Origin: Sediminibacterium roseum
GTDB lineage: Bacteria; Bacteroidota; Bacteroidia; Chitinophagales; Chitinophagaceae
DNA length: 64,000 bases
Assembly (NCBI RefSeq): GCF_009939005.1
Contig: NZ_JAACJS010000015.1
Span: 1,056,325-1,120,324 of the forward strand
Reading direction: 5' to 3'
The position numbers were made by a program, and so were the translations under genes. The number at the start of each line of letters is the position of its first letter. Within the stretch, counting starts at the first letter, position 1. Shown here one piece after another: positions 1-64,000 of the stretch. The notes under the pieces are model-generated. The model was not told the DNA's origin, did no database searches, and worked only from the letters and a program-made list of their open reading frames with translations.

Positions 1-81
1 AAATAGCTATTTTGACAGTCCCCCCCCTTTCGCGCAGCTTTACTTAATCGTTAGAGTAGTTTGTCCTTCAAAAATTCAAAT

Positions 82-579
82 ATGACATTCAAAGAAATTG
101 CAAATAAGATTACTGGTATCAGTTTCCCTGTATTTGGTGTTTCCTGGACACCTACCAAACCGGAAATAGAAATTGCTCGTAAAGTGATCGCTTTTCTGGA
201 AGACCGTAGAGTTCTATATGTTGTCTATCAACTGGAAACACCACAACACTGTGTGGACTCAGTACTTAAAATCAGGGAATTTCTTACTACTACTTTGTTT
301 GAGATCAATGCAGATTCAGAACTTAGCGATGTACTTAAAGCAATGCGCAGCGCATGTAGAACGTTTTTGAATGAGGTTCAGAACGCTCATTATTCAAAAG
401 ATAGTAAAAGACTAGAATTGAATCAATTGGGTTTAGGAGGAGAAATTCATTTCTTTAACGCGATGGGAGTATTAAGGGCACTGACGGGTGTTTTGATCGC
501 TAAGGTCTTAGTGATGCACGGGATTGACTGCGAGAGTGAATTGTTATCAATAATTCCATTTACAGAAGACGATTCTTAG
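82..579 (+). CDS. Small conserved-type protein of unknown function, first gene of the AT-rich cassette
   Basis: A 165-residue soluble protein with no signal peptide or membrane segment. The start is placed at the ATG at 82 because the reading frame further up has only a TTG at 61. The N-terminal part reads KEIANKITGISFPVFGVSW, followed by FLEDRRVLY and a mostly helical C-terminus. From memory it resembles proteins catalogued as DUF6650, but I could not verify this and no biochemical role is known to me. It lies 77 bases before the NACHT gene on the same strand in equally AT-rich DNA, so it is probably co-transcribed and may be an accessory factor of the cassette. Confidence 0.7.
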   Translation: MTFKEIANKITGISFPVFGVSWTPTKPEIEIARKVIAFLEDRRVLYVVYQLETPQHCVDSVLKIREFLTTTLFEINADSELSDVLKAMRSACRTFLNEVQNAHYSKDSKRLELNQLGLGGEIHFFNAMGVLRALTGVLIAKVLVMHGIDCESELLSIIPFTEDDS

Positions 580-656
580 CAGACATATCAGTTACAAGCA
601 CAATCTTATTAATCCAAAGCCAACGCTTAATAGTAACAATTCAAACATTTACTTTG

Positions 657-2390
657 ATGCAAGAGAATTGGGACAAAATAAAAATTCACATACACAAAGA
701 AACCAAAAAAGCAATAGCTGGCAGGTTTCACTGTAATGAGCTGGATCTAATAGAAGTCTTTCGAAAAGTTTTGATATTTCCTATTAACAATCCAGCGATC
801 AGACTCAATGGCCTTGAAACACGAGTAATGCATGCGCTGGACAAGGTGTTTAACAATGGACAAACAAAAGCTGATAACCATTCATATTTTCTGGAGATAG
901 CGAAGATTGAACCATTTCTGCGAAAAATTTTGTACTTGATTAATCCGGAAAGATATCAACAGCTTGCAGCCACAAGATCGGGATTAAATTCATTTGTAAA
1001 AGAATTAGGACTCAACTCAGGCAATATCAAACTCGCAATGGCTAGTGCATCAAATTATCAGAACAATCCTCAGCTTCTCGACAAGATCATTGAAGTTTAT
1101 CATCTTAGAAATATCGAGAGCCATGAATGCGATGAATGGACAAGCGCCGAACTACATTCTCATATTCAGAACGCTCTGATCGTTTGTCTTTTTACTATTG
1201 ACAAGCACCTTCAACAAATTTCTCAAGTGTTAGACCCTTACTTCGCTAACCAGGGAAAAGATTTTACAGATTACCTGAACATGGTGATAAATACGTTCGA
1301 AGAAAAAATGAAACGGTTTATACATATTCGGGGAAAAGAAGATTTCAAGCTGTCTTCGTCGATAGCGATTGAACTATCTGCTCCGGAAAAAGATCAGGAA
1401 AGGGCTGAACGAAAGGGGAATATATTAGATCTAAGAAATAATGAAATACCTGAAAAAAGGATGGCGATATGGGCGGACGCAGGCATGGGCAAAACAACAA
1501 CTCTGGAATATCTATCATATTTAGATTCGAAAGACAAACTAACAGATAACCAAAAACCACTTCCTGTCTATCTTGCATTAGGGCTCCTAACCGACAAGAA
1601 TGTAACAATCAAACAAAGTATACTGATTAAAATTGGGGTTGATGCAGAATACGGAGATCGATTACTTTCAGAAGGGAAAATTCATCTTTTTTTAGACGGA
1701 CTAAATGAGATTCCTAAAGATGATAATTTTTCGCTTCGCACCATCCGACATCGAGAAATTCAAAATCTACTTACACAATATCAGGAAACCTTCATTATCT
1801 TATCTAACCGGCCACAGGACATAAACGATTTCAGAAATATCCCTGTATTCATGCTTCAAAAAATGGACCGGGATCAGGTAAGAGATTTTGTCACAAAAAA
1901 CACTTCGGACAATCCAAATATTGCCGGCCAGATTTTAACCGCAATTGATGAAGATGAGCGGCTTTTCCGAATTATCAAGACGCCGCTGATGTTATCCCGG
2001 TTAATTGAAATCTCACGGGTAATGGGTGAGCTTCCCAAAAGTGAAGGAGAGATCATCAGGTCATTTATTAATTCACTTTATCGTCGAGAAAGAGAGGAAA
2101 AGAAAGATGCAAATTTCGATGTAAAAAAAATTGACCGGCTTTTGCGCTATCTAGGCCATATAACCTTGGAAAAATATGGAACGAATTCAGGGATCTCAGA
2201 AGATGAAGTGTTAAACCACTTCGTCGAATGCAAAACGAAATATGGTTTTGAAATTGACACCATATATGTACTCGATACCGTTACGCAACTAAATATTCTG
2301 GAAAGAAATGGTACTCAATACACTTTTGCTCACCAAGCTTACCAGGATTATTTTCATTCACAAGAAGAAAAGGCTATTGCAAATCTATGA
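657..2390 (+). CDS. NACHT-domain STAND NTPase with N-terminal HEPN-like RNxxxH motif
   Basis: A 577-residue signal-transduction NTPase. The start is the ATG at 657; a TTG lies just before it. Residues 1-200 are helical and contain YHLRNIESHE, an R-x4-H motif (R151, H156) with Asn after Arg and a long helix after His, as in HEPN RNases. The NACHT core follows: Walker A ADAGMGKTT around 273-281, Walker B IHLFLDGLNEIP around 342-353, and a sensor-like IILSNRP around 380-386. A winged-helix-like region ends in FAHQAYQDYF, where helical repeats usually begin in NACHT proteins; here the gene stops. Its TGA overlaps the next ATG (ATGA), implying translational coupling. NACHT proteins of bacteria often act in antiphage defence; that role here is inferred. 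The HEPN assignment rests on one motif. Confidence 0.85.
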   Translation: MQENWDKIKIHIHKETKKAIAGRFHCNELDLIEVFRKVLIFPINNPAIRLNGLETRVMHALDKVFNNGQTKADNHSYFLEIAKIEPFLRKILYLINPERYQQLAATRSGLNSFVKELGLNSGNIKLAMASASNYQNNPQLLDKIIEVYHLRNIESHECDEWTSAELHSHIQNALIVCLFTIDKHLQQISQVLDPYFANQGKDFTDYLNMVINTFEEKMKRFIHIRGKEDFKLSSSIAIELSAPEKDQERAERKGNILDLRNNEIPEKRMAIWADAGMGKTTTLEYLSYLDSKDKLTDNQKPLPVYLALGLLTDKNVTIKQSILIKIGVDAEYGDRLLSEGKIHLFLDGLNEIPKDDNFSLRTIRHREIQNLLTQYQETFIILSNRPQDINDFRNIPVFMLQKMDRDQVRDFVTKNTSDNPNIAGQILTAIDEDERLFRIIKTPLMLSRLIEISRVMGELPKSEGEIIRSFINSLYRREREEKKDANFDVKKIDRLLRYLGHITLEKYGTNSGISEDEVLNHFVECKTKYGFEIDTIYVLDTVTQLNILERNGTQYTFAHQAYQDYFHSQEEKAIANL

Positions 2391-3880
2391 TGGCCGATCT
2401 CCATATCAAAGCTGTGCAGGAAAAATACTATAACAGTATTAAGTATTTCTATCACACACTTCCACCCGATAAAAGACCGGAATTCATTAAAACAATTGCC
2501 GAAGAAAATATTTTTCTTGCCTCCCAATGTGTGTTAACAGGCCAGGAAGACGTTGGTCTGGAAATTCAGTTAAAGAAAATTGCATTAGACAAGGCTCAAC
2601 ATTTCTCTAATGCCAGTCAGTCAGCACACGGATTTCTCGCACTAGCGGAATTCGACTGCTTTGAAGACATCCTAACGTTGCTATCGCAAGTAACCACCGC
2701 TAAAAGAATATACAGTCAGGTCTTTCATCGGATTCTTGCCAATGCAGATCAAAGTGTATTTTTTAAATTTCTCGAAATCTGTGACAAATTAAAGCTCCCA
2801 CATTTAGTCCAATATGCAATTTCATCTTACAATGGTGCTGTCAGAGTGGATTCTGTTAATCGTCAAGTTCTTAAAAATATGTTCACAGATTTTTTGGCGA
2901 ATACTCATTACGGAACTTTAAGAGTGATGCTCGAGAAGTTTTCAATAGCCGACGATTATTTGTATATTATGCAATCAGATATTCAAACAGAAGTAAATAA
3001 AATACTAAATGTAAAAAAATATACTGCAATTAATTTAGCATACTCAATTGTGGCGGCTTACAACGCCTACGATGTGTTTTCAAAAAGTTTTTTTATACGA
3101 AAATTTACAGGCACAATCGGTATTAAAGGTATCTTGACAGCCATCCGCATGGTTGATGAAAAAAATGTAGCCGACATACAGCGGATTAACAAAAAACTCG
3201 CAGATCTTTTATCTAGTGTCGATGGAATTAACAACGGAAAAGAAAATAAAAAATCGATTAAATTAATCAAGATATTTTTTAAAAAAGGAGGTTCGGAATA
3301 TCTAGAAAATAACGATTATCAATTATTTCTTAAATATCAAGATGTTATCAGATTAAACCAACCCAATATCAAGGAGATGTTGGGGAAACGTGAGCGTTTT
3401 ACTTTTTTAGGAACAGAGGTGGCTGAATCTGATAACGAAGAATTTCAAAAAATTGTATCAGACTGCGACATTAATATTTTAAATTCAGAACTATCGCAGC
3501 CACACGAAATTCTGTCAGCGATATTCCTTCAATATTTCAAATCAAAAAGTTCGCTATCAATAGAGCTTTTAATTGGTCTTCTTTTCAGCTCTTTTAATAT
3601 CAGTTTCCAGGATATAAGTAAAGCAATGCGTCGATATGCCTTCACAGGTGGAGTTCTTGAAATTAGAAAATATGGAGTTTATATTCATTGTGATACATTT
3701 CAAACAACACAACCTTTATTTATTCCTAAAAAATCATTTACCGTGAAAGACGCGCCTAACCTTGGTGAGCTACGGTTCGCTCACGATTTAAAGTTCCGTA
3801 TTGTGAGTATAGATATTAGAAAGTTTACAATTCAAATCGCTCCTATATCAAAGCTTTCTTCAAACATGATAATGGTATAA
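2387..3880 (+). CDS. Helical-repeat-like protein coupled to the NACHT gene
   Basis: A 497-residue protein, no signal peptide. Most of it (about 1-400) is strongly helical, with repeat-like segments such as the stretches around EENIFLASQCVLTG and FFKFLEICDKLKL, the kind of region that normally forms the sensor C-terminus of a NACHT/STAND protein. The last 100 residues are beta-rich and may form a small OB-like fold; this is a guess. The gene starts inside the NACHT stop codon (ATGA, second Met at 2390), so both products are probably made in matched amounts. The simplest reading is that the sensor half of an ancestral STAND protein is encoded as a separate subunit. I recognise no named family. 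A sequencing frameshift splitting one gene is less likely, given the clean overlap. Confidence 0.75.
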   Translation: MMADLHIKAVQEKYYNSIKYFYHTLPPDKRPEFIKTIAEENIFLASQCVLTGQEDVGLEIQLKKIALDKAQHFSNASQSAHGFLALAEFDCFEDILTLLSQVTTAKRIYSQVFHRILANADQSVFFKFLEICDKLKLPHLVQYAISSYNGAVRVDSVNRQVLKNMFTDFLANTHYGTLRVMLEKFSIADDYLYIMQSDIQTEVNKILNVKKYTAINLAYSIVAAYNAYDVFSKSFFIRKFTGTIGIKGILTAIRMVDEKNVADIQRINKKLADLLSSVDGINNGKENKKSIKLIKIFFKKGGSEYLENNDYQLFLKYQDVIRLNQPNIKEMLGKRERFTFLGTEVAESDNEEFQKIVSDCDINILNSELSQPHEILSAIFLQYFKSKSSLSIELLIGLLFSSFNISFQDISKAMRRYAFTGGVLEIRKYGVYIHCDTFQTTQPLFIPKKSFTVKDAPNLGELRFAHDLKFRIVSIDIRKFTIQIAPISKLSSNMIMV

Positions 3881-3927
3881 TTTTCAATTGGGAGTAAATT
3901 AAATAGGTAAGAATATAAAAATAAATT

Positions 3928-4860
3928 ATGACCCTACAGAACATCACTGATATAGTATCTTCCCAAATTCAAATGGTGCTAGATGGACAGGAAAGTGAGT
4001 ATCCTAAACTGGATTTCAAGCGCCAGTGGTATAATCTTTTTGACGAGCTATCAATAAACGAATTTTTAAAAGACAGTTCGGCAATGGCAAACTCGCCGGG
4101 TCTGGACGGCTTTATAGTAATAGGTTTTGATCAAAAGCAAAAAGATTTTCAAAAAGCAAATTTCACCGATTGCGGTCTACGTGATGAAAATGAATTGACA
4201 GGATTAATAAACAGGCGAGTTGATCGGGTTTTTCACATTTCCCACTATCCAATTCAATTTAAAGGTACTACTTTGAGTGTATTACATATACCGCCATCAT
4301 TTGATAAACCGCACGTTATCAGGAATTATAAAACAAAAAAAGGAGAAGAACAACAGCATCGTGTATTTACAAAGAGCGGAAGTAACACTAAATTGGCCAC
4401 AAAATATGATTTTGATTTCATCGCTTTTGACCGGGCCAACCATATTCCCGAATACGACCTACAGCTGAGTTTCTCTCCGGTATCTTACGGAGCTAGCTTT
4501 ATCCAGCATGATAATACAGCAGTAATTCAATTAACTATGTCAATTGAAAACACCGGCAGAAGGGCTGTGTCTATTCACGAAATAATATTAACTTTTGAAA
4601 ACAAACCGAGTAAACCATTTGAGTTTGTTTCGACCTCATCAGCCGACAACAAATACAATTCATTAATTAAGGTTAGCAATATTATCATTCCTCCCGGCCA
4701 CATTCAGCTTATAACAGACCTTACTTTTAAATCAATCGATAGGTACGCGCCAACAGTAATTACATTTTTGTCACAGCTTAGTTTGTTCCCTGAGATAACA
4801 GCAATCATAAAACTGACTAGTGGATCTGAAATAAAGACGCGTGTAAACGTTATTTCGTAA
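3928..4860 (+). CDS. AlbA_2 (Schlafen-type) domain protein
   Basis: A 310-residue soluble protein. Residues about 20-150 match the AlbA_2 putative nucleic-acid-binding domain found in Schlafen-like proteins: YPKLDFKRQW near the start, a helix ending in FLKDSSAMANS, a GFIVIGFDQ strand, and the closing VFTKSGSNTKLATKYDFDFI, equivalent to the usual R-x-G-x-x-T-x-x-A segment. Residues about 155-310 form an unassigned beta-rich domain. It follows the repeat protein by 47 bases in the same orientation and composition, and is the last gene before the terminator at 4951. AlbA_2 proteins recur in mobile and defence-linked loci; nucleic acid or tRNA binding is a family-level expectation, not shown here. 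Confidence 0.8.
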   Translation: MTLQNITDIVSSQIQMVLDGQESEYPKLDFKRQWYNLFDELSINEFLKDSSAMANSPGLDGFIVIGFDQKQKDFQKANFTDCGLRDENELTGLINRRVDRVFHISHYPIQFKGTTLSVLHIPPSFDKPHVIRNYKTKKGEEQQHRVFTKSGSNTKLATKYDFDFIAFDRANHIPEYDLQLSFSPVSYGASFIQHDNTAVIQLTMSIENTGRRAVSIHEIILTFENKPSKPFEFVSTSSADNKYNSLIKVSNIIIPPGHIQLITDLTFKSIDRYAPTVITFLSQLSLFPEITAIIKLTSGSEIKTRVNVIS

Positions 4861-4950
4861 CATTCCTTCCGCTGTCAATGCAATCGGTTTTTGCACATAT
4901 GCACAAAATCCAGTCGTAAGGCCAATATGTATTTTCTTGAGAAAATCATG

Positions 4951-4983
4951 AAAACGCTTGCTTAAAATTTAAGCAAGCGTTTT
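4951..4983 (+). terminator. Terminator hairpin closing the NACHT cassette
   Basis: A perfect 16-base inverted repeat: left arm 4951-4966, right arm 4968-4983, one unpaired base between. The right arm ends in TTTT and the left begins with AAAA, so it can terminate in both directions. It lies 90 bases after the AlbA_2 gene. Confidence 0.8.
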
Positions 4984-5131
4984 CGGAAAAATAAAAACAT
5001 GATTTTCAAAAACAAACTTCTCATAACAAGTTGTTTTTCAATTCATAAGGCGGTAAAATTGGGGTATGGATATTGGCCAATAATTTCAGATGAGCAACGA
5101 ATTCCTGGGATAATGGACGCGTTTGGTCTAC

Positions 5132-5156
5132 AAACCCGCTCTTGAGCGGGTTTTTT
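5132..5156 (+). terminator. Rho-independent terminator
   Basis: A 10-base stem (5132-5141 with 5144-5153), a two-base loop and a run of six T on the + strand. It is a second stop for transcription leaving the cassette to the left; in the other direction its T tract is weak. Confidence 0.75.
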
Positions 5157-5377
5157 GTTGTTGGCCGGGCGACCAACAACGGCGTGAGAACATTTTTGCA
5201 TAACGCTACCGATGCATACCTGCCAATAAATTCAAACCGGAAAAAATTGGTTCGACATTGGTGCCGTTTGGCTACTATGTTAAAGGAAGTCAACACGAAT
5301 TTCCCTTTTCTTTTCAGCCGCTTGAAACCCAACTTGATTTTCTGATTAAATCGTTCCATCCGGGGAAAACACATCTA

Positions 5378-7126
5378 TTATTTACCGGCAAATCCCAAAA
5401 CACTGATCTTATGAATCGTCAAAACCTTTTGGCTATCTCCGTTCCACAACGATAGTTTCGCTTTGTTGTACTGTGGGGGAACTTTTGCATCCACAAAAAC
5501 AACACCGGTTTCTCCATCGGATAAAATGCGGCTGATGCGGATGTAATTTGTTTTGATAACCTCGTCGCCGTTGTAGAAAAGAATTGTCGCCTGCGGCATT
5601 TTCCAGACATCCCATTCTTTAACGGGTGTACTGACCAACACATTCACCCTCACCCATTCAATGTTTTTTGGAATCATTAATGAATAGCCCGGCGAATATG
5701 GGTGTACGGAATCGAGTATGGCTGCGGTAGCAGTTGGGTCCGTTTGGATGGCAACTGAATCTTTTAGCATAGATGCCGGCACCTGCTCTTCATTATCGAG
5801 CAACAACTGCGTTTCTTTAGGAACATCAAATCTTCCTGCAATACGCCACAGGTATGCGCCGGTCATGCTGCCGCCCTGAAATAAATGGCCCCGGTGGGCC
5901 TGGTGCGTTAACCAGAGATTGTAAAAAATACAGAATGAAATAAAAAGTGTTGTGATGAAAACAAGTAATCTGCGTTGCCCAAGCCAATCAAAGAAAGCGG
6001 CAATGGGAAAACAAAACAAAGGGTATGCCTGTATGATCGCTCGCTGACCAAGACTTGCGCCATACCACCATTCCTTCCAAGAGAAGCATACGTATAAAAA
6101 AAACAGGCTGAACAAAAACACAGCAAAAAAGATCTTTTTGAAACGAACATACAACACGAAAAATCCGGGTAGCACAAACAGCATCGCAGGCGTATAAGTG
6201 AACCACCCACCTTTGTAACTAAATAATCCGGGGCCGATGTGTGGACGCAACCAATCAAAGCCCTCGTTCCGGTAGCCATCAAAGACCCATCGACCTGAGC
6301 TCCATTTCCAATAGATCAATTGGAGGGAAACAAGTAGTACAAAAGCGATGGCGCCCATGATCCATGTATTAATACCAACGATCGTTCGGGAAATTTTTTG
6401 TTTAAGATCTGTGAAACCGGATACATTCCATAACAACGGGATCAATATGCAAATGATCTCTGTAGGCCTGACAAGCACAAGTAACCCCGCCAGCAATCCT
6501 ATTGCGACGGCAGTTCTCTTTGTTGGCTGTTCATAGAACCGGATGACCCTGTACATAAATAATGCATACAGCATGAACAGTGTATTGTGGGTCATTCCTC
6601 CATCGATGGCGGAATAATTTAAATAGTTGGTTGCAAAAGCAACAATGAGTAAAGTAATGGCAACTACGCGGTCGTGAAAATAACGGAGCAGTATTTTTCT
6701 TAAAAACCACAACCCGATAAAGGAATAGAGCAGCATCCCCAGACCAATACAAACCTGGTATGGCGATGAAAAACCATCTGCGGGGTAAGCAGTAAGCAGC
6801 GCGTATCCATGCGCGGCAAAAAAATAGGGGGCAAACAGTATTGCCTGCCCCATGGTATATTTCATCACACAATTGCCAGACTCCTGGCGGATTGCCTGTT
6901 GGAAATCAGGTGTGGGGTGATACTTCTGTAAAACGCTGTCAAAAAACCTGCACTGCTTCAGGTCTTTGTAGATAAAGGTTGCCGGCAGGTACAAATAATA
7001 GCCCGACACATCCCAGCTGAGGGTTGCCTCTGTTGCCTGTTGTTTCCATTTGGGGTAATAAAAAAAACCCGTGAGAAAAATAAAAACACAGCATGCACCA
7101 AATGCGATTTTAGAGAATCTGTTCAT
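5378..7126 (-). CDS. Polytopic membrane protein, GT-C glycosyltransferase-like
   Basis: A 582-residue inner-membrane protein with an N-terminal hydrophobic segment and about ten further membrane spans to residue ~400, then a soluble C-terminal beta-rich domain. The first loop has LSWDVSGYYLYLPA with Asp39, the position at which GT-C enzymes (PMT, ArnT, mannosyltransferase types) carry the catalytic or metal-binding acid, and a later LVRPTEI segment is also common in that group. It probably transfers a sugar from a polyprenyl-phosphate donor, substrate unknown. The start ATG overlaps the stop of an orphan T9SS sorting tail (TAATG), so it may once have been the second gene of an operon. It may alternatively be an uncharacterised membrane protein without activity. 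Confidence 0.75.
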   Translation of the reverse strand: MNRFSKIAFGACCVFIFLTGFFYYPKWKQQATEATLSWDVSGYYLYLPATFIYKDLKQCRFFDSVLQKYHPTPDFQQAIRQESGNCVMKYTMGQAILFAPYFFAAHGYALLTAYPADGFSSPYQVCIGLGMLLYSFIGLWFLRKILLRYFHDRVVAITLLIVAFATNYLNYSAIDGGMTHNTLFMLYALFMYRVIRFYEQPTKRTAVAIGLLAGLLVLVRPTEIICILIPLLWNVSGFTDLKQKISRTIVGINTWIMGAIAFVLLVSLQLIYWKWSSGRWVFDGYRNEGFDWLRPHIGPGLFSYKGGWFTYTPAMLFVLPGFFVLYVRFKKIFFAVFLFSLFFLYVCFSWKEWWYGASLGQRAIIQAYPLFCFPIAAFFDWLGQRRLLVFITTLFISFCIFYNLWLTHQAHRGHLFQGGSMTGAYLWRIAGRFDVPKETQLLLDNEEQVPASMLKDSVAIQTDPTATAAILDSVHPYSPGYSLMIPKNIEWVRVNVLVSTPVKEWDVWKMPQATILFYNGDEVIKTNYIRISRILSDGETGVVFVDAKVPPQYNKAKLSLWNGDSQKVLTIHKISVLGFAGK

Positions 7127-7242
7127 TATTCCATTTTAAGGAATTTCCCCGTTGCAGAATGCTTTGTAGAAATTACCTGCATATAATATACACCTTTCGC
7201 AATTACGGGCAAATCTACCGTTTCATTCTTTGTGTTGATCGT
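7126..7242 (-). pseudogene. Orphan C-terminal tail of a T9SS type A sorting domain
   Basis: A 38-codon open frame, bounded upstream by a TAA at 7245-7243, ending in TAA at 7128-7126. It translates to the end of a type A sorting domain: INTKNETVDLP, then AKGVYYMQVIS and GKFLKME. This pattern (strand, D-L, x-KGVYYVQ, x-KFxK) is typical of the last ~35 residues of proteins secreted by the type IX system. No start codon, signal peptide or passenger domain is present, and I could not follow the homology upstream in another frame. It is read as the remnant of a deleted secreted protein gene. Its stop codon overlaps the start of the GT-C-like gene. Confidence 0.7.
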
Positions 7243-7318
7243 TTACGCGATCCCATTGGTGGTTGCGTAATGAACAATTGTGTGCTAACTTTAAGAAACC
7301 ACATCCCAACCCTACCAC

Positions 7319-7690
7319 ATGAAAACGCAATTCCCTTTCGATTTCATCCTCAACCATCTTCCCCGCAACATCATCGTTCAACCCGCCATCGGTATGTTTT
7401 ATATTTACTGGAACAAAAAGATCGTGCTTATCGCAAGGCAAACAAAAAAGAACCCGCAACACAACGGCCTCTGGATCCCCAGCTCCCGCGAACACCATGC
7501 AAGCCTGAAACAAGAGATACCTGCTATAACCGATTTTGTTTTTGACGAAGGACAGGAGATCGACTCTGCATGGCTGCTGCTCAACGACCAACACAACGAT
7601 TTTGAAAACGCCGCAACAACCCTGTGCGATCTCATCACTTACCGCGACATCCGGATTGGACGGGTTACCCAAAAAAGCAAATTGATGTAG
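7319..7690 (+). CDS. Hypothetical protein
   Basis: A 123-residue protein starting at ATG 7319, without signal peptide or membrane segment. The sequence is mixed alpha/beta with balanced composition (IIVQPAIGMFYIYWNKKIVLIARQ, later FDEGQEIDSAWLLLN), looks like a real protein and has codon use like its neighbours. I do not recognise the family. It is divergent from the T9SS remnant and precedes the AraC regulator by about 135 bases. The overlapping frame at 7223-7672 on the minus strand is taken as a shadow. Confidence 0.5.
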   Translation: MKTQFPFDFILNHLPRNIIVQPAIGMFYIYWNKKIVLIARQTKKNPQHNGLWIPSSREHHASLKQEIPAITDFVFDEGQEIDSAWLLLNDQHNDFENAATTLCDLITYRDIRIGRVTQKSKLM

Positions 7691-7825
7691 ACCGGACTTT
7701 GGAAGCCCTGCCGGATCTGTTTTTTATTTTCAGATCGCGGTCCGCAAATGAGCCGTCTTTGATAAACAAACCAATTGAGATTTTCTGGTTATCCATTTCA
7801 GGTTTGATTTTATTAATTTCGTTTG

Positions 7826-8698
7826 ATGAAACCCAAACACGATGCGGAAATTCCGGGAGTAAATATGAGTGAACTCAGGTTAAAAGGGTTCAGAGCACAT
7901 GTGCTCACCAATCCCCCTGATCTTCCCGTATCGCTTGGCCGGCGCGACTTTTACAAAATGGGACTCGTGACAGGCGATATGATGATCTCCTATGGCGATC
8001 AGGTAATCGAAACAGATGGTCCCGTTCTGTTCTTTATCAACCCCAAAATACCACACGGTGTTTTACACCGGTCCAAAAAACGAACAGGCTATTCATGCCT
8101 GTTCACCCAGTCTTTCTTTGTTGGCAGGGAAAGAACAGCCCTCCTGAAAAATTCACCGCTCGTTCGCATAGGCGATCCTCCGCACATCGCATTGAACCAC
8201 GAACAGGCAGATTTTATGGCAGGTATATTCAAGAAAATCGTTTCGGTTTGCGCAGGTGATTATGCACATAAAGCAGAGTTGGTGCGGAGTTGTATTGAAC
8301 TCATCCTGCGCGAATCTATCCGGATCCAGCCACCGAAAGATGTACCCGACTTCAAAAACGGATCATCAAGGATCACCCACTTATTTTTTGATCTGCTGGA
8401 GCGCCAGTTCCCGATCGAACGCGCCGGCGAAACACTCGCACTAAGGAGTGCCCACGATTTTGCAGCTGCACTCTCTGTGCATGTCAACTACCTCAACCGC
8501 GCCGTTAAGGAGATCACCGGCAAACCTACTTCAGTGCACATCGCCGAACGCATCGTTGCCGAAGCGAAAGCACTGCTGCTCTATACAGATTGCACCATTG
8601 CAGAAATCGCGGACGCCCTCGGCTTTGAATACACGACCTATTTCAATAACTATTTTAAACGGGTAACCGGGGCCACACCAACTTCCTTCAGAAAATAA
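7826..8698 (+). CDS. AraC family transcriptional regulator
   Basis: A 290-residue regulator. The N-terminal half (about 20-170) is a cupin-like sensor domain (YGDQVIETDGPVLFFINP, then IPHGVLHR). The C-terminal 100 residues hold the two helix-turn-helix motifs of AraC/XylS proteins: AAALSVHVNYLNRAVKEITG and the diagnostic second motif CTIAEIADALGFEYTTYFNN followed by FKRVTGATPTSFRK. The start is the ATG at 7826; a TTG at 7823 is less likely. It lies 92 bases upstream of the epimerase/reductase gene on the same strand and in Bacteroidota such pairs are often regulator and target; control of that gene is inferred. Confidence 0.9.
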   Translation: MKPKHDAEIPGVNMSELRLKGFRAHVLTNPPDLPVSLGRRDFYKMGLVTGDMMISYGDQVIETDGPVLFFINPKIPHGVLHRSKKRTGYSCLFTQSFFVGRERTALLKNSPLVRIGDPPHIALNHEQADFMAGIFKKIVSVCAGDYAHKAELVRSCIELILRESIRIQPPKDVPDFKNGSSRITHLFFDLLERQFPIERAGETLALRSAHDFAAALSVHVNYLNRAVKEITGKPTSVHIAERIVAEAKALLLYTDCTIAEIADALGFEYTTYFNNYFKRVTGATPTSFRK

Positions 8699-8790
8699 CA
8701 GGTTTGAAAATCATAAGTATTGGTTTGATAATCGTTACCACGTCGTACGCCATCCCACGGATCTTTGTGCGATCATTTTAAATCAATCGT

Positions 8791-9648
8791 ATGAAAATTT
8801 TAGTTACCGGCGCAACAGGGAAAGTGGGCTCAAGGCTGGTTCCCCGCCTCATCGCAAACGGCCACGAAGTCCGCATCCTTGTTCGCGATGCAGCCAAAGC
8901 AAAAGCACTGATCGGCATTGGGGCAAAACCATATACAGGAGACCTGTTTAAACCTGAAAGCTTAACTGCCGCCATAGAAGGTACCGACGCTATCGTTCAC
9001 CTGGCGGCGCTGTTCCGCACCCCAGACAACCAGGCCATCACCAACACCAACCACGATGGCACCGTGATACTCGCCCATGCAGCGCTGGCGGCCGGGGTCA
9101 AAAGATTTGTTTTCACCAGCACCGGGAATGTTTACGGACCGGACCTCAGGCGCCCGGCAAGGGAAGAAGATTTCGTTGACGAAAAAGATCCGCGCGCTTA
9201 TTCATCTTCCAAAGTAACCGCAGAACGGGAACTCCTCTCGCTGCATAAAACACATGGCTTTGATGTGCGCATTCTCAGACTTTCGTTTGTGTATGGCGAC
9301 AAGGATCCTCACATTGAAGAAATCCTGCCCCTGCTCAGGAAATGGAACCGTCACTCCGGCTGGCGTATGCAGATGCTACACCACCTCGACGTGTTCCAGG
9401 GTGTAAACCTTATGCTGAAACTTGATGGACTGGACGGTGAAGTATTTAACATTGCAGACGATGCGCCTATATCGCTTTACGAACTAGCAGATTCCTTTGG
9501 TCTTGCAGGCGATTCTTTTCCTGCAGAAGAGCCCCCGTTAAAAGCCCCGTTCGAAGGCATTATGGATCTCTCTAAGATCAGGAAGGTAACAGGCTACCGT
9601 CCGTTGGTACCCAGCTATTATGTGGCGCGGGATCTGGATCTTCTGTAG
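8791..9648 (+). CDS. NAD-dependent epimerase/dehydratase family protein
   Basis: A 285-residue extended short-chain dehydrogenase-like protein. The Rossmann nucleotide motif GATGKVG occupies residues 7-13, followed by [20 protein letters not shown] (Ser/Thr of the catalytic set) and the YSSSK (YxxxK) catalytic pair. It probably acts on a nucleotide sugar or small carbonyl compound; the substrate cannot be told from sequence. At 285 residues it is somewhat shorter than classical sugar epimerases (~310-340), closer to the NmrA-like and atypical SDR members. It follows the AraC gene, its likely regulator. Confidence 0.85.
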
Positions 9649-9697
9649 CGGTTGATAAACGAAAGATCGGCCCATCGCATAAACGAAGCAAGGTTCG

Positions 9698-12186
9698 CTA
9701 CAAAGCCACCACCTCGTACGTTCTTCCTGCAACCGTATTAAACGTCAATACCTCTCCTATCGAGGATTTTTTGGAACGCTGGTTGGTTCCCTTCAACACG
9801 ATCGGTTGGTTGGCCCGCAATACACATTGCCCGCCTTTCCTCGACAGTATCGTAGCGGAGGCCATGGCTGCGTCGTGCCAGGTTATGTTTACAACAAAGT
9901 TCCCGCGTGCAACCAATCCCTTTACGCTGCCTTCTTTCCACGCGGCAGGTAATGCAGGTAAAAGATGGATCTCATCGTTGTGGCTCTGCAACAGCATCTC
10001 TGCAACGCCTGCCGTTCCGGCAAAGTTGCCGTCGATCTGGAAAGGCGGGTGCGCATCGAACAGGTTGGGGTAGGCGCCACCGCCGCGTCCATACTGCGTG
10101 CTGTTTTCCTTTGTTAAACGCAATAAATTTTTAAACAACAGGTAGGCATGATCTCCATCCAGCAACCTGGCCCACATGTTCACCTTCCACGCAAGACTCC
10201 AGCCGGTACCATCGTCGCCACGCAGCTCTAGGGTTCTCTTTGCAGCCTGTGCAAGCGCAGGCGTGGCAACCGGCGAAATTTCCCTGGCTGGATGCAACGC
10301 ATACAGATGCGATGTATGGCGGTGATGCGGATCCACATCCGCAAAATCTTTGTACCACTCCTGCAACTGGCCCTTGCTTCCCACCTGGTATGGATAGAGA
10401 TGGGCGAGCCTGTCGAGCAAAGTGTCGCCAAAACTTTTGTCAATGCCCAATATTTTTTCAGCAGCGATGGTGTTGTGAAAAAGATCGCGTATGATGCTCA
10501 TGTCCATCGTACTGGCTATGGAGATGGATGCTTTTTTATCGCCATCGTAAAAATTATTTTCCGGCGAGGTAGAGGGTGCGGTAACCCAACGCCCGCTGTT
10601 GTCCTTGATCAACCACTGTAAGGTAAATTCCGCTGCGCCCTTCATGAGTGGATAAGCCCTTTTCTGTAAAAAAACCTTATCTCCCGTATACAGGTAGTGC
10701 CCCCACACATGGCGCGTTAACCAGTTTCCACCCATTGGCCAGTTGGCCCATTGCGGATCGCCCTGCCCGGTACCCCTACCGGGTTGCTCAATGCCCATAT
10801 ATCTGAATTGTGGTTCACTACCCAACCCTTGTTGATGCCATAAAATTCTTTTGCGGTTTGTTTGCCTGTTACCGAGAGTTCTTTAATGAGGCCAAACAAT
10901 GGCCGGTGCAGTTCCGAAAGATTGGTGCTCTCTGCCGGCCAGTAATTCATCTGCACATTGATGTTCGTCGTATAATTACTGCTCCATGGCGCGCGCAATT
11001 GCTTGTTCCATATGCCTTGCAGGTTAGCCGGCACACTGGGCGTTCGCGAGGAAGAGATCAGCAGGTAACGGCCATATTGAAAATACAGCGCTTCCAATCC
11101 ATGATCGTTGCCCGACCCTCGATACATCTCCAATCGCTCATCTGTCGGAACCTGCGAACGGCTCTCTTTACTGCTTCCCAACTGAAGTGATACGCGGTTA
11201 AAATATTTATGAAAATCAGCGAGGTGATCTTTCAGCAGCAATGCATAACTTTTACGGGATGCTTTTTCAAGATAAGATGCCGCAAGCCGGTGTTCATCTT
11301 TTCCATTCTTATCCGGGCAAACATCATATCCATTAAAACTTGTGGCTGCAGCTAAATAAAGCATCACTTCTGATGCATTGCTGATCCTGATCCCATTCGT
11401 ATCACCAACGCTTGTTCCGCCGGTTGCAACCGCTTTCACCAACAATTCAAAACGCATACCGCGGCAACCCGTGGTATCGTCGTAAACAACAAGTTCTCTT
11501 TTGGGATTGTAATAACTCGGCTCTACATGCGCGGGCGCTTTGCCTTTCAGAACAATCGTATTATTGTTCGCCTGCAATTGGTATTTCAACTGGCTTTTTA
11601 CCGAAAGTTGCAGGTTGATCGATCCGGCTTTGTCTGCAGTGATCTTAACGACCATGATGTTGTCCGGCGCAGACACAAATACCTCCCTTCGGTAGTTCAC
11701 GCCATCAACCGTATACTTTGTTGTAGAAACTGCATCCTGTATATCCAGGTCGCGGTAGTAATTGGAAACTTCTTTATTGGCAAATGTTTGTTTCAACACA
11801 AGATCGCCCAGTGGAAGGTAACTCTCTGAATACAACCCCTGCATTTGGTGTGCAAGCTCATCTGCTTTTTTGTAATCCGATGCGAACAATGCATCGCGCA
11901 AAGGCTTCAGGTAATCCTTCGAAGCGGGGTTCACATTTTTCTTAACCGGCCCACCGCTCCACAATGTGGCTTCGTTGAGCTGAATGAGCTCTTCCGTCAC
12001 TCCACCGAATACCATACCACCCAAACGCCCGTTGCCAACTGGCAACGCTTCCGTCCATACCTGCGCGGGTTTGCTGTACCAGAGCGCCAGATCCTTCTGG
12101 GAGAATGCCTGCGACGTAAGCACAATGCAGGAAAGAAATAGCATACAGCGTTTGATTTGAAAACCCAGGCACCCTTTGATCGTCAT
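9698..12186 (-). pseudogene. GH95 family glycosidase (alpha-L-fucosidase/galactosidase type), frameshifted
   Basis: Two overlapping minus-strand frames together make one GH95 protein. The upstream part starts at ATG 12186 with a signal peptide ending near SQAFSQ and carries LPVGNGRLGGMVFGG, LNEATLWSGGP, LQGIWNKQLRAPWSSNYTTN and MNYWPAESTNLSELH. The downstream part continues with GDPQWANWPMGGNWL and STSPENNF (general acid Glu region). The switch lies at about 10760-10772, in a GTAGGGGTACC stretch after DIWALSNPVG: one base appears missing, and the span (2489 bases) becomes exactly 830 codons with one base added. GH95 enzymes release alpha-L-fucose or alpha-L-galactose from glycans outside the cytoplasm. 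Either a real pseudogene or an assembly indel in the G run. Confidence 0.85.
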
Positions 12187-12349
12187 TTTTTTTGTTTGAA
12201 TGAATTGAGAATAGTCCGCTTCTCCATGGTCAACGCCGCCTGTCAAATATATCTATTACGGTTGACATCAAAACAGCGGCGCTCCCGGTAAATTCCAGTC
12301 CTGCTTCGTTTAGCCCTGAGATTGGTTATCTTTAGAAAACCTCCTGTTT

Positions 12350-14371
12350 ATGAATAAACACATTTTGCTTTTTGCAGCAATGGCCTCGCTGCTGGCCTGC
12401 AGGCAACAAAACAAAGACCAGCAGAAGGGATTTGTTGATGTAAACGGCATTGATTCCACCATCAAACCCGGTGACAATTTCTTTCGCTATGTAAACGGAA
12501 AATGGGACGATACGGCAAAGATCGCCGACGACCAGTCTGGTGTTGGCTCCTATTCGTTCCTCAATATCCCGCAAAAACAATTGCTGCAAAACATCCTCGA
12601 CAGCGTTTCGCAAGGAACACACACAACAGGAAGCATTGACCAGAAAGTGGGTGATTTTTATGCTTCGGGGATGGACACAACTACGATCAATAAACGCAAC
12701 TACCAACCCATTCAACCGATCCTCACACGCATCGATGCCATCACCGATGTAAATGCGCTTGTGAAATTTGCAGGAGACGAAATGAAAACAGGCAATGCTT
12801 CCATCATCGGGTTTGGCATCTCGCCCGACGACAAGAACAGCAGTATCAACATTGCGCACCTATACCAGACAGGGACCAATCTCCCGAACAGGGATTATTA
12901 TTTCAAAACGGATTCAAACACTTTGCACATCCAGCGCGCGTACCAGGTATACATCAGCAAATTGTTCCGGCTCATCGGTGCCGATGCAGCAGTTGCTGAT
13001 AAAAACTCCGCCATCGTGTACAATATAGAAAAGCAACTGGCCACCGCGCACAAAACAAATATTGAATTGAGGGATGTTAAAGCAAACTACAACAAATGGC
13101 CCGTTGCCGTTCTCAACCAGAAACATTCCAACATCGGTTGGAACAATTTTCTCAGCAACATCGGCGCAAAAACAGATTCGATCGATGTGGCGCAGCCCGC
13201 TTACTATGATAAACTGAACGCATTGCTAACATCGATCCCGATCAGCGATTGGAAAATTTACATGAAAGCAAATACGCTGGCAAATTATGCCAACGCGCTG
13301 GACAAATCTTTTGTGGATGCATCCTTTGAGTTTGACAAAGTATTATCGGGGCAGGCCACGCAAAAAACGCGTAAACAGGTGATGACGCAGAATGTTGACA
13401 GGCTCCTGGGCCAGGCACTGGGCCAGCTCTATGTTAAAAGATACTTTAACGAAGATGCTAAAAAAAGGGTGCTCGACCTTGTGAACAACCTGCAGAAATC
13501 CTTCGAGAACAGGATCAATCACCTCGACTGGATGAGCGACAGCACAAAACAAAAAGCAAAAGAAAAACTTTACGCCATCACCAAAAAGATCGGTTACCCG
13601 GATAAATGGCGCGACTATGACAAAGTTAACATCAACCGGGGCACCTACTTTGAGAACCTTGTTTCCATCAATCAAAATGACTTCAATTTTCAACTTGCCA
13701 AGTTGAATAAACCGGTAGACCGCTCAGAGTGGGGAACAACGCCTTCTACGGTAACGGCCTATTACAATCCTTCATTCAACGAGATCGTTTTCCCTGCGGG
13801 TATACTGCAGTTCCCTTATTTTGATTTTGAAGCAGATGATGCGATCAATTATGGCGGGATCGGTATGGTAATCGGCCACGAAATGACACATGCCTTCGAC
13901 GACCAGGGCGCGCAGTACGATAAAGAAGGGAACGTAAAGAACTGGTGGGCAAAAGAGGACTATGAAAAATTTACGGCCAAAACAAAAAGTGTAATAGATC
14001 TCTACAGTTCGTTTACGGTGCTCGACACCATGCACATCAAAGGCGCATTAACAGTAGGTGAAAATACAGCAGACAATGGCGGCGTGGCCATTGCCTATGA
14101 TGCATTTAAAATGACGAGACAAGGCAAAGACACCACGAAGATCGATGGCTTTACACCTGACCAGCGTTTCTTCTTATCCATCGCAAGGATCTGGCGCGTA
14201 AAAGTGAGAGATGCTTTTCTCCGAACCTACGTAAACAACAACCCACACTCACCCGCTATGTGGCGCGTGAACGGTCCGCTGATGAATATGCCCGCTTTCT
14301 ACAAAGCCTTCAATGTACAACCGGGTGATAAAAATTATAAAGCAGAAGCCGACCGGATAAAAATATGGTAA
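12350..14371 (+). CDS. M13 family zinc metallopeptidase (neprilysin/PepO-like), lipoprotein
   Basis: A 673-residue peptidase, the usual M13 length. A lipoprotein signal peptide ends in the lipobox LLAC, so it is probably anchored to a membrane facing the periplasm or surface. The M13 N-terminal domain begins with PGDNFFRYVNGKW; the zinc site is HEMTH (His510, Glu511, His514) with the third ligand Glu571 in GENTADNGG, and the family's C-terminal motif VKVRDAFLRTYVNNNPHSPA is present. It cleaves short peptides. It stands alone between divergent and convergent genes and ends at a strong bidirectional terminator. Confidence 0.93.
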   Translation: MNKHILLFAAMASLLACRQQNKDQQKGFVDVNGIDSTIKPGDNFFRYVNGKWDDTAKIADDQSGVGSYSFLNIPQKQLLQNILDSVSQGTHTTGSIDQKVGDFYASGMDTTTINKRNYQPIQPILTRIDAITDVNALVKFAGDEMKTGNASIIGFGISPDDKNSSINIAHLYQTGTNLPNRDYYFKTDSNTLHIQRAYQVYISKLFRLIGADAAVADKNSAIVYNIEKQLATAHKTNIELRDVKANYNKWPVAVLNQKHSNIGWNNFLSNIGAKTDSIDVAQPAYYDKLNALLTSIPISDWKIYMKANTLANYANALDKSFVDASFEFDKVLSGQATQKTRKQVMTQNVDRLLGQALGQLYVKRYFNEDAKKRVLDLVNNLQKSFENRINHLDWMSDSTKQKAKEKLYAITKKIGYPDKWRDYDKVNINRGTYFENLVSINQNDFNFQLAKLNKPVDRSEWGTTPSTVTAYYNPSFNEIVFPAGILQFPYFDFEADDAINYGGIGMVIGHEMTHAFDDQGAQYDKEGNVKNWWAKEDYEKFTAKTKSVIDLYSSFTVLDTMHIKGALTVGENTADNGGVAIAYDAFKMTRQGKDTTKIDGFTPDQRFFLSIARIWRVKVRDAFLRTYVNNNPHSPAMWRVNGPLMNMPAFYKAFNVQPGDKNYKAEADRIKIW

Positions 14372-14400
14372 GAAAGCCCCGGCTCAGATGCGTGGCCAGA

Positions 14401-14437
14401 AAAAAAGGAACGTCCCGATAAAGGACGTTCCTTTTTT
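14401..14437. terminator. Bidirectional terminator
   Basis: A perfect 15-base inverted repeat (14401-14415 / 14423-14437) with a seven-base loop; the arms begin with six A and end with six T. It lies between the convergent M13 peptidase and the 3-keto-disaccharide hydrolase-like gene and serves both. Confidence 0.9.
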
Positions 14438-14472
14438 AATTTTTTCCTGTCTGCATCAGCACCGCAACGAAT

Positions 14473-15066
14473 CTATAATTCCGCAAGCATAATGTTCCTG
14501 TAGTTGATCGCCATTACATTACCGGGATGCAATTGCAGGCCAACAGGGCCTTTATCGGCGATCGACTCTGAAGTGTAGGTCATCACCTGTTTCCCATTGA
14601 GCCAAACCGTGTAGGTTTTATCGATCACCTGTACCTTCATGGTGTTCCATTCTTTTTCTTTCAGGATGTTTTTCACATCTGCCTCTACCGGATATTTTAG
14701 CTTGGGAAGATAAGGCGATCCCGTAAGGTCACGCTTCAAAGAACCGGAGATGCCGATCTGGATCTGGTCGTTTTCCGAACGTAAAAAGATCCCGGAATCC
14801 ACCGTTCCATCCACCATCAGGAACTCTGCACTGATCACAAAATTCCTGTATTGTTGTTTCGTCCAGAGTATGCTGCCTTTCCTCGACGTATCGCTTTTTA
14901 CATAAAGAACGCCATCACGCGCTGTCCAGTTGTCGCGGTTGTTATCCGGAACAACCCAGCCATCCAGGTCTTTCCCATTGAATATTTTTTTCAACGATGG
15001 CTCATGTGCATTTGCGGCAGACCGGATGGCAAGCATCGCAACAACAAGGAATATAATTTTTTTCAT
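14473..15066 (-). CDS. 3-keto-disaccharide hydrolase-like (DUF1080) protein, secreted
   Basis: A 197-residue protein with an N-terminal signal peptide (cleavage after about residue 20, SAANA). The single domain is the concanavalin-like jelly roll formerly DUF1080: KKIFNGKDLDGWVVPD at the start, then WTARDGVLYVK, ISAEFLMVDGTVDSGIFLR and WNTMKVQVIDKTYTVWLNGK. Family members hydrolyse 3-keto-glycosides made by Gfo/Idh-type dehydrogenases; this one probably acts in the periplasm. A Gfo/Idh protein with a Tat signal lies 11 kb away (25442-26884), a plausible but unproven partner. Confidence 0.85.
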   Translation of the reverse strand: MKKIIFLVVAMLAIRSAANAHEPSLKKIFNGKDLDGWVVPDNNRDNWTARDGVLYVKSDTSRKGSILWTKQQYRNFVISAEFLMVDGTVDSGIFLRSENDQIQIGISGSLKRDLTGSPYLPKLKYPVEADVKNILKEKEWNTMKVQVIDKTYTVWLNGKQVMTYTSESIADKGPVGLQLHPGNVMAINYRNIMLAEL

Positions 15067-15155
15067 TCTTAAATATACTGATAAAACAAAACATTCCTGC
15101 CTACAGGCTCATTCCTCTTACTTAACAGGTGTCGGCCCACAATAAAAACGGAAGA

Positions 15156-15173
15156 GCCAGGAAAAATCCTGGC
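15156..15173 (-). terminator. Possible weak terminator
   Basis: A 7-base stem GCCAGGA / TCCTGGC around an AAAA loop, 42 bases past the stop of the M1 peptidase; on the minus strand only an interrupted T tract follows, so the call is tentative. Confidence 0.4.
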
Positions 15174-15214
15174 CCTTTCCTCATTGCCTGTTTATCCAAA
15201 ACCGGTGTAGACGC

Positions 15215-16912
15215 TTATTGTGCACTTGTTGTTTTTTCAACTTTTACATAATACATTTTTTCGATCGATTCGGGAGTGATCAATGCAGCCTCACCATTCG
15301 TAAGATCAGTAGACGCCCATTCCGCGGAAGGGACAAAACGCAGTGCCCGCCCGTTTAGGTTTAACAGTACAGGCAGATTAAAACCGCTCACCGCATTTGT
15401 CCACCGGTAAAACATTTTCCTTTCATTGTCGCTGAAATAATATTCAAGTTTTGGGATCTGCGTGGTGCGCAGGTATTGGTCAAACACCTTGCTGTAATCG
15501 TATTTTGAATTCCGGGAAATGTATTGTTCCACATCGGAGGAGTTCACTGTTTTGTGGTAGTATGTACTGCCGAGCCCGCGCAATATCTTCCTGAACAGCG
15601 AGTCGTTGTTCAGTCCATGCCTGATGGAATGCAGCATGTTGCTGGGTTTCGGATACATGTCGCCGCTTCCCTGCGCGTTTACATTGTATGCAGGAATTAC
15701 CGGCCTGTCGTTCCGTATGCCGCGCCTGATGCCATGATTGTAAGCGTCTGCCGCTTCTTTTCCAAAGATGCGGTCGACAAAAAGTGTTTCGCTATAATTG
15801 GTAAAACCTTCGTGTACCCACATGTCTGCGAGGTCGTTTGTGGTGAGGTTGTTCCCAAACCACTCGTGCCCGCTTTCGTGTACAATGATGAAGTCCCATT
15901 TCATTCCCCAACCCGTACCCGAGCCATCTCGACCGCCGTAGCCAAATTTGTATTTGTTACCGTAAGAAACGGCGCTCTGGTGTTCCATCCCGCTGTTGGG
16001 GGCATCGATGAGTTTGTAACCATCCTCGTAAAACGGGTAGGGCCCGAACCAATATTCAAAACTGTTCAGCATGTTGTGCACCTGGGGCGGCATATAGGTT
16101 TTTGCACGCTCGTAATTGTAATCGATCACCCAATAGCTCAGGTCAAGCGGGCCTTTTTCGCCTTTGTATTTCTCAGTAAAATTCACATACTTACCAATGT
16201 AGGGTATGATGCAATAATTACTGATCGGGTTTACCACACCCCATTTATAGGTTGCTGTGCCGTTGTTGTTGGTCTTTTTAGAAAGCATCCTGCCGTTTGC
16301 AACCGCCATCAATGTATCGGGCACCGTCATGGCAAGCGATGCGCCCAGGTCGGGTTCGTCGCTCTGGTGATCCTTGCATGGATACCACATGGATGCGCCA
16401 ACTGCTCCCTGGCAGGTAACTGTCATCCAGGGCCTTCCGAGGGAATCTTTGGTGAACGACCAGCCGCCATCCCATGGCGGTCTTGCGGCCTCGTGCACTT
16501 TTCCTCCATAATAAATATCGATGCGATGCCTCGCATCTTTTATCTGTGAAGGAAAACTTACGTGCCATGCGGTGCCATCCTTATCTTTTGTGACCGCGAG
16601 TTTCTGACGCCCGTTGTAAACAATACTGTCGATCACAAGCGGATCCTTCAGATCGATCTGCATTGGAGTGCCGTTGTTCCCGTTAACCACCTTGTAAGTG
16701 ATGGTGTTCTTTCCAGAAATGCTTTTAGCGAGGTAATCGGGCGTAACCGAAATATCATAACGGAGCACGTTCCACCAGGTTCTCTCCTTGTTGAGAAAAC
16801 CACGCAGGCTGTCTGCACGCGTATACACTTTTGCGGTTTGCGCATGCAACAATGCGCTGCAGGAAAACAGCAGGATCAATAAACAATTACGTCGGAGCAA
16901 AGGAGTGATCAT
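15215..16912 (-). CDS. M1 family aminopeptidase, secreted
   Basis: A 565-residue zinc aminopeptidase with a signal peptide (cleavage near HAQ, residue ~25). The beta-sandwich N-terminal domain spans about 40-240. The catalytic domain has the exopeptidase segment SGMEHQSAVSYG (GxMEN-like, with Gln in place of Asn after the Glu-His) and the zinc site HESGH (His345, Glu346, His349) with Glu368 in WVHEGFTNYSE. It probably trims peptides in the periplasm or at the surface. It is shorter than classical M1 enzymes, as usual for the Bacteroidota secreted group that lacks the long C-terminal helical domain. Confidence 0.9.
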   Translation of the reverse strand: MITPLLRRNCLLILLFSCSALLHAQTAKVYTRADSLRGFLNKERTWWNVLRYDISVTPDYLAKSISGKNTITYKVVNGNNGTPMQIDLKDPLVIDSIVYNGRQKLAVTKDKDGTAWHVSFPSQIKDARHRIDIYYGGKVHEAARPPWDGGWSFTKDSLGRPWMTVTCQGAVGASMWYPCKDHQSDEPDLGASLAMTVPDTLMAVANGRMLSKKTNNNGTATYKWGVVNPISNYCIIPYIGKYVNFTEKYKGEKGPLDLSYWVIDYNYERAKTYMPPQVHNMLNSFEYWFGPYPFYEDGYKLIDAPNSGMEHQSAVSYGNKYKFGYGGRDGSGTGWGMKWDFIIVHESGHEWFGNNLTTNDLADMWVHEGFTNYSETLFVDRIFGKEAADAYNHGIRRGIRNDRPVIPAYNVNAQGSGDMYPKPSNMLHSIRHGLNNDSLFRKILRGLGSTYYHKTVNSSDVEQYISRNSKYDYSKVFDQYLRTTQIPKLEYYFSDNERKMFYRWTNAVSGFNLPVLLNLNGRALRFVPSAEWASTDLTNGEAALITPESIEKMYYVKVEKTTSAQ

Positions 16913-17105
16913 GTGGTTGCTGGTTAAGTAGCTCTTTCAAATATGATCTACTTCCGCAACAATGTATGTGCATGAATTAGCACAGGCTTTACCAAAGTTG
17001 ACCAAAGCAACAGGGAAGGCGATAGATGGATCGATCTATAAATCACTCCGGCTCGCTACAAAAAGAACCAAAGCAGTATACAAAAGGCCCGGAAGAAACA
17101 AAAAT

Positions 17106-17137
17106 TTTGTGAAGTCAAATAACTACACATATATTTG
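17106..17137 (+). promoter_or_regulatory. Bacteroidota-type promoter of the ArsR operon
   Basis: TTTG at 17106-17109 followed after 20 bases by TATATTTG at 17130-17137, matching the -33 TTTG and -7 TAnnTTTG elements of Bacteroidota sigma factor promoters, 19 bases before the ArsR start codon. The match in both elements and in spacing makes it the best promoter seen in the window. Confidence 0.75.
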
Positions 17138-17152
17138 TAGCCAAATAGCTAC
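17123..17152 (+). promoter_or_regulatory. Probable ArsR operator overlapping the promoter
   Basis: Two adjacent palindromes: CTACACATA/TATTTGTAG at 17123-17140 (one mismatch) and GTAGC-N6-GCTAC at 17137-17152 (perfect arms). They cover the -7 element and the leader, the expected place for an autorepressing ArsR-family regulator. Binding is inferred. Confidence 0.6.
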
Positions 17153-17155
17153 TCA

Positions 17156-17476
17156 ATGAATTTAAGACGGGATGTGTTCCAGGCGATCGCCGACCCTACG
17201 CGCAGGGCCATATTGTTGCTCGTGGCCTCGCAATCGCTTACCGCCGGCGCAATAGCCGCAAATTTTGATACGGCGCGGCCAACGGTTTCCAGGCATCTCC
17301 AGATCCTTACGGAATGTGAATTGCTCAGGCAGGAACAGAACGGACGCGAGATCTTTTACCATACCAACGTACAAAAAATGAAAGAGGTTGCCGATTTTCT
17401 CGAACCCTTCCGTATGATGTGGGAATCGAGGTTTGACAAACTGGAATCTGTTATGAAAAAATACAAACACAAATAA
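17156..17476 (+). CDS. ArsR family winged-helix repressor
   Basis: A 106-residue regulator made of one winged helix-turn-helix domain: [18 protein letters not shown] at the start, recognition helix in [17 protein letters not shown] and the wing REIFYH. The metal-binding cysteines of SmtB/ArsR metal sensors are absent, so it belongs to the subgroup paired with SRPBCC proteins and probably senses an organic or stress signal. It heads a five-gene + strand operon, starts 19 bases after the promoter, and probably represses itself through the palindromes at 17123-17152. Confidence 0.9.
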
Positions 17477-17477
17477 G

Positions 17478-17972
17478 ATGGAACAGAAAACCAAGATCCA
17501 TGCTGAAGATGGCAAACACGACCTCGTGATCACACGCGAGTTTGAGCTGCCGCTGGCACTTCTTTTCAAAGCCTATACCGAAGCAGAGATCGTTGAACAG
17601 TGGATGGGCACCAAAGTACTCAAGCTCGAAAACAAACAGCACGGCGGATACCGTTTTGAAACACCAGATGCGAAAGGGAACATCGTTGTGCGCATGCACG
17701 GGTCCATCCACGAATTCAGTGAAGAAAAAAGGATCACAAGAACATTCGAAATGGAGAACACATCATTTCCCGTTCAGCTGGAGTTTCTCGACTTTGAAGC
17801 GACCTCAGCAGATACCAGCAAACTTACCATGCACATCATTTACAGGTCTGTTGCCGACCGCGACGCAATGCTCAAACTTCCATTTGCGCAAGGCATTAAC
17901 ATGGCGCACAAACGTTTGGAAGATGTAGTTCACATGAGGATGAATAAAAAACAAAACACCGAACACTCATAA
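17478..17972 (+). CDS. SRPBCC (AHSA1-like) domain protein
   Basis: A 164-residue cytoplasmic protein with the START/SRPBCC fold of the AHSA1 group: VITREFELPLALLFKAYTEAEIVEQWMG, then GGYRFETPDAKGN and the closing helix LEDVVHMRM. Such proteins have a deep hydrophobic pocket and bind small ligands; the ligand is unknown. It begins one base after the ArsR stop codon, an arrangement common in bacteria, which suggests that the two act in one response. Confidence 0.85.
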   Translation: MEQKTKIHAEDGKHDLVITREFELPLALLFKAYTEAEIVEQWMGTKVLKLENKQHGGYRFETPDAKGNIVVRMHGSIHEFSEEKRITRTFEMENTSFPVQLEFLDFEATSADTSKLTMHIIYRSVADRDAMLKLPFAQGINMAHKRLEDVVHMRMNKKQNTEHS

Positions 17973-17981
17973 ACCTTCACC

Positions 17982-18365
17982 ATGAAAAAAAGGAACAGGA
18001 TCATCTACTGGATCGCTACCATATGGCTTTCATTGGGCATGTTGTCAACCGGCATTGTTCAACTCATTCACGTGCAGCAGGAAGCGGACCTGTTTGCCCG
18101 CCTCGGTTATCCTGCATACCTGTTAACCATGCTGGGTGCCTGGAAAATACTTGGCGTGATTGCCGTACTGGTTCCTAAATTTCCCTTGCTGAAAGAATGG
18201 GCCTACGCCGGTTTTTTCTTTGCCATGTCGGGTGCCGTGATCTCGCACCTCGCCATGAACGATGAAGCAAAAGAACTGTTCGGTCCTATATTGTTGCTTG
18301 TGCTCACCACCGTATCGTGGTATTTCAGACCTTTGAGCCGGAAAGTTGTTTCGGTCAACGCATAA
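17982..18365 (+). CDS. DoxX-like membrane protein
   Basis: A 127-residue inner-membrane protein with four predicted spans (about 8-28, 45-65, 72-92 and 98-118). The pattern IIYWIATIWLSLGMLSTGIVQLIH, LGAWKILGVIAVLVP and ISHL is that of the DoxX-like family. Its function is not established; members often sit with SRPBCC and ArsR genes as here. It starts nine bases after the SRPBCC gene. Confidence 0.85.
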   Translation: MKKRNRIIYWIATIWLSLGMLSTGIVQLIHVQQEADLFARLGYPAYLLTMLGAWKILGVIAVLVPKFPLLKEWAYAGFFFAMSGAVISHLAMNDEAKELFGPILLLVLTTVSWYFRPLSRKVVSVNA

Positions 18366-18375
18366 AACAAATCCC

Positions 18376-18957
18376 ATGAATCCGAAAGTTGATTTCTTTT
18401 TCGATAAAGCCAAAAACTGGCAAAAGGAAATTTCATTGCTCAGGAACATCGCGCTCGGTTGCGGGCTTACAGAAGAACTGAAATGGGGTTGCCCGTGTTA
18501 TACACTCGGCAAGGCCAACGTGGTACTCATTCATACCTTCAAGGAATACTGCGCTTACCTGTTCTTCAAAGGTGCCCTGCTGAACGATGCCAAAGGAATT
18601 CTTACACAGCAAACAGCAAATGTGCAGTCTGCAAGGCAAGCCAGGTTCACCGACGCGAAACAAATTGCAAAGCTGGAGAAAACGCTGAAGGCCTACATCT
18701 ATGAAGCGATCGAAGTTGAGAAAGCAGGTTTGAAAGTGAAACTGAAAAAAACCACCGAGTTCAATATGCCCGAAGAATTTCAAAACGTACTGGATAAAAA
18801 AGCGGCCGTAAAAAAAGCATTCGGGAAATTAACACCCGGCAGGCAAAGGGGTTACCTGCTGCATTTCTCCTCGGCCAAACAACCGGGCACACGCGTGGCA
18901 AGGATCGAAAAATGCATTCCGAAAATACTGGCCGGAAAAGGATTGAATGATCTTTAA
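18376..18957 (+). CDS. YdeI-like/DUF1801 family protein
   Basis: A 193-residue cytoplasmic protein. The start is the ATG at 18376; an upstream in-frame start at 18346 would overlap the DoxX gene. Residues about 20-110 form the DUF1801-type domain (LGCGLTEELKWGCPCYTLGKANVVLIHTF, then FFKGALLND), and the C-terminus has the Bacteroidota YdeI signature LTPGRQRGYLLHFSSAKQ with TRVARIEKCIPKI. The molecular role is unknown. It is the fourth gene of the ArsR-headed operon. Confidence 0.82.
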   Translation: MNPKVDFFFDKAKNWQKEISLLRNIALGCGLTEELKWGCPCYTLGKANVVLIHTFKEYCAYLFFKGALLNDAKGILTQQTANVQSARQARFTDAKQIAKLEKTLKAYIYEAIEVEKAGLKVKLKKTTEFNMPEEFQNVLDKKAAVKKAFGKLTPGRQRGYLLHFSSAKQPGTRVARIEKCIPKILAGKGLNDL

Positions 18958-18966
18958 AAAACTGTT

Positions 18967-19521
18967 ATGAACAAAAATAAACTAAGCGCCTCGCAACGTA
19001 ATAACCTTCTCACCATACTGAGATCCCGGTTCGAAAAGAACATGAGCCGGCACAAGGGCATCAAATGGGAGAACGTGGAAGCAAAACTGACGGAAGGCCA
19101 ACTCTGGTCGCTCGAAGAAATGGAAGCCACAGGCGGCGAACCGGATGTAGTGGATTATGATAAGAAAAATGACACTTACCTGTTTTTCGATTGCTCCGCG
19201 GAATCACCAAAAGGCCGCAGGAGCCTTTGTTACGACCGCGCCGCGTTAAACGCAAGAAAAGAACACAAACCCGCAAACAGCATCAAAGACATGGCGGAAG
19301 AAATGGGCATTGAATTACTGAACGAGGAGCAATACAGGTTCCTGCAAACACTCGGGAAATTCGATACCAAAACATCAAGCTGGATAGAAACACCCGCCGC
19401 CATACGCAAGCTGGGGGGAGCCTTGTTTGGGGACTGCCGCTACGACCACGTATTTATCTACCACAACGGCGCAGACTCCTATTATGCCGCAAGGGGATTC
19501 AGGGGAATGTTAAAGGTGTAG
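18967..19521 (+). CDS. DUF4256 family protein
   Basis: A 184-residue cytoplasmic protein matching what I know of DUF4256 along its length: LLTILRSRFEKNMSRHKGI, LWSLEEMEATGGEPDVV, FFDCSAESPKGRRSLCYD and the C-terminal GGALFGDCRYDHVFIYHNGA. No catalytic role is known. It is the last gene of the ArsR-SRPBCC-DoxX-YdeI-DUF4256 operon, nine bases after its neighbour. Confidence 0.82.
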   Translation: MNKNKLSASQRNNLLTILRSRFEKNMSRHKGIKWENVEAKLTEGQLWSLEEMEATGGEPDVVDYDKKNDTYLFFDCSAESPKGRRSLCYDRAALNARKEHKPANSIKDMAEEMGIELLNEEQYRFLQTLGKFDTKTSSWIETPAAIRKLGGALFGDCRYDHVFIYHNGADSYYAARGFRGMLKV

Positions 19522-19575
19522 CAACGCCTTTGTGCTTTGATGACAACACCCCGGTTAACCATTATACTGCGTTCT

Positions 19576-19587
19576 GAAAACGTTTTC
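19576..19587. promoter_or_regulatory. Candidate LacI-type operator
   Basis: A perfect 12-base palindrome GAAAACGTTTTC, of the kind bound by LacI/CcpA-type regulators (central CG), 155 bases before the alginate-lyase-family gene. It differs from the TTAACCG sites at 34017 and 35884, so another regulator may use it. The rest of 19522-19742 shows only a short inverted repeat (19687-19692 / 19702-19707). Confidence 0.4.
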
Positions 19588-19742
19588 GCAGATCGTTGCG
19601 AAATGGCGCGCAAAATCTTCCCGTTTGTCGAAATACGCGCTTACATTTAATCACAGTTCACCATCTATTGTGATGCGGATCCCGTTTTGCTGAAAGAAAA
19701 GCAGCAAATACGTTCCTGCTTTTTTAACATACGCAAAAGAAT

Positions 19743-20942
19743 ATGAAAAACACCTTGGTCAAATTTATCGTGCTGTTTGCAGGACTGTTTCTTCTCAGCA
19801 ATACCTATGCGCAAAAGCCGGTAACATTTTTACTGGATGCAAACAGGCTCGAAGAACTCAAAGGGTCTGCAGCAAAAAGCGATGCTGTAAAAACGATGGT
19901 GGCCGATGTTGCAAAAAAAGCGGACCGGTTTTTAGAGATTCCGCGGCTCTCGGTTATGGACAAAGGCTTCACACCCGTAAGCGGGAACAAGCACGACTAC
20001 ATGAGCCAGGCGCCGTATTTCTGGTACGACAGCAGCAAGCCCAATGGCCGCCCCTACATGCGCCGTGATGGTGTGCGCAACCCGGAGATCAACAAAATAG
20101 AGGACCACAAACACCTGGATGAGCTGGAAGAAGCCGTGCATGCCCTGGCACTGGCGTATTATTTCACCGGCACAGAAAAATACGCAGTAAAAGCCGCATC
20201 GCTTCTTCGTGGCTGGTTCCTGGATGCAGATACAAAAATGAATCCGAACCTCAATTATGCGCAGGGTATCCCGGGCGTTACAGACGGGCGCGGCATCGGT
20301 TTGATAGAAACGCGTTCACTGATGGATATAGCAGATGCCGTTGGTTTACTGGCGGGATCAAAGGCCTGGACGGCGGCCGACAACAACGGGATCCAGGAAT
20401 GGTACAAACAATTTCTCAACTGGATGCTCACCAGCAAAAACGGGAAAGACGAACGAGCCGCAAAAAACAACCACGGCACCTGGTACAATGCGCAGGTAGT
20501 AAGTTATGCGCTGTTCACCGGCGATGCGAAGCTGGCACATGCACTTGCGGAAGAAGGCAGGCGCCGCATCGACAGCCAGTTTACCGCAGAAGGAAAAATG
20601 CCATTGGAACTGGAACGCACCACTGCGCTTGGATACAGTATTTTCAACCTGGTTGCCTGGAGTAAATTCGCCGTACTTGCCGCAAAAGCCGGAACCGATC
20701 TCTGGCAATACACCAATGCGAAGGGCGCCGGCATCCGCAAGGCCATCGACTGGCTTGTGCCCTATGTGGCGGGCGAAAAAAAATGGGAATACCAGCAGAT
20801 CAATCCTTTTAGCAAAAACGAATTGTACGAGCTGATGCTCTACGCGGCCCGCTACTACAGCAAAGAATACCTGGTTGAAGCCGACAAAACACAGAAAAAG
20901 GGTAGTGACTTATTTTTTGACCGGATGATGAGGGGCGACTGA
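19743..20942 (+). CDS. Alginate lyase family polysaccharide lyase, secreted
   Basis: A 399-residue protein with a signal peptide ending near TYAQ (residue 24). The rest is an alpha/alpha toroid of the alginate lyase Pfam family (PL5-like): MSQAPYFWYDSSKPNGRPYMRRDGVRNPE, the helix LAYYFTGTEKYAVKAASLLRGWF and the active-site segment KNNHGTWYNAQV (Asn242, Asn243, His244, Tyr248). It probably depolymerises an acidic glycan in the periplasm or outside; in soil and water Bacteroidota the true substrate of this group is often unknown. It stands alone, not within a full utilisation locus. Confidence 0.85.
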   Translation: MKNTLVKFIVLFAGLFLLSNTYAQKPVTFLLDANRLEELKGSAAKSDAVKTMVADVAKKADRFLEIPRLSVMDKGFTPVSGNKHDYMSQAPYFWYDSSKPNGRPYMRRDGVRNPEINKIEDHKHLDELEEAVHALALAYYFTGTEKYAVKAASLLRGWFLDADTKMNPNLNYAQGIPGVTDGRGIGLIETRSLMDIADAVGLLAGSKAWTAADNNGIQEWYKQFLNWMLTSKNGKDERAAKNNHGTWYNAQVVSYALFTGDAKLAHALAEEGRRRIDSQFTAEGKMPLELERTTALGYSIFNLVAWSKFAVLAAKAGTDLWQYTNAKGAGIRKAIDWLVPYVAGEKKWEYQQINPFSKNELYELMLYAARYYSKEYLVEADKTQKKGSDLFFDRMMRGD

Positions 20943-20958
20943 GGCTCACCCCCAATGC

Positions 20959-21258
20959 TTAGCTCCTTACGCCCACCTCTGTCTCCTGCCTGAACAAAAG
21001 CTGGAGCTTGTCTTCTGCCGGTTCGCCGGAATTGATCTTATCGAGGCCTTTTTGGGTAATGTAGAATTGTAATATATCTGCCTGGACAATCACAACCAGC
21101 TCTTCTTTTTCAAGGGAAGACAGGTGGGAATTGATCAGTTCCCAGTCAAAAACGGAATGGAGGATCATCTCTCTTGGTGTACAGAGATATTGCGTTGGGT
21201 GCGGTGTTTCACGGACGATCTTCGCCAGCGTTTGTAAGGTAACATATCGCTTATCCAT
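20959..21258 (-). CDS. Hypothetical protein, possible winged helix
   Basis: A 99-residue protein if the ATG at 21258 (MDKRYVTLQTLAKIV) is used; a longer frame to 21357 would add a hydrophobic, poorly protein-like stretch. The pattern of three helices, then LSSLEKEELVVIVQADILQFYITQKGLDKI resembles a small winged-helix domain with its wing, such as PadR/MarR-size regulators, but I see no family signature. It is convergent with the lyase and divergent from the response regulator. Confidence 0.5.
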   Translation of the reverse strand: MDKRYVTLQTLAKIVRETPHPTQYLCTPREMILHSVFDWELINSHLSSLEKEELVVIVQADILQFYITQKGLDKINSGEPAEDKLQLLFRQETEVGVRS

Positions 21259-21437
21259 GTATACAAGATAATCGGGATTCACGAAAAAAACAGGGGCGCC
21301 GAGGCCCAAGTTATTCACAAAGAGAAAAATCACATGTACATGCGGTGGATAACCCAACCCGCCCGTTGTATTTTGGCGACACGTCTCCGTCTGAAAAAAT
21401 CCGTAATCTTACAACAGAAATTGATATCCACGCATTT

Positions 21438-22094
21438 ATGATTACCGTAGCCCTCGCAGACGATCACCTGGTTACCCGTGCCGGCATTAAAACCATTCTC
21501 CAGTTGCACAAACTTATCAAGGTAGAGATCGAGGCATCGAATGGGATCGAATTACTGGACTGTCTCTCCCGCGCCTCCACCCTTCCCGATGTGGCCATTG
21601 TAGATATCAATATGCCAAAAATGAATGGTTTTGATACGGTTAAGGAAATGCAGAAATATTATCCATCCGTAAAAATCATTGCCTTTTCGCTGATTTTTGA
21701 AGAAGACGCGGTGATCAATATGATCACGCTCGGCGCGTGCGGCTATATTTCAAAAACTGCCGACCCGTTGCTGCTTTCAGAAGCCGTGATCGCCGTGTAT
21801 GAAAAAGGATTCTATCTCGGTGAGCTTGTGAAAAAAGAATATTTTGACACCGACCCTACCGTGAAAAGGCGACCGGCATTTACCGGTAAACAACTGCTGA
21901 CCCAAAAAGAGGTTGCTTTTATAAAACTGGCCGCTACCAATCTCAACTACAAAGAGATCGCCGACCGCATGGAGGTGAGCCCCAAAACCGTTGAAAATTA
22001 CCGCGACAGCCTCTTCATGAAGCTCGAGATCAAGAACCGGGCGGCGCTTGCCCTCTACGGCTTTAAAAACGGCCTGGTCGATCTTTCCTCGTAA
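21438..22094 (+). CDS. NarL/FixJ-type response regulator
   Basis: A 218-residue two-component regulator. The start is the ATG at 21438, where the receiver domain begins (MITVALADDHLVTRAGI); the frame continues upstream without protein-like sequence. Receiver domain 1-120: acidic pair Asp8-Asp9, phospho-acceptor Asp56 in VAIVDINMP. The LuxR-type helix-turn-helix lies at about 150-210: LTQKEVAFIKLAATNLNYKEIADRM, SPKTVENYRDSLFMKLEI. It has no kinase next to it; the kinase at 23574 is 1.5 kb downstream and has its own regulator, so crosstalk within the cluster is possible. Confidence 0.9.
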   Translation: MITVALADDHLVTRAGIKTILQLHKLIKVEIEASNGIELLDCLSRASTLPDVAIVDINMPKMNGFDTVKEMQKYYPSVKIIAFSLIFEEDAVINMITLGACGYISKTADPLLLSEAVIAVYEKGFYLGELVKKEYFDTDPTVKRRPAFTGKQLLTQKEVAFIKLAATNLNYKEIADRMEVSPKTVENYRDSLFMKLEIKNRAALALYGFKNGLVDLSS

Positions 22095-22414
22095 TACTTC
22101 GCGTTACCATTACGTGATTTTTGCCGCAAATTCCCTTTACCGAAACATCCCATTGGTTTCCGGGTTTACTTTAGCACCGTAAAATCACGGTACTTACACA
22201 CCGTAAAACAGCTGGATTTGCTTGCCGTATAAAAACTGAAATAAACTAACAATTTCACGGTATTTTTTTATTTTGAATTGTATTATGTTTTGATCAATAT
22301 TATATTATACATTCTACTTAATTATTATTAATTGATTTTCAATCTTTTAACACGTATATAATGGCCGTATGAAACTAGTTTGGCGGTGAAATACTTCATC
22401 TCTAAATCAATCAT
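22095..22414. other. AT-rich intergenic stretch with repeated CACCGTAAAA motifs
   Basis: 320 bases between the response regulator and the next gene. CACCGTAAAA occurs at 22175-22184 and 22199-22208, and TCACGGTA at 22185-22192 and 22255-22262, so the motif appears in both orientations and can form a small hairpin (ACCGT/ACGGT, 22176-22190). The second half is very AT-rich and may hold the promoter of the downstream gene; no clear TTTG/TAnnTTTG pair was found. Confidence 0.4.
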
Positions 22415-22909
22415 ATGACAACCATTACAACCATTGAAACAACCCGGGCCGGCGAGCTGGTCGGCACAGAACACGTAGAAGAATTGATCCGTGGGTACAA
22501 AAAGCAACGCTGGGTTTACAACACAGACAGATTGGGCAAAGCCGATGCACTGAGCACCTGGTACGGAATCGACGAACTTTTTTCGTTTCTCGGCAAGGCA
22601 CGTGAACACCAGGCGGATGGCATCAAAATGTATTTTGGCGTGTACCCGGAAGATTTTGCAAAAGACCCGGCCTATGCAGGCAGGCAAACAGTGGTGCTGG
22701 TAGCTACAAAGAAAAAAGAAACAGAATTCGGCACCATCAATAAAAACATTTACGTGAACAGGAACGGAAAATCGGAGATCCTCGCATTCAATTTTGGAGA
22801 GAGCTGTCCCCCGTACTGCGGCACAAAGCCACCAGACAACATCGGGTTCGATCTTGAAATGCTTGGCTTCTCGCTGATCGATCACAATGGTGAAATAAAA
22901 ATTGCCTGA
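22415..22909 (+). CDS. Hypothetical protein
   Basis: A 164-residue soluble protein starting at ATG 22415, without signal peptide. Readable segments are YNTDRLGKADALSTWYGIDE, MYFGVYPEDF, TVVLVATKKKET and a Cys-containing ESCPPYCGTKPPD near residue 130; the two Cys could bind metal or form a disulfide. It resembles proteins of similar size that sit beside two-component genes in Chitinophagaceae, but I know no function. It is followed by a long hairpin and then the membrane protein and kinase genes. Confidence 0.6.
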   Translation: MTTITTIETTRAGELVGTEHVEELIRGYKKQRWVYNTDRLGKADALSTWYGIDELFSFLGKAREHQADGIKMYFGVYPEDFAKDPAYAGRQTVVLVATKKKETEFGTINKNIYVNRNGKSEILAFNFGESCPPYCGTKPPDNIGFDLEMLGFSLIDHNGEIKIA

Positions 22910-22921
22910 CAATCAGAAAAA

Positions 22922-22968
22922 AAGCATAAAATTAACTTCCGTATAAAACGGGAGTTAATTTTATGCTT
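22922..22968 (+). promoter_or_regulatory. Long hairpin covering the start of the next gene
   Basis: A perfect 16-base inverted repeat (22922-22937 / 22953-22968), extended by C-G pairs to about 18-19 pairs with a nine-base loop. The right arm contains the ATG at 22963 and the bases before it, so the folded mRNA would bury the start site. It has no T run after it, so it fits a translational control element or attenuator better than a plain terminator. Confidence 0.55.
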
Positions 22969-23610
22969 CATGTTACCATAGACCTCGCCATATTGATGCT
23001 GGCGATTGCGACCGGCTTTGTCAAAGGCGCGCATAAAAAACAAGGCTATCTCAGGCTTCTTCCTTTTTTCCTGCTGCTGATCCTGTGCGTTGAATTTACA
23101 GGGCAGATCACGCAATACTATTACATCAACAATACGATGCTGTATAATTTCCTGAGCATCGTGCAATTCATTTTCTATCTCTATTTCTTCAGGCAGGCCA
23201 TTTATGCAGACCGGAACAAAGCGATCTCGCATTTGATGTGGCTCCTCCCCTTGCTGTGCCTCATCAATATTTTTTTTATACAGGGCACACATGTTTTTCA
23301 TTCGTACACATTTACATTGGGCAGCGTAACGCTGATACTATTGGGCGTGACCTATTTTTACAGGCTGTTCAAAAGCGACGACCGCCTCGACCTGCTGCGC
23401 GAACCCGCATTCTGGATCAGCATCAGCATCGTATTCTTTTATATCTGCAGCCTTTCTTTCGTGAGCCTTATGAATTATATAGCGCACCTGCCCGTTCCTA
23501 CACGGCTCATGCTTAAAAAAATACTGAAGCTTATCGACGCATTCGCCTATCTTTTCTTTATCATCGCATTCTTATGCCGCAGCAAGAATACCCGGAATTC
23601 TTTATACTGA
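22963..23610 (+). CDS. Membrane protein upstream of and overlapping the histidine kinase
   Basis: A 215-residue protein with six or seven hydrophobic spans, starting near residue 5 (DLAILMLAIATGFV) and ending near 210 (FAYLFFIIAFLC). No catalytic motif is seen. Its last 37 bases overlap the kinase gene, which implies translational coupling; it may serve as the membrane sensor or partner of the kinase, whose own sensor part is a single short span. No named family recognised. Its start codon lies in a strong hairpin. Confidence 0.7.
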   Translation: MLHVTIDLAILMLAIATGFVKGAHKKQGYLRLLPFFLLLILCVEFTGQITQYYYINNTMLYNFLSIVQFIFYLYFFRQAIYADRNKAISHLMWLLPLLCLINIFFIQGTHVFHSYTFTLGSVTLILLGVTYFYRLFKSDDRLDLLREPAFWISISIVFFYICSLSFVSLMNYIAHLPVPTRLMLKKILKLIDAFAYLFFIIAFLCRSKNTRNSLY

Positions 23611-24395
23611 CCGCCGTCACCATCGTGATCGCCGTACTTCTTGTAGGGTTTATCGTAACCATTTTTCTCCTGTACCAAAGAAAAAAACTGGTGCAGGAAA
23701 AACAGGTACAAAGCATGCGCGCCGCTTTTGAAAAAGAATTGCTCCAGACCAAACTCGAGATCCAGGAAGATGTGCTGAAAAACATTTCGATGGAGATTCA
23801 CGACAACATCGGACAGATCATGCTGCTCACCAATGTCAACATTTCGATCCTTCAAACCATGCCTTTGCCCGATGGCGCGCCTGAACTGATCAAAGAAACC
23901 AAACTGATGCTGAGCAAGGCCACAGAAGATATTTCGCAATTATCGCGCAGCCTTAATTCAGACAGGATCACGGAGATCGGTGTTTTTGCGGCCATCACAC
24001 ACGAGTTGAAACTGATGTCGCAGAAAGGTTTGTTCCAGTCGGCGATCATCAATCAAAACCACATCGATGGAAAATCGCTGCCGAAAGAAACGCAACTGCT
24101 TTTGTTCAGGATGTTCCAGGAAATGTGCAACAACATCATCAAGCATGCAAAGGCCACGCTGGTAACGATTTCTGTGGAAGAAAACGAAAGTGGCCTGCAA
24201 TTGTCTGTTAAAGACAATGGTATTGGTTTTGAATTTAATCCCGCAGCGGGCGAGCAATCTGCGTTCAACGGTGTTGGCTTGCGGAGCCTGCAATCGCGTG
24301 TGAATCTTTTCAGGGGAAGTATACACATAGATAGTATTTTGCACGAAGGCACCACGATCAGTATCTTTATACCGGCGGCAGGAACGGGCCTTTAG
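23574..24395 (+). CDS. Sensor histidine kinase, NarX/HisKA_3 type
   Basis: A 273-residue kinase with one N-terminal membrane span (about 10-33), a coiled coil (36-68), the HisKA_3 dimerisation helix with phospho-acceptor His76 in SMEIHDNIGQIM, and a HATPase domain: N box FQEMCNNIIKHA, G1 DNGIGFEF, G2 NGVGLRSLQSR. It has almost no periplasmic domain, so signal input probably comes through the co-encoded membrane protein. It is followed after three bases by its LuxR-type response regulator. Confidence 0.92.
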   Translation: MPQQEYPEFFILTAVTIVIAVLLVGFIVTIFLLYQRKKLVQEKQVQSMRAAFEKELLQTKLEIQEDVLKNISMEIHDNIGQIMLLTNVNISILQTMPLPDGAPELIKETKLMLSKATEDISQLSRSLNSDRITEIGVFAAITHELKLMSQKGLFQSAIINQNHIDGKSLPKETQLLLFRMFQEMCNNIIKHAKATLVTISVEENESGLQLSVKDNGIGFEFNPAAGEQSAFNGVGLRSLQSRVNLFRGSIHIDSILHEGTTISIFIPAAGTGL

Positions 24396-24398
24396 CAT

Positions 24399-25055
24399 AT
24401 GATCCCAACAAAAAAGATATCGATAGCAATGGCGGATGACCATGCCATGTTGCGCAAAGGGCTCATCAAGCTCCTGACGGTGATCGGTAATTACGATGCG
24501 TTGTTTGATGTAGACAGCGGGAATGAAGTGATCGAACAACTGAAGAACCACAAGATCCCCGATGTGCTGATCCTGGATGTAAACATGGCCGGCCGCGACG
24601 GGCAGCAAACCGCGCAGTGGGTAAGCTCGCATTTTCCACAGGTAAAGATCCTGGCACTCTCGATGTTCAACGATGAGGCAACGATACTCAGGATGATACA
24701 GGCTGGTGCGAAAGGATACATCACCAAAAACAACGATCCTGAAAAACTGAAAGAAGCGATCGACACCTTATACCAAAAAGGGATTTACCTGCCCGAGTCG
24801 CTATCCGAAAAATTATTCAGCGGCATCAAAAACAATGTGCTCGCCATACCCGAAGAACCGGGGCTCGAATTGACCGCGAAGGAAAAAGAATTTCTCTCGC
24901 TGTTAACCCAGGAGCTTTCTTACAAAGAGATCGCCGACAGGATGTTCCTCTCCCCGAGAACAATCGACGATTACCGGATCAAACTCACCAAAAAACTGAA
25001 CGTGAAAGGCAAATCAGGGCTGATCATTTACGCGATCAACAACGGATTGCGGTAA
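24399..25055 (+). CDS. NarL/FixJ-type response regulator, partner of the kinase
   Basis: A 218-residue regulator. Receiver: acidic pair Asp13-Asp14, phospho-acceptor Asp60 in VLILDVNMAG, and Lys in GYITKNNDP. LuxR helix-turn-helix at about 152-215: LTAKEKEFLSLLTQELSYKEIADRM, SPRTIDDYRIKLTKKLNVKG. It forms one transcription unit with the histidine kinase and is similar in layout to the regulator at 21438, suggesting an old duplication. Targets are unknown. Confidence 0.92.
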   Translation: MIPTKKISIAMADDHAMLRKGLIKLLTVIGNYDALFDVDSGNEVIEQLKNHKIPDVLILDVNMAGRDGQQTAQWVSSHFPQVKILALSMFNDEATILRMIQAGAKGYITKNNDPEKLKEAIDTLYQKGIYLPESLSEKLFSGIKNNVLAIPEEPGLELTAKEKEFLSLLTQELSYKEIADRMFLSPRTIDDYRIKLTKKLNVKGKSGLIIYAINNGLR

Positions 25056-25164
25056 TTACTGGCATTTATTACGCACAACTGGCCTGTCCTTTTAAAAATT
25101 ACGTAGTTCTACGCAAAAATTAGGGGTTTTTACCCCTAATAAAATTAAATCCATCTTGTTAATT

Positions 25165-25332
25165 TGTACTGGCAAAGCAGTATAGCTACTGATCATGCTT
25201 AAAATCCTGGCGCGGCTAAAACATGCGGAACATTGTGTGGAGAGCGCGCGGAACTAATCCTGGTTCTTGTCCTTTACTGGTGAGAAACCACAGTAGTCAA
25301 TGAAACGTGCGTCGGGGGGCGCACGTTTTTAT
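25165..25332 (+). ncRNA. Candidate structured small RNA ending at a terminator
   Basis: The 386-base gap 25056-25441 carries a stretch rich in internal complementarity: CTACTG (25186-25191) pairs with CAGTAG (25291-25296), GCGCG (about 25210) with CGCGC (about 25245), and TACTG (25275-25279) competes for the same CAGTA. It ends directly in the terminator at 25303-25332 and has no open frame. It does not match the riboswitch cores I know (cobalamin, TPP, SAM). It could be an independent sRNA or the 3' end of the kinase operon mRNA. Confidence 0.35.
25303..25330 (+). terminator. Rho-independent terminator
   Basis: A 9-base stem AAACGTGCG (25303-25311) / CGCACGTTT (25320-25328) with a G-rich loop and a T run from 25326, ending the + strand transcript. 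Confidence 0.8.
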
Positions 25333-25410
25333 TTGTGCATGATGAACCGTTTGAATGCGGAGATTTTTCAACCGGAATGTATTACCGGGCGCTACGTTCA
25401 AACCAAAAGA

Positions 25411-25433
25411 AAAGCCGCTCTGGGAGCGGCTTT
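25411..25433 (-). terminator. Rho-independent terminator of the Gfo/Idh gene
   Basis: A 10-base stem (25411-25420 / 25424-25433) with a three-base loop, 9 bases after the stop of the minus-strand gene; on that strand it runs into TTTTCTTTT. Confidence 0.85.
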
Positions 25434-25441
25434 CGTTGGTC

Positions 25442-26884
25442 TTATACTTTTGCTTTGGGAACTTTGATGTAATTGGTTCCGTAAGGATAACGTTGTGGCC
25501 TTGACAGCAATTTGTTGGCCTCCACATTGCTTTTGAATTTTTCCGTGGTTGGATCCCAGTATAATTTTTGCCCTGGAAATTTCATTGCAGCGTGTGCAAC
25601 AAGACATGCACTGCACGAGCGGTGCGCCACTTCGATAGGGCTGATGTTTGGCTTTTTGTTTTTGATGGAATCGAGCCAGTTGCGGTGTTGTTCGGGGCTA
25701 TCGTATAGATGTGTTTCGTTTGGACCGATAACCGACTCAAGTATTTTTTTATCGCTCGCATCAAATGCCGCCATTCTTCCGCCGTTTGATTTCGGGTCGC
25801 TCGCGGTGGCGCCGCCGCCACTGCGTGTGCAAAAGATCCATCCCTTGGTTCCTTCGAACTTGATGCCGTTCTGGTATTTGCCGTTTACCACCATCGTTAC
25901 ACCATTGGCATATTTCATGTTCACCTCAAAATCGCCATGCACGTTCCACAGCCCGGCCTTTGGAAAGTCTACTGTGGCTTCGGCTTCAACCGGCCCTGTG
26001 TACTCTGTATTCATACCCCAGTGCGCGATATCGATGTGGTGAACGCCCCAGCCGGTGATCATACCCGCGCCAAACTGTTCGAGGCGCAGCCAGCCCGGTC
26101 TTGAGTTCACATCCGTTGTTGAATGCACGCGGTCGAGCGTGTAATAGATATAAGGAGTGGATCCGAGCCATGCATCGTAATTGAAACGATCGGGCACCGG
26201 CATTTCTTTCGCATCGCCACCCGCAGGATCGCCGGGCAAACCAACGCGCACTGTTTTCAGCGTGCCGATGCGGCCATTGCGTACAAGCTCACATGCTTTT
26301 TTAAACTGCGGCCAGGGATCGGCGGAACGCTGCTGGCTGCCCAGTTGGAAAACCACATTTGTTTTGCGGATGATGTCGCTCATCTTACGGCCTTCTTCGA
26401 TGGTAAGCGATGTGGGCTTCTGGCAATAAATATGTTTGCCCGCCAGCGCGGCTTCGATGGCAACCTGTGCGTGCCAGTGGTCGGGTGTGCTGATCATTAC
26501 CGCGTCGATGTCTTTATTGGTGAGCAGCTCCTGGTAGTTATCGTACATTTTCACATCCACATAATTCGCCTGCCCGGTTTTTTTTGCGTAAGCATCTTCG
26601 ATGAATTTTTTTCCACTCACCTGGCGCGCACCATCGTAATCGGCGAGAGCGATCACACGCGCATCATCACATTTAAAAACACAGGGAAGATCGTGCCCCC
26701 GCGCGATACGGCCGATACCGATCTGCGCAACATTGATCTTGTTGCTCGGTGCGTTCTGACCGAACACACTTGAAGGAACGATGGTTGGAAAACCGCTGAC
26801 CGCAATGGCCGAAGCAGCGGTTGCCTTTGCTGAAGTAGTGATAAAATCACGTCTTGAAACACCCGGTTTTTTTTCTTTTTTCAT
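25442..26884 (-). CDS. Gfo/Idh/MocA family oxidoreductase with Tat signal
   Basis: A 480-residue NAD(P)-dependent oxidoreductase. The start at 26884 gives MKKEKKPGVSRRDFITTSAK, a twin-arginine signal, so the folded enzyme is probably exported with its cofactor. The Rossmann domain begins at INVAQIGIGRIARGH; VMISTPDHWHAQVAIEAAL and the catalytic Lys in HIYCQKPTS (EKP-like) follow, then the C-terminal beta-sheet domain with GWGVHHIDIAHWG. Relatives oxidise sugars or inositols to keto forms. It lies 6 kb from myo-inositol oxygenase and 11 kb from a 3-keto-glycoside hydrolase-like protein; the substrate is not known. Confidence 0.9.
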   Translation of the reverse strand: MKKEKKPGVSRRDFITTSAKATAASAIAVSGFPTIVPSSVFGQNAPSNKINVAQIGIGRIARGHDLPCVFKCDDARVIALADYDGARQVSGKKFIEDAYAKKTGQANYVDVKMYDNYQELLTNKDIDAVMISTPDHWHAQVAIEAALAGKHIYCQKPTSLTIEEGRKMSDIIRKTNVVFQLGSQQRSADPWPQFKKACELVRNGRIGTLKTVRVGLPGDPAGGDAKEMPVPDRFNYDAWLGSTPYIYYTLDRVHSTTDVNSRPGWLRLEQFGAGMITGWGVHHIDIAHWGMNTEYTGPVEAEATVDFPKAGLWNVHGDFEVNMKYANGVTMVVNGKYQNGIKFEGTKGWIFCTRSGGGATASDPKSNGGRMAAFDASDKKILESVIGPNETHLYDSPEQHRNWLDSIKNKKPNISPIEVAHRSCSACLVAHAAMKFPGQKLYWDPTTEKFKSNVEANKLLSRPQRYPYGTNYIKVPKAKV

Positions 26885-27052
26885 ATGGCAATTGTGTGGT
26901 TTGGTAAAACTTGGTGTTCTAAATATAGTCTTTGTTTTTAAAAATGCAATCGGTTTCATTTTAACTGCGAAGCACGGAATGCGGAGTAGGAATTGAGCAA
27001 CGCTAAAGGCGGATCATATATTTCGATTTCGCAATTTGTAGTCCCCGGCCTT

Positions 27053-27967
27053 TCACTTACCGCTTATAATTTTCCCTGTCATCAGCCATTCTTTCATTCG
27101 TTCGGGCCATGTTTCTATGCCGGTGCCCCTGGCCCGCATCCCGTACCCGTGGCCGCCTTTTGCGTAGAGATGCATTTCTGCGGGTATGTTTGCTTTTTTC
27201 AATGCGAGGTAATAGAACAGGCTTGTTTCCACCCTTACGCCATCGTCTTCTGTTTGTACCAGGAAGGTGGGCGGTGTTTCTGCAGTGATCGTTAATTCGT
27301 TGGCGATCTTGTCGCCCTCGTCTTTTACGGTTAAGTAAGCCGGGTAGACAAGCGCCACGAAATCGGGCCGGCAACTTATTTTATCTGCTTCATCAACCGG
27401 GTCGTAAGTGCGTTTGCTGTAGTTGTTGCTGAGCGTTGCAGACAAATGCCCGCCTGCAGAAAAGCCCATGATCCCGATCCTTGCTGCATCGATGCCCCAT
27501 TTTTGTGCGTTGTAACGAACGAGCCCCAGTGCTCGCTGCGCATCCTGCAGGGGCGGCTGGTATCTTGGAACATCTTTCTTTGCCGGTACGCGGTACTTCA
27601 GCAATATGGCGGTGATGCCTATCGAGTTAAGCCATTCGCATACTTCTGTTCCCTCGAGATCGATCGCTAAAATACTATAGCCACCGCCCGGGCAAACCAC
27701 CATTGCCGCACCCGTATTTTTTTCTTTATCGGGATAATAAACGGTAATGATCGGATCGCTCACATTGGCCAGTCGTATTACCGGCCTGCCTGCCGGTTTA
27801 TTATCGGTGGGTTTGGTGTTGTCTTTTTCTGCCGGGGGATTGGGTTGTTCACCGGGCGCTCCGTTTGGCCAGAGGCGGATGGGTTCAGAGATCTTTTTCA
27901 TTTGAGCTAAAGTGATGAGGGGAAAAGCAAGTAAGATTACCGTTGTAATGGAAAGAAGTTTTTTCAT
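27053..27967 (-). CDS. Alpha/beta hydrolase (acetyl xylan esterase/BD-FAE-like), secreted
   Basis: A 304-residue esterase-type protein starting at ATG 27967 with a signal peptide (about 22 residues, ending TLAQ). Alpha/beta hydrolase features: oxyanion region VVCPGGGYSILA, nucleophile elbow GIMGFSAGGHLS (GxSxG), acid in FLVQTEDDGV and catalytic His in YAKGGHGYGM. This layout is that of carbohydrate esterases and feruloyl esterases from Bacteroidota glycan loci. It probably removes acyl groups from a glycan in the periplasm. It lies upstream of the Gfo/Idh gene on the same strand. Confidence 0.88.
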   Translation of the reverse strand: MKKLLSITTVILLAFPLITLAQMKKISEPIRLWPNGAPGEQPNPPAEKDNTKPTDNKPAGRPVIRLANVSDPIITVYYPDKEKNTGAAMVVCPGGGYSILAIDLEGTEVCEWLNSIGITAILLKYRVPAKKDVPRYQPPLQDAQRALGLVRYNAQKWGIDAARIGIMGFSAGGHLSATLSNNYSKRTYDPVDEADKISCRPDFVALVYPAYLTVKDEGDKIANELTITAETPPTFLVQTEDDGVRVETSLFYYLALKKANIPAEMHLYAKGGHGYGMRARGTGIETWPERMKEWLMTGKIISGK

Positions 27968-28065
27968 GTTGGACCGATTGCGGATCAAAAATTACCACTT
28001 TCTTCAAACTATTCAAAAAGACTGCGGGGGCGGTGCCGGTTATCCTGCATTTACCCCAAAAAAAA

Positions 28066-28087
28066 TCCGGAGCTGAAAAGCTCCGGA
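28066..28087 (-). terminator. Rho-independent terminator after susD
   Basis: A 9-base stem TCCGGAGCT / AGCTCCGGA with a GAAA loop; on the minus strand it is followed by a run of T (A at 28058-28065 on +). It ends the SusC-SusD transcript 47 bases past the susD stop. Confidence 0.9.
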
Positions 28088-28134
28088 CCTCGATTGTATT
28101 GTGCAACCAACTGCGCAAAACAGATTTTTATGCG

Positions 28135-29832
28135 TTAGTAGCTTGGGTTTTGTTTGAGATAGCCCGGTGTGGCCGCTGCCGCATCGATGGCGGTTTGCGG
28201 TATCGGGAACAGGCGTTTCTTAACATCGGTGCTGGTTTTTTCTGTCCAGGTACCTTCGTATTTGTTGAAACGGATCATGTCTGTACGGCGAACCATTTCC
28301 CAGTACAGTTCAAACCCTCTTTCGCGGAACAGGAGGTCGAGCGTAATGGCGCCGAGTCCTGTCTGTGCGATCGTACCGTTTACACGTGCCGTTCTCACCT
28401 TGTTCACATCCAGCAAAGCTGCAGCCGCATCGTTGTTCTTCCTGAGTTTGGCTTCTGCGCGCATGAGGTAAACATCTGCGAGACGCAGGATGATGATGTC
28501 GTGCTCGCCAAAGTTTCTTCCGCTAACAGATGTTTTGCTGAACTCGTATTTGGAAACACGGAAACCGGTGTTGTAATCGCTGCCCGCGGTTGTAAAATCG
28601 CAGAGCTCTGTAAACTCAACCGGTTTGGTTGGTTTGCTTCTTGTATCGTAGAACAGTTTTCCAACCAGCATTTTCCCGTTCACGCATTTTGAGAATACGC
28701 CGTTCTTCCTGATCAACCCGTATTGCTGCCCTCTTAAAATACCGCGGTTGATGTTGAATGCGGAAGCATCCACACATGAATCGGCGGGGTTTGAATAAAT
28801 AGACAGGTTCTCTTTGTAAAAACGCGGATCTGCCTGTGCAGGGTCGAGTGTATTTGCATTTACCCATGTACGGTAGAAATCGGAAGTGATACCAGGACCA
28901 TCCGTTCCGTTCGCCCCGGTGTATGCAGGAAGAGGGAACTGGTCGCCTGAGATCGAGAAATATGCCATACGGTTGTGCCCTGCCAGGTCTGCGCGCTGGT
29001 CTACCGCGAAAATGATCTCCTTGTTGGTATGGTTGTTATCGTTGAACAGTGAGAAATAATCTGAAACCAGGCCATGTTCTGGTAATGCAATGATCTTGTC
29101 TGTATACTCGATCACTTTGTCCATGTCTGCCTGTGAAAAAGTGAAAGTAGTTGCATACACATCGCGGTACACCGCTGCGTTCAGGTAAAGACGCGCAAGC
29201 AATCCCCAAACAGCGGCCTTGGTAAGACGACCGGTTCCTACTGTAGGCACTGTGCTCAGCGTTGGTTCTACGGCAAGAAATTCTGCTTTCAGGTATTCCA
29301 CCGCGTCGTTGCCTCTCAGGATCTCTGAGGGTTTGTTGAGATCGGCTTTCTTAAACACCACACCATACAGGTCGAGGGTGAGTAAAGAATAGTAAGCGGC
29401 CATTCCCCTTGCTTCTGCATAATAGAGTTTTGCATTGGCGTCGGTATTCTTTGCAAGGCCATCCATCGCGGTCACGGCTCTCGAAAGGCCTATGAAGATG
29501 TTGTTCCATGTATTGCGCACGTTTGCATCTGAAGAAACGTTCTCGTGTTTGTGCAGCTGCATGTAGATGCCATTGTCGCCCCAATCGGTACCTCCACGGT
29601 ATGGGAGGATGGCCTCATCGGTTGAAATTTCCTGCAGTGAAAAATAGTTGGTGTGCAGGAACACATCTTCCAGCTTCGCGTAGGTGGGCGCGAGAAGCCC
29701 GTCGGCAACCTGCTTATCCGAAAGACCGGCAGCCGAGGTTTCATCGAGGATCTTCTCCTGGAGTTTGGTACAGCCGTTGATCATTGTAATGACTGCAATG
29801 AGCGACAGCAATTTGGTTATTCTCTTTGACAT
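28135..29832 (-). CDS. SusD/RagB family nutrient-binding outer-membrane lipoprotein
   Basis: A 565-residue protein with a lipoprotein signal (lipobox INGC, Cys21). It has the tetratricopeptide-like helical fold of SusD: AEARGMAAYYSLLTLDLYGVVF in the N-terminal RagB half and the C-terminal motif LFRERGFELYWEMVRRTDMIRFNKYEG with FPIPQTAIDAAAATPGYLKQNPSY at the end. It caps the SusC channel and binds the glycan or its oligomers. It follows susC by 11 bases. Confidence 0.95.
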   Translation of the reverse strand: MSKRITKLLSLIAVITMINGCTKLQEKILDETSAAGLSDKQVADGLLAPTYAKLEDVFLHTNYFSLQEISTDEAILPYRGGTDWGDNGIYMQLHKHENVSSDANVRNTWNNIFIGLSRAVTAMDGLAKNTDANAKLYYAEARGMAAYYSLLTLDLYGVVFKKADLNKPSEILRGNDAVEYLKAEFLAVEPTLSTVPTVGTGRLTKAAVWGLLARLYLNAAVYRDVYATTFTFSQADMDKVIEYTDKIIALPEHGLVSDYFSLFNDNNHTNKEIIFAVDQRADLAGHNRMAYFSISGDQFPLPAYTGANGTDGPGITSDFYRTWVNANTLDPAQADPRFYKENLSIYSNPADSCVDASAFNINRGILRGQQYGLIRKNGVFSKCVNGKMLVGKLFYDTRSKPTKPVEFTELCDFTTAGSDYNTGFRVSKYEFSKTSVSGRNFGEHDIIILRLADVYLMRAEAKLRKNNDAAAALLDVNKVRTARVNGTIAQTGLGAITLDLLFRERGFELYWEMVRRTDMIRFNKYEGTWTEKTSTDVKKRLFPIPQTAIDAAAATPGYLKQNPSY

Positions 29833-29843
29833 TGTCAGTTATT

Positions 29844-32800
29844 TTAGAATGTAAGATTTAATCCGATAATAAAGGTTCTTGCTTTAGGGTAGCTCAAATA
29901 GTCTACGCCATAAGAGAACGCATCATCGATGGCCCTGTCAACATTCACTTCCGGATCAAACCCTTTGTATTTGGTGATCACGAAAAGATTCTGACCGGTT
30001 ACAGATAAACGCATCGAAGAAACATATTTGCTGATACCCAGTTTTGCTGTGTTGAAAGTATACCCGAGCGACATATTGTTCAAACGCAGGTAAGCTGCAT
30101 CGTACAGGTACCTGGTACTTACCGGTGCCGAGTTGTTTACAGACTCAGCGGTAAGTGCGATCGCCTCAGGCGTTACATTCACGTTTTTAGACAATTTCAG
30201 TTTATAGAAATTCGAATTGGCGGTGTTGTCGTATACTTTGTTTCCTGATACGCCATTGAAGTTCACGCTCAGGTCAAATCCTTTGTAGTTCACACCTCCG
30301 TAGAAGCTGTACAAAACATTGGGGAGCGCCGTTCCTGCAGCAACACGGTCGTTATCTGTGATAGCATTGTCGCCATCCAGGTCGCGGAAAGTGCTGATGC
30401 CTGATGCATTAACACCTGTCCACTCTTTCAGGAAGAAGGTACCGATCGGTTGCCCGTTGATGTAACCGTTGATGGTTGCACCTGTTAAACCCGAACCCTG
30501 TGCAGACCCTGAAGGGATAACGCTTGAAGGGGATCCGGAAACATTGTTCTTGATAAACGTTGCATTCGCACCGATGTTGTAACCAATGCCTTTCGACGCT
30601 TTCTGTGTGTATTCCAACTCCAGCTCAAGACCTTTGTTGGTGATCTTCATGTCTTTGAAATTGTTCCAGTAGTAGGTGGTTGGCGCAACAGGATCCGGCG
30701 GCAGTACGCGCAGGAGAATGTTGTTCGATACTTTGTTGAACCAGTCGATCGTACCGGTCAGCTTTCCGCCGAACAAACTGAATTCCAATCCCACATCCGT
30801 TTGTGAAGAGGTTTCCCACTGGATGTTCGGGTTTTCTGTTCTTGTGTAAACAAGTCCTGAAGGATAAGGCCCCGATCCCAAAGGATAACTGGTTCCTGTA
30901 CCCGGGTTAAACAAGGCTTTGGAAATTCTTGAAGGAATCTCCTGGTTACCTGTAATACCCCAGCCGGCTCTCAGTTTCAGGTTGCTGAAGAACGAGTTCT
31001 TCATGAAGGCCTCGTCTGAGATTTTCCAGCCTGCAGAGAACGATGGCAGGTATGCGTATTTATTGTTCTCACCGAATTTGGAAGAACCATCTGCCCTGAA
31101 ATTAACGGTCAGCAGGTATTTACCGGCATACGAATAGTTCAAACGCCCGAAGAAAGATTGCAATTCATTTTCGATCGCTGTTCCACCCGGCCTGTTGTCT
31201 GCCAGCGTGAGCGTGGTTCCCAGTCCCGGGTTGTAGATCGGGTCGAGGTTGGTAACAGGGAAACCGCTGATGCTGCTCCATCTTGTCTGGATAAAGATCT
31301 TCTGGTAAGAATGACCCGCCAGCGCAGAGAAACTATGTTGCCCGCTGGTAAGGTTATAGGTAAGGTAGTTCTCAACCAGCCTGTTGCGGTTAACGTAATA
31401 GTTGTTTTCCAGACGTCCCAGGCGAACCGGAACGAGGTATGGCAATGCTTCCACATCACGTGTTGATGTTGAATTGTCGATACCGAAGTTCAGTTTGTAC
31501 GAAAGGTTTTTGGTGAGCTTCAGGGTTGCGGTGATGTTTCCGAGGATCCTGTTGATGTCGGAAACTTCTTTATCGAGCGCAATGTTGAGCAATGGGTTGT
31601 TGAAGCTGTTGTAACCGATAAAATTACCGTTTGCATCTACGGCTTTATAGGTAGGGTTATTGGTCAATGCATCACCGATGATCCCGTTGAGTGCGCTTGG
31701 CCTCCTGTTGTTGGTAGCAGAATAGGTCATGTTCGCTTCAAGGGTAAGCTTGTCGTCGAAAAGCCTTTGGGTTACATTGAACCTTCCTGTGTAGCGGTCG
31801 AGTGAATTTCCTTTGATGATACCCTCCTGTTTCTGCATACCGAATGATGCGAAGTAGGTAAGTTTATCAGAACCGCCGCTCATGGTAAGGTTATGGTTTT
31901 GGGTGATCGCGTTGCGGGTGATCACATCCAGCCAGTCTGTGCTCGCGCCGCCATCATCCAATACGCCACCAACTTTGGGAACGTTGCTTCGGAAATCGGC
32001 TGCCGACAAAACATTTATTTTTCTTGCGATCTGCGAAAAGCCAACGCTTGAGTTCAGTGCGAGTTTGGCCGTGCCTGCTTTTCCTTTTTTGGTGGTGATG
32101 ATGATCACACCGTTTGCGCCACGTGTACCATAGATCGCGGTTGCGGAGGCATCTTTCAATACATCGATCGATTCGATATCTGCGGTGTTGAGGAAGTTGA
32201 GCGGGTCGCCGCTTCCGGTGCTTGCGTTATCGAGCGGGAACCCGTCGATCACAAACAAAGGTGTGTTACCCGTTCTTACGCCACCGGGCCCGCGGATGGT
32301 GATGCCCTGTGTTGCACCCGGCTCGCCGGTAGCAGAAGTAACGTTCACACCCGATACTTTACCCTGGAGCAATTGCTGCGGTGTGTTAACGATACCTTTA
32401 TTGAACGCTTCTGCACGTACGGATTTAACGGCGCCGGTCACATCTTTTTTGCGTTGTGAGCCGTAACCTACCATTACTACTTCCGACAGTTCGGTGGCAG
32501 AAGGCATCATGGAAATGGAAACGCTGGTACGTGAGCCCACAGTGATCTCCTGTGCTTCGTAACCGATATAGGTGATCACCAGTACGCTGTTACCACCCGG
32601 CACCGAGATGCTGAATGCACCATTGGCATCTGAAGTGGTACTTTTCGAGGTACCCTTAATCATGATTGTGGCGCCGGAAAGCGGGTTGCCATTGGCATTG
32701 TCGCGAACCGTTCCGGTTACCGTCTGATCAAAAGGGGCCATTGTACCGTTTTTTCCTGCGGCCATAGCATCGGCCGGCGGAAACAAACAAATACAGCCCA

Positions 32801-32855
32801 GCATTACAGCGCACATGAGTTTGAGCGTACGCTGTAAAAAAAAGATTTTACTCAT
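29844..32855 (-). CDS. SusC/RagA family TonB-dependent transporter
   Basis: A 1003-residue outer-membrane transporter; the start is the ATG at 32855, with a signal peptide to about residue 33. Order: carboxypeptidase-like regulatory domain (TVTGTVRDNANGNPLSGATI, about 45-120), TonB box region, plug (LSEVVMVGYGSQRKKDVTGAV, NTPLFVIDGFPLDN, VLKDASATAIYGTRGANGVI), then the 22-strand barrel ending in FIIGLNLTF. It imports a ligand delivered by SusD using TonB energy. The ligand is unproven; the nearest catabolic genes point to a polyol or acidic glycan. Confidence 0.96.
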   Translation of the reverse strand: MSKIFFLQRTLKLMCAVMLGCICLFPPADAMAAGKNGTMAPFDQTVTGTVRDNANGNPLSGATIMIKGTSKSTTSDANGAFSISVPGGNSVLVITYIGYEAQEITVGSRTSVSISMMPSATELSEVVMVGYGSQRKKDVTGAVKSVRAEAFNKGIVNTPQQLLQGKVSGVNVTSATGEPGATQGITIRGPGGVRTGNTPLFVIDGFPLDNASTGSGDPLNFLNTADIESIDVLKDASATAIYGTRGANGVIIITTKKGKAGTAKLALNSSVGFSQIARKINVLSAADFRSNVPKVGGVLDDGGASTDWLDVITRNAITQNHNLTMSGGSDKLTYFASFGMQKQEGIIKGNSLDRYTGRFNVTQRLFDDKLTLEANMTYSATNNRRPSALNGIIGDALTNNPTYKAVDANGNFIGYNSFNNPLLNIALDKEVSDINRILGNITATLKLTKNLSYKLNFGIDNSTSTRDVEALPYLVPVRLGRLENNYYVNRNRLVENYLTYNLTSGQHSFSALAGHSYQKIFIQTRWSSISGFPVTNLDPIYNPGLGTTLTLADNRPGGTAIENELQSFFGRLNYSYAGKYLLTVNFRADGSSKFGENNKYAYLPSFSAGWKISDEAFMKNSFFSNLKLRAGWGITGNQEIPSRISKALFNPGTGTSYPLGSGPYPSGLVYTRTENPNIQWETSSQTDVGLEFSLFGGKLTGTIDWFNKVSNNILLRVLPPDPVAPTTYYWNNFKDMKITNKGLELELEYTQKASKGIGYNIGANATFIKNNVSGSPSSVIPSGSAQGSGLTGATINGYINGQPIGTFFLKEWTGVNASGISTFRDLDGDNAITDNDRVAAGTALPNVLYSFYGGVNYKGFDLSVNFNGVSGNKVYDNTANSNFYKLKLSKNVNVTPEAIALTAESVNNSAPVSTRYLYDAAYLRLNNMSLGYTFNTAKLGISKYVSSMRLSVTGQNLFVITKYKGFDPEVNVDRAIDDAFSYGVDYLSYPKARTFIIGLNLTF

Positions 32856-32918
32856 TTGAAGAAGTTTTGTTTTGGTTACAAAAAAACAGAAAGCATGCAA
32901 CATAGACCATTTAATCCT

Positions 32919-32973
32919 GAAAACCGTTGCGCAAAAAATAAAAGAACACCCGGTTACCGGTTTTCGCGCAAAA
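32919..32973 (-). promoter_or_regulatory. Repeat-rich region upstream of susC
   Basis: Inverted arms GAAAACCG (32919-32926) and CGGTTTTC (32958-32965), each followed by GCGCAAAA (32929-32936, 32966-32973), with CCGGTTACCGG between them. It lies 64-118 bases before the susC start and is a plausible regulator-binding region; no clean promoter match was found. Confidence 0.35.
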
Positions 32974-33039
32974 CTATCAGGTCAATACATAGGTATCTGC
33001 AAGTGTATGTTACTTTACTATTAACTATTGAACGGAGCC

Positions 33040-33927
33040 CTAGAATTTCAAGGTTGCAGGCAGGTATTTTGCCACCAGCGCCTCGTAATAGGGTTTTAGC
33101 TCCGCCCAGCTTTTCTGGTTTGGATTTTTGGAATAGAGATCGTACGGGTTAAACTTGTCGACCCATTTGAACATCGCATGGTCGTGCTCGTCCATCAGGT
33201 GGTCGTAAGCTTTTTCCCTGTGTTGTGAATAGAAGGAATGGTAACGCAGCATATACAACCCTTCTTCCGGCAGGTAATCCTTCATCATGTGGTACACGTA
33301 TTCATCGTGGCCCCACGACATGTGTACGTTTTTCAGTCCACAATTAGGTGTATATACGCCGTATTTGGTGTTGTATTTTTCGTTGTGAATATCTGGGTTG
33401 AATTGAAAGAACTCAGGGTAAACGATCTTGTCCGAGAAAGCGCATCCTACCGGGAAGGTATCGCCCACCACGGCCCATTGCGGTTCGCCAAAAAGGCACA
33501 GCACTTTTCCCATATCGTGGATCAGGCCAACAAGCACAAACCAGTCTGGGTGGCCGTCGTTGCGGATCGCTTCGGAGGTTTGCAGCAGGTGCTGCATCTG
33601 GTCGAGGTCTGTATCAGGGTCTGAATCGTCCACCAGCTCGTTCAAAAAATTGAAAGCATCCCAGATGGGCATTTCCCTTTTGTTGAACCGGAGGTAGTCG
33701 GCTTTCTTTTCCAGTACAAAATCGTAGGTCTGGTAAGTGTGGTTGAGGCGGTAAAACTCTTTCACCGTATCGCGGCCGGGTGTTTCGTAATTACGGAACT
33801 CTTCGGTGGATTTGTTGGTGGCGATGGCATTCGGATCGGGATAGCGTTCCAGCACATCCCTCTCCCATTCATCCAGGTTCGCCAGAGGCGCAATGATCTC
33901 TTCAGGTAAATTGGTGTTGGCTGACAT
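33040..33927 (-). CDS. Myo-inositol oxygenase (MIOX)
   Basis: A 295-residue di-iron oxygenase that cleaves myo-inositol to D-glucuronate in the cytoplasm; family length in animals is about 285. All iron ligands of the mouse enzyme have counterparts: His126 in GHPDWF, His137-Asp138 in GLIHDMGK, His207 in SWGHDEY, His230 in RYHSFY and Asp263 in PYDLY. Homology covers the full length from RNYETPGRDTVKEFY to the C-terminus. MIOX is best known from eukaryotes and is less common in bacteria. A sodium:solute symporter lies upstream on the same strand, and a predicted LacI operator 90 bases before the start. Confidence 0.93.
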   Translation of the reverse strand: MSANTNLPEEIIAPLANLDEWERDVLERYPDPNAIATNKSTEEFRNYETPGRDTVKEFYRLNHTYQTYDFVLEKKADYLRFNKREMPIWDAFNFLNELVDDSDPDTDLDQMQHLLQTSEAIRNDGHPDWFVLVGLIHDMGKVLCLFGEPQWAVVGDTFPVGCAFSDKIVYPEFFQFNPDIHNEKYNTKYGVYTPNCGLKNVHMSWGHDEYVYHMMKDYLPEEGLYMLRYHSFYSQHREKAYDHLMDEHDHAMFKWVDKFNPYDLYSKNPNQKSWAELKPYYEALVAKYLPATLKF

Positions 33928-34016
33928 GACAAGCAGGTTTAAAATGATTACATCAATCGTCTTATTAAAATTAGAATGTTGGACAGCGAGTTGCGTGGGT
34001 TTGGGGGTATTTATTT

Positions 34017-34032
34017 ACTTAACCGATTAAGT
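34017..34032. promoter_or_regulatory. Predicted LacI operator upstream of MIOX
   Basis: ACTTAACCGATTAAGT, a palindrome with 6-base arms, 90 bases before the MIOX start. It differs from the site at 35884-35899 in two positions (one central, one at the outer end). The pair flanks the symporter gene and its target is inferred to be the LacI protein encoded next to it. Confidence 0.7.
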
Positions 34033-34159
34033 ACGGATCCGGCTTACCTCGTGCCTTTTACACCACAGGTTTGAGGCTTTTTGCGGAATTGTGCATGATC
34101 GGTCATCAATAAAAAAACTCCGTATTTGTTGCATAGAACAACTCAATAATATGTTGTTT

Positions 34160-35785
34160 TTACCAGAATACCGTGTAAAGTGCGGCCAGCATTCCGCAAA
34201 TGATCACCGATCCTATGACAAAGCTCATGGGAACCCTGAACATCGCGGTATCAACTTCGATCACATGGTCGTTTTTGTCTTTCGGCCAGATCTTGCTGAC
34301 GATGATCATCACCAGTACGATCAGCACAAAATCGATCTCCATACGGTTGAGGAACGGCAGTGCAGGAAATGCGCCGTTGGTCCAGTTCGGTAAAAATTTA
34401 AGCACCGTAGAGATCGGGATGGTGAGCAATGCGCCCGACATGGCCGCGCCTGCGGTGGTTGGTTTCCAGAAGAAGCCGAGTAAGAAAATGGCCAGCACGC
34501 CGGGCGAAATAAACCCGACATATTCCTGTATGAACTGGTAGGCCTGGTCGAGCGAGCGAAGCGCCGGTGTTACCAGCGCGGCCACCAGCATCGCGATGAT
34601 CACGGCCCACCTGCCCACGCGCACAAGTTTCTTATCGGTGGCCTCCCTGTTGAAATATTTTTTGTAGATATCCAGTGAGAAAATGGTGGAGATGCTGTTT
34701 GCTTTCCCCGCAAGCGATGCAACAATGGCCGCGGTAAGTGCGGCAAAGGCAACGCCTTTCAAACCCGGGGGCAACAGGTTCATCAATGTTGGGTAGGCAT
34801 GATCGGGTTTTACAATTCCACCGTCCGACATCTCCGCCTGGTATCCGCCGTTCTTAAACAGCACAAACATGGCGATGCCCGGCAGAACGGCGATAACAGG
34901 GATCAGCATTTTCAAAAAGGCGGCAAACAAGATCCCTTTCCGCGCCGTTTGCAGGTCTGCACCCAGCGCACGTTGTACGATGTATTGGTTGCAGCCCCAG
35001 TAGGCCAGGTTGTTGATGAGCATCCCCCCGATGAGAACAGAAATGCCAGGGAGCTCGGGATAATATTTATCCCCCTTGTTAAAGATCATGTGAAAATGAT
35101 CCGGCGCCTCTTTCCGCAGTATGCCCAGGCCTTTCCATATGTCTTTTCCAAAACCAAAATTTTCCGATAACAGCGTAAGCGCGAGGTAAGTGGTAACGAG
35201 CCCGCCAACGATCAGCACCAGTACCTGCACCACATCGGTATAACCGATCACTTTCATTCCGCCAAGCGTAACGATCACGGAGAACAAACTGAGTCCTGCG
35301 ATACACCATTCAAAACTGATGTTCGAAATAGACGATATCGCAAGCGCTCCCAGGTAAATGATGGAAGTAAGGTTTACAAACACATACACCAGCAGCCAGA
35401 ATACGGCCATGATGGTGCTTACTTTGTCGTTGTATCTTTTCGAGAGGAACTGCGGCATCGTAAAGATGCGGTTCTTCAGGTAAACGGGGATGATGAAAAC
35501 GGCAACCACCAGCAAAGTAGCGGCGGCCATCCACTCGTACGTAGAGATGGCGAGGCCCAATGCAAAACCTGAGCCCGACATGCCGATAAAATGTTCTGCC
35601 GAAATATTGGACGCGATCAGTGAAGCCCCGATGGCCCACCAGGTAAGCGACCCTTCGGCCAGAAAGAACTCGGTAGAAGTAGTTGTCTTCGTTCTTTTCT
35701 TCTGGTAAACATAATAACCGTAGGCACTGATGGCGATGAAATAAATAAAAAATACAATGTAGTCAGCAGTCTGGAGCTTGTTCAT
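34160..35785 (-). CDS. Sodium:solute symporter (SSS family)
   Basis: A 541-residue inner-membrane transporter with about 14 predicted spans. SSS features are the N-terminal FFLAEGSLTWWAIGASLIASNISAEHFIGMSGSGF, the AFLKMLIPVIAVLPGIA span and the family signature near AALTAAIVASLAGKANSISTIFSLDIYKKY. It imports a small solute with sodium. Its position between two LacI operators and beside MIOX points to myo-inositol or a related polyol or sugar acid; SGLT-like members of Bacteroidota carry such substrates. Confidence 0.92.
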   Translation of the reverse strand: MNKLQTADYIVFFIYFIAISAYGYYVYQKKRTKTTTSTEFFLAEGSLTWWAIGASLIASNISAEHFIGMSGSGFALGLAISTYEWMAAATLLVVAVFIIPVYLKNRIFTMPQFLSKRYNDKVSTIMAVFWLLVYVFVNLTSIIYLGALAISSISNISFEWCIAGLSLFSVIVTLGGMKVIGYTDVVQVLVLIVGGLVTTYLALTLLSENFGFGKDIWKGLGILRKEAPDHFHMIFNKGDKYYPELPGISVLIGGMLINNLAYWGCNQYIVQRALGADLQTARKGILFAAFLKMLIPVIAVLPGIAMFVLFKNGGYQAEMSDGGIVKPDHAYPTLMNLLPPGLKGVAFAALTAAIVASLAGKANSISTIFSLDIYKKYFNREATDKKLVRVGRWAVIIAMLVAALVTPALRSLDQAYQFIQEYVGFISPGVLAIFLLGFFWKPTTAGAAMSGALLTIPISTVLKFLPNWTNGAFPALPFLNRMEIDFVLIVLVMIIVSKIWPKDKNDHVIEVDTAMFRVPMSFVIGSVIICGMLAALYTVFW

Positions 35786-35883
35786 GGTGGCAATCGTTGG
35801 TTTTAGCCCGGGCGGTTATGGCTTGATTGATCCCGGAGCTTTTCTGAAAATAGTACCGAAATCGAATTTATAGGAAAAAAACT

Positions 35884-35899
35884 ACTTAACCGTTTAAGC
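35884..35899. promoter_or_regulatory. Predicted LacI operator between symporter and lacI-type gene
   Basis: ACTTAACCGTTTAAGC, with 5-base arms CTTAA/TTAAG around CCGT, nearly identical to the site at 34017-34032. It lies 99 bases before the symporter start and 109 bases before the LacI-family start, so it could control both divergent genes. Confidence 0.7.
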
Positions 35900-36007
35900 G
35901 GCGCGCCGGGAACGGTTCCGTTGACCAAAGACCACGGGCCATGGCGCCTTCCCGAAACCTTGTCATATCAGTCCATTTCCCTAATTTACAGTCAATCGAT
36001 CTGCTGC

Positions 36008-37024
36008 ATGGACAACATCACGATTAAAATGTTAGCCAAGGAACTGAACCTGTCTACCGCCGCCATTTCCAAGGCGCTGCGCGACAGCCATGAGATCAGT
36101 ACGCCCACCAAGCAGCGGGTGCAGGAGCTGGCGAGCCGGCTCAATTATATTCCCAATGCCTATGCGGGCAGTTTGCGCATCAGGAAAAGCAAAACCATTG
36201 CGGTGGTACTTCCTGAAGTGGCGGATAGTTTTTTTTCGCAGGCCATCAATGGCATTGAAGCGATCGCAGAAGAAAGGGGATACCATGTACTCATCTATCT
36301 TACCCACGAAAATTTTTCGCGCGAAGAAGCCATCCTGAAGGATTTTCAAAGCGGCCGCGTAGACGGGGTGCTGATGTCGCTTACCGCCGAAACAGCGAGC
36401 TACAAACACATCAACGATCTCAGCAGCAGGAACATTCCATTGGTATTTTTCGACCGTGTTTGCGAAGAGGCCAATACGGCAAAGATCACGACCAACGATC
36501 TTGAAAGCAGTTACAAGGCCACGCAGCACCTGGTTGATTGCGGTTGCAGGAACATTGCGCTGTTGTCTATTTCGGATTGCCTTTCCATCAGCAACAAACG
36601 GAAAGAAGGGTATGAAAAAGCATTGGCCGATAACCGTGTGCCGCAAGGGCCTTTGAATATTTTTTGCGGGAACGACCCTGCAAAAAATGTGGCCGCGCTA
36701 AAAACCATCCTGCAGAAAAAAGACCGTCCCGATGGCGTGATCGCTTCTGTTGAAAAATTAACGACCGATGTTTACCTCGCTTGTAAGGAGCTGGGCCTCT
36801 CGATACCGGGTGATATGAAAGTGGTTAGCTTTTCAAACCTTTCTTCAGCAAGCATTCTCAACCCCTCGCTCACAACGGTTACACAACCCGCGTATGAAAT
36901 GGGAAAAACGGCTGCGATCATTCTTTTCAAATCGCTGGAGAAAAAAAATTTTGTGTTGCACGATGAATGCTTAACCCTTCCCTCGGAGCTGATCGTGCGC
37001 GGTTCTACTGTTGCAGGTAAATAA
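36008..37024 (+). CDS. LacI family transcriptional regulator
   Basis: A 338-residue regulator starting at ATG 36008 (the open frame upstream lacks protein-like sequence). The N-terminal helix-turn-helix MLAKELNLSTAAISKALRDS with hinge QELASRLNYIPNAYAGSLR (about 1-60) is followed by a periplasmic-binding-protein-like ligand domain (IAVVLPEVADSFFSQAINGIEAIAEERG, then FFDRVCEE, and C-terminal LTTVTQPAYEMGKTAAIIL). It is divergent from the symporter and probably binds the two TTAACCG palindromes, releasing them when a sugar or polyol is present. Confidence 0.93.
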   Translation: MDNITIKMLAKELNLSTAAISKALRDSHEISTPTKQRVQELASRLNYIPNAYAGSLRIRKSKTIAVVLPEVADSFFSQAINGIEAIAEERGYHVLIYLTHENFSREEAILKDFQSGRVDGVLMSLTAETASYKHINDLSSRNIPLVFFDRVCEEANTAKITTNDLESSYKATQHLVDCGCRNIALLSISDCLSISNKRKEGYEKALADNRVPQGPLNIFCGNDPAKNVAALKTILQKKDRPDGVIASVEKLTTDVYLACKELGLSIPGDMKVVSFSNLSSASILNPSLTTVTQPAYEMGKTAAIILFKSLEKKNFVLHDECLTLPSELIVRGSTVAGK

Positions 37025-37654
37025 TTATTTTCTTTTCCCGGTGATGTATATGCGTTTGATGGAATCGAGCAAGGGAAATCTTTCAAGGAACACCTTTTTG
37101 CTGATGAACATAGAGTCGTATTTCGCAAATACTTTGTCTCCATAGCCTTTGTACAGTGTATCTGCCACTTCCATCCCGGCCGTAACTTTTCCCAGCACGG
37201 GAAATCCCGTTACACCGCTATAGGTGATCGTGTCGAGGCGGTTGTTGTTCCTGAGGTTGATAAAAAGATGGATCCCCCGCGTATTCTTCCCGCTTCTTGC
37301 AAAAGCGATGGTGCCGCGGTCGTTGCCTTGTTTAACGGGCTCATCGGGAACGGGATGGTTCTTCCATAATTTTTCTTCCGTAGAATCATCCGTACCAAAC
37401 TGCGCAACAAAATTGGGCACCACCCGGTAAAACAAGATATGGTCGTAGGTACCGTGTTTGATCTGCGTATACAAGCGGTCAACCGCAAGCGGCGACCACT
37501 CCCTTGTAAACTCCGCATCAATGTTTCCTTTTGATGTTTCAAAACGTGCGGTAAAATGCGCGGGCGCTTTTTGTTTCAACCAGCGCTCCCTGAAAAGCGG
37601 CTTCCCGCAAGCTGATAGGACAAGGATGATTGCAAATAAGAAAAATGGTTTCAT
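37025..37654 (-). CDS. Cyclophilin-type peptidyl-prolyl isomerase, lipoprotein
   Basis: A 209-residue protein with a lipoprotein signal (lipobox LSAC). Cyclophilin motifs are ARFETSKGNIDAEF, LFYRVVPNFVAQFG and GTIAFARSGKN..GIHLFINL, with a GFPVLGKVTAGMEVAD end segment. It catalyses proline isomerisation in the envelope, aiding folding. The usual FHR of the active site reads LFYR, keeping the Arg. Its stop lies directly next to the end of the LacI gene, convergent. Confidence 0.9.
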   Translation of the reverse strand: MKPFFLFAIILVLSACGKPLFRERWLKQKAPAHFTARFETSKGNIDAEFTREWSPLAVDRLYTQIKHGTYDHILFYRVVPNFVAQFGTDDSTEEKLWKNHPVPDEPVKQGNDRGTIAFARSGKNTRGIHLFINLRNNNRLDTITYSGVTGFPVLGKVTAGMEVADTLYKGYGDKVFAKYDSMFISKKVFLERFPLLDSIKRIYITGKRK

Positions 37655-37735
37655 GCTGCCTGGTTTACTGAGCCGTAAATATAATACATGGATCCGACGG
37701 GATACGGATCCGCTTCAAAAGACAATGACCATCCT

Positions 37736-38122
37736 TTAGCGGTTCTCATAATACGGCACCTCATCGTGCGCGATGCTTTCGTGCTGTTGCCAATAGGCAA
37801 GTGTTACAACCCGCCCGTCGCGGGTTTTGAGCAACCTTCCAAAAATTGCGTTGATGGGATTGAACATCAGGTCTGTAACACCAACCGTAAATGTTTCCGG
37901 CGCGGCGCTTGCAACTTCTGCAGGAGGCTCAGCAGGCTCTGTAGCGGCAGCCGCAGGTGCAGCCGTTTTTGCCGGCGGAGAGCCAACAACAACAACGGTA
38001 TAGCCGTTGAGCGAGAGCAATTGTTTTAAAAAACCGACACGTGCAGGCAGCACGTTTTTTTCCACGATGGCACATTTGGTTCCATCCAGTTCTTCAGATT
38101 CGTGGTTTTTATTGATAGCCAT
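37736..38122 (-). CDS. Hypothetical protein at the end of the nuo operon
   Basis: A 128-residue protein, 11 bases after nuoN. It has an N-terminal part (KCAIVEKNVLPARVGFLKQLLSLNGYTVVVV), a low-complexity Ala/Pro/Glu linker (about 50-75) and a C-terminal part (TVGVTDLMFNPINAIFGRLLKTRDGRVVTLAYWQQ) with no cysteine pair and no membrane span. I do not recognise a family. The tight spacing suggests co-expression with complex I; a role in its assembly or regulation is a guess. Confidence 0.6.
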   Translation of the reverse strand: MAINKNHESEELDGTKCAIVEKNVLPARVGFLKQLLSLNGYTVVVVGSPPAKTAAPAAAATEPAEPPAEVASAAPETFTVGVTDLMFNPINAIFGRLLKTRDGRVVTLAYWQQHESIAHDEVPYYENR

Positions 38123-38133
38123 ATTGCGGATGT

Positions 38134-39546
38134 TTAGATTCCTGAACTGAGTGAAAAAACATGATCATAAATACAACCAAGCAAGCCTGCAACGATGATG
38201 CCGATCACGCATGCGTACAATGAAAGCCTGCTCCAGGCCGGAACAGCGATCTTCTCAACCGGGGTGTCGCTCTCCTCCATGAACATTGCTTTTACAAGAC
38301 GCAGGTAGTAATAAAAAGAGATCACCATATTCAATGCGGCGATAACGATCAACCAGTAATTACCTCTGGCGGCGCCGGCAAACAGCAAAAAGAATTTACC
38401 AAAAAAACCAGCCGTTGGCGGAACGCCCGCGAGAGAGAACAGCGCGATCGTTAATACCCATGTAAGCATCGGGTTGGTCTTGTACAGCCCTTTGTAGCCG
38501 TCTATATTTTCCCTTCCCATTACCGCACTGATCAATGAGATCACACCAAATGCCGCAAGATTGGAGAACACATATACGAGCACAAAATAAACAACCGATG
38601 CCATCCCTTCCCGCGATCCGGCGGAAATACCCACCAGGATAAAACCCACCTGAGCGATAGAAGAAAAGGCAAGAAACCGTTTTACGTTGTTTTGCCGCAG
38701 CGCAAATAAATTACCGGTGCTGATCGTAAGCAACGACAATACAAACAGCATATGGTACCAGGCTTCCTGCAGCGGTTTGAACACCGTGTACAATACGGGA
38801 ACAAAAACAAACAACACCGCGGCTTTCGACACCACAGACAAGTACGCAGTTACCGCAACGGGCGCTCCTTCGTATACATCGGCCGTCCACAAATGAAAGG
38901 GCACCGCCGAAATCTTGAAGGCAACCCCGGAAAGAAAAAGAATGAATGCAAACAGGTGCAGTGCATCGCCGGCGATGAGCTTCGCTGCCAATTCAGCAAA
39001 ATCGACGGATCCGCTTATGCCATATAAAAAAGAAATACCCAGCAACAACAGGGCGGATGAAAAGGCCGATGAAATGATCATCTTAAAAGCGGCCTCTGAT
39101 GATTGTTTCTTCGACAGGTCAAAATTAACCGCAGCAGCCAACGGTATGGTTGAAAGTTCGAGCGACAGGTAGAACATCAACAAATTGGAAGTGGATAGCA
39201 TGAAGAACATGCCAAGCAGGGCAGAAAGCAGCAACACATAAAACTCGATCACGTGTTTGTGTGTTTTCAGCCATGCATACGATTGCATGGAGATGATGCA
39301 AAAGGCGAAGTTGAGTATGTTCTTTTCAAATATCACCAATGCATTGGACCGGAACATTCCGTTGAATACCGCTCCTTCTTTTCCAAAGAAAAAACCGGAT
39401 GCGAAATTGAGCAGCAGCAGTACATTTACCAGGTTCAGTATGGCCTCATTGCTCCTGTCTTTGCCCAGCTTGAGCATGAGCAGGAGAAAAATAAGCACGC
39501 TTACAACGAGCTCCTGTTTCAATAATATTAAAAAATCAATTCCCAT
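38134..39546 (-). CDS. nuoN: NADH-quinone oxidoreductase subunit N
   Basis: A 470-residue antiporter-like membrane subunit of complex I with about 14 spans. It has the Mrp-type proton channel core (FYLSLELSTIPLAAAVNF with the conserved Glu, ISSAFSSALLLLGISFLYG, KISAVPFHLWTADVYEGAPVAVTAYLSVVSKAA with Lys residues, FSSIAQVGFILVGIS). It is the last nuo gene, 9 bases after nuoM. Confidence 0.95.
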   Translation of the reverse strand: MGIDFLILLKQELVVSVLIFLLLMLKLGKDRSNEAILNLVNVLLLLNFASGFFFGKEGAVFNGMFRSNALVIFEKNILNFAFCIISMQSYAWLKTHKHVIEFYVLLLSALLGMFFMLSTSNLLMFYLSLELSTIPLAAAVNFDLSKKQSSEAAFKMIISSAFSSALLLLGISFLYGISGSVDFAELAAKLIAGDALHLFAFILFLSGVAFKISAVPFHLWTADVYEGAPVAVTAYLSVVSKAAVLFVFVPVLYTVFKPLQEAWYHMLFVLSLLTISTGNLFALRQNNVKRFLAFSSIAQVGFILVGISAGSREGMASVVYFVLVYVFSNLAAFGVISLISAVMGRENIDGYKGLYKTNPMLTWVLTIALFSLAGVPPTAGFFGKFFLLFAGAARGNYWLIVIAALNMVISFYYYLRLVKAMFMEESDTPVEKIAVPAWSRLSLYACVIGIIVAGLLGCIYDHVFSLSSGI

Positions 39547-39555
39547 AATTCAGTT

Positions 39556-41040
39556 TCATTTTGGAACAACCACGGCTCCCACCTGCCGCATAATATTCGT
39601 TGTCGACGGATGGATGAGTTGGTTGATGAGAAAAGGTGCAACACCCACAACCAGTATACCGGTCATCAACACGACCGCCGCTAATTTTTCGTTCCAGGTA
39701 GCGTCGTGCAATGATGCATAGGTTTCCTGCATCGGGCCCATTATTGTTTTACCTGCGGCGCGCAAAATGTATACGGCCGTTACAACAATAGATGCGCAAG
39801 CAAGTATGGTTGCGAGCCTGTACCATTTATCGGGGTTCTCCCAGGCGCCCATGAACACCGTCATCTCGGCAACAAAACCACTGAAGCCTGGCAAACCCAG
39901 TGAACACAGGCCCGCGATCACAAAAATGGTTGAAACAAAGGGCATCACTTTTAAAAGCCCGCCGAGTTGCGATACCATTCTTGTGTGCGTGCGGCTGTAG
40001 ATCATACCGATCGCTGCAAAGAAAAGCGCGGTCATTAACCCGTGCGAAACCATCTGCAACACCGCGCCGTTGATGGATGTTTCAGTGAGCATCCCGATAC
40101 CCAGTATCACAAAACCACAGTGGCTCACGGAAGAATAGGCATTGATGTATTTGAGGTCCGTCTGCATCATCGTAGCGAAAGCGCCGTAAATGATGGCGAT
40201 GGTGGCGAGCAGGATGATGACCCATGCATAGGCATGCGCAGCATCCGGCATCAGGAAGGTGGCAACGCGCAGGCAGCCGTAACCACCAAGCTTCATAGAG
40301 ATACCGGCAAGAAACATAGACGCAGCTGTGGGCGCAGAAGCATGTCCGTCTGGAACCCAGGTATGGAAAGGAAACAAGGCCGCAAAGATCCCGAAGCCGA
40401 GGAAAGCAAAGGGGAAAAAGAATTTCTGTACCTCAACCGGGATCTTCATGCGCGAGATCTCCATGATATCGAATGAATGGGTGTTGTAGTAAAGGCCCAC
40501 CAACCCAACAAAAACCAATGCCGACCCGGCCATCAGCATCAGTGCAAGTTTCATGGCGCTGTATTCTTTTTTGCCACTGCCCCAGATGCCGATGAGTAAG
40601 AATTTTGGTATGACCGCTATTTCAAGAAAGAAAAACAAAGTGAAGAGATCGAGTGAAATAAAAAACCCGTAGGCGCCCAGGGAAAGCAATACAAGTAAAA
40701 AGAAAAATTCTTTGCTGAGTTTCTCCATTGTCCATGAAACAAGGATTCCGGCAACAACTACAGAGGCTGTGAGTAAGATCATGGCGAGGGAGATGCCGTC
40801 GACACCGGTGTGATAATTTACCTGCAGCGGCCTGAACCAGGTGTAACTCGTTTCAAACAGCATCAGCGCGCTGTTGCCGTTGTTCCTTTCCGCCATATAC
40901 AGAAACAACAGCCACGCGCAAATACCCAGTTGTGCCACCGAACCCGTAAGCGCCACGGCACGCACCTGCTTCAACCCTTTGCAGAAAAGGATGGCGAGGG
41001 CTGTTGCCAACGGGAGAAGGACCAATAAAGACAGATTCAT
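39556..41040 (-). CDS. nuoM: NADH-quinone oxidoreductase subunit M
   Basis: A 494-residue antiporter-like subunit of the membrane arm. Recognisable are GVDGISLAMILLTA, FFFLEIAVIPKFLLIGIWG (conserved Glu), FGIFAALFPFHTWVPDGHASAPTAAS with its proton-channel Lys region shifted, and INAYSSVSHCGFVILGIG. It pumps protons together with NuoL and NuoN. It lies 7 bases after nuoL. Confidence 0.95.
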   Translation of the reverse strand: MNLSLLVLLPLATALAILFCKGLKQVRAVALTGSVAQLGICAWLLFLYMAERNNGNSALMLFETSYTWFRPLQVNYHTGVDGISLAMILLTASVVVAGILVSWTMEKLSKEFFFLLVLLSLGAYGFFISLDLFTLFFFLEIAVIPKFLLIGIWGSGKKEYSAMKLALMLMAGSALVFVGLVGLYYNTHSFDIMEISRMKIPVEVQKFFFPFAFLGFGIFAALFPFHTWVPDGHASAPTAASMFLAGISMKLGGYGCLRVATFLMPDAAHAYAWVIILLATIAIIYGAFATMMQTDLKYINAYSSVSHCGFVILGIGMLTETSINGAVLQMVSHGLMTALFFAAIGMIYSRTHTRMVSQLGGLLKVMPFVSTIFVIAGLCSLGLPGFSGFVAEMTVFMGAWENPDKWYRLATILACASIVVTAVYILRAAGKTIMGPMQETYASLHDATWNEKLAAVVLMTGILVVGVAPFLINQLIHPSTTNIMRQVGAVVVPK

Positions 41041-41047
41041 GCAATAA

Positions 41048-42976
41048 TCATTTCCATAAGTAAATAAATAAAATGGCGAATGCGGCTATTCCTCCAAAGA
41101 AGAACAATGCGTAGCCCTGCACGCGGCCGGATTGTATCCCCTTGATCATCGTTGAAATCCTGACCGTGGTGGTGGCCGATAAGTTCACCAGTCCATCCAC
41201 AATATTTTTATCGATCCACGCGATCGGCTGCCCGATGAGCGGGAAGATCACTTTCCTGGTAACAAACAGGTATAACTCATCCATGTAAAACTTCCTGTGT
41301 GCGGCGCGGTACAATGCGCCGAATGCCGCGGCCGCCCTGTTTGGTTTGTCGGATTGATTTTTATAAAACAATGCTGCTACCAGGATAGCGATCACTGTTA
41401 AAGCTACAGGTGCAATAAAAAACAAGGGAATGGTGTGCGTTTCCAAAGGAGCGCCCGTTGCGGTTACAAACCCAGGAAACGGAACAACACCCACAACAAG
41501 GGCGCAGAGGGCCAGGATAACCAGCGGCACTTTCATGGAAGCCGTTCCTTCGCCATGTGTATTGTGCCATTCTGTTGTACGGTTCCAAAAGATGGAGAAA
41601 TACAACCGGAACATATAAAACGCAGTGAGCGCTGCAGTAAACAATGCAACACCATAAACCGCCTTGTTGGAATGGAACGCCGCAAGCAATATTTCCTCCT
41701 TACTGAAGAAACCCGCAAACGGTGGCACGCCCGCAATGGCAAGGCAACCTACCAGGAAAGCCGCATGCGTTACGGGCATGTACCTGCGCAATCCGCCCAT
41801 GTCTTTCATTTCGTTGCTGTGAACAAAATGGATAACGGCGCCCGCACCTAAAAATAAAAGGGACTTAAAGAACGCATGCGTAAACAGGTGGAACATCGAT
41901 GCCATGTACCCGAGGCCGGCTTCTCCTGTTTGCTTTGAAATGCCCAGTGCAAACATCATATATCCTATCTGCGACATGGTTGAATAGGCCAGCACTCTTT
42001 TGATATCCGTTTGCGTACACGCGATCACCGCAGCGAGCAGTGCAGAGAATGCACCTACCCAGGTAATGATGAGCATCACCGCCCCATCCATTGAAAATAC
42101 AGGGAACAAACGCGCCACAAGGTATACACCGGCCACTACCATTGTTGCGGCATGTATCAATGCAGACACAGGCGTTGGCCCTTCCATTGCATCGGGCAAC
42201 CAGATGTGCAGGGGGAACATCGCAGATTTACCTGCGCCGCCGATGAAGATCATGGTCAATCCCCAGGTGAGCGCCGAAACACCCAGGAAACCGGCGGTGG
42301 CAATGCCCGTGAACTCGGCGGTTTGGGTGGATGCCAACCGTTCGATCAGGACGCTGATGTCTAACGACCTTCCATAAAATGCGATGATGAGAATGCCGAT
42401 GAGAAAACCAAGATCAGCAAACCGCGTAACGATGAATGCTTTTTTTGATGCCGCCACAGCAGATGGCTTCTCGAAATAATAACCTATCAATAAAAACGAA
42501 GAAACGCCCACAAGTTCCCAGAACATGTATACCTGGAACAGGTTGCCCGCCAGCACGAGGCCGAGCATTGAGAAAGTAAACAGCGACAAAAATGCGTAGT
42601 AGGTTGCAAAACGCGCTTCCCCTTTCATGTAACCAAGGCTGAAGATGTGCACCATCAGCGAAACAAAGGTTACTATTACCAGCATCATCACCGAAACAGG
42701 GTCCACGATGATGCTCATGTCTATTGACACACCGGGCGAAAAACCCAGCCATGTGTATTTGAATGCGGTGATCTTCTGGTAAATGCCATTCACTTTTCCA
42801 TCCACAAAAAAATACTGCTTTGCAGCAATGAACGAAAGTATGGTTGATGCAAGCAAAGACGCGGTACCGATGAAGCCGGCGCTGCTCCTGAAATATTTCC
42901 GGCCGAACAATCCCAGCAACACGAAGGCCAGGAGAGGCAACAGCGGGATCCAGATCAGGTAAGAATAGTTGGGCAT
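41048..42976 (-). CDS. nuoL: NADH-quinone oxidoreductase subunit L
   Basis: A 642-residue antiporter-like subunit, the usual NuoL length, including the long C-terminal lateral helix (about 520-642, with KFYMDELY). Key segments are VDPVSVMMLVIVTFVSLMVHIFS, FWELVGVSSFLLIGYYF (conserved Glu), AGKSAMFPLHIWLPDAMEGPTPVSALIHAATMVVAGVYL and AYSTMSQIGYMMFALG. It follows nuoK by four bases. Confidence 0.96.
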   Translation of the reverse strand: MPNYSYLIWIPLLPLLAFVLLGLFGRKYFRSSAGFIGTASLLASTILSFIAAKQYFFVDGKVNGIYQKITAFKYTWLGFSPGVSIDMSIIVDPVSVMMLVIVTFVSLMVHIFSLGYMKGEARFATYYAFLSLFTFSMLGLVLAGNLFQVYMFWELVGVSSFLLIGYYFEKPSAVAASKKAFIVTRFADLGFLIGILIIAFYGRSLDISVLIERLASTQTAEFTGIATAGFLGVSALTWGLTMIFIGGAGKSAMFPLHIWLPDAMEGPTPVSALIHAATMVVAGVYLVARLFPVFSMDGAVMLIITWVGAFSALLAAVIACTQTDIKRVLAYSTMSQIGYMMFALGISKQTGEAGLGYMASMFHLFTHAFFKSLLFLGAGAVIHFVHSNEMKDMGGLRRYMPVTHAAFLVGCLAIAGVPPFAGFFSKEEILLAAFHSNKAVYGVALFTAALTAFYMFRLYFSIFWNRTTEWHNTHGEGTASMKVPLVILALCALVVGVVPFPGFVTATGAPLETHTIPLFFIAPVALTVIAILVAALFYKNQSDKPNRAAAAFGALYRAAHRKFYMDELYLFVTRKVIFPLIGQPIAWIDKNIVDGLVNLSATTTVRISTMIKGIQSGRVQGYALFFFGGIAAFAILFIYLWK

Positions 42977-42980
42977 CGTT

Positions 42981-43295
42981 TTAAAATTTCATTTGTGTTG
43001 CATCTTCCACATCGATCGACCTGTGTGTACGGTATAGGTTGATGATGATCGCAATGGCCACGGCCGCTTCTGCAGCGGCAATGGTGATGATGAAAATGGT
43101 AAAGAAAATTCCGTCCAGCTTATCTGGATACAGGTATTTATTGAAAGCTACAAAATTGATATTGGTGCTGTTCAGCATCAACTCAACAGACATCAGCATG
43201 GTGATCATGTTCCGCCGCGTAAACAATCCATACATGCCAATGCAAAACAAGGCAAGGCTTACAAAGAGTATATGTGAAAGCGGAACGCTGCTCAT
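42981..43295 (-). CDS. nuoK: NADH-quinone oxidoreductase subunit K
   Basis: A 104-residue subunit with three membrane spans, matching NuoK: LALFCIGMYGLFTRRNMITMLMSVELMLNSTNINFVAF with the two conserved membrane Glu positions (in VELMLN and in AAEAAVAIAI). Overlaps nuoJ by four bases (ATGA). Confidence 0.95.
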   Translation of the reverse strand: MSSVPLSHILFVSLALFCIGMYGLFTRRNMITMLMSVELMLNSTNINFVAFNKYLYPDKLDGIFFTIFIITIAAAEAAVAIAIIINLYRTHRSIDVEDATQMKF

Positions 43296-43888
43296 TCGTT
43301 GTCCGGATTTTGTAGGGTTGAGAAATCTGAATGTATCATCAGTTTTGCTTCGCGTTCCGGTTCCTGCATTTCTTCCTTGTCTTTATCTTTCATCGCAATT
43401 ACGATACACCCGATCATCGCTGCCAGTAACAACATGCTCACTACTTCAAAGGGGAGTATGTACCCATGTTCCGTGGTACTTAACATCTGCGTTCCGATCT
43501 CTCCCACCGATGCATTGAGTGGCTCCACAATCGTGGTGGGAAAACGGTAGCGGTCAACCAGCGAATAGATGAATGTGAGTCCAAACACGGCTGCCAGTAA
43601 AGAAAAAACCACTTTTTTCGTGCGGGGTTTCTGCATCTCTTTTCCTGATTGCTGTGTAAGAAAGATAGAGAAGATGATCAGCACTACGATACCACCTACG
43701 TATACGATGATCTGAACGGCGGCGATGAACTCCACCTGCATCCAGAAATACAAAGCGGCAATGCCTATGAGTGAAAACAGCAGCCATATGGCCGAACGGA
43801 AAATCTTCCGGGAGGTAACCGCGAGCAGTCCCGCACCCAAAACAAGGGCTGAGATCAGGTAAAATATAACAGCGGCAGCACTCATCAT
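43292..43888 (-). CDS. nuoJ: NADH-quinone oxidoreductase subunit J
   Basis: A 198-residue subunit with five membrane spans; the conserved ALYFWMQVEFIAAVQIIVYVGGIVVLIIFSIFL segment with the key Glu and Tyr identifies NuoJ. The C-terminus is soluble and charged. It overlaps nuoK and nuoI by four bases each, so translation is coupled. Confidence 0.95.
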   Translation of the reverse strand: MMSAAAVIFYLISALVLGAGLLAVTSRKIFRSAIWLLFSLIGIAALYFWMQVEFIAAVQIIVYVGGIVVLIIFSIFLTQQSGKEMQKPRTKKVVFSLLAAVFGLTFIYSLVDRYRFPTTIVEPLNASVGEIGTQMLSTTEHGYILPFEVVSMLLLAAMIGCIVIAMKDKDKEEMQEPEREAKLMIHSDFSTLQNPDNE

Positions 43889-44361
43889 TCAACGCCCTCC
43901 CTGATTTTTGAACCCGGTAAATTTAATTTCTTGGTGAGCTTGCTCCTGTCGAACACACTGTGTTCAAAGTTCTGGGCCATGCGTATTGCATCGGTAGGAC
44001 AAGCCTCGATACACAGGTTACACATGGTACAGAGCTCAAGGTGATAGATGAATGTATCCACTGCTTTTTTTCTTTTTCCTTCAGGGTTCACATCAAACTT
44101 CGTGATCACTTTGATCGTCCCATTCGGGCAGGCCAGTTCACACGCCGTGCAGCCTGTGCAGGCGTGTTCGTTGTTCTCATCATGCGGCATTACCACCTCG
44201 CCCCGAAAACGGCTCGCGAGTTGCAAGGTATCCCGGTTGTCGGGATACTGCTGGGTAATGATCTCCTTTGGGTGAAAGAAATAATACCCCGTCTTCCTCA
44301 TCCCCTTCAATAATGAAGAAACACCGGTGTACACTTCTTTTATGTAGTTTTTAAGGAACAT
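43885..44361 (-). CDS. nuoI: NADH-quinone oxidoreductase subunit I
   Basis: A 158-residue ferredoxin-like subunit carrying two 4Fe-4S clusters (N6a, N6b) in CTGCTACELACP and CTMCNLCIEACP. It passes electrons to NuoB at the quinone site. It is separated from nuoH by 91 bases that hold a long inverted repeat, the largest gap in the operon besides nuoD-nuoH. Confidence 0.95.
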   Translation of the reverse strand: MFLKNYIKEVYTGVSSLLKGMRKTGYYFFHPKEIITQQYPDNRDTLQLASRFRGEVVMPHDENNEHACTGCTACELACPNGTIKVITKFDVNPEGKRKKAVDTFIYHLELCTMCNLCIEACPTDAIRMAQNFEHSVFDRSKLTKKLNLPGSKIREGVE

Positions 44362-44391
44362 TTATTTTCTGTTTTTAAATGGCACACCAAC

Positions 44392-44457
44392 TTTAATTAG
44401 GAATTAGGAATTAGTATTTATTAATTATTAATTCCTAATTCCTAATTCCTAATTAAA
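44392..44457. repeat. Perfect 23-base inverted repeat of AATTCCT units between nuoI and nuoH
   Basis: Left arm 44392-44414 and right arm 44435-44457 are exact reverse complements, loop 44415-44434. Each arm is built from direct copies of the heptamer AATTCCT (or its complement). The right arm covers the nuoH stop codon (44453-44455). It could act as an RNA hairpin that stabilises or attenuates the downstream message, or be a small mobile repeat inserted in the operon. Confidence 0.8.
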
Positions 44458-45529
44458 AGTGCCATTTCATTATCGCCACCACAGTCACCAATAACAAGTT
44501 GAACAGGCTTATCGGCAACAGGTATTTCCATTCCAGGTTCAGCAGTTGGTCAACGCGCAGGCGCGGGAACGTCCAGCGGAACCACATGATGAGGAAGATG
44601 AGAAAAAATGTTTTTCCCATAAACCAGACGGATGATGGTATGTAATCCATCAACTGATTAAATCCCTCCCAATTGCCGAAATGCAAAGGCATCCATCCTC
44701 CTAAAAACAGCGTGGCACCAATGGCACACAAGATGAATATATTGATGTATTCGGCAAGGAAGAAGAGCGCGAAACGCATACCGGAATATTCTGTATGAAA
44801 ACCCGCGGTCAATTCCGATTCCGCTTCCGCGAGGTCGAACGGCGCCCGGTTTGTTTCTGCGGTTACGGCTACCAGGAACAAGACAAACGAGATCACAGCG
44901 GGAACATGCCCCTTGAACAACCACCAGCCGTCGCGCTGCGATTCAATGATATCAGAGATCTGCAGGCTTCCTGTTAAAACCACGATGGATAAAATGGCGA
45001 GTCCTGCAGACAACTCATAACTTACGATCTGTGCACCGCTGCGCATGGCGCCGAGTAAGGAGTATTTGTTGTTGCTGGCCCATCCAGCCATAAGAATGCC
45101 AATAACCGAAAGCGATGAAACTGCGGAAACATACAGCACGCCTATGTTGATGTCCCAGATCTGGAACCCTTTTGCAAAGGCGATGGGTGCGAGCAGCAAC
45201 ATTGCCACGGTAATAACGACAAAGGGTGCGAGGTTAAATAAAAATTTGTCTGCCAGATCGGGCGTGAGGCCCTCTTTCATCAACAACTTCAACGTATCCG
45301 CAACCGTCTGCAGCATTCCACCGGGCCCAACACGGTTAGGGCCCAAACGGATCTGTATATGGGCCGCCACTTTTCTTTCCATCAATACCAACACCAAACC
45401 CAGTACCGCAAACAATGTTGTTACCAGCAATATCACGATCAGGCACTCCAGCATCAATGCGGATGTTGGGGTGAATGTATCGTATAGCCAGTTTTGAACA
45501 GAGCCGGTTATGGTTTCGAATGAAGGCAT
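44453..45529 (-). CDS. nuoH: NADH-quinone oxidoreductase subunit H
   Basis: A 358-residue membrane subunit that links the quinone chamber to the pumps. Eight spans and the conserved VLMERKVAAHIQIRLGPNRVGPGGMLQTVADTLKLLMKE, the ETNRAPFDLAEAESELTAGFHTEYSGM loop and the WFRWTFPRLRVDQLL end are all present. In 14-subunit operons nuoG precedes it; here nuoD does, with a 99-base gap that holds no open frame. Confidence 0.96.
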   Translation of the reverse strand: MPSFETITGSVQNWLYDTFTPTSALMLECLIVILLVTTLFAVLGLVLVLMERKVAAHIQIRLGPNRVGPGGMLQTVADTLKLLMKEGLTPDLADKFLFNLAPFVVITVAMLLLAPIAFAKGFQIWDINIGVLYVSAVSSLSVIGILMAGWASNNKYSLLGAMRSGAQIVSYELSAGLAILSIVVLTGSLQISDIIESQRDGWWLFKGHVPAVISFVLFLVAVTAETNRAPFDLAEAESELTAGFHTEYSGMRFALFFLAEYINIFILCAIGATLFLGGWMPLHFGNWEGFNQLMDYIPSSVWFMGKTFFLIFLIMWFRWTFPRLRVDQLLNLEWKYLLPISLFNLLLVTVVAIMKWHF

Positions 45530-45628
45530 GTTCTGTTTGAAATCGGGTTTGGTTATTTATCTGTTTGCGATCTATTATATGTTTTTGATTCGATACCGAC
45601 CTTTCATTTCACTCCTGACTTCTCACTG

Positions 45629-46762
45629 TTACCTGTCGATATCGGGTATTACCAGGTCGAGCGTTCCCATCGTTGCCATCAGGTCGCCGATCTTGCTGCC
45701 TTTTGCCATGTGGCCGAGGGCAGACAGATTGGAGAAGCCGGGTGAACGGAACTTGATCCGGTAGGGTGTTGTTCCGCCTTCGCTCACAATGTATACGCCA
45801 AACTCGCCGCGGGCGGTTTCTACCCTTGTATAAAATTCTCCTTTGGGTGGTTTAAGCACGGCCTTTGTTTTTGCCTGGAAATCGCCGTCGGGAATGTTGT
45901 CGATGAGTTGTTCAATGATCCTGACCGACTGGTTCATCTCGCGCACGCGCACCATGTACCGTGCAAATGAATCGCCGGCGGTTTCAAGCACTTCGTCAAA
46001 TTCTACCGCATCGTAAACTTCGTAAGGATAGATCTTCCTGATATCGCAATGCACACCACTTCCCCTGGCAACAGGGCCGGTGCAGCCGTACGAGATGGCA
46101 TCTTCTTTTGACAAGACGCCCACGCCCTTCATCCTGTTCTGGAAGATCACGTTGTTGGTAACGAGATCCTCGTATTCGGTTACCTTGGTTTTGAATTGCT
46201 TCACAAATGCTTTCACCTTCGTTACAAAATCCGGATGCAGATCGTACATCACCCCGCCCGGAACAATGTAGTTCATGGTGAGCCTCGCGCCGCAGGTGTC
46301 TTCCATGATCTCTGTGATCATCTCTCGCTCGCGGAAGGCGTAGAAGAACGGGGTAAAAGCGCCCAGGTCCATCGCCATGGCACCAAGCCACAGTTCGTGT
46401 GAGGCGATGCGCGTGAGTTCCGACATCAGTACGCGGATCACTTTGGCGCGTTGCGGCACTTCTATCTGCAAGGATTTTTCGGTATTGTGGGCGCAGCAAA
46501 GATTGTTGATGTGCGATGAGAGATAATCCATCCTGCTCGTTACATAAATGAACTGGCGGTAACTCAGGCTCTCACACATCTTTTCAATGGAGCGGTGGAT
46601 GTACCCGAGGTGGGGCTCAATCTTTCTGATCGTTTCCCCTTCCAATGTAATCACAAGATGGAGCACGCCGTGCGTGGCCGGATGCTGCGGGCCTACATTG
46701 ATCACCAGCTCGCCGCCGGTATCTGTTGTAGTGTCGCATATGACCTCGGTTTGCGAATACAT
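45629..46762 (-). CDS. nuoD: NADH-quinone oxidoreductase subunit D
   Basis: A 377-residue subunit of the quinone-reducing module, related to the large subunit of NiFe hydrogenases. NVGPQHPATHGVLHL with the quinone-binding His, EPHLGYIHRSIEKMCE and the C-terminal IGDLMATMGTLDLVIPDIDR end identify it. NuoC is separate, not fused. It follows nuoC by four bases. Confidence 0.96.
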   Translation of the reverse strand: MYSQTEVICDTTTDTGGELVINVGPQHPATHGVLHLVITLEGETIRKIEPHLGYIHRSIEKMCESLSYRQFIYVTSRMDYLSSHINNLCCAHNTEKSLQIEVPQRAKVIRVLMSELTRIASHELWLGAMAMDLGAFTPFFYAFREREMITEIMEDTCGARLTMNYIVPGGVMYDLHPDFVTKVKAFVKQFKTKVTEYEDLVTNNVIFQNRMKGVGVLSKEDAISYGCTGPVARGSGVHCDIRKIYPYEVYDAVEFDEVLETAGDSFARYMVRVREMNQSVRIIEQLIDNIPDGDFQAKTKAVLKPPKGEFYTRVETARGEFGVYIVSEGGTTPYRIKFRSPGFSNLSALGHMAKGSKIGDLMATMGTLDLVIPDIDR

Positions 46763-46766
46763 TGGT

Positions 46767-47219
46767 TTATAATTTTATCATGTTGATCGGGTCCTCAAAA
46801 TCTTTCCGCAAAGGATATCCATCGAAATCATCTGTCAATATCAACCTGCGCAGATCGGGATGGTTGTGAAATTTCACCCCGAACAACTCAAATGTTTCGC
46901 GCTCGTGAAATTCCGCGGTTCGCCAGATATCGCAAACGGTTTCAATTACGGGATCGTTCCTGTCGAGATTTGCTTTTACCACAACACAATGGCGGTGCAC
47001 CGTTGAAGAAAGATGGTACACCATGGTGAGATGCGTTTTCCAGTCAACACATGTAAGACAAAACAAATAATCAAACCCCAAAGAAGAATAACGGAGCGAT
47101 TTGGCAAGTTGCATCCAGTTGCCCGGCTCCACCAGTATGGTGAGCCACTCACCGGTTTCATCGTACGCAGCCGACGGAAGCGATGCTGTAATGTGTTCTT
47201 TGATGGCTTCGTTTGTCAT
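46767..47219 (-). CDS. nuoC: NADH-quinone oxidoreductase subunit C
   Basis: A 150-residue subunit; the ATG at 47219 (MTNEAIKEHI) avoids a large overlap with nuoB that a longer frame would create. The 30-kDa signature region ERETFELFGVKFHNHPDLRRLILTDDFDGYPLRKDF is complete. It helps bind NuoD in the peripheral arm. Confidence 0.93.
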   Translation of the reverse strand: MTNEAIKEHITASLPSAAYDETGEWLTILVEPGNWMQLAKSLRYSSLGFDYLFCLTCVDWKTHLTMVYHLSSTVHRHCVVVKANLDRNDPVIETVCDIWRTAEFHERETFELFGVKFHNHPDLRRLILTDDFDGYPLRKDFEDPINMIKL

Positions 47220-47227
47220 ACTGCTTG

Positions 47228-47773
47228 TTAACCTTCTTTTGATTCGTTCCTGATCTGTTCTCTTGTCAGCCCGCTTTTTATTTTTCCCTGTAAAGTGATC
47301 AATGCGTGAAGCAAGGCTTCCGGTCTTGGTGGGCATCCGGGTATGTATACATCAACCGGGATGATGTGGTCCGCTCCTTTCACTACAGAATAGGTGTTGT
47401 AAAAGAAGGGCCCGCCGCTGATGGCACATGCGCCCATGGCAACCACGTACTTTGGATCGGCCATCTGGTCGTACAAACGTTTCAATACCGGGCCCATTTT
47501 GTTCACGATCGTTCCCGCGATGATGATCACATCGGCCTGTCGCGGCGTGGCGCGTGCCACTTCGAAACCGAATCTTGAAAAATCATATTTGGAAGAAGCG
47601 GTAGACATCATTTCGATTCCGCAGCAGCTGGTGGCGAATGTGAGTGGCCACAGTGAGTTGGAGCGTGCCCAGTTGATCAGTGCATCAAAACTGCTGATCA
47701 CGATGCCGCCACCGGGTGTGGGATGGATCTCCCCGGGAAAATCGGATTGTACAGGCGGTTGCGTCAGCTCCAT
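47228..47773 (-). CDS. nuoB: NADH-quinone oxidoreductase subunit B
   Basis: A 181-residue subunit holding cluster N2. [11 protein letters not shown] supplies two adjacent Cys, [18 protein letters not shown] and [16 protein letters not shown] follow, and [14 protein letters not shown] the last Cys. Overlaps nuoA by ten bases. Confidence 0.96.
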
Positions 47774-48114
47774 TTCAGTGCTCCTTTTTTATGCGCGTAT
47801 AAAAAACCCATGAAAAGAATAAAGAGAAAAACAAGGATCTCTGCAAGCGCCGTCATGCCCATTTTCTTAACCACAACGGCCCATGGGTAGAGGAACACAA
47901 GTTCCACATCAAAAATCAAAAACAACAAAGCAAAAAGGTAATAACCAACATGAAACTGTTGCCAGGGCGAGGTTTCGGTAGGAATGCCACATTCGTAAGC
48001 CTGCCCTTTCTGGGCGTTGTACGTTTTTTTTACCAGCAGTTTTCCAACGATGATACCGCCGGCGGAAAAAAGTATCGCGGCAATCGTAAGGGCAATCAGT
48101 GCTATCGCTCCCAT
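47764..48114 (-). CDS. nuoA: NADH-quinone oxidoreductase subunit A
   Basis: A 116-residue subunit with three spans. The loop [40 protein letters not shown] is diagnostic, with conserved Glu and Asp. First gene of the operon; its promoter must lie in 48115-48229, where no exact TTTG/TAnnTTTG pair was found. Confidence 0.95.
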
Positions 48115-48229
48115 GGCAATCGTTTTGTTTAGGAAATGCGAACCTGCTCAACTGTAAAGTACGAATAAATCAGATCAAACGATCCGGCTGCGGTTTGTGT
48201 GGAAAAGGAGTGAATAGAACGGGCAAGGG

Positions 48230-48685
48230 TCAGGCCGCTTCCACAACACGGCGGTGGTAATTGATCTGCCCCAGGTGGTATCCCAAATGAAAAAGCAGGT
48301 GAACAAGAAAGAAACCGGTGGTCATGTCCTTCCTATCGTCGAAAACATTTTCGGGATAGGGTTTGTCCAGGTCCGCGGGCTGTAATGCACCCAGCGTTCT
48401 TACCACAACAGCGATCGTGGTATCGATCCCATGGTTCAATGTTTCCAGCGGAACATCCTTGCTGCTGAATTCTGCGGGCCGGTTGCGCTGGTAACCGCTG
48501 CCGCCCAGTACATGGCCAATATAATGCTGCAGGTTTCCGAGTAAATGAAGTGTGAGATTGCCGGCAGTGTTGGCGGTGCCTTCTATGATGCGCCAACGGT
48601 TCTTTTCATCGGTGTAGGCATTGATCTCCGTTTTTAATTTGAGCAGGTCGCGTTCGAACAGTACGGCAAGGTCTTTGGCAAGCAT
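48230..48685 (-). CDS. DinB/DUF1572 family protein
   Basis: A 151-residue four-helix-bundle protein. The metal-ligand pattern of the DinB superfamily is visible: His in LGNLQHYIGHVLGG and the pair in FHLGYHLGQINYHRR. Relatives transfer thiols or act as metal-dependent hydrolases, but this subgroup has no fixed function. It is alone behind the nuo operon on the minus strand, nine bases after the SDR gene. Confidence 0.8.
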   Translation of the reverse strand: MLAKDLAVLFERDLLKLKTEINAYTDEKNRWRIIEGTANTAGNLTLHLLGNLQHYIGHVLGGSGYQRNRPAEFSSKDVPLETLNHGIDTTIAVVVRTLGALQPADLDKPYPENVFDDRKDMTTGFFLVHLLFHLGYHLGQINYHRRVVEAA

Positions 48686-48694
48686 GGTTGTGAA

Positions 48695-49384
48695 TTAGGC
48701 GTTGTTGTATACTTTTAAAACGGCTTCGCGGATCACTTCGCTTTTATCGGAAACAACAAATTCAAGTATCTCCGCCAGCGCAGCAGGTTTTACCCAAATC
48801 TCCGGATCTGTGTTGGGCATGCTCTTGCGGTTCAGCGGCGTATCCAATGTAGAAGGCGCAACCACTGTGGCCGTAATGTTGCTGCCCTTGTTTTCGGCGT
48901 TGATGTATTCTGCGAGTTTGAAAAGAAGCGATTTGGACAATCCATACGCCACCATATCCTTGCCCTGCGATGCTTCAATGGCCGGCCTTGCGCCGATGAA
49001 CACCAGTCTGCCTGCCCCATGCGCTTTCATATGCTGCAATACCGGCTGCGTTACATGGTAGGCTGTTTTGAAATTGAGGGAAATCTGTTTATCGATGTCT
49101 GCAACAGCCGTTGCATCGATCCCGCCCATCGCGAAGCCGCCAACAAGCATCAGGGCGGCATCTATCTTTTCGTATTGGCGGATAACAGAAGCGATGAAGC
49201 CGGCGGTTGCACCGTCGTCAGACAAATTCACTACGCGCACATCAAGGTTGGTGTGACTGATGAATTCTGCGATCATCTTTTCTTCGAATACCGTGGCGAT
49301 GACCCGGTAGCCTTTGTTGAGAAAAGTTTGTGTTACCGCAGTTCCGAGATTGCCGTTGGCACCTGTGATGATCACTGTTTTCAT
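48695..49384 (-). CDS. Short-chain dehydrogenase/reductase
   Basis: A 229-residue SDR starting at ATG 49384. The nucleotide-binding motif is TGANGNLG (residues 8-15), the active site VFIGARPAIEASQGKDMVAYGLSK contains a YxxxK pair (Tyr-Gly-Leu-Ser-Lys) and the usual catalytic Ser is replaced by Gly/Ala in IGARPA, which may change activity. Substrate unknown. It is nine bases upstream of the DinB gene, likely one operon with YceI. Confidence 0.85.
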   Translation of the reverse strand: MKTVIITGANGNLGTAVTQTFLNKGYRVIATVFEEKMIAEFISHTNLDVRVVNLSDDGATAGFIASVIRQYEKIDAALMLVGGFAMGGIDATAVADIDKQISLNFKTAYHVTQPVLQHMKAHGAGRLVFIGARPAIEASQGKDMVAYGLSKSLLFKLAEYINAENKGSNITATVVAPSTLDTPLNRKSMPNTDPEIWVKPAALAEILEFVVSDKSEVIREAVLKVYNNA

Positions 49385-49394
49385 GAGCTGGATA

Positions 49395-49943
49395 TTATAT
49401 TTTCTTCGCAAATACGCTGAGTGAAAGCTGCATGCCGTCTGATAAAACAAGGCTGCCCTCCCCTATCTTAAAATCACGCCGGTTGACCCTGCATTCGCCG
49501 CTGAACAGGAGTCCGTCGTTTTTAGCAACCGCGGTAAAAGGGATGCTGATGTCCTTGCTGATGCCCCGTATCGTAAGCGTTCCCTTAACGGTGTAGGCGC
49601 CCGGCCTCATTTGTGTTACCTGCTTCGAAACAAAACCGATGCGCGGATGGGCGCCGGTATTAAGGTATTCTTCGCCACGCAGGTTCTCATCGCGTACGTC
49701 TATCCCGGTGCTAACGGTACGGGCATCGAGGCTGATGTTGAAAGAGGCGGTTTTGAGATCGGCAGGATTGAAGCTGATCTCGCCCTCAAGGCCCGTGAGT
49801 ACGGCTTCCACATCCATGCCGGCATTTTTCACCGTCACTTTTACGGAAGAGGATTTGTCAACGGGATGGTACGATTGTGCAAAGGCCGGCCTCCCATACG
49901 CCAATAAAAACACACAAAGGAACACCGGTACCATTCTGGCCAT
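49395..49943 (-). CDS. YceI family protein, exported
   Basis: A 182-residue protein with a signal peptide (cleavage near AFAQ). The YceI lipocalin-like beta barrel is present: ISFNPADLKTASFNISLDARTVSTG, RDENLRGEEYLNTGAHPRIGFVSK and TVKGTLTIRGISKDISIPF. The family binds amphiphilic isoprenoids or acts in stress responses in the periplasm. It lies 10 bases before the SDR gene, possibly in one transcript. Confidence 0.9.
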   Translation of the reverse strand: MARMVPVFLCVFLLAYGRPAFAQSYHPVDKSSSVKVTVKNAGMDVEAVLTGLEGEISFNPADLKTASFNISLDARTVSTGIDVRDENLRGEEYLNTGAHPRIGFVSKQVTQMRPGAYTVKGTLTIRGISKDISIPFTAVAKNDGLLFSGECRVNRRDFKIGEGSLVLSDGMQLSLSVFAKKI

Positions 49944-50142
49944 CTTGCACTTTTTTGATCTTTAAATTTACGGTGGGGCGGCGATTTGCGGCGATTTAGT
50001 TTTTTGCCGGCCAGGCCGGTAAATCCTAAAAAATGTTAATGCCTGGTTAATGTGGGCCGTAAACCCGCGTTAGCCTATTTCTTGCGGAAAAATACCGTTG
50101 ATCCTTTAACTTGCATTTATCTAACACGTAATATTCCACTGG

Positions 50143-52563
50143 ATGAAAAACCATTTTTTCCGTTTACTGGCCGTGGCATTCACCTTCGTTTTTATTGCAA
50201 AAGGTTCTGCGCAGGTTGATTCGATGATCACGGTGTATGCTGAACAATTTCCTGCTGAAAAGATCCATGTTCATTTTGACAAAACGATCTACAACAAAGA
50301 AGAAACCATCTGGTATAAAATATACATCCTGCAAAACAGCAGCGAACTCACCAACCTCAGTAAGAATGTTTACGTGGAATGGTACGACACTACCGGCCGG
50401 CTCATCAAACAAACCGTTGCGCCGCTGTACCAGTCTACCGCCAAAGGCTCCTTCGACATTCCTGCCGAATACAGGGGCAACAACATCCACATGAAAGCGT
50501 TTACGCGCTGGATGCTGAACGACGACCCCGCCTTCAGCTACGAAAAAGAACTGCTGGTAAACACCAGCACCGTAAGAACCACATCGCGCCCGGCGCCCAA
50601 TAAAACCAAGGTAGAGATCTTTCCTGAAAGTGGTTTTTTGATACAGGGTTTGAATACGCGCATCGCATTCAAGGCCACCAACCAGTTCGGTAACCCCGTT
50701 TTTATAAAAGGGCTGCTGGTAGACGAAAAAAACAAAACACTCGACACCCTTAAAGTAAAGCACGATGGCATGGGCAGTTTTTACCTGATGCCGGATGGAC
50801 AAACGCAGTACCGAATCAACTGGACAGACGAGAACGGCGTAACCGGTTCTACCCCTGTGCCCGTTACAAAAAAACAGGGAGCGAAGATCTCGGTTAAAAC
50901 AACCAACGACAAGGCAAAGTTCCAGGTGGAGCGTACGGATGATGTACCCGAAAATTTCAAGCACATGACTTTGCTGGTCCACATGAACCAGAATCCCTAT
51001 TACAAGATCAGCCTCAATCTTTCGGAAAGAACAAACCTGAATGCCGAAGTGCCGATCGATGAAATGCCAACCGGCGTTCTGCAATTCACGCTGTTCACAT
51101 CAGACTGGGTGCCGGTGGCGGAGCGGATCGTGTTCATCAACAACCGCATGCACGAGTTCAATGCAAAAGTGACGGCGCCTATCATCAACCTGAACAAAAG
51201 AGGAAAAAACGTTTTTGAGGTTTTTGTGCCGGATACCTTGTTTGCAAACATGTCGCTCGCAGTTACCGATGCCGCACTGAACCCGCCCGACCAAAACACC
51301 ATCTACTCCGATATTTTATTAAGCAGCGAGATCAGGGGAAAAATATACAACCCCGGCTACTATCTCGCCAGCGATGCAGACTCGGTAACCGCACACCTGG
51401 ATCTTGTAATGATGACGAATGGATGGCGCAGGTTTGATTGGGAAAAGATCAAAGCCAATACGCCGCCGAAAGTTACCTATCCTGTTGAAACGGAGTATAT
51501 GAAAATGGAAGGAAAGGTATTGGGCCTGAAACCCGGATCGAGCAGCGTACCCATTGTGCTCAACATGATCGTGGTAGGAAAAGACAGCAGCAAACAATTT
51601 CTTTTTACGCCCGTTGAAAAAGACGGAAGCTTTCAGCAGCGCATGTTCTTTTACGATACGGCGCGTGTTTATTATACATTCAACCAGAATAAAAAACTGT
51701 CTGAGACCACGCAGGTGCAGTTTGACAATGGCTTGTTGCGCCAGCAGGCAAAAACGATTCAGCTCGACAACTCACGTTCTTTTGTGTGGAACGACAGCGT
51801 TGCACAGGCAAGACTGAACCAGCTTTTGATGGAACAGGAACTGCTCAAAAAGCGGATGGCCTCTTCTACACTACAGGAAGTAATTGTGAAGACAAGAACA
51901 AAATCAAAGGAACAGATCCTGGACGAAAAATATTCAACGGGGTTGTTCTCCGGTGGAGATGCGCAGACCTTTGACCTGACCGATGATAAAATGATCGGAT
52001 CACAGGACATCATCGCCTATCTGCAGGGCCGTGTAGCAGGATTGCAGATCAGCGGCCAGGGCGCAAACGCAACCATGACCTGGCGCGGCGGCACACCCGA
52101 TCTTTTTGTGAACGAATCGCCTTCCGATATGGATATGGTTACGGGTATCCCGGTTACCGATATCGCCATGGTGAAAGTTTTCCGTCCGCCGTTCTTTGGC
52201 GCAGCAGGCGGCGGCGGCGGCGGAGCGATCGCCATCTACCTGAAGAAAGGCGCCGACGGAAGAAAGGCCGACCCCAATGCAAAAGGGCTCGACAATGCAC
52301 TGCTGGGCGGGTACTCGAGGTTCAAGGAATTTTACAATCCTAGTTATGAGAAGCCAACAGATGGTTCTGCAGATCCCGACAGCCGTACCACGCTTTACTG
52401 GAACCCCTACATCATCACCAATAAAAAAAGCCCGCGTGTAAGGGTGCAGTTCTTCAACAACGACTTCACTAAAAAATTCCAGGTAGTACTTGAGGGCATC
52501 AATGCAAAAGGAAAAATGGTGAGAGTGGTAAGAATGATCGATGCGGCCACAAAAGCCGATTGA
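50143..52563 (+). CDS. MG2-like / TonB-plug domain surface protein, first of a tandem pair
   Basis: An 806-residue protein with a signal peptide (cleavage near GSAQ). The N-terminal half begins with macroglobulin-like domains (VHFDKTIYNKEETIWYKIYIL, YRGNNIHMKAFTRWMLNDDPAFSYEKEL). Toward the C-terminus, about 590-690, lies a TonB-receptor plug-like segment (YLQGRVAGLQISG, MTWRGGTPDLFVNE, IAMVKVFRPPFFGAAGGGGGGAIAIYLKKG), but no beta barrel follows. Its paralog is 133 bases downstream. Such barrel-less plug proteins are widespread in Bacteroidota with no settled role; an outer-membrane partner or envelope function is inferred. Confidence 0.8.
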   Translation: MKNHFFRLLAVAFTFVFIAKGSAQVDSMITVYAEQFPAEKIHVHFDKTIYNKEETIWYKIYILQNSSELTNLSKNVYVEWYDTTGRLIKQTVAPLYQSTAKGSFDIPAEYRGNNIHMKAFTRWMLNDDPAFSYEKELLVNTSTVRTTSRPAPNKTKVEIFPESGFLIQGLNTRIAFKATNQFGNPVFIKGLLVDEKNKTLDTLKVKHDGMGSFYLMPDGQTQYRINWTDENGVTGSTPVPVTKKQGAKISVKTTNDKAKFQVERTDDVPENFKHMTLLVHMNQNPYYKISLNLSERTNLNAEVPIDEMPTGVLQFTLFTSDWVPVAERIVFINNRMHEFNAKVTAPIINLNKRGKNVFEVFVPDTLFANMSLAVTDAALNPPDQNTIYSDILLSSEIRGKIYNPGYYLASDADSVTAHLDLVMMTNGWRRFDWEKIKANTPPKVTYPVETEYMKMEGKVLGLKPGSSSVPIVLNMIVVGKDSSKQFLFTPVEKDGSFQQRMFFYDTARVYYTFNQNKKLSETTQVQFDNGLLRQQAKTIQLDNSRSFVWNDSVAQARLNQLLMEQELLKKRMASSTLQEVIVKTRTKSKEQILDEKYSTGLFSGGDAQTFDLTDDKMIGSQDIIAYLQGRVAGLQISGQGANATMTWRGGTPDLFVNESPSDMDMVTGIPVTDIAMVKVFRPPFFGAAGGGGGGAIAIYLKKGADGRKADPNAKGLDNALLGGYSRFKEFYNPSYEKPTDGSADPDSRTTLYWNPYIITNKKSPRVRVQFFNNDFTKKFQVVLEGINAKGKMVRVVRMIDAATKAD

Positions 52564-52665
52564 TTGATCGACGATGTTATGAGCGCTGCCTTATCGCGGG
52601 AACGCGCGGTATGGCATTAACAAATATTAACTTACCGCAACATCTATTAACCTCCATTTAAGAGG

Positions 52666-52689
52666 ATATATCAAACACATATGATATAT
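52666..52689 (+). promoter_or_regulatory. Inverted repeat in the leader of the second MG2/plug gene
   Basis: ATATATCA (52666-52673) and TGATATAT (52682-52689) with an eight-base spacer, ending 7 bases before the start codon. It may fold in the mRNA near the ribosome-binding region or bind a regulator; the leader is otherwise AT-rich. Confidence 0.4.
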
Positions 52690-52696
52690 TCATTAA

Positions 52697-55087
52697 ATGA
52701 AACCAAAACTCCTGCGCGCCGCAGCTGCCTTACTTTTTACATTTTTTGTTGCGCAACTTTCTGCGCAGGACATCGATTCGATGATGGCTATGTATGCGGA
52801 GAAGCTGCCACTCGAAAAAATGCACATCCATTTCGATAAAAACATTTACAACAAAGCAGAAACGGTTTGGTACAAGGTATACATTCTTCACAGCGCCGAA
52901 ACCTCCATGCCCAGCAAGAACGTGTACCTTGAATGGTACGATGCAGACGGAAAGATGATCAAACAAACAGTGGCACCGCTGATCCAGTCCACTGCCAAAG
53001 GTTCGTTCGATATACCCACGGATTACAAAGGAGAAAACCTCACCGTACGCGCTTTCACAAAATGGATGCTGAACGATGATCCCGCATTTGCTTATGAAAA
53101 GCAGTTACCCGTTAACAACGGATCCCTGCAACGGCCCGCGAGGCCGGCGGCACAAAAAACTAAATTTGAAATTTTTCCCGAAGGCGGTTTTCTTGTACAG
53201 GGATTGAACACCCGCATCGCGTTCAAAGCAACCAACCCTTATGGCCAGCCTGTTTTTGTGAAGGCTATATTGGTAGACAATACGGGCAATACCATTGATT
53301 CGTTTGCTGCAAGGCACGATGGCATGGGTAGTTTCTATCTCAACCCGTTGCCACAGCAATCCTACAAAATAAACTGGACAGATGAGAACGGCGTTGCCGG
53401 CAGCACCCCTGTTGAAGTTTCAAAAACAGACGGGGCAAGGCTCGACATCAAAACAACGCCGGATAAGGCGCGGTTCCAGGTAGACCGTACCGCAACGGCG
53501 ACGGGTAATTTCAAACACATGACCCTGCTTGTTCACATGAACAAGATAGCGCTGTACCGCGTTAACATCAATGCCGCGGAGAAAACAACACTCACGGGTG
53601 ATCTCCCGATCGCGAATTTGCCGGCGGGAATATTGCAGTTCACTTTGTTCACTTCCGACCAGATTCCTGTTGCCGAACGCATCGTATTCATCAACAAACA
53701 AACATACAGGTTCAATACCACAATATCCGCACCGGTTCGCGGGCTGGCAAAGCGCGCAAAAAATGTTTTAGAGATCGCTGTTGATGATACAACATTGAGC
53801 AATATGTCGATTGCAGTAACAGACGCATCGTTGACTGGAGCCGGCGACGAATCGATCTTTTCGGATATGTTGCTGAGCAGTGAGATCAAAGGTAAGATCC
53901 ACAACCCTGCTTATTATTTCTCAAACGATGCAGACAGCGTAAAGGATCACCTGGATCTCGTGATGCTGACCAATGGATGGCGGCGGTTCGACTGGGAGCA
54001 GATCAAAAAACAAGTACCGCCCAAAATTTCTCATGTTGCCGAAACGGAGTACATGAAGCTGAAGGGAAAGGTTTCCGGGTTGAAACGCAATTCGGAGGCT
54101 TCTATGAACCTCATCATGCGTACCAAAGACAGCAGCAGGCAATTTGTTGTTGTGCCGATTGACAAAACAGGAAGTTTTTCGCAGGATGTATTTTTTTATG
54201 ATACCGCCAGGGCATACTATTCGTTCACCGATCCAAAATTGAACGGCGTAGCCAAAGCGCAGTTTGAAACAGGTTTGATGAAACCTGAGCCAGGTAAAAA
54301 AATAACAGTGGCAAACAATACATCCTCTTCGTGGAGCGACAGTCTTGCAAAATCGAAACTCGACGTGATTCTTGCCGAACAGGAGCTGCTGCGTAAAAAA
54401 ATGTCGGAGGCAACCCTGCAGGAGGTTACCGTAAATACAACCGCGAAAACAAAGGAACAGGTGTTGAGCGAAAAATATTCAACGGGTTTCTTCGCAAGAA
54501 ACGAGGCCGCCATCTTTGATCTTACAGACAGCCGGTACATCACCGCACAAAATGTTTTTGAGTACTTGCAGGGAAAAGTTCCCGGGCTGGAAATACGCGG
54601 TGCAAACATCGGATGGCGCGGTTTTGAAACGTCGTTGTTCCTGAATGAAATGCAACTCACAAGCGAAAGCAAGCAAACCATACTCGACCTGCCGATGAAC
54701 GAAGTGGCCATGATCAAAGTATTCCGCCCGCCCTTTATGTTCGCCACAGGCGGAGGCCGCGGTGGCGCGGTAGCTGTTTGGACCAAAAAAGGCGGCGACG
54801 ACAAATGGGTGAAAGACGAAGCAGCAGGGCTTGAAAACGCAATGATCACCGGTTATACACAGTTCAGGGAATTTTACAGCCCTTCTTACGAAACGCCCGA
54901 TGCGAATGCAACGCCGCAAGACAAACGCGTAACGCTTTATTGGAACCCTTATGTGGTTACAGTGGGCAAGAGCACAAAGGTCCAGGTTGAATTTTACAAC
55001 AACGACATCACCAAAAAATTCCAGGTGGTGCTGGAAGGCATTAATGAAGCGGGAAAGATGACGAGAGTGGTAAAGACAATTGAATAA
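52697..55087 (+). CDS. MG2-like / TonB-plug domain surface protein, second of the pair
   Basis: A 796-residue paralog of the preceding gene, similar over its full length: signal peptide ending near LSAQ, IHFDKNIYNKAETVWYKVYIL, FTKWMLNDDPAFAYEKQL, FEIFPEGGFLVQGLNTRIAFK, the TLQEVTV linker, plug segment YLQGKVPGLEIRG with VFRPPFMFATGGGRGGAVAVW, and the end FYNNDITKKFQVVLEGINEAG. The Gly-rich loop is shorter than in the first copy. The pair arose by tandem duplication and may act as homologous subunits or serve different partners. Confidence 0.8.
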   Translation: MKPKLLRAAAALLFTFFVAQLSAQDIDSMMAMYAEKLPLEKMHIHFDKNIYNKAETVWYKVYILHSAETSMPSKNVYLEWYDADGKMIKQTVAPLIQSTAKGSFDIPTDYKGENLTVRAFTKWMLNDDPAFAYEKQLPVNNGSLQRPARPAAQKTKFEIFPEGGFLVQGLNTRIAFKATNPYGQPVFVKAILVDNTGNTIDSFAARHDGMGSFYLNPLPQQSYKINWTDENGVAGSTPVEVSKTDGARLDIKTTPDKARFQVDRTATATGNFKHMTLLVHMNKIALYRVNINAAEKTTLTGDLPIANLPAGILQFTLFTSDQIPVAERIVFINKQTYRFNTTISAPVRGLAKRAKNVLEIAVDDTTLSNMSIAVTDASLTGAGDESIFSDMLLSSEIKGKIHNPAYYFSNDADSVKDHLDLVMLTNGWRRFDWEQIKKQVPPKISHVAETEYMKLKGKVSGLKRNSEASMNLIMRTKDSSRQFVVVPIDKTGSFSQDVFFYDTARAYYSFTDPKLNGVAKAQFETGLMKPEPGKKITVANNTSSSWSDSLAKSKLDVILAEQELLRKKMSEATLQEVTVNTTAKTKEQVLSEKYSTGFFARNEAAIFDLTDSRYITAQNVFEYLQGKVPGLEIRGANIGWRGFETSLFLNEMQLTSESKQTILDLPMNEVAMIKVFRPPFMFATGGGRGGAVAVWTKKGGDDKWVKDEAAGLENAMITGYTQFREFYSPSYETPDANATPQDKRVTLYWNPYVVTVGKSTKVQVEFYNNDITKKFQVVLEGINEAGKMTRVVKTIE

Positions 55088-55117
55088 GACCGCAGGCGGG
55101 CACCGAATATTTGTTGT

Positions 55118-56896
55118 TCAGACGATTCCCATTTTCTGCATGAGAAAGGTTGCATTCTTGCTTTGCGCAACGCCTTTTCTCATTTTAAAATCGAAGCTGA
55201 GTTCGTTGTTTGCCAGTTCGCTTTCAAAACAGAAATTCTCGATCATGCCGGGATGGTGATCTGCCAGAACGCCCAACTCCGTATCGTGCGTGGCAATGAG
55301 GGAGAGGCATGAAAAACCGAGCAGTTTCCTGATCAGCAATGCGGAGCCATCGTGTTTGTCTTTTGAGTTGGTGCCGCGCATCACTTCATCCAGCAAAACC
55401 AATGCAGGTTTCGGGTTTTCCAATGCGTCGATGATCTCTTTCAACGATTTCAGTTCGGCATAAAAATAGGAGGTGCTTTCTTCCAGCGAATCGATGTGGT
55501 GAAAGGATGTGAGCAGGCGCAAAGGATGGAACGTGAAATGTTTTGCAAACACAGGCGCCCCCAGCTGTGCAAGAACGAGGTTCAAGCCGATGGTTCTTAA
55601 AAACGTGCTTTTGCCAGACATGTTCGACCCGGTGATCAAATGCAATTTTGCCTGCCCGCCGATGCTGACGTCGTTTGCAACTGCTGATTCTTCTTTCATC
55701 AGCGGATGCCCGAGTGCAGTGGCTTCGATAACAATACGATCCTCCACAACCTGCGGAAACACGAACAAAGGATGGTTGTAATAAAACGCAGCAATGGAAT
55801 TGAGCAATTCAATTTCGCCCAATGTTTCAAACCAGTTCTTGATATGCGGCTGGTATTGCTCGTTCCATTTCAAATAAGCACGTGCACACGAAAGATCCCA
55901 GAGAAAAAGACCGTTGATGAAAATGGAGAACAGGCTCAATCGCAAGTCGAACACACCGGTTAAACCCGACAATTTTGAAAACGCCCCAGATGCATGCCTG
56001 ATCGCTTCCTGTTTCTCCTGTAGATAGGGATGTTCAAATTTTTGCGCATTGATGAGCCTGAAACATTTTGCATACTGGCTGTAGAGATAACTGCGTTTTG
56101 AAATATGGTAATACAGCAGGTTTATTTTTTTCAATATCAGCCCTATCACACCCAACCCGAGAATGGTTGCAGCCAGAACCGATTTGTAATTGTTGACAGA
56201 AGCCGAATAAACGATCGCTGTTACACTCAGCAATGGCCATACAACCGCCATCACCGACCAGAATCTGTTGTTTAATTCGGAGAACCGGTTTGCATCTATT
56301 CCTGTTTGCAGTTGCGCCAGCGTGTTCTCTTCTTTGAAGAGTAAGGTATGCGCGAGCAGCGCCTGGCGGAAGTCGATATAGCCTGCCATCTCTTTTACAC
56401 AGGCCTGGTAATTGCGGATGTCCTTTGCATCGCTAAAGGGGAAAGCCAGCCGCCTGCCCAATTGCTCCTTACCGCTTTGGCTGCCGGTTCGGTTGAGTAT
56501 ATGAAAAAGCGAATTTTTACCAAACACATTCAGATCGGCCGGGAAGCCTTTTGGCGGTGCGAGTTCTGCTCCATTGCTCAAGAAAGAAGGATCGCCATTG
56601 GCAACCGCAATTTCGTTCTCGTTTATTTTTACCAGCTGCTGCAGGAACTTCATTTTTTTACGGATGCTGTCTGCAACAAACACCATCGAAAGAAAAAGAG
56701 CAAGCAATACCAATGCAACCAGTATATCCAGTCCGGCAAACCTGTTGCTGAACGCCCGGTAAACAAACCATGCGAAACCGGCAAACAAAAGCAGGCGCAA
56801 AACGCTTGTCCGCGACAACTGAACGGACCGCTTTTTTTCCCCGGCGCGGAAGTTGTTGGCACGTTGCCGGTAAGTGTGAATGGCTTCGTTGTTCAT
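55118..56896 (-). CDS. Membrane-anchored MutS-like ATPase
   Basis: A 592-residue protein made of MutS core and ATPase domains but without the mismatch-reading N-terminal domains I and II. Two pairs of hydrophobic spans (about 30-70 and 205-250) tie it to the membrane. The ATPase begins with LHLITGSNMSGKSTFLRTIG (Walker A, Gly423 to Lys429-Ser430), with LVLLDEVMRGTNSKDKH as Walker B and signature and ATHDTELG as the switch His. It cannot read mismatches like MutS. Function is unknown; the group appears to be typical of Bacteroidota. It lies nine bases after the galactokinase gene on the minus strand. Confidence 0.85.
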   Translation of the reverse strand: MNNEAIHTYRQRANNFRAGEKKRSVQLSRTSVLRLLLFAGFAWFVYRAFSNRFAGLDILVALVLLALFLSMVFVADSIRKKMKFLQQLVKINENEIAVANGDPSFLSNGAELAPPKGFPADLNVFGKNSLFHILNRTGSQSGKEQLGRRLAFPFSDAKDIRNYQACVKEMAGYIDFRQALLAHTLLFKEENTLAQLQTGIDANRFSELNNRFWSVMAVVWPLLSVTAIVYSASVNNYKSVLAATILGLGVIGLILKKINLLYYHISKRSYLYSQYAKCFRLINAQKFEHPYLQEKQEAIRHASGAFSKLSGLTGVFDLRLSLFSIFINGLFLWDLSCARAYLKWNEQYQPHIKNWFETLGEIELLNSIAAFYYNHPLFVFPQVVEDRIVIEATALGHPLMKEESAVANDVSIGGQAKLHLITGSNMSGKSTFLRTIGLNLVLAQLGAPVFAKHFTFHPLRLLTSFHHIDSLEESTSYFYAELKSLKEIIDALENPKPALVLLDEVMRGTNSKDKHDGSALLIRKLLGFSCLSLIATHDTELGVLADHHPGMIENFCFESELANNELSFDFKMRKGVAQSKNATFLMQKMGIV

Positions 56897-56905
56897 GTAT
56901 CGGGT

Positions 56906-58072
56906 TTAAGCAACTACAGAGGTTCCGTTGTCGATGGCAACAACGTATGTTTTTAATTCGAGGTTGAAGCGTTTCCGGTATTGTTCCGCTGTGTTCTCCG
57001 CCAATTCTTTTTCTGCACCTTTCTTTACGATATTGATGGTGCATCCGCCAAACCCGCCACCCATCATGCGCGCACCGAGAACGTTGCTGTTGTTTCTTAC
57101 CATGTCAACGAGTCCATCTGCTTCGGGACAGCTCACTTCGTACATTTTGCTGAGGCCATCGTGGGTTGCGTACATTTTTTTCCCGAACGAAGCAAGATCG
57201 TGGTTAACCAGGTCGTTACAGGCGTCCTGCACGCGTTGGATCTCGTCGACCATGAACCGGCAGCGGCGGTAGATGGTTTGGTTTCCCTGCGACAAACATT
57301 CTTCCACCATTGCCGCATCGGCATCGCGCAGGCTTTGCACCGAGGGATATTTTTGGTGGATGATGCTTACGCCTTCTTCGCATTCCAGCCTGCGTGTATT
57401 GTATTCGCTGGAGGCGAGTGAATGTTTCACTCCTGTATCAAACAATAGGATGGAGATATCGGTAGTTTCAAATGGCATGTAGGCGTATTCGAGGGAGCGG
57501 CAATCGAGGCGGATCACATGTTCTTTCTTTCCGAACATACTGGCAAACTGGTCCATGATACCGCATTTCATTCCCACAAATTCATTCTCAGCCCTTTGCG
57601 AAAACTGCACCATTGCTTTTTTATCGATGCCCAATCCAAACAATTCATTCAAGGCAAACGCGGTAACGCACTCAACGGCTGCGGAAGAAGAAAGACCCGC
57701 GCCCAATGGCACGTCTCCCATTACCACCGCGTTGAACCCGTTTAATGTGTAGCCCGCTTTTGTAAACTCGTCAACAACACCCAAAATGTAATCGGGCCAA
57801 TGCCTGCCGCTTTTTTTAAGGCCTTGCAGGGACGTTTCATAAGATTCGCCAAGATCGCCTGCGTACAAATGGATCTGCTGGTCGTTTCTTTTGCCGATGG
57901 CCATGTAAATGGCTTTGTCGATAGCTGCGGGCAATACAAAGCCCATGTTGTAATCTGTATGCTCGCCAATAAGGTTTATTCTTCCGGGTGAACGTACGAT
58001 CAGGTCCTGCGCCCCAAAATGTTCGTTGTATATTCTCCCGATCTCTTCACTGATCATTGTGTTGTGTTGCAT
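56906..58072 (-). CDS. galK: Galactokinase
   Basis: A 388-residue GHMP kinase. RSPGRINLIGEHTDYNMGFVLPAAID is the galactokinase signature near the N-terminus, VPLGAGLSSSAAVECVTAFALNELF the ATP-binding motif 2 (phosphate loop), with GIMDQFASMFG and the C-terminal GARMMGGGFGGCTINIV motif. It makes galactose 1-phosphate in the cytoplasm. An alternative start at 58057 (MISEEIG) is equally possible. No galT or galE lies next to it. Confidence 0.95.
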   Translation of the reverse strand: MQHNTMISEEIGRIYNEHFGAQDLIVRSPGRINLIGEHTDYNMGFVLPAAIDKAIYMAIGKRNDQQIHLYAGDLGESYETSLQGLKKSGRHWPDYILGVVDEFTKAGYTLNGFNAVVMGDVPLGAGLSSSAAVECVTAFALNELFGLGIDKKAMVQFSQRAENEFVGMKCGIMDQFASMFGKKEHVIRLDCRSLEYAYMPFETTDISILLFDTGVKHSLASSEYNTRRLECEEGVSIIHQKYPSVQSLRDADAAMVEECLSQGNQTIYRRCRFMVDEIQRVQDACNDLVNHDLASFGKKMYATHDGLSKMYEVSCPEADGLVDMVRNNSNVLGARMMGGGFGGCTINIVKKGAEKELAENTAEQYRKRFNLELKTYVVAIDNGTSVVA

Positions 58073-58096
58073 GCCGCGTATTGATTTGATTGCTAT

Positions 58097-59488
58097 TTAT
58101 AAGTTTGTGACTGCATGTTGCTCGGGAATTTCAACAGCACGGTATCCTTTGCTGCGGAGTCGTTTTGCAAATTCCTGCTGCACGTCGTATTCACCATGAA
58201 CGAGGAATATCTTCCTGGGCGATTGCCCTTTTATAAACTGGCAGAGATCGTCGTAATCGCCGTGTGCACTCATGCTGCGCATCTGCCCTACTTCGGCAAT
58301 CACTTTGTATTGCTCGCCAAAGATCTTTACTTCTTTTGCGCCGTTCATCAGCCTTCCGCCCAGCGATCTTGGCTCACAGTAGCCAACCATCAGGATGGTG
58401 TTGCGCTCATCGCTGATGTTGTTCATGATATGGTGTTTCACCCGGCCCGCATCTGCCATTCCACTTGCAGAAATAATGATGCATGGCTGCGGCAGTTCAT
58501 TGAGGCGTTTGCTTTCGTCGACCGTTTTTATAAATGTCAATCCTTTGAAATCGAATGGATCGCTGTCCGTCCGCATGATTTCCTGGATCGTTTGGTTAAA
58601 ATATTGCGGGTAGGCCTTTACAAGTTCGGTGGCCTCCCTGCTCAAGGGGCTGTCAACATAAACAGGAATTTGCGGCAGCCGTTTTTCGAGTTCGAGTTGG
58701 TTGAGTGTAAACAGCAACTCCTGCGTACGCCCTACGCTAAAAGCGGGAATGATGAGTTTTCCTTTCTTCTGAATGCATGTTTTTACGATCCATTCGTGAA
58801 AATGGTCGGTTGTTCCGGTAACGTCATCGTGCAAACGGTTGCCGTAGGTACTTTCCAGGATAATATAATCTGCCTGGGGAAAAGTTGCGGGCGCACGGAG
58901 TATGGCATCGTTGTAGCGGCCAACATCGCCGCTGAAGCTGAGGCTTGTTGTCTTTCCCGCTTCTTCTATTTTCAGGTGCACCGCTGCGCTGCCGATGATG
59001 TGCCCGGCATCGGTAAACAATACCTCCACACCTTCTTCAATTTTTGTCCACTCGTCGTAGTTCATCGACTTAAACAGATCAAGCGCACGTACGGCATCGT
59101 CTATATCGTATAAGGGTTCGTAAGGGGGCAGTCCCTGGCGCGCCCTTCGTTTATTGATGAACCTGGTATCGTCGCGCTGAATGTGCGCAGAATCTTCCAG
59201 CAGGATGGCGGCAAGTTCTTTGGTGGCGGGCGTTGCATAGATGGGGCCGTTGAAACCCTCTTTCACAAGTTTGGGTATCAAACCGGAATGATCGATATGT
59301 GCGTGCGACAATACGAGGCAACTAACAGAACGCGGATCAAATCCGAAAGATGCATTCAGTGCATCTGTGTCTTTGCCCATACCTTGAAACAACCCGCAAT
59401 CGAGCAGTACCTGTTTGCCGTTGTTTAATGTGAGCAGGTGTTTTGAACCCGTTACCGTTCTGGCTGCGCCGTGAAATGAAAGTTGCAT
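58097..59488 (-). CDS. Beta-CASP metallo-beta-lactamase family RNase
   Basis: A 463-residue enzyme with the metallo-beta-lactamase fold interrupted by a beta-CASP domain, like CPSF-73/RNase J relatives. Zinc motif SHAHIDHSG (His62, His64, Asp66, His67), GHIIGSAAVHL and FSGDVGRYN follow, and the beta-CASP motifs include the ending HGEYD. It probably processes RNA in the cytoplasm; RNA substrates are unknown. It lies 24 bases upstream of galK on the same strand, yet the two need not be related. Confidence 0.92.
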   Translation of the reverse strand: MQLSFHGAARTVTGSKHLLTLNNGKQVLLDCGLFQGMGKDTDALNASFGFDPRSVSCLVLSHAHIDHSGLIPKLVKEGFNGPIYATPATKELAAILLEDSAHIQRDDTRFINKRRARQGLPPYEPLYDIDDAVRALDLFKSMNYDEWTKIEEGVEVLFTDAGHIIGSAAVHLKIEEAGKTTSLSFSGDVGRYNDAILRAPATFPQADYIILESTYGNRLHDDVTGTTDHFHEWIVKTCIQKKGKLIIPAFSVGRTQELLFTLNQLELEKRLPQIPVYVDSPLSREATELVKAYPQYFNQTIQEIMRTDSDPFDFKGLTFIKTVDESKRLNELPQPCIIISASGMADAGRVKHHIMNNISDERNTILMVGYCEPRSLGGRLMNGAKEVKIFGEQYKVIAEVGQMRSMSAHGDYDDLCQFIKGQSPRKIFLVHGEYDVQQEFAKRLRSKGYRAVEIPEQHAVTNL

Positions 59489-59523
59489 AGTTCTGATTTT
59501 ATCGATCCTGTTTCCGTTTCCTT

Positions 59524-60003
59524 CTATTTGGTCCTTGCTTTAAAACTCCAGGTTATAAAAAACTCCGACACCACATCACCTGCAATATCGGTTCCTTCCG
59601 ACCTGCATTTGATGGTCCGGGGTTCGCCGGTGACTACTGCCTCTTCTATTTGCTGAAGGATGGCCTCACCATCGTTGCAGGTAAAAGAAACAACATCGGT
59701 AGCTTTCTTGAAAAATTTTGCTTCGATCCCAACCACGAGCATACTGATGGCAGGGTTGCGTTTGTAAATATGACCGGAAGCGAGCAACCCTGTGCTCATT
59801 TCTGCGGCCATCGACTGAACTGCAAAATACATCGAGCGAAAAGGATTTTGCGTGAACCATTTGTAACGCACTGAAACCACCGCTTTGTGGCCCGACAACT
59901 CCTTCACCCTTAACCCCGCAAAAAATGCGGCGGGCAACCGGCTGAGCATGAACAGCCGGAACTTGATTGGGTTGAGGATCTGCTTCTGGAATTCGGGGTT
60001 CAT
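59524..60003 (-). CDS. DUF4442 (hotdog-fold) protein
   Basis: A 159-residue protein with the hotdog fold seen in PaaI-type thioesterases: SVRYKWFTQNPFRSMYFAVQSMAAEMSTG and SMLVVGIEAKFFKKATDVVSFTCNDG match DUF4442. The catalytic acid of thioesterases is not obvious, and the substrate is unknown. Confidence 0.82.
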   Translation of the reverse strand: MNPEFQKQILNPIKFRLFMLSRLPAAFFAGLRVKELSGHKAVVSVRYKWFTQNPFRSMYFAVQSMAAEMSTGLLASGHIYKRNPAISMLVVGIEAKFFKKATDVVSFTCNDGEAILQQIEEAVVTGEPRTIKCRSEGTDIAGDVVSEFFITWSFKARTK

Positions 60004-60072
60004 TGTTTCGGCTTTGGGCAGGCTTCTGTTTGGCTCAGGCAGGGCGCCTACGAGAACAATATATTATATCAA

Positions 60073-60567
60073 TCAATTTTTCAGGTACCCGTAGTTTTTT
60101 TCGTCCAAAACTTTGGGTTTCCAGTCGGCAAGAAAACCAAGCACTTTTTTCTTGTTGTAACTTTTTCCCTCTTCGAGGTAAGAAGAGTTCTGGGTGTGAA
60201 TGAGTTTCCCGTTTCCATCGAGGATCAGAAAAACAGGGAAGCCAAAACGGTTCGGAAATCCGTACTGTTTAAAGACCTCGAAGTTTTTTGCCTGCGGACT
60301 ATAATTGAGATGATACACTATGTAATCTGCGTTGATCGCAGAGTCCATTTGTTTGTCGGTGGTTGTAAACCTGTTAAACTCAAGGCACCAGCTGCACCAG
60401 TTTCCGCCGGCCTGTATCAATACGTGTTTGTTTTCGGCCTTTGCTTTTTTGATGGCTTCGGCGATGTCTTTTTTTGCGTTTGCGAGTGGGTGGTAGAGAC
60501 TGTCGGATGCGCCTGCATGGATCGATGCCAGTGCAACGAAAACGAGCAGAAAGGAATATTTTTTCAT
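60073..60567 (-). CDS. Thioredoxin-family protein, exported
   Basis: A 164-residue protein with a signal peptide (cleavage near HAGA) and one thioredoxin fold with active site GNWCSWCLEF (CxxC). FPVFLILDGNGKLI supplies the cis-proline segment. It resembles DUF255/thioredoxin_7 proteins that reduce or oxidise disulfides in the periplasm. Confidence 0.88.
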   Translation of the reverse strand: MKKYSFLLVFVALASIHAGASDSLYHPLANAKKDIAEAIKKAKAENKHVLIQAGGNWCSWCLEFNRFTTTDKQMDSAINADYIVYHLNYSPQAKNFEVFKQYGFPNRFGFPVFLILDGNGKLIHTQNSSYLEEGKSYNKKKVLGFLADWKPKVLDEKNYGYLKN

Positions 60568-60654
60568 TTTATTCGTTTGTATCGGTCAACCAAGCTACGA
60601 ATTTTCCGGTGGTGGCGGCGCTTAAATGTTTGTCGCCGGTTTCATGCCGTGCGA

Positions 60655-61392
60655 TCACAAAAGCAGCGCTGCCAATGCATAATCTGCACAAAGGATGAGG
60701 ATACAGCTTACTACCACGGCGCTTGTGCTTGCGCGGCCGATCTCAAGTGAGCCGCCTTTCACATTGTAGCCATAGTAGGCGGGTATGCTGCTCAGGATAA
60801 ATGCAAAGGTGTACGCTTTGTACATCGCAAAGTTGATGTTGTAGATGTTGAGGTTCTGGCGCAGGCCGATGTCAAAAATATCGGTAGCGAGAATGCCCGA
60901 CATAGAGCCGGCGGTTCTTCCGCCCCAGATTCCCAATACAGCGGAGATCACGATCAATGCGGGTATCACCACCAGCGCCGCCATGATCTTTGGCGCCACC
61001 AGGTAACTTTTTGTATTGATGCCCATGATCTCCAAGGCATCGATCTGCTCGCTGATGCGCATGTTGCCGAGCTCACTGGCGATCTTGCTTCCTACCACGC
61101 CGGCCAATACAATACTTACTACCGTTGGTGAAAGTTCCAGGATCATACTGTCCCTTACGATCTGCGCGATGGTAGATGGCGGCACGAGCGGGCTCACGAG
61201 CTGGTAGGCCGTTTGCACCGTGGTTACCGCACCCAGGAACAAGGAGATGATCACCACAATGGGCAGCGCCCCGATCCCGATCTCCACGCATTGGTGCATA
61301 AACTCTTTCCAGTACATGCGCCAGTTCTCCGGCTTGGTAAACATGCCCTTGAGCATAAGTAAGTATGTGCCGAAATGAGTGAAAAAGGACAT
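60655..61392 (-). CDS. mlaE: MlaE-type ABC transporter permease
   Basis: A 245-residue inner-membrane permease with five or six spans and the MlaE signature: VVIISLFLGAVTTVQTAYQL, VGSKIASELGNMRISEQIDALEIMGI and SYLVAPKIMAALVVIP. MlaE carries phospholipids between the membranes with MlaF and MlaD; neither is encoded in the shown part of this strand, so they lie to the left on this minus-strand order (downstream) or elsewhere. Name by family; orthology to E. coli mlaE is likely. Confidence 0.9.
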   Translation of the reverse strand: MSFFTHFGTYLLMLKGMFTKPENWRMYWKEFMHQCVEIGIGALPIVVIISLFLGAVTTVQTAYQLVSPLVPPSTIAQIVRDSMILELSPTVVSIVLAGVVGSKIASELGNMRISEQIDALEIMGINTKSYLVAPKIMAALVVIPALIVISAVLGIWGGRTAGSMSGILATDIFDIGLRQNLNIYNINFAMYKAYTFAFILSSIPAYYGYNVKGGSLEIGRASTSAVVVSCILILCADYALAALLL

Positions 61393-61449
61393 GCTGCTTG
61401 ATTAGTAATGAATAATGATCAGATCACGATCTCCTGCCGGGGCAGCGAT

Positions 61450-63789
61450 CTATTTTTTCTTTTTCTTCAACCGTTTCCACCAGGTGCTCTTCTGCACGGC
61501 CTCGTCTGTGTTCATCCGGCATTTGAGCTGTGCATCCACCACGGCAACAAGTGCCATGTTGATAATACTCCTCACAGTACTGCCCAGTTGCAAAACGTGG
61601 ACCGGCTTTTTCAATCCCAACAAAATCGGGCCAATGGCATCGGCGCCGCCTACTTCTTTCAATAAATTGTAGGCAACGTTGCCCGAGGTCAGGTTGGGGA
61701 ACATCAGCACGTTCACATCTTCGTTCACCAGTTCGCTGAACGGGTAGTTATCGCGAAGGATCTCTTTGTTGAACGCCATACTGCCCTGCATTTCACCGTC
61801 TACAACCAGGGATGGGTTGCGTTGTTTCAATATACGCGTGGCATCTGCCACCAGTCTCGCCTCTGCAGAATCGCTGCTGCCGAAATTACTGTAGCTGAGC
61901 ATTGCAATACGGGGTACAAGGTTAAAGTTGCGTACCTCCTTTGCCACCATCATGGTAATGTCGGCCAGTTCTTCTGCGGTAGGATTGAAGTTAACCGTGG
62001 TGTCTGCAAGAAACAACGGCCCTTTTTTAGTAAGCAGCAGGTACATACCCGCTATCTTCTTTACGCCCTCTTCTGTTCCTATGATAGCCAGTGCCGGACG
62101 GATCGCTTCTGCATAATTTTTAGTGAGGCCGGAGAGCATTGCATCTGCATCGCCTGTTTCCACCATCATACAACCGAAATGGTTGCGGTCTTTCATGATC
62201 TTCAGGCTCTCATATTTGTTGATGCCTTTGCGGTGGCGCTTCTTGAAAAATATTTCGCTGTAAAATTCCCTTTTCTTTTCGTTTTCATCGCTGCGCGGAT
62301 CGATGATCGGGATATCGCTGATATCGATGTTGTTCTCTTCCGCAATGCGTTTGATCTTTTCCGGGTCGCCCAATAGTATCGGGTAAGCGATGCCGTCGTC
62401 GTAAATGATGCTTGCGGCTTTTAATATTTTCTGGTTGTCGGCCTCTGCAAACACAAGGCGTTTCGGATCGCGGCGGGCTTTGTTGCCGATCACGCGGATG
62501 AGCTGGTTATCGAGGCCCAGGCGTTTGTTCAGCTCAAGTGTATAGGCGTCCCAGTTGCTGATCGCTTTCTGTGCCACCCCGCTTTCAACCGCCGCTTTTG
62601 CAACAGCCGGCGCCACCGTAGCGAGCAAACGCGGATCGAGCGGTTTGGGAATGATGTATTCCGGGCCGAACGACATGCTCTGCTGGTTGTACGCCAGGTT
62701 CACGATATCCGGAACTGGTGATTTGGCAAGGTCTGCGAGCGCTCTCACCGCGGCGAGTTTCATTGCTTCGTTGATCTGCCGCGCACGCACATCGAGCGCG
62801 CCACGGAAAATATAAGGAAAGCCGAGTACGTTGTTCACCTGGTTGGGATAATCTGTTCTCCCTGTTGCCATGATGATGTCTTTGCGCGCGGCGGTCGCAT
62901 CTTCGTAACTGATCTCCGGGTCGGGGTTTGCCATTGCGAACACGATCGGGTTTTTGGCCATGCTGCGGATCATATCCTGCGTTACCACATTTCCTACACT
63001 CAATCCCAGGAAAACATCGGCATCTTTCATCGCTTTTTCAAGGGTGATATCCGATTTCTTCACAGCAAACTTCTCGCGGTCGCCAAGATCGGTGCGGCCC
63101 TTGTGTAACACCCCGTCCTTATCAAACAAAGTGAAATTCTCGTATTTCGCACCCAGCGCCACATACAATTGTATGCATGCCATAGCCGCTGCGCCGGCGC
63201 CGTTCACTACAAAACAAACCTTCTCTATCTTCTTTTTCTGCAGGTCGAGCGCATTGAGCAGGGCCGCACTGCTGATGATGGCGGTTCCGTGCTGGTCGTC
63301 GTGCATCACAGGAATGTTCATCTGTTTTTTCAGCTCCTGCTCTATGTAAAAACACTCCGGGGCTTTGATGTCTTCGAGATTGATGCCGCCAAACGTTGGC
63401 TCGAGCGCTTTTACGATCTGTACAAATTTCTCCGGGTCCTTTTCATTGATCTCGATATCGAACACGTCTATGTCTGCAAATATTTTGAACAGTACGCCTT
63501 TCCCTTCCATTACGGGTTTGCTTGCTTCGGGCCCGATATCGCCGAGGCCCAATACAGCGGTACCATTGCTGATCACTGCTACAAGGTTTCCCTTTGCGGT
63601 GTATTTATAAACATCTTCAACGTTGTTGAAGATCTCCATACAGGGAACGGCCACACCCGGGCTGTACGCAAGTGAGAGATCGCGTTGGGTTTTGGCTTCT
63701 TTGGTGGGCACTACCTCAATCTTACCGGGCCGTCCGCTGGAATGATACTCCAGCGCCTGTTCCTTTCGCAGATCTGTATGTTTCGACAT
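61450..63789 (-). CDS. maeB: NADP-dependent malic enzyme with phosphotransacetylase-like domain
   Basis: A 779-residue two-domain enzyme. Residues about 1-420 are the malic enzyme: [62 protein letters not shown] and [17 protein letters not shown]. Residues about 430-770 form the PTA-like C-terminal domain ([52 protein letters not shown]), which in MaeB is regulatory and usually not catalytic. It converts malate to pyruvate with NADPH formation. It ends just before the permease gene. Confidence 0.95.
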
Positions 63790-63929
63790 AATTCTTTTTT
63801 AGGTTACCGGTCTGCGCGGGGCAAACCTTAACAATCCATCGCCTTGTCCTGGCGTTGGTAAGGGGTGCAAAATACAATTTATTAAAATGACAGGATAATG
63901 GCAATTTTCAGGGACAAGGTTGATGCCGA

Positions 63930-64000
63930 TCATTTCGTTGCGGCGCCCAACCATGCCATCATCCCCATTCCCGTTTCAATGGCACGTTCATCGATGTTGA
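63930..64000 (-). CDS. Partial gene running off the right edge (C-terminal 22 residues)
   Basis: A minus-strand frame enters from the edge and ends at a TGA at 63932-63930, giving IDERAIETGMGMMAWLGAATK as the last residues. It is the only frame open across the edge on this strand, but too short to identify. The 140 bases between this stop and maeB could hold the maeB promoter. Confidence 0.35.
   Translation of the reverse strand, partial: NIDERAIETGMGMMAWLGAATK

Follow-up and report, generated by a model that had tools for sequence, protein, structure and literature searches.

A HEPN-like NACHT protein and its separately encoded partner as a candidate two-gene NLR-like defence module on a mobile element of Sediminibacterium roseum

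Introduction

Proteins that join a HEPN domain to a STAND-ATPase, TPR and S1 in a single chain were listed by Anantharaman et al. in 2013 (PMC3710099, Table 1, Swt1-like row), in a table where the HEPN motif is defined as Rx4-6H and the class is noted as mostly active; HEPN-STAND proteins with cold-shock-like OB domains are also mentioned in the available text of that paper. Systems of more than one protein appear in the available text of PMC8195603, which describes STAND proteins that occur in pairs and have a HEPN or GT4 effector, and the bNACHT defence proteins (bNACHT25 and others), as presented in the available text of PMC12169576, have a central NACHT, an N-terminal effector and C-terminal sensing. 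Here we describe a locus at the left end of a 64,000-nucleotide stretch of Sediminibacterium roseum DNA (the window), in which a HEPN-like domain and a NACHT NTPase share one protein and the putative sensor is encoded by the following gene.

Results

The four ORFs of the locus are real and all lie on the plus strand (Table 1), with a gap of 77 bp between genes 1 and 2, a 4-bp ATGA overlap between genes 2 and 3 and a gap of 47 bp between genes 3 and 4, in agreement with the original prediction of four plus-strand genes with small gaps or overlap. A TTG at 654 is a possible alternative start of gene 2, and gene 1 is itself overlapped via ATGA by an upstream ORF that ends at position 85. The strong terminators proposed downstream are reduced to the one plus-strand site in the table, since the hairpin at 4950-4984, though strong (z -6.7 for 4930-4995), is followed by a T-rich tail only when read on the minus strand, and a scan of 6.2 kb gives three terminator-like sites, which is not above the shuffle mean of 4.4.

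Table 1. Positions of the features of the locus in the window
Feature	Position	Strand	Description
Gene 1	82-579	+	DUF6650 protein, 165 aa; Pfam PF20355
Gene 2	657-2390	+	HEPN-like domain and NACHT NTPase, 577 aa
HEPN-like effector domain (putative)	657-1265	+	helical, gene 2 residues 1-203; motif and AF2 model
RNIESH motif	1107-1124	+	R151-H156 of gene 2; invariant R, N, H
Walker A (ADAGMGKTT)	1473-1499	+	K279 at 1491-1493
Walker B (LDGLNE)	1692-1709	+	D347, E351
Gene 3	2387-3880	+	putative solenoid partner split off from gene 2, 497 aa
Gene 3 C-terminal stretch	3620-3859	+	alignable with S1 region of L023/L034
Gene 4	3928-4860	+	SLFN_AlbA_2 protein, 310 aa; Pfam PF04326
Terminator-like hairpin	5132-5153	+	sole plus-strand terminator-like site downstream of gene 4

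Gene 2 matches Pfam NACHT above the cut-off (2.9e-7, 30.9 bits, cut-off 26.7), and G276, M277, G278, K279, T281, D347, N350 and E351 are invariant in all 20 alignment rows (the window and relatives among the matches listed), so the NACHT NTPase with Walker A and B motifs read from the sequence at the outset is confirmed. In the AF2 model of the full-length protein (pLDDT 83.9) the best structural match is NLRC4 (Z 28.3 over 330 residues), followed by NLRP3 (26.8) and NOD2 (25.6), and a profile search of the PDB sequences also returns NLRC4 (3.3e-5). As modelled, gene 2 carries an NLR-type NACHT module including the helical and winged-helix parts. The single-chain layout of effector, NACHT and sensor is absent, as the sensor part is encoded separately in 15 of 18 relatives, just as it is in the window; the split leaves the domain-level NACHT assignment standing, and the gene pair is NLR-like in split form.

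The HEPN-like domain predicted upstream of the NACHT has gained support from conservation: R151, N152 and H156 (RN-x3-H), which conform to the Rx4-6H motif of the HEPN superfamily, are invariant in 18/18 full-length N-termini, window included (a count made without L041 and L042, which lack a full N-terminus, L039 and the distant L017 and L018; the letter L marks our locus labels). Since these N-termini are only 34% identical on average by column, the motif is not due to chance. The distant branch formed by L017 and L018 has the spacing RN-x2-H instead, and the short row L042 has K in place of R151, so some relatives may be inactive. With the AF2 model of the N-terminus (pLDDT 86.2, pTM 0.86), HEPN structures occupy ranks 1-4 in Foldseek at E 0.33-0.52 and come first in VIA-align, at a modest best Z of 6.8 versus up to 5.3 for unrelated helical bundles. 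Profile searches are less telling: single members weakly match Pfam Abi_2 and HEPN_RiboL-PSP (both 0.0011), the Abi_2 match weakens to 0.17 when the N-termini are searched alone, the best Pfam match among the 18 members is Terminase_2 (4.7e-4), searching with the N-terminus of the window itself finds no HEPN family, the N-terminal profile against PDB sequences gives no HEPN and three chance-level matches, and an NCBIfam search of the N-termini gives nothing relevant. Motif and model together suggest a putative HEPN-type domain that would act as an RNase.

In order to delimit the conserved unit, we compared the neighbourhoods of gene 2 relatives, which are at least 20 loci among the matches listed in a genome scan and not a census; L032, L034, L035 and L036 were taken as the same loci as L013, L014, L016 and L015, respectively, and L043-L072, whose matches lie mostly in the NACHT region, were left out. 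Downstream of gene 2, 18/18 informative loci of these 20 carry a gene-3-like segment, which supports the split repeat partner of the original prediction; the count leaves aside L033 and L035, whose contigs stop at gene 2. In a leave-one-locus-out HMM test the gene-3-like segments score E <= 3.1e-10, against 0.12 for the best other ORF in the loci and 4.1 in the window. L039 is almost a copy of L024 (98.8% identity), so the 18 loci amount to about 17 independent ones, and the test of L039 had L024 in its seed. The relatives span four phyla (cyanobacteria, Bacillota, Bacteroidota and gammaproteobacteria), and the partner is separate in 15/18 and fused in 3/18 (L025, L032 and L036, 1035-1608 aa long). 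In L023, L024, L026 and L030 (the L030 start inferred at 3118) the two genes again overlap slightly or are separated by a very short gap, and in two of the 15 split loci a YhcG gene sits between the two. The nearest relative among the matches listed is cyanobacterial (52% identical); in the tree, built without L033, L035, L039, L041 and L042, 5/13 inner branches are unsupported. Judged from these neighbourhoods, the conserved unit is genes 2 and 3, not all four.

Gene 3 has no Pfam family over cut-off, and we regard it as the putative split-off C-terminal sensor half of an NLR-like protein, probably built of solenoid repeats. The end of the partner varies among relatives. The L023 partner ends in S1 (Pfam 2.2e-4, exactly at the cut-off; ribosomal S1 in PDB 4.9e-9), that of L034 has a weaker S1 below cut-off (0.007), and PPR repeats are over cut-off in the partners of L030 (7.9e-29), L031, L037 and L040; S1 over the Pfam cut-off is absent from L024, L026, L031 and others. 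In the window, S1 in gene 3 is not significant (own-genome S1 HMM 3.7 bits versus 3.1 for the best of 200 shuffles), and hhalign of the gene 3 end with S1 gives P 0.006 but a probability of 6%. The end of gene 3 is perhaps S1-like and RNA-binding.

Gene 1 belongs to Pfam DUF6650 (2.2e-12, 47.6 bits, cut-off 27) and gene 4 to Pfam SLFN_AlbA_2 (1.4e-11, 45.4 bits, cut-off 25.3), with a match of gene 4 to part of the PADLOC profile PDC-S50 (8.8e-7). The proposal that all four genes form one system found no support in the co-occurrence check: homologues of gene 1 or gene 4 were found at 0/20 gene-2 loci among the matches listed (blastp, E <= 0.01), where genes 2 and 3 occur together in 18/18. The contigs are short, so this absence has a firm basis for gene 1, with at least 1 kb upstream in 19/20 loci, and a modest one for gene 4, with at least 1 kb downstream of gene 3 in only 8/20. 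Conversely, no homologues of genes 2 or 3 lie beside DUF6650 at six loci (four of 13 plasmid records and 2/2 other genomes), and genes 1-3 are absent from the gene 4 homologue loci L119 and L120. We judge from this that genes 1 and 4 are separate, passenger-like cargo beside the pair, and each may itself be a defence gene.

The GC content of the locus is low (34-38%, compared with 48.3% in window positions 8001-64000, where the sd per kb is 2.0), and within 8 kb to the left of the window lie mobilisation genes (relaxase, coupling protein and MobC), beyond which a CARF protein and a methyltransferase are encoded, in keeping with the accessory mobile location that had been anticipated. No tRNA genes were found in L002. 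Gene 2 matches 25/395 genomes of the phylum (left out of the neighbour analysis), in full only in its own genome and elsewhere in the NACHT part; it has no match in phage records, a single distant match in viral contigs, again in the NACHT part, and in 19 plasmid records its matches are partial, of NACHT type and below 80% coverage in every case. Plasmid records hold no match to gene 3 or gene 4, and none to gene 4 was confirmed in viral contigs. The locus is low-GC mobile-element cargo of rare and patchy distribution.

Discussion

We consider it reasonably likely that a mobile element carries genes 2 and 3 as an NLR-like defence module of two genes. What is observed is which genes are present, their domain assignments, the invariance of catalytic-type residues and the pairing across phyla; in the mechanism that we infer from these, complex formation, cue, RNase activity and an abortive outcome are all putative. 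Gene 2 would be the effector-plus-switch subunit (HEPN-type RNase and NACHT ATPase) and gene 3 the sensor half, a protein of its own whose translation is coupled to that of gene 2. The resting pair would be inactive until an infection cue binds gene 3; our best guess for the cue is RNA or the state of translation or the ribosome, because several relatives have S1 or PPR at the variable end of the partner. Cue-bound gene 3 would then promote nucleotide exchange and oligomerisation of the NACHT, bringing HEPN domains together as active dimers that would cut RNA, so that the infected cell stops growing.

Four other readings were weighed. The shared strand, short gaps and shared low GC (0.34-0.38) might indicate one four-gene defence operon, as originally proposed, with the DUF6650 protein as regulator or sensor and the AlbA_2 protein as nucleic-acid binder or second RNase, and DUF6650 is among the domains newly implicated in phage defence in the available text of PMC13092281; we reject the four-gene unit as improbable, given that homologues of genes 1 and 4 are missing from the 20 gene-2 loci among the matches listed (only eight of which could show gene 4) and the pair from the six DUF6650 and two gene 4 homologue loci. 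The coupled, overlapping genes 2 and 3 would also suit a toxin-antitoxin-like arrangement, in which gene 3 restrains the HEPN RNase and the trigger is the loss of gene 3, not a sensed cue. Many HEPN domains are toxins that come with a partner gene. This is nevertheless unlikely, as it makes the NACHT switch superfluous, and in 3/18 relatives gene 3 is fused behind the NACHT, in the sensor position of an NLR.

Those fused relatives would be expected if one long STAND protein had recently decayed, or if the split were an artefact, an explanation that we regard as very improbable, and as rejected where assembly artefact is concerned, since the split recurs in 15/18 relatives across four phyla and the short overlap or gap in four loci. 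An accessory stress or RNA-metabolism switch would account for the failure of the pair to match any known defence system in PADLOC; the rare, patchy distribution and a mobile-element setting that includes a CARF protein and a methyltransferase speak against it, and we give this reading little weight.

Beyond the two-gene defence module itself, we suggest, tentatively and with considerable doubt, a two-protein bacterial NLR family with swappable RNA-reading partner genes (S1 or PPR arrays), whose switch would fire an RNase. If true, this would be RNA-triggered, RNA-cutting innate immunity with sensing modules exchanged as separate genes. Placing sensor and effector on separate coupled proteins, in four phyla, would allow sensing and killing to be dissected and swapped separately, and the PPR and S1 partners make RNA sensing by bacterial NLRs a directly testable question.

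Known PADLOC systems were rejected as the identity of the pair, as neither gene 2 nor gene 3 matches PADLOC-DB 2.0.0 at E <= 1. bNACHT25/32 carry N-terminal PD-(D/E)XK DNase and NCH1 domains, unlike the HEPN-like domain here, and the word HEPN is absent from the main text of PMC12169576. Animal NLRs (NLRC4, NLRP3 and NOD2) have the NACHT to winged-helix fold in common with gene 2 but other effector and sensor domains, and here the sensor would lie on a second chain. The HEPN toxins of HEPN-MNT pairs are among the best structural neighbours of the gene 2 N-terminus; their partner is a nucleotidyltransferase antitoxin, whereas here it is a NACHT switch. In the pairs described in the available text of PMC8195603 the STAND protein that bears the HEPN has eroded NTP-binding motifs, whereas here the HEPN-like domain is on an intact NACHT protein, and the partner, gene 3, has no detected NTPase domain. 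The HEPN-STAND-TPR-S1 class of PMC3710099 has the same domain set (HEPN, STAND NTPase, repeats and S1); its C-terminal S1 is clear in L023 and not significant in the window. As listed in that table the class consists of fusions, whereas here two coupled genes are found and the partner ends in S1, PPR or neither. The description of the system as undescribed thus fails for the single-chain form and stands for the split one, of which no account was found in the available texts of the library searched. What is new, next to a single-chain form already listed in 2013, is that the protein is split between two coupled genes and that its RNA-binding partner varies.

The conserved unit of the locus

The four plus-strand ORFs occupy the positions originally predicted, and the conserved unit among them is a two-gene, split NLR-like pair of probable HEPN–NACHT type, formed by genes 2 and 3. 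Relatives of gene 2 were retrieved with a five-row profile from one genome per species (84,980 species), giving at least 50 loci, of which the best 20 by coverage and E-value (L023–L042) were analysed; these belong to cyanobacteria, Bacillota, Bacteroidota and gammaproteobacteria. An HMM built on the N-terminus of gene 3, applied with each locus left out in turn, detected a gene-3-like segment downstream of gene 2 in all 18 of these best 20 loci that have sequence there (E ≤ 3.1e-10), as a separate gene in 15 and fused in 3, the best other ORF in those loci scoring 0.12 and the best other window ORF 4.1.

The original prediction took the four genes as one system, which is not supported: genes 2 and 3 co-occur elsewhere, and genes 1 and 4 were not found with them in the loci analysed. 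No homologue of gene 1 or gene 4 was detected in the best 20 gene 2 loci (blastp, E ≤ 0.01), 19 of which have at least 1 kb upstream of gene 2 and only 8 at least 1 kb downstream of gene 3, and Pfam found neither SLFN_AlbA_2 nor DUF6650 in ten flanking genes of six gene 2 loci. The pair is likewise absent from six DUF6650 loci, where the best gene 2 match (E 0.13) is a BTAD regulator, and from two loci with gene 4 homologues. All four components are rare: counting the own genome, DUF6650 occurs in 3 of 296 genomes of the phylum, gene 3 in 3 of 296 of the order, and gene 4 in 3 of 248; 9 of 298 have gene 2 at E ≤ 1e-10, several of them through the NACHT part alone. PADLOC gave no matches for genes 1–3, and for gene 4 only a partial one, to the candidate PDC-S50.

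Features of the locus, its surroundings and related loci (L002 and L124, own genome left of the window; L014, taken as the same contig as L034; L105 and L106, plasmid loci with DUF6650)
Feature	Location	Observation
Gene 1	window:82-579 (+)	DUF6650 (Pfam)
Gene 2	window:657-2390 (+)	NACHT (Pfam)
Gene 3	window:2387-3880 (+)	No Pfam family above cut-off
Gene 4	window:3928-4860 (+)	SLFN_AlbA_2 (Pfam)
Hairpin	window:4950-4984	Strong, 16 pairs, z -6.7; T-rich tail on minus strand
Serine-recombinase ORF	L002:10124-11245	No resolvase domain by Pfam
Unknown ORF	L002:11717-12085	Shares ATGA overlap with gene 1
Gene cluster	L124:9768-14558	About 16-21 kb left of window, close to the mobilisation genes beside the window; D12 DNA methyltransferase, metallophosphoesterase with wHTH, ORC-CDC6-like NTPase, protein matching CARF6
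YhcG nuclease gene (DUF1016, PD-(D/E)XK)	L028:8733-9761	Between genes 2 and 3
YhcG nuclease gene (DUF1016, PD-(D/E)XK)	L034:8757-9785	Between genes 2 and 3
YhcG nuclease gene (DUF1016, PD-(D/E)XK)	L023:5155-6195	Upstream of gene 2
1037-residue protein	L014:7177-10290	Cold-shock domain at the N-terminus; upstream of the gene 2 relative by about 100 bp
Gene-3-like partner protein	L030:3118-4737	Eight PPR-matching units, 32-residue spacing (Pfam PPR_3 7.9e-29)
DUF6650 homologue	L105:5605-6393	Klebsiella plasmid; one ORF with HNH-like stretch (by eye) ahead
DUF6650 homologue	L106:5081-7144	Sinorhizobium plasmid; flanked by 'nucleotide-binding protein' and SEFIR protein

Some relatives carry a YhcG gene beside or within the pair. 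The L034 call comes from Pfam on L014, and the L028 copy matches those of L034 (2e-48) and L023 (7e-70) by blastp.

The N-terminus of gene 2

We consider it very probable that the gene 2 N-terminus is a HEPN domain, because the structural ranking is taken together with an invariant motif and scattered weak Pfam matches to HEPN families. All 18 N-termini compared, the window included, keep R151, N152 and H156 (RN-x3-H) unchanged at a mean column identity of 34%, a count made without two short rows and the distant NACHT branch. One of the short rows, L042, has K in place of R. In that distant branch (L017, L018) the spacing is RN-x2-H. Folded alone with AlphaFold2 (pLDDT 86.2, pTM 0.86), the N-terminus retrieves HEPN toxins at the top of a Foldseek search, with E-values that are not significant, and 11 of the 15 best VIA-align entries are HEPN by title or by the table of PMC3710099, at Z 5.4–6.7, modest values next to the 5.3 reached by unrelated helical bundles. 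The weak Pfam matches come from single members. The other four best VIA-align entries (1wty, Csm6 6tug, 6m6w and 7bxo) are, we assume, HEPN as well.

Gene 3 and the proposed mechanism

The fused relatives contain, behind NACHT, a stretch homologous to the N-terminal part of gene 3, and gene 3 is accordingly judged to be an NLR-like protein's sensor half, produced as a separate chain. Its far end varies among partners. The L023 partner has a C-terminal S1 domain (Pfam 2.2e-4, equal to the cut-off; ribosomal S1 in the PDB, 4.9e-9) and the L034 partner a weaker one (0.007, under the cut-off, scored on L014), and the C-terminus of the window gene 3 can be aligned with both, its S1 HMM score being barely above shuffles. 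PPR repeats exceed the Pfam cut-off in the partners of L030 (7.9e-29), L031 (3.9e-6), L037 (3.2e-8) and L040 (1.1e-8); to our knowledge, arrays like that of L030 are unusual in bacteria. Since S1 and PPR domains usually bind RNA, our guess is that the sensed cue may be RNA or translation.

Beyond the composition, conserved residues and gene 2–gene 3 pairing observed here, we infer a mechanism in which activation of gene 2 would depend on its partner gene 3, the NACHT module would oligomerise, and a HEPN dimer would act as an RNase, with growth arrest as the outcome.

Genomic setting

In the own genome (4.5 Mb, 15 contigs), the 12 kb to the left of the window hold DUF932, RadC, MobC, relaxase and coupling protein genes and the serine-recombinase ORF, which gives the locus the appearance of cargo next to a mobilisable element. 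The locus has a GC content of 0.34–0.38, far under that of window positions 8001–64000 (0.483, sd 0.020 per kb). The L124 gene cluster is another candidate defence cluster, one of its proteins matching PADLOC CARF6 at 7.2e-102.

Relation to known systems

The DefensePredictor study (PMC13092281) counts DUF6650 as one of the domains newly linked to phage defence, and gene 1 is therefore plausible as a defence gene in its own right; the neighbours of DUF6650 seem varied. Regarding gene 4, part of PMC12839542 presents anti-phage RNase action as possible for Schlafen-linked systems.

As for the pair, a section of Anantharaman et al. 2013 (PMC3710099) describes a Swt1-like family including HEPN fusions to 'STAND-ATPase, TPR, S1', and also mentions HEPN–STAND proteins with cold-shock-like ends; a section of PMC8195603 deals with STAND pairs in which HEPN or GT4 sits on the inactive member. 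Within the portions available of the literature searched for HEPN with NACHT plus S1 or PPR, we found no description of a split HEPN–NACHT pair. The AlphaFold2 model of the whole gene 2 product is good (pLDDT 83.9), and its residues 196–577 match NLRC4 (Z 28.3, 330 residues, 3.4 Å), followed by NLRP3 and NOD2 as the next structural matches.
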